Below, in pieces: positions 1 through 7,896 of a stretch of DNA of 7,896 nt. A program made the position numbers and the translations under genes. Position 1 is the first letter of the stretch. Each line of letters starts with the position of its first letter. Under the pieces are notes generated by a model, which did not search any database, had not been told where the DNA came from, and worked only from the letters and a program-made list of their open reading frames with translations. The stretch comes from Candidatus Hydrogenedentes bacterium CG07_land_8_20_14_0_80_42_17 (GTDB lineage: Bacteria > UBA8481): positions 1 to 7,896 of the forward strand of contig PEWQ01000001.1 of the NCBI GenBank assembly GCA_002780065.1. The letters run 5' to 3'.

Positions 1-92
1 TTACTCCGGAGCTTGTTCGCCTTTCAGTCGGAATAGAACATATTGAAGACATAATAGAAGATTTAGGACAGGCTTTGAAGAAGTCAGAGTGA
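1..92 (+). CDS. metY: 3' end of probable O-acetylhomoserine sulfhydrylase (PLP enzyme)
   Basis: Only the last 30 codons are present, read in the frame beginning at base 3 and ending with TGA at 90-92. The tail contains the segment LVRLSVGIEHIEDIIEDLGQ, which matches the conserved C-terminus of the Cys/Met-metabolism PLP-dependent family (MetY, MetB, MetC, MetZ), where RLSVGIE is followed by a final helix. The gene lies one base upstream of metX. Because metX makes O-acetylhomoserine, the member that uses this ester, MetY, is the most likely identity. From the tail alone, cystathionine gamma-synthase or gamma-lyase cannot be excluded. The catalytic lysine and the start lie outside the window. 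Confidence 0.75.
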   Translation, partial: TPELVRLSVGIEHIEDIIEDLGQALKKSE

Positions 93-93
93 G

Positions 94-1296
94 ATGTCTA
101 AAGAGAGAATAGACCCAGTCAGTGCTGTTGCAGAGAAGGATTCTGTAGGGTGGACTCACGTGGCTAAATTGCGTCTAATACCACCTGAAAAACCTTTAAA
201 ACTTGAATTGGGCGGAAGACTTGCTCCGATAGATATTGAGTATGAAACTTACGGAAAACTTTCTCAGGACAAGGATAATGTAGTGCTTGTGGCTCATGCT
301 CTTTCCGGCGACGCGCATGCTGCGGGTTGGGATGCTGATGCAACTGAAAATTTCAGGAGCTGGCGACTCAATAAGCCTGGCTGGTGGGATTCTATTATTG
401 GCCCGGGAAAAGCGATTGATACTGACAGATTTTTTGTAATATGTCCTAATTGCGTCGGAAGTTGTTACGGCTCTACAGGTCCTTCTTCAATTAATCCTGA
501 AACCAATAAGCCTTACGGAATGTCGTTTCCGATGGTCACTGTTGAAGATTGGACTGAAATTGAAGGAAGACTGCTCGACCATTTAGGAATCAAAAAAATT
601 CATGCAATTATTGGAGGCTCTTTAGGCGGACAGCAAGCAATTGAGTTTGCTCTAAGATTTCCTGACAGAGTAGAGAAGAGCATTGTGCTTGCCGCGACGC
701 CTAGACTTTCTGCTCAGGGATTGGCTTTTAATGCTGTGGGAAGATACTGCATAATGAACGACCCGAATTTTAATGAAGGGAATTATTATGAGGGAGCAAA
801 ACCTGACAAAGGACTTGCGGCGGCCCGCATGCTCGCTCACATTACTTATCTTTCCGACGAGGGAATGCACGATAAGTTCGGAAGAAAATTATGGGATAAG
901 ACAGACTTCGAGGGTGGATTCGGAATTGAATTTGCGGTAGAGAGCTATCTAGATCATCAAGGCAGGGCATTTGTGAACCGATTTGACGCGAACAGTTATC
1001 TCTATATCACTCGCGCAATGGATTACTACGATGCCGCAGAAAGGTGGGGCGGTGGAGATTTAGTTAAAGCATGTTCGAAAATTAAATGCGATATGATGAT
1101 CGTCTCTTTCAGCTCGGATTGGCTCTATCCTCCTCATGAATGTAAACAGTTTTCACTCGCAATAACTGCAAATAGACATCCGGTTACTTACGTAAACGTT
1201 CCTTCACCGTACGGTCACGACTCATTTCTTGTCGAGACCGAAAGTGTTACCAGATTGGTAAAGCCGTTTCTCGAGTCGAAAAAGGAATCCGAATGA
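94..1296 (+). CDS. metX: Homoserine O-acetyltransferase MetX
   Basis: This cytoplasmic alpha/beta-hydrolase-fold enzyme moves an acetyl group from acetyl-CoA to homoserine, the committing step of methionine synthesis by the O-acetylhomoserine route. The 400-residue product is full length for the family. The catalytic triad is visible: nucleophile Ser176 in GGSLGGQQ, Asp342 in SSDWLYPP and His375 in GHDSFL. The family motifs HALSGDAHAAGW (68-79) and CVGSCYGSTGPSS (120-132) are intact. ATG 94 lies one base after the metY stop, and no strong ribosome-binding site precedes it, which suggests translational coupling. The 3' end overlaps metW by ATGA. Succinyl-CoA specificity (a MetX-type HST) is possible because acyl donor choice in this family depends on few residues; acetyl is inferred from the metY neighbour. 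Confidence 0.95.
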   Translation: MSKERIDPVSAVAEKDSVGWTHVAKLRLIPPEKPLKLELGGRLAPIDIEYETYGKLSQDKDNVVLVAHALSGDAHAAGWDADATENFRSWRLNKPGWWDSIIGPGKAIDTDRFFVICPNCVGSCYGSTGPSSINPETNKPYGMSFPMVTVEDWTEIEGRLLDHLGIKKIHAIIGGSLGGQQAIEFALRFPDRVEKSIVLAATPRLSAQGLAFNAVGRYCIMNDPNFNEGNYYEGAKPDKGLAAARMLAHITYLSDEGMHDKFGRKLWDKTDFEGGFGIEFAVESYLDHQGRAFVNRFDANSYLYITRAMDYYDAAERWGGGDLVKACSKIKCDMMIVSFSSDWLYPPHECKQFSLAITANRHPVTYVNVPSPYGHDSFLVETESVTRLVKPFLESKKESE

Positions 1297-2054
1297 AAGA
1301 CCTGCTCTCGATGATGCGCGCTTTTGTTTCGAAAAGCATGCAGTTCAAATTCGATCCTGCTCTTAAAGAAATAGATCTGGCAAAAATATTGAAAGATGGT
1401 TCTCTGCCTGTCAGTGGTTATGATGACGATTCTGAAGAGAATGCAAACTGCGAGCGATGGCAGGATAAAGTGATTGAAAATGAAATTCGCGAGGGCTCGT
1501 CCGTTTTGGATCTTGGGTGCGGCACTGGTGAACTATTAGAGAGATTGGTTAAACACAAAAAGGTTTTCGGGCAAGGCATTGAGATCGATGAAAAGTCTGT
1601 TGCATCTTGCGTTGAACGCGGAGTTGCAGTATTTCAGGCGGATCTTGACGAAGGCTTGAAAGGATTTCCTGACGGAAGTTTCGATTACGTAATTTTGGAG
1701 GAAACCCTTCCTACGCTCAAACAGCCTATGCGAGTGCTTACCGATATGCTGAGGGTTGGGAGCCGCGGCATTGTATCGTTTCCGAATTTCGGTTACTGGA
1801 AGATTCGATTGGCGCTTCTTATCGAAGGACGAATGCCTATCACTGAGCGGCTTTCAGCACCGTGGTTCAATACGGAAAATATCAGGCTTTTTACACTTCG
1901 CGATCTTTTTGATTGGGCTCAAAATGAAGGAGTGATTTTTGAAAAGAGTTTTGTATTGAACGGGAAGAGCTTCAGCCATCTGTCTGACAGAGACAATTTG
2001 TTAGCTGAAGAAGTTCTCGTTGTATTGAAGAAAAATAATAAGGAGAAAAAATAA
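1293..2054 (+). CDS. metW: MetW, methyltransferase-fold partner of MetX, with extended N-terminus
   Basis: MetW proteins have a SAM-dependent methyltransferase fold and are usually encoded directly after metX; they are linked to methionine synthesis, reportedly through MetX. The SAM-binding loop [10 protein letters not shown] is at residues 71-80, with the acidic strand end GIEID at 95-99. The MetW-typical stretch [20 protein letters not shown] (136-155), followed by [11 protein letters not shown] and [17 protein letters not shown] (189-205), identifies the family. The product has 253 residues against roughly 200 in typical MetW. The excess is about 60 residues at the N-terminus, including an acidic patch GYDDDSEEN (42-50). 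ATG 1293 overlaps the metX stop and has AAGGA at 1282-1286 six bases upstream, so this start and the extension look real. Confidence 0.92.
2040..2045 (+). promoter_or_regulatory. Ribosome binding site for cysK inside the end of metW
   Basis: AAGGAG lies eight bases before the ATG at 2054. It sits in the last codons of metW, whose TAA stop shares its final A with the cysK start (TAATG). This supports the chosen cysK start and coupled translation. Confidence 0.8.
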
Positions 2055-3004
2055 TGGCACGATTTTTTAAAGATAATTCTCTTTCGATAGGAAAAACTCC
2101 GCTGGTCAAGTTGAGCAGAATTCCTAATGACAGTGATGCAATGGTGTTAGCTAAGATCGAGGGAAGAAACCCTTCGTATTCTGTAAAATGCAGAATCGGA
2201 GCGGCTATGATTTGGGATGCTGAAGATAAAGGATTTTTAAAACCGGGAGTAAATGTTGTTGAGCCTACGAGCGGAAATACCGGAATTGCTCTAGCTTTTG
2301 TTTGCGCTTCAAGAGGCTACGGTTTAACACTGACAATGCCTGAGACGATGAGCATAGAGCGCAGGCGAATATTGAAAGCATTCGGAGCAAACTTAGTTTT
2401 GACGCCTGGAAGCGAAGGGATGAAAGGTGCGGTTCGAAAGGCAGAAGAGATTGTTGCTGATGATCCCAAAAAATGGTTTATGCCTCAGCAATTCAAGAAC
2501 CCTGCGAATCCTGCGATTCACGAAAAAACTACAGGCCCCGAGATTTGGGATGATACTGACGGAAAGGTTGACGTTTTCATTTCAGGAGTAGGAACCGGAG
2601 GAACAATCACTGGAGTTTCCAGATATTTTAAAAAGACAAAAAATAAAAACGTTCTTTCTGTTGCTGTCGAGCCTGCGGCCAGTCCTGTGATTTCACAAAA
2701 ACTTGCCGGTAAAGAACTCAAGCCGTCAAGCCATAAGATTCAGGGCATCGGCGCAGGATTTTTACCTGACGTACTTGATTTGTCTATTGTGGACAGAGTC
2801 GAACGAATTAGCGACGACGAAGCTATCGAGATGTCGAGAAGGCTTACCGGTGAAGAAGGAATTCTATCCGGAATTTCGTCCGGCGCGGCAGTAGTCGCAG
2901 CAATTCGAATTGCTCGGGAAGATGAATTCAAAGGAAAAACTATTGTTGTTATTCTGCCGGACTCTGGAGAAAGATACCTCTCGACATCGCTCTTTGCAGA
3001 ATAA
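2054..3004 (+). CDS. cysK: Cysteine synthase A (O-acetylserine sulfhydrylase)
   Basis: This PLP-dependent cytoplasmic enzyme joins sulfide to O-acetylserine to give cysteine and acetate. The 316-residue product is complete and close to enterobacterial CysK in length and wording. PLP lysine Lys45 lies in [13 protein letters not shown]. The substrate-binding loop TSGNTG is at 72-77 and the phosphate-binding loop GVGTGGT at 178-184. GIGAGF is at 231-236, GISSG at 273-277 supplies the serine that contacts the pyridine nitrogen, and [10 protein letters not shown] is at 301-310. The PETMSIERR segment (96-104) is like CysK. The gene closes the metY-metX-metW operon with a one-base overlap. No serine acetyltransferase gene is in the window, so the source of O-acetylserine must be elsewhere. 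Confidence 0.95.
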
Positions 3005-3010
3005 GCATGC

Positions 3011-3045
3011 GTTGCCGGCACAGGCGTGGGCGCCGTGTCTCCAAC
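3011..3045 (+). terminator. GC-rich hairpin after cysK, possible terminator without U-tract
   Basis: GTTG (3011-3014) pairs with CAAC (3042-3045). After a two-by-two internal loop, GGCAC (3017-3021) pairs with GTGTC (3035-3039) through one G-U pair. A22 is bulged, and GGCG (3023-3026) pairs with CGCC (3031-3034) around a TGGG loop. It begins seven bases after the cysK stop. No T-run follows, so it may be a transcript-stabilising 3' hairpin or a factor-dependent terminator element. Confidence 0.5.
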
Positions 3046-3052
3046 AAAATGA

Positions 3053-3109
3053 AAAATCCTCTTAGCAGGAGGCACGTGCGTTAAGTATCAATGGATGCTT
3101 TGCACGTGC
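3053..3109 (-). terminator. Candidate terminator region for the adenosine deaminase gene
   Basis: The first element is a hairpin 11 bases after the add stop. GCACGTGC (3072-3079) pairs with GCACGTGC (3102-3109). A G-U pair and a two-base bulge follow, then AAGTATC (3083-3089) pairs with GATGCTT (3094-3100, one G-U) around a four-base loop. On the minus strand a second, short stem CCTC/GAGG (complement of 3058-3072) comes next and is followed by five T residues (complement of 3053-3057), giving a weak intrinsic-terminator shape. Pairings were worked out by eye. Confidence 0.5.
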
Positions 3110-3120
3110 AGAAATTACTA

Positions 3121-4212
3121 CTATTTTTCCATTTCGATTCTTATCTTTGCGTATTCAGTTTTAATTACGTTATAGATTAAATCAAGGCGCTTTTTGTATG
3201 GAAGAAAAGATGACTTCATTGCATTGAGCGCAAGCTTTTCGAGATCATCTAAATTAAAATTCCAGTGTTTTATTATTGTCATAAGCTCATTGGTCATAGT
3301 TGTATTTGACATCAGTCGATTATCAGTGTTCACCGTAATTCTAAATTTGTACTTCCAGTAAATTGGCAGTGGATGAGCTTCTATCGATGAAACAGCTCCT
3401 GTTTGAACATTGGAGAGAAGGCATATTTCTAGAGGAACTCTTTTGTCCAGAATATATTGAGCCAGCGGGCCCATCTGAATTATTTTTCCTGATTCGTCTA
3501 ATGTAATATCTTCGATCAGATGAGTAGCATGCCCGATTCTGTGAGCTCCGCACCATTGTATCGCCTGCCAGATGGACTTTATCCCGAAAGCTTCTCCTGC
3601 ATGAATCGTAATGTTTCCGTTCTCGCGCTGGATGTAATGAAAAGCATCGACATGTTTTTTGGGCGGATGGCCGGCTTCTTCTCCGGCTAGATCAAAACCA
3701 ACAACGCCTTTGTTTCTGTAATTGACGGCAAGCTCAGCCATCTCCATCGATACTGAAGGCTCCATATTTCTCATTGCGCAAACTATGAGCCCCCATTTTA
3801 TTCCTGTTTCCGACTCGGCTCTGCTCATTCCGGTAAGAACCGAATTCATTACATCTTCGAGCGAAAGCCCTTTTTGAGTGTGAAATCCGGGATGAAATCT
3901 CATTTCGGCATAGCAGATATTTTCAAGATGAGCATCGATCAGCGATTCGTATGCAACTCGCTCTAAAGCTTCTTTTGTCTGCATAACTGCTATTGTCGTT
4001 CCGAATCCCTCGAGATAGAGAGGCAAACTGCCTCTGCTTGCCCCGCGATGAAACCACTCGGCAATAGCTTCAGGTGTGCCTTCAGGCAGATCTATCTTAT
4101 CTTTTTCAGCCAACTCTAATATGGTCTTAGGTCTTAATCCGCCGTCAAGATGCTCGTGCAATAAAACTTTCGGAACCTTTCTAACTATTTCTTCTGTTAA
4201 TTTATTTGTCAT
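3121..4212 (-). CDS. add: Adenosine deaminase family protein
   Basis: This is a zinc metallohydrolase of the adenosine/AMP deaminase family, predicted to convert adenosine to inosine and ammonia in purine salvage. The 363-residue product keeps the metal and catalytic residues: His19 and His21 in LLHEHLDGGLRP, His204 and Glu207 in IHAGEAFG, His228 in RIGHATHL, and Asp297 in VNTDNRLMS. GFDLAGEE (172-179) matches the substrate-binding loop. It differs from the animal and E. coli type, having HEH for HVH and TDN for TDD, variants I recall from actinobacterial-type adenosine deaminases. Substrate is therefore adenosine by inference; a relative such as aminodeoxyfutalosine deaminase cannot be ruled out. 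The gene is monocistronic, convergent to cysK and divergent from the small motility gene. ATG 4212 follows a very A/T-rich leader without an obvious Shine-Dalgarno site. Confidence 0.88.
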   Translation of the reverse strand: MTNKLTEEIVRKVPKVLLHEHLDGGLRPKTILELAEKDKIDLPEGTPEAIAEWFHRGASRGSLPLYLEGFGTTIAVMQTKEALERVAYESLIDAHLENICYAEMRFHPGFHTQKGLSLEDVMNSVLTGMSRAESETGIKWGLIVCAMRNMEPSVSMEMAELAVNYRNKGVVGFDLAGEEAGHPPKKHVDAFHYIQRENGNITIHAGEAFGIKSIWQAIQWCGAHRIGHATHLIEDITLDESGKIIQMGPLAQYILDKRVPLEICLLSNVQTGAVSSIEAHPLPIYWKYKFRITVNTDNRLMSNTTMTNELMTIIKHWNFNLDDLEKLALNAMKSSFLPYKKRLDLIYNVIKTEYAKIRIEMEK

Positions 4213-4258
4213 AAAGTAATTTTATTATTTTAAAAAGAAAAATAAATAAAAAAAGTAC

Positions 4259-4286
4259 TAAAGTTCTAAAGAATGTCTGCCGATAT
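4259..4286 (+). promoter_or_regulatory. Sigma-28 (FliA/SigD) type flagellar-class promoter
   Basis: TAAAGTTC at 4259-4266 is separated by 12 bases from GCCGATAT at 4279-4286. The sigma-28 consensus is TAAA(GTTT), about 15-16 bases from TAAA, then GCCGATAA in enterics or GCCGATAT in Bacillus SigD. Here the gap from TAAA to GCCGATAT is 16 bases and the -10 box is an exact match. It points at the small YjfB-like gene, with an expected transcript start near 4293. The gene's proposed motility role independently supports the call. Confidence 0.8.
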
Positions 4287-4304
4287 AAGGAAAAGCCATA
4301 TTAG

Positions 4305-4322
4305 TCGCCGGAATTGCGGCGG
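4305..4322 (+). other. Leader hairpin in the 5' UTR of the small motility gene
   Basis: CGCCG (4306-4310) pairs with CGGCG (4317-4321) around a six-base loop, extended by one T-G pair. It lies between the predicted sigma-28 transcript start and the Shine-Dalgarno site at 4329, and could stabilise the mRNA or tune translation. The stem is short and no function is shown. Confidence 0.45.
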
Positions 4323-4328
4323 GAAGAC

Positions 4329-4335
4329 GGAGGAG
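4329..4335 (+). promoter_or_regulatory. Ribosome binding site that decides the start of the small motility gene
   Basis: GGAGGAG ends 11 bases before ATG 4347. An in-frame TTG at 4314 lies upstream of this site and inside the leader hairpin, and an in-frame GTG at 4338 is only two bases away. ATG 4347 is therefore the best-supported start, although the spacing is slightly long. Confidence 0.7.
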
Positions 4336-4346
4336 TTGTGGACGGG

Positions 4347-4514
4347 ATGAATGTTAGCGGTTTGTCAAGTTTGGATTCGATTTATTCAAGTAATGCTGAC
4401 AATGCAAATAGTGAGGTCGGTGTTAAGGTTTTGAAGGAAGCAATGAATCAGGCGGCAGAGTCAGTTCTTCCGCTTCTGGAAGGTCTCGGTCAGAACTTGG
4501 ATGTAACGGCATAA
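4347..4514 (+). CDS. YjfB-like putative motility protein (55 aa)
   Basis: The product is a small 55-residue soluble protein. It has a polar, Ser/Asn-rich N-terminus (MNVSGLSSLDSIYSSNADNA) and then an amphipathic helical half with VGVKVLKEAMN (24-34) and LPLLEGLG (41-48). This layout matches the YjfB-type putative motility family: a short N-terminal segment, then a V-x-VLK-x-AM helix and a hydrophobic C-terminal segment. The biochemical role of the family is unknown to me. There is no signal peptide or membrane segment. A sigma-28 promoter stands directly upstream and a strong terminator follows, so it is a one-gene transcription unit expressed with late flagellar genes. An in-frame TTG at 4314 would add 11 residues but lies before the ribosome-binding site. 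The family assignment is from pattern recognition of a short protein; the promoter makes it more credible. Confidence 0.72.
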   Translation: MNVSGLSSLDSIYSSNADNANSEVGVKVLKEAMNQAAESVLPLLEGLGQNLDVTA

Positions 4515-4526
4515 AGGTTATGGCGG

Positions 4527-4560
4527 GGCGGATGTGCTCTCCGCGCGCATCCGCCTGTTT
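4527..4560 (+). terminator. Strong intrinsic-type terminator after the small motility gene
   Basis: GGCGGATGTGC (4527-4537) pairs with GCGCATCCGCC (4545-4555) over 11 base pairs with a single G-U, around the seven-base loop TCTCCGC. TGTTTC follows, and a longer T-rich stretch lies at 4570-4590. It starts 12 bases after the stop codon and separates the sigma-28 unit from the yajQ operon. Confidence 0.85.
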
Positions 4561-4594
4561 CTAATAAACTTCTTTCTTTTTTTCTCCTTTCATG

Positions 4595-4600
4595 TATAAT
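4595..4600 (+). promoter_or_regulatory. Candidate -10 box for the yajQ-rimO-pgsA-pgpA operon
   Basis: A perfect TATAAT preceded by TG lies 75 bases upstream of yajQ and just after the preceding terminator, which is where an operon promoter is needed. The -35 region (about 4571-4577) is T-rich but has no good TTGACA match, so the call rests on the -10 box and position. Confidence 0.5.
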
Positions 4601-4674
4601 ACTTTTTCATTAATAATATTTTTGATGTGGAAGACTTTTCTTTTAATCTTATGAATCGGAAGGAGAAATGCTAA

Positions 4675-5166
4675 ATGGCTGAAGAACATTCGTTTGATAT
4701 CGTTTCCAAAGTGGATTTTCAAGAGGTAGAAAACGCATTATCTCAGACTCGAAAAGAAATTGGGCAGAGATACGATTTTAAATCCACGAGGGTTGAGATT
4801 ACCCGCGAAAAGGAAAAGATTACTGTCGTGACCGAGAACGAGTTCAAACTGCACGCAGTTATCGATATTATCCAAAACCGCTTTGTTAAGCGGGCGGTTC
4901 CTTTGAAGAACATTCAATATTCTAAACCGGAAGCGGCATTTGGCGGCACAATTCGACAGGTTCTGACTATTACTACCGGTATCCCTTTGGAAAAATCTAA
5001 AGAGATTGTTAAAGATGTAAAAGACAAGAAATTTAAAGTCCAATCTTCCATGCAAGGCGACCAGATCAGAGTCTGGAGTAAATCGAAGGATGAACTGCAA
5101 AAGGTAATTCAGTTCTTGCGTGAAAAAGATTATGGATTGGAACTGCAGTTTGCAAATTATCGGTGA
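4675..5166 (+). CDS. yajQ: YajQ family nucleotide-binding protein
   Basis: The 163-residue product is full length for the YajQ (UPF0234) family. The start AEEHSFDIVSKVDFQEVENA (2-21), the motif RYDFKSTRVEI (32-42), the middle segment GGTIRQVLTITTGI, and the close LQFANYR are all family hallmarks. YajQ proteins have two ferredoxin-like domains and bind nucleotides; some bind cyclic di-GMP and act as transcriptional co-regulators (described for Xanthomonas), while others were reported to bind tRNA or GTP. Which role applies here cannot be told. AAGGAG at 4660-4665 lies nine bases before ATG 4675 and supports the start. It is the first gene of an operon, and its TGA overlaps the GTG start of rimO. 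Confidence 0.93.
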   Translation: MAEEHSFDIVSKVDFQEVENALSQTRKEIGQRYDFKSTRVEITREKEKITVVTENEFKLHAVIDIIQNRFVKRAVPLKNIQYSKPEAAFGGTIRQVLTITTGIPLEKSKEIVKDVKDKKFKVQSSMQGDQIRVWSKSKDELQKVIQFLREKDYGLELQFANYR

Positions 5167-6476
5167 GCATAATAAAAAAGAGCGCCGCGTTAGTAGGGCT
5201 TGGATGCGATAAAAACAGAGTCGACGGCGAAAAAATTTTAGGTTCGCTTTACGAACATGGCTATACTATTTATGACTCACATGAAATTTTCAAAAACAGT
5301 TCCAGACAAAAAATTGATCTGTTAGTCATCAATACATGCGCATTTATTGGCGCGGCACGAGATGAAGCGATTCAGGCTATAACTGAAGCCGTAGATTTTA
5401 AACGCCTCGGTAAAATTAAATTAATTGCTGTCTCCGGCTGTTTTGGAATTGCTTTGAATGAATATTGCCCGGCTGAACTAAAAAAAGAGATTGATTTTTT
5501 TATAGGAGCCGGTGATATCGGACAGGCTTATGAGATTGTCGAGGGGATAAAGAAAAATCAGTTCCGGCCTCCGGCAGATTCGCTCAAAAATACTCCAAGA
5601 TTATTGCTCGGTAATCCGCATTATGCATTTCTCAAGGTCGCTGAAGGTTGCGACCGAAGATGTTCCTTCTGCACTATTCCATCTCTTAGAGGAAAATATG
5701 TATCTAGGAGCATAAAGTCGATCTTAGACGAGACGAAAATTTTACTCTCAAAAGGAATCAAAGAAATAATTATAGTTTCTCAGGATACTTCGAGTTTTGG
5801 AAAAGATCGCGGCAAGAGACTTTCAGATTTAATAGATGCTCTTGACAAACTTCGGAATAACTCTTCAAAATTCTGGGCAAGATTGCATTACCTCTATCCT
5901 TCTAAAGTTACGAATGAGCTTATAGAAGCCATCGCAGGTTCGGATTGCGTAGTGCCGTATTTTGACATTCCAATTCAACATGCTCATCCGGATGTATTGA
6001 GGCTAATGAGAAGACCTTCAAATCATATCGAACTGCAAAAGCTGTTTGAGCGTATTAGAGCAAGGTTTAGAGAGGTGTCTTTAAGAACAACAATTATTAC
6101 TGGGCATCCTGGAGAAAATAAAAAACAATTCGATTTTTTATTGTCATTTCTCGAAAGCGTCCAGTTCGACCGGCTCGGAGTAATTCCGTATTCGCCTGAA
6201 CCGGGAACATTTTCCGCGACTCTTTCCGCTTCAAATAAAGCTGATGAGCGCGCAAAAAAAGTTATGGAACTTCAGCGCGAGATATCTAAAAAAAGACTTG
6301 AAATGCGGATCGGAAAGAAATATTCGATTTTAATGGATTCTGAAAAATTTGGCAGAACTGAATTCGAGTCGCCTGAAATTGACGGAGTAGTTGAAGTTGA
6401 AGGAAAAAGAGGAAATTTCGTTTCTGCTGTGATAGAGTCCGTTACTGAACATGATATGAAGGCAAGCATAGTATGA
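5163..6476 (+). CDS. rimO: Ribosomal protein S12 methylthiotransferase RimO
   Basis: This radical-SAM enzyme adds a methylthio group to the conserved aspartate of ribosomal protein S12. The 437-residue product has the N-terminal methylthiotransferase domain with cluster ligands Cys15, Cys59 (NTCAFI) and Cys93 (SGCFG). The radical-SAM motif follows in EGCDRRCSFCTIPSLRGKYV (Cys163, Cys167, Cys170), then PIQHAHPDVLRLMRR (270-284) and a C-terminal TRAM-like domain (about 378-437). PSLRGKYVSR and SPEIDGVV (403-410) are RimO-type wording and argue against the tRNA enzyme MiaB. The usual GFPGE is GHPGE here. The start is GTG 5163, overlapping the yajQ stop, with no strong Shine-Dalgarno site, so coupled translation is likely. 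The 3' end overlaps pgsA by ATGA. Confidence 0.92.
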   Translation: MSIIKKSAALVGLGCDKNRVDGEKILGSLYEHGYTIYDSHEIFKNSSRQKIDLLVINTCAFIGAARDEAIQAITEAVDFKRLGKIKLIAVSGCFGIALNEYCPAELKKEIDFFIGAGDIGQAYEIVEGIKKNQFRPPADSLKNTPRLLLGNPHYAFLKVAEGCDRRCSFCTIPSLRGKYVSRSIKSILDETKILLSKGIKEIIIVSQDTSSFGKDRGKRLSDLIDALDKLRNNSSKFWARLHYLYPSKVTNELIEAIAGSDCVVPYFDIPIQHAHPDVLRLMRRPSNHIELQKLFERIRARFREVSLRTTIITGHPGENKKQFDFLLSFLESVQFDRLGVIPYSPEPGTFSATLSASNKADERAKKVMELQREISKKRLEMRIGKKYSILMDSEKFGRTEFESPEIDGVVEVEGKRGNFVSAVIESVTEHDMKASIV

Positions 6477-7063
6477 CATTGTCCAATTACCTAACGTTGC
6501 TAAGAGGAACTGCGTCGCTCATATTTATTCCGATAGTTGCGATAGATGATCAGTTAGCAAGGCTTTTTGCGCTTTTAATCTTTACCCTTGCGGCGTTTTC
6601 CGACTACTACGACGGAAGGCTTGCCCGGCTTCGAAACGAAAAAACTACTTTTGGAGTTATTGCAGATCCAATTGCCGATAAATTTTTAACCGTTATCTGT
6701 TTTGTTTCTCTAAGCTTGCTTCGCCCTGAAATGGTGCCTTTCTGGATGACAGTTTTGATAATTGCCAGGGAGCTTTTGATTACATCGTGGAGGTTTTATG
6801 CATTGAGCAGAGGCAGAGTGCTTGCTCCTGATCGATGGGGAAAATGGAAAACCGGACTTCAGATGACTGCAATTCCGTATGCGCTTTTAGTGACAGCTTT
6901 GTTCTCGGGCGATGCCGGGCGGGAGTTGGAAGATGCAATAAGACCTTTAGGCTTCGATACGGTATTATTTGGAATCGGTTGGATGCTCTCTTTCATTGCC
7001 GTATTCATAACCATCTTTTCAGGATTCAATTATATTGCGGCTGAACTGAAGAATCGCAGATGA
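6473..7063 (+). CDS. pgsA: CDP-diacylglycerol-glycerol-3-phosphate 3-phosphatidyltransferase
   Basis: This integral membrane enzyme transfers a phosphatidyl group from CDP-diacylglycerol to glycerol-3-phosphate, making phosphatidylglycerol phosphate. The CDP-alcohol phosphotransferase signature DGxxARx8GxxxDxxxD is intact: Asp47-Gly48, Ala51-Arg52, Gly61, Asp65 and Asp69, with Asp44 one turn earlier in SDYYDG. Hydrophobic helices lie at about 13-25, 30-43, 70-83, 90-104, 132-145 and 163-184. The length of 196 residues is normal for PgsA. GAAGG at 6458-6462 lies ten bases before ATG 6473, which overlaps the rimO stop. The next gene, pgpA, encodes the phosphatase for its product, which strongly favours PgsA over other members of this fold (PssA, cardiolipin synthase). 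Confidence 0.92.
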   Translation: MTLSNYLTLLRGTASLIFIPIVAIDDQLARLFALLIFTLAAFSDYYDGRLARLRNEKTTFGVIADPIADKFLTVICFVSLSLLRPEMVPFWMTVLIIARELLITSWRFYALSRGRVLAPDRWGKWKTGLQMTAIPYALLVTALFSGDAGRELEDAIRPLGFDTVLFGIGWMLSFIAVFITIFSGFNYIAAELKNRR

Positions 7064-7527
7064 ATGAAACTCGAGAAACTTCATTTTTGTTCAGGACGTT
7101 AGCTACTTTTGGCGGAGCAGGATATTTTCCTTTTGCGCCTGGTACGGCAGGAAGCATTGCGGCATTGCCTTTAGCGTGGCTTGCCGCAGTCTCGCCTTTT
7201 TCAGGGATTGCTATTGCCGTCATTCTTTCAGCTTTGGCAATTCCATCTGCAAATGCTTTTTCAGAAGCTAAAGGTGAAATCGATCCAAAAGAAGTAGTTA
7301 TCGATGAAGCGGTAGGCATGACTATTTCTTGCATCGGACTGGGCACAAACTTTTATCACATTATTGCGGCTTTCTTTTTCTTTAGGTTCTTTGATGTCTT
7401 GAAGCCTACTCCTTGCAGACAGCTTGAATATCTTCCAGGCGCATGGGGAATTCTAATGGATGATGTAGCCGCTGGAATTTATTCGCTGGCATCAACTTAT
7501 ATTTTATTTTGGTTACTTCCAGTTTGA
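7060..7527 (+). CDS. pgpA: Phosphatidylglycerophosphatase A
   Basis: This membrane-bound, Mg-dependent phosphatase removes the phosphate from phosphatidylglycerol phosphate to give phosphatidylglycerol, the step after PgsA. Its 155 residues carry all PgpA family blocks: GGAGYFPFAPGTAGS (18-32), DPKEVVIDEAVG (75-86), FFRFFDVLKPTPCRQLE (107-123) and WGILMDDVAAGIYS (129-142). The acidic pairs Asp82-Glu83 and Asp134-Asp135 are the likely metal ligands. Hydrophobic spans lie near 33-62, 87-113 and 136-154. ATG 7060 overlaps the pgsA stop by ATGA, so both lipid enzymes are probably made at matched levels. PGAWG replaces the more usual G-G/P-x-G before the DD motif, which is minor. Confidence 0.93.
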   Translation: MNETRETSFLFRTLATFGGAGYFPFAPGTAGSIAALPLAWLAAVSPFSGIAIAVILSALAIPSANAFSEAKGEIDPKEVVIDEAVGMTISCIGLGTNFYHIIAAFFFFRFFDVLKPTPCRQLEYLPGAWGILMDDVAAGIYSLASTYILFWLLPV

Positions 7528-7536
7528 TTTTCAAAT

Positions 7537-7896
7537 ATGAAAAATAGTGAAGTTGTATTTGCACCTGATACGTCTTATTCATGCGGGAAATGCCTGAAAT
7601 GCTGTAAAGGCGATTGGCTTATTGCAATAACACTCGAAGAAGTTGAATTGCTTAAAAGCCTTTATCCGAATGTAAATCCTGTTTCTGGAGAAGATGAAAT
7701 TGACGGCAAAAAAATATATTTGATTGCGCGCAACGAAAAAAACGAATGTATTTTTTTAACAGAGTCAGGATGTAAAATTCATATCGAGTATGGATTCGAT
7801 AAAAAGCCGGCAGTATGCAAAAGGTTTCCTTTCTTTCCTAAACAATGGGATGGCAAAAACTATTTTCATCTTTCGTATATGTGTCCTTCGGTATAT
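7537..7896 (+). CDS. YkgJ-type cysteine-cluster (zinc or iron chelating) protein, 5' part
   Basis: The first 120 codons are present and stay open to the window edge. Cys16, Cys19, Cys22 and Cys23 form the CxxCxxCC block (SCGKCLKCCKG). They are followed by Cys71 in NECIFL, Cys79 in SGCKIH, Cys94 in KPAVCKRFPFFP and Cys116. This spacing, with C-x-F-L, C-x-I-H and P-x-x-C-x-x-F-P, is that of the YkgJ (CxxCxxCC) family, thought to bind zinc or an iron-sulfur cluster. Its cellular role is unknown. The gene begins nine bases after pgpA, so it is probably in the same operon. No clear Shine-Dalgarno site precedes ATG 7537. Confidence 0.82.
   Translation, partial: MKNSEVVFAPDTSYSCGKCLKCCKGDWLIAITLEEVELLKSLYPNVNPVSGEDEIDGKKIYLIARNEKNECIFLTESGCKIHIEYGFDKKPAVCKRFPFFPKQWDGKNYFHLSYMCPSVY

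Follow-up and report, generated by a model that had tools for sequence, protein, structure and literature searches.

A probable late flagellar gene of the YjfB family behind a predicted sigma-28 promoter in a Candidatus Hydrogenedentes genome

A small gene of 55 codons, located at 4347..4514 on the plus strand of contig C174, can very probably be counted among the late flagellar genes as a member of the YjfB family, since its promoter has the same form as those of the flagellin, filament-cap and FlgM genes of its genome. The window, i.e., the whole stretch of DNA that was analysed, is this contig at its full length of 7896 bases and belongs to an assembly of 2.39 Mb in 207 contigs, which is estimated to be 87% complete. 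A predicted sigma-28 promoter, a ribosome binding site, an open reading frame (ORF) of the YjfB family and a terminator together make up what reads as a monocistronic gene of the late flagellar class (class 3). The identification of the gene as a sigma-28-driven YjfB member is made with high confidence, and the protein adds a new member to this known family.

Architecture of the locus

Sigma-28 drives late flagellar genes. The putative sigma-28 (FliA/SigD-type) promoter occupies positions 4259..4286 of the plus strand and consists of the -35 element TAAAGTTC (4259-4266), a 12-base spacer (4267-4278) and the -10 element GCCGATAT (4279-4286). It lies 60 bases ahead of the ATG at 4347, and transcription is expected to start at about 4292-4294. 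Counted from TAAA, the site has a spacer of 16 and fits a promoter of the sigma-28 regulon, the published SigD motif being TAAA-N15-GCCGATAT (PMC5200910). The pattern TAAA-N14..17-GCCGATA occurs once in the window, compared with 0.04 occurrences expected from dinucleotide shuffles. A Shine-Dalgarno sequence, GGAGGAG, is located at 4329..4335 (plus strand), and a predicted intrinsic terminator hairpin of 12 pairs, eight of them G-C, follows the gene at 4526..4556 (plus strand). The folding of this hairpin is stronger than expected from shuffled sequence (z -2.98; 0/200 shuffles as good), while its T-tract (GTTTCTAATA) is weak. All of these elements, which had been proposed from the sequence alone in the original prediction, were recovered in the base-level check, and the terminator stem is real.

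The 5′ leader (4287..4346, plus strand) had additionally been described as carrying a hairpin. A 5-bp inverted repeat, CGCCG-N6-CGGCG, is indeed present at 4306-4321, but the minimum-energy structure does not contain it, and the leader as a whole is no more stably folded than its shuffles (z -0.61). The hairpin is thus probably incidental, and a regulatory role for it was rejected. The start codon may be either the ATG at 4347 or an alternative in-frame GTG at 4338. The latter would yield a product of 58 aa beginning with MDGMNVSG, similar to the MDGVSG with which the closest relative begins, and its spacing to the GGAGG is short.

The gene stands alone between housekeeping genes, in the surroundings that had been described: to the left lies an adenosine deaminase gene on the minus strand, and to the right genes for DUF520 (YajQ), a RimO-like radical SAM protein, a CDP-alcohol phosphatidyltransferase and PgpA. 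The claim that the gene lies away from any flagellar cluster holds only as far as the 7.9-kb contig of this fragmented assembly extends. Its counterpart in the same-order relative G001 is found about 3 kb from flgM and about 8 kb from a flagellin gene. Elsewhere in the window (94-3004), a metX-like acyltransferase gene, metW and a PALP cysteine-synthase-like gene follow each other, the stop codon of one gene overlapping the start codon of the next at ~1293 and ~2054, and these three genes likely form an operon.

Membership in the YjfB family

The window protein matches the Pfam family YjfB_motility (PF14070) with an E-value of 2.5e-5 and a score of 24.7 bits. A YjfB-like protein had been predicted, and the match supports this, although the score falls just under the curated cut-off of 27 bits. 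The family proteins of G001 (32.6 bits) and G019 (29.1 bits) score above this cut-off, and the G001 protein is 41% identical to the window protein over its whole length. An alignment of 19 members reveals a conserved central helix with the pattern V-x-V-x-K-K-A-L-D and a conserved C-terminal G-x-x-(L/I/V)-D-(I/V)-x-A/V. The window protein carries the corresponding core VGVKVLKEAM and the C-terminal LGQNLDVTA, and its size is that of a small protein of the family type (about 55-70 aa). It thereby shares with the family, including B. subtilis YjfB, the length, the central helix and the terminal G-x-x-L-D-I-x-A, and the family and the window gene have in common their occurrence in flagellated genomes and a predicted sigma-28 promoter, found in several lineages. 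The window protein differs in its score, in the deep lineage from which it comes and in the solitary position of its gene among housekeeping genes.

A single-sequence AlphaFold model of the window protein comprises two helices (residues 4-20 and 23-54; pLDDT 76, pTM 0.36). Searching the PDB with this model by fold gave no match, and comparing the YjfB profile with the PDB by sequence gave no convincing solved relative.

In the literature, a gene-neighbourhood analysis from 2024 places YjfB genes with sigma-28 and FapA, and the same study calls YjfB uncharacterised despite its naming as a motility protein (PMC11607428). In another paper, yjfB appears only in a table of rice-seedling-responsive genes. 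The original prediction mentioned an assignment of B. subtilis yjfB to the SigD regulon; a direct link of this kind was not found in the literature searched, where PMC11607428 offers the gene-neighbourhood association only.

Sigma-28 sites in the genome and at YjfB loci

The genome of the window (G000) encodes FliA (C131:14715-15392; 298 bits, over the FliA_WhiG cut-off), FlgM (30 bits) and seven flagellin-N proteins. The sigma factor and flagellar genes that a late flagellar assignment calls for are hence present. In its strict form, TAAAG-N14/15-KCCGATAW, the promoter pattern occurs at nine sites across the 2.39 Mb, as opposed to three for a reversed-pattern control. One site lies upstream of flaG, which is followed by a flagellin gene (C6; FlaG 79 bits), one 89 bases upstream of another flagellin gene (C108), one about 51 bases upstream of fliD (C90; FliD_N 85 bits) and one just upstream of flgM (C17). 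A fifth is the site upstream of the yjfB-like gene in the window (C174), and a sixth lies 37 bases upstream of an ORF of 54 codons (C136). The remaining three (C84, C186 and C199) have no recognisable same-strand gene downstream, and those on C186 and C199 fall inside coding sequence. A further flagellin gene, on C155, is preceded by TAAAT-N15-GCCGATAA.

In the genome scan, the looser TAAA-N14..17-GCCGATA shows no clear enrichment, with 17 sites in the genome and 10 in the control. The informative evidence comes only from the strict form of the pattern and from its position upstream of genes. Because sites of the same form precede flaG-flagellin, flagellin, fliD and flgM, the window promoter is read as the lineage's own form of the sigma-28 promoter. 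The yjfB-like gene shares with the flaG-flagellin, fliD and flgM class-3 units both TAAAG-N14/15-(G/T)CCGATAW and a similar distance to the gene. It differs in that these units encode known filament or regulatory proteins, whereas YjfB belongs to a poorly understood family.

The site on C6 is followed by flaG and then the flagellin gene on the same strand (G000:C6:30007-31163), and the two genes probably form an operon. Some flagellin genes of G000 have no obvious sigma-28 box in their upstream regions when these are inspected by eye. Flagellin upstream regions on G000:C161, G000:C93 and G001:C143 instead show, by eye, sigma-70-like TTGAC-like and TATAAT-like hexamers in place of the box, so the flagellins may be under the control of two sigma factors. 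The 54-aa ORF on C136 (G000:C136:8239-8464, loci L199 and L202; MTRGIEEVIEHINKRIEALESELKKLDEVRQG...) is preceded by GGGGAGG, and a search against Pfam gave no match for it. Its relative in G001 (C59, ~13700; L204:1497-1668) is 37% identical over 35 aa (E 0.001) and has TCAAG-N15-ACCGATGT in its upstream region. Both ORFs lie in similar neighbourhoods, where a PHP-type gene (VDLHTHTTASDG) and a divergently oriented gene of ~410 codons are found, and they possibly represent an undescribed late flagellar small protein.

Across 386 genomes, PF14070 matches were found in 20, spread over the domain; the match in G228, located within an FtsK-like protein, was rejected as false, leaving 19 genomes from 14 families. 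All 19 encode both flagellin and FliA, compared with 156/386 and 169/386 genomes overall (hypergeometric p of 2e-8 for flagellin and 8e-8 for FliA; ~3e-6 for flagellin when counted over the 14 families only), and 17 of the 19 encode FlgM. YjfB accordingly occurs in flagellated organisms; it is nevertheless not a core flagellar component, because most flagellated genomes lack it. By eye, on the basis of translations, YjfB genes are mostly surrounded by non-flagellar neighbours, the G001 gene being the exception.

The 200 bases before each YjfB start were scored against a fixed sigma-28 consensus. Thirteen of the 19 loci scored above their own shuffles (p < 0.05), and a near-consensus box (score >=10) was present at seven of the 19, as opposed to one of 191 neighbouring genes. 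The excess persists when the window is left out (p 1e-6). Strong boxes were found in G064, G111, G205, G376 and G383, all from lineages distant from that of the window, and no box was recognisable within 200 bases upstream in G019, G042, G110, G153, G234 and G307. These results agree with the earlier proposal that the promoter supports a motility role for the family. Together with the same-genome promoter form, the PF14070 match and the presence of FliA and flagellins, they favour the reading of the window gene as a stand-alone late flagellar gene.

Possible roles of the YjfB protein

The mechanism is more tentative than the assignment. After FlgM export, FliA would transcribe the yjfB-like gene together with the genes for flagellin, FlaG and FliD. 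The least certain part of the proposal concerns the product, which would be a small and acidic protein of mainly helical structure with an accessory function at the filament stage. It would probably bind a filament protein, a chaperone or an export component by means of an amphipathic helix that is conserved and of the tail G-x-x-(L/I/V)-D-(I/V)-x-A at its C-terminus. Given a single-sequence model with a pTM of 0.36 and no PDB match, the basis for the mechanism is the timing of expression and the general anatomy, and a part in assembly, chaperoning or export is put forward as a possibility held with less than even confidence.

A somewhat less probable reading, and itself unlikely, is that the product is exported via the flagellar type III apparatus, either as a minor component of the filament or cap or as a secreted protein. 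Expression timed with the filament suits this, as does the composition of the first 20 residues, where YjfB members contain on average 0.6 Lys/Arg (2.7 in neighbouring genes) and 12 Ala/Ser/Thr/Asn/Gln/Gly (6.4 in neighbouring genes). However, since flagellar export signals have no strict consensus, this N-terminal composition is weak evidence and not diagnostic, and comparing the profile with that of the C-terminal region of flagellin gave a probability of 1%.

A role at the sigma-28 step, as a second FlgM-like anti-sigma factor, is far less likely still. YjfB resembles FlgM in being small, acidic, helical and apparently sigma-28-driven, and in G001 its gene lies near flgM; yet a comparison of the two profiles gave a probability below 1% (hhalign 0.07%), flgM is encoded elsewhere in G000, and a separate FlgM exists in nearly all YjfB genomes. 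At the level of candidate identities, an FlgM-like anti-sigma factor was rejected on this hhalign result, and a mimic of the flagellin D0 C-helix, suggested by the look-alike NQAAESVLPLL, was likewise rejected (hhalign probability 1.2%, 14 columns). The profile comparisons thus do not support a direct kinship of YjfB with either FlgM or the D0 helix of flagellin. It is scarcely credible that the promoter matches by chance and that the ORF is an ordinary small gene or a spurious one: at least two of the nine strict sites fall within coding sequence and the protein scores under the Pfam cut-off, but the site lies at a plausible distance from the gene, the same-order relative aligns from end to end with 41% identity, and YjfB loci of distant lineages repeatedly have the sigma-28 box.

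The accessory-factor reading, extended to the family, would make YjfB a widespread factor that serves filament assembly or export, encoded by a gene that has dispersed to unrelated places in different lineages and has kept its own sigma-28 promoter, a picture that we hold only tentatively. The independent recurrence of this predicted promoter at scattered, mostly non-flagellar loci of several lineages speaks, at the promoter level, for a late flagellar role of YjfB. It singles out a protein of 55-60 aa and renders the late flagellar assignment of the family better founded and testable, and the analysis gives the predicted sigma-28 regulon of an uncultured lineage that branches deeply. If the proposed role is true, then, together with the second small ORF (G000 C136, G001 C59), it would mean that the late flagellar regulon holds overlooked small proteins.
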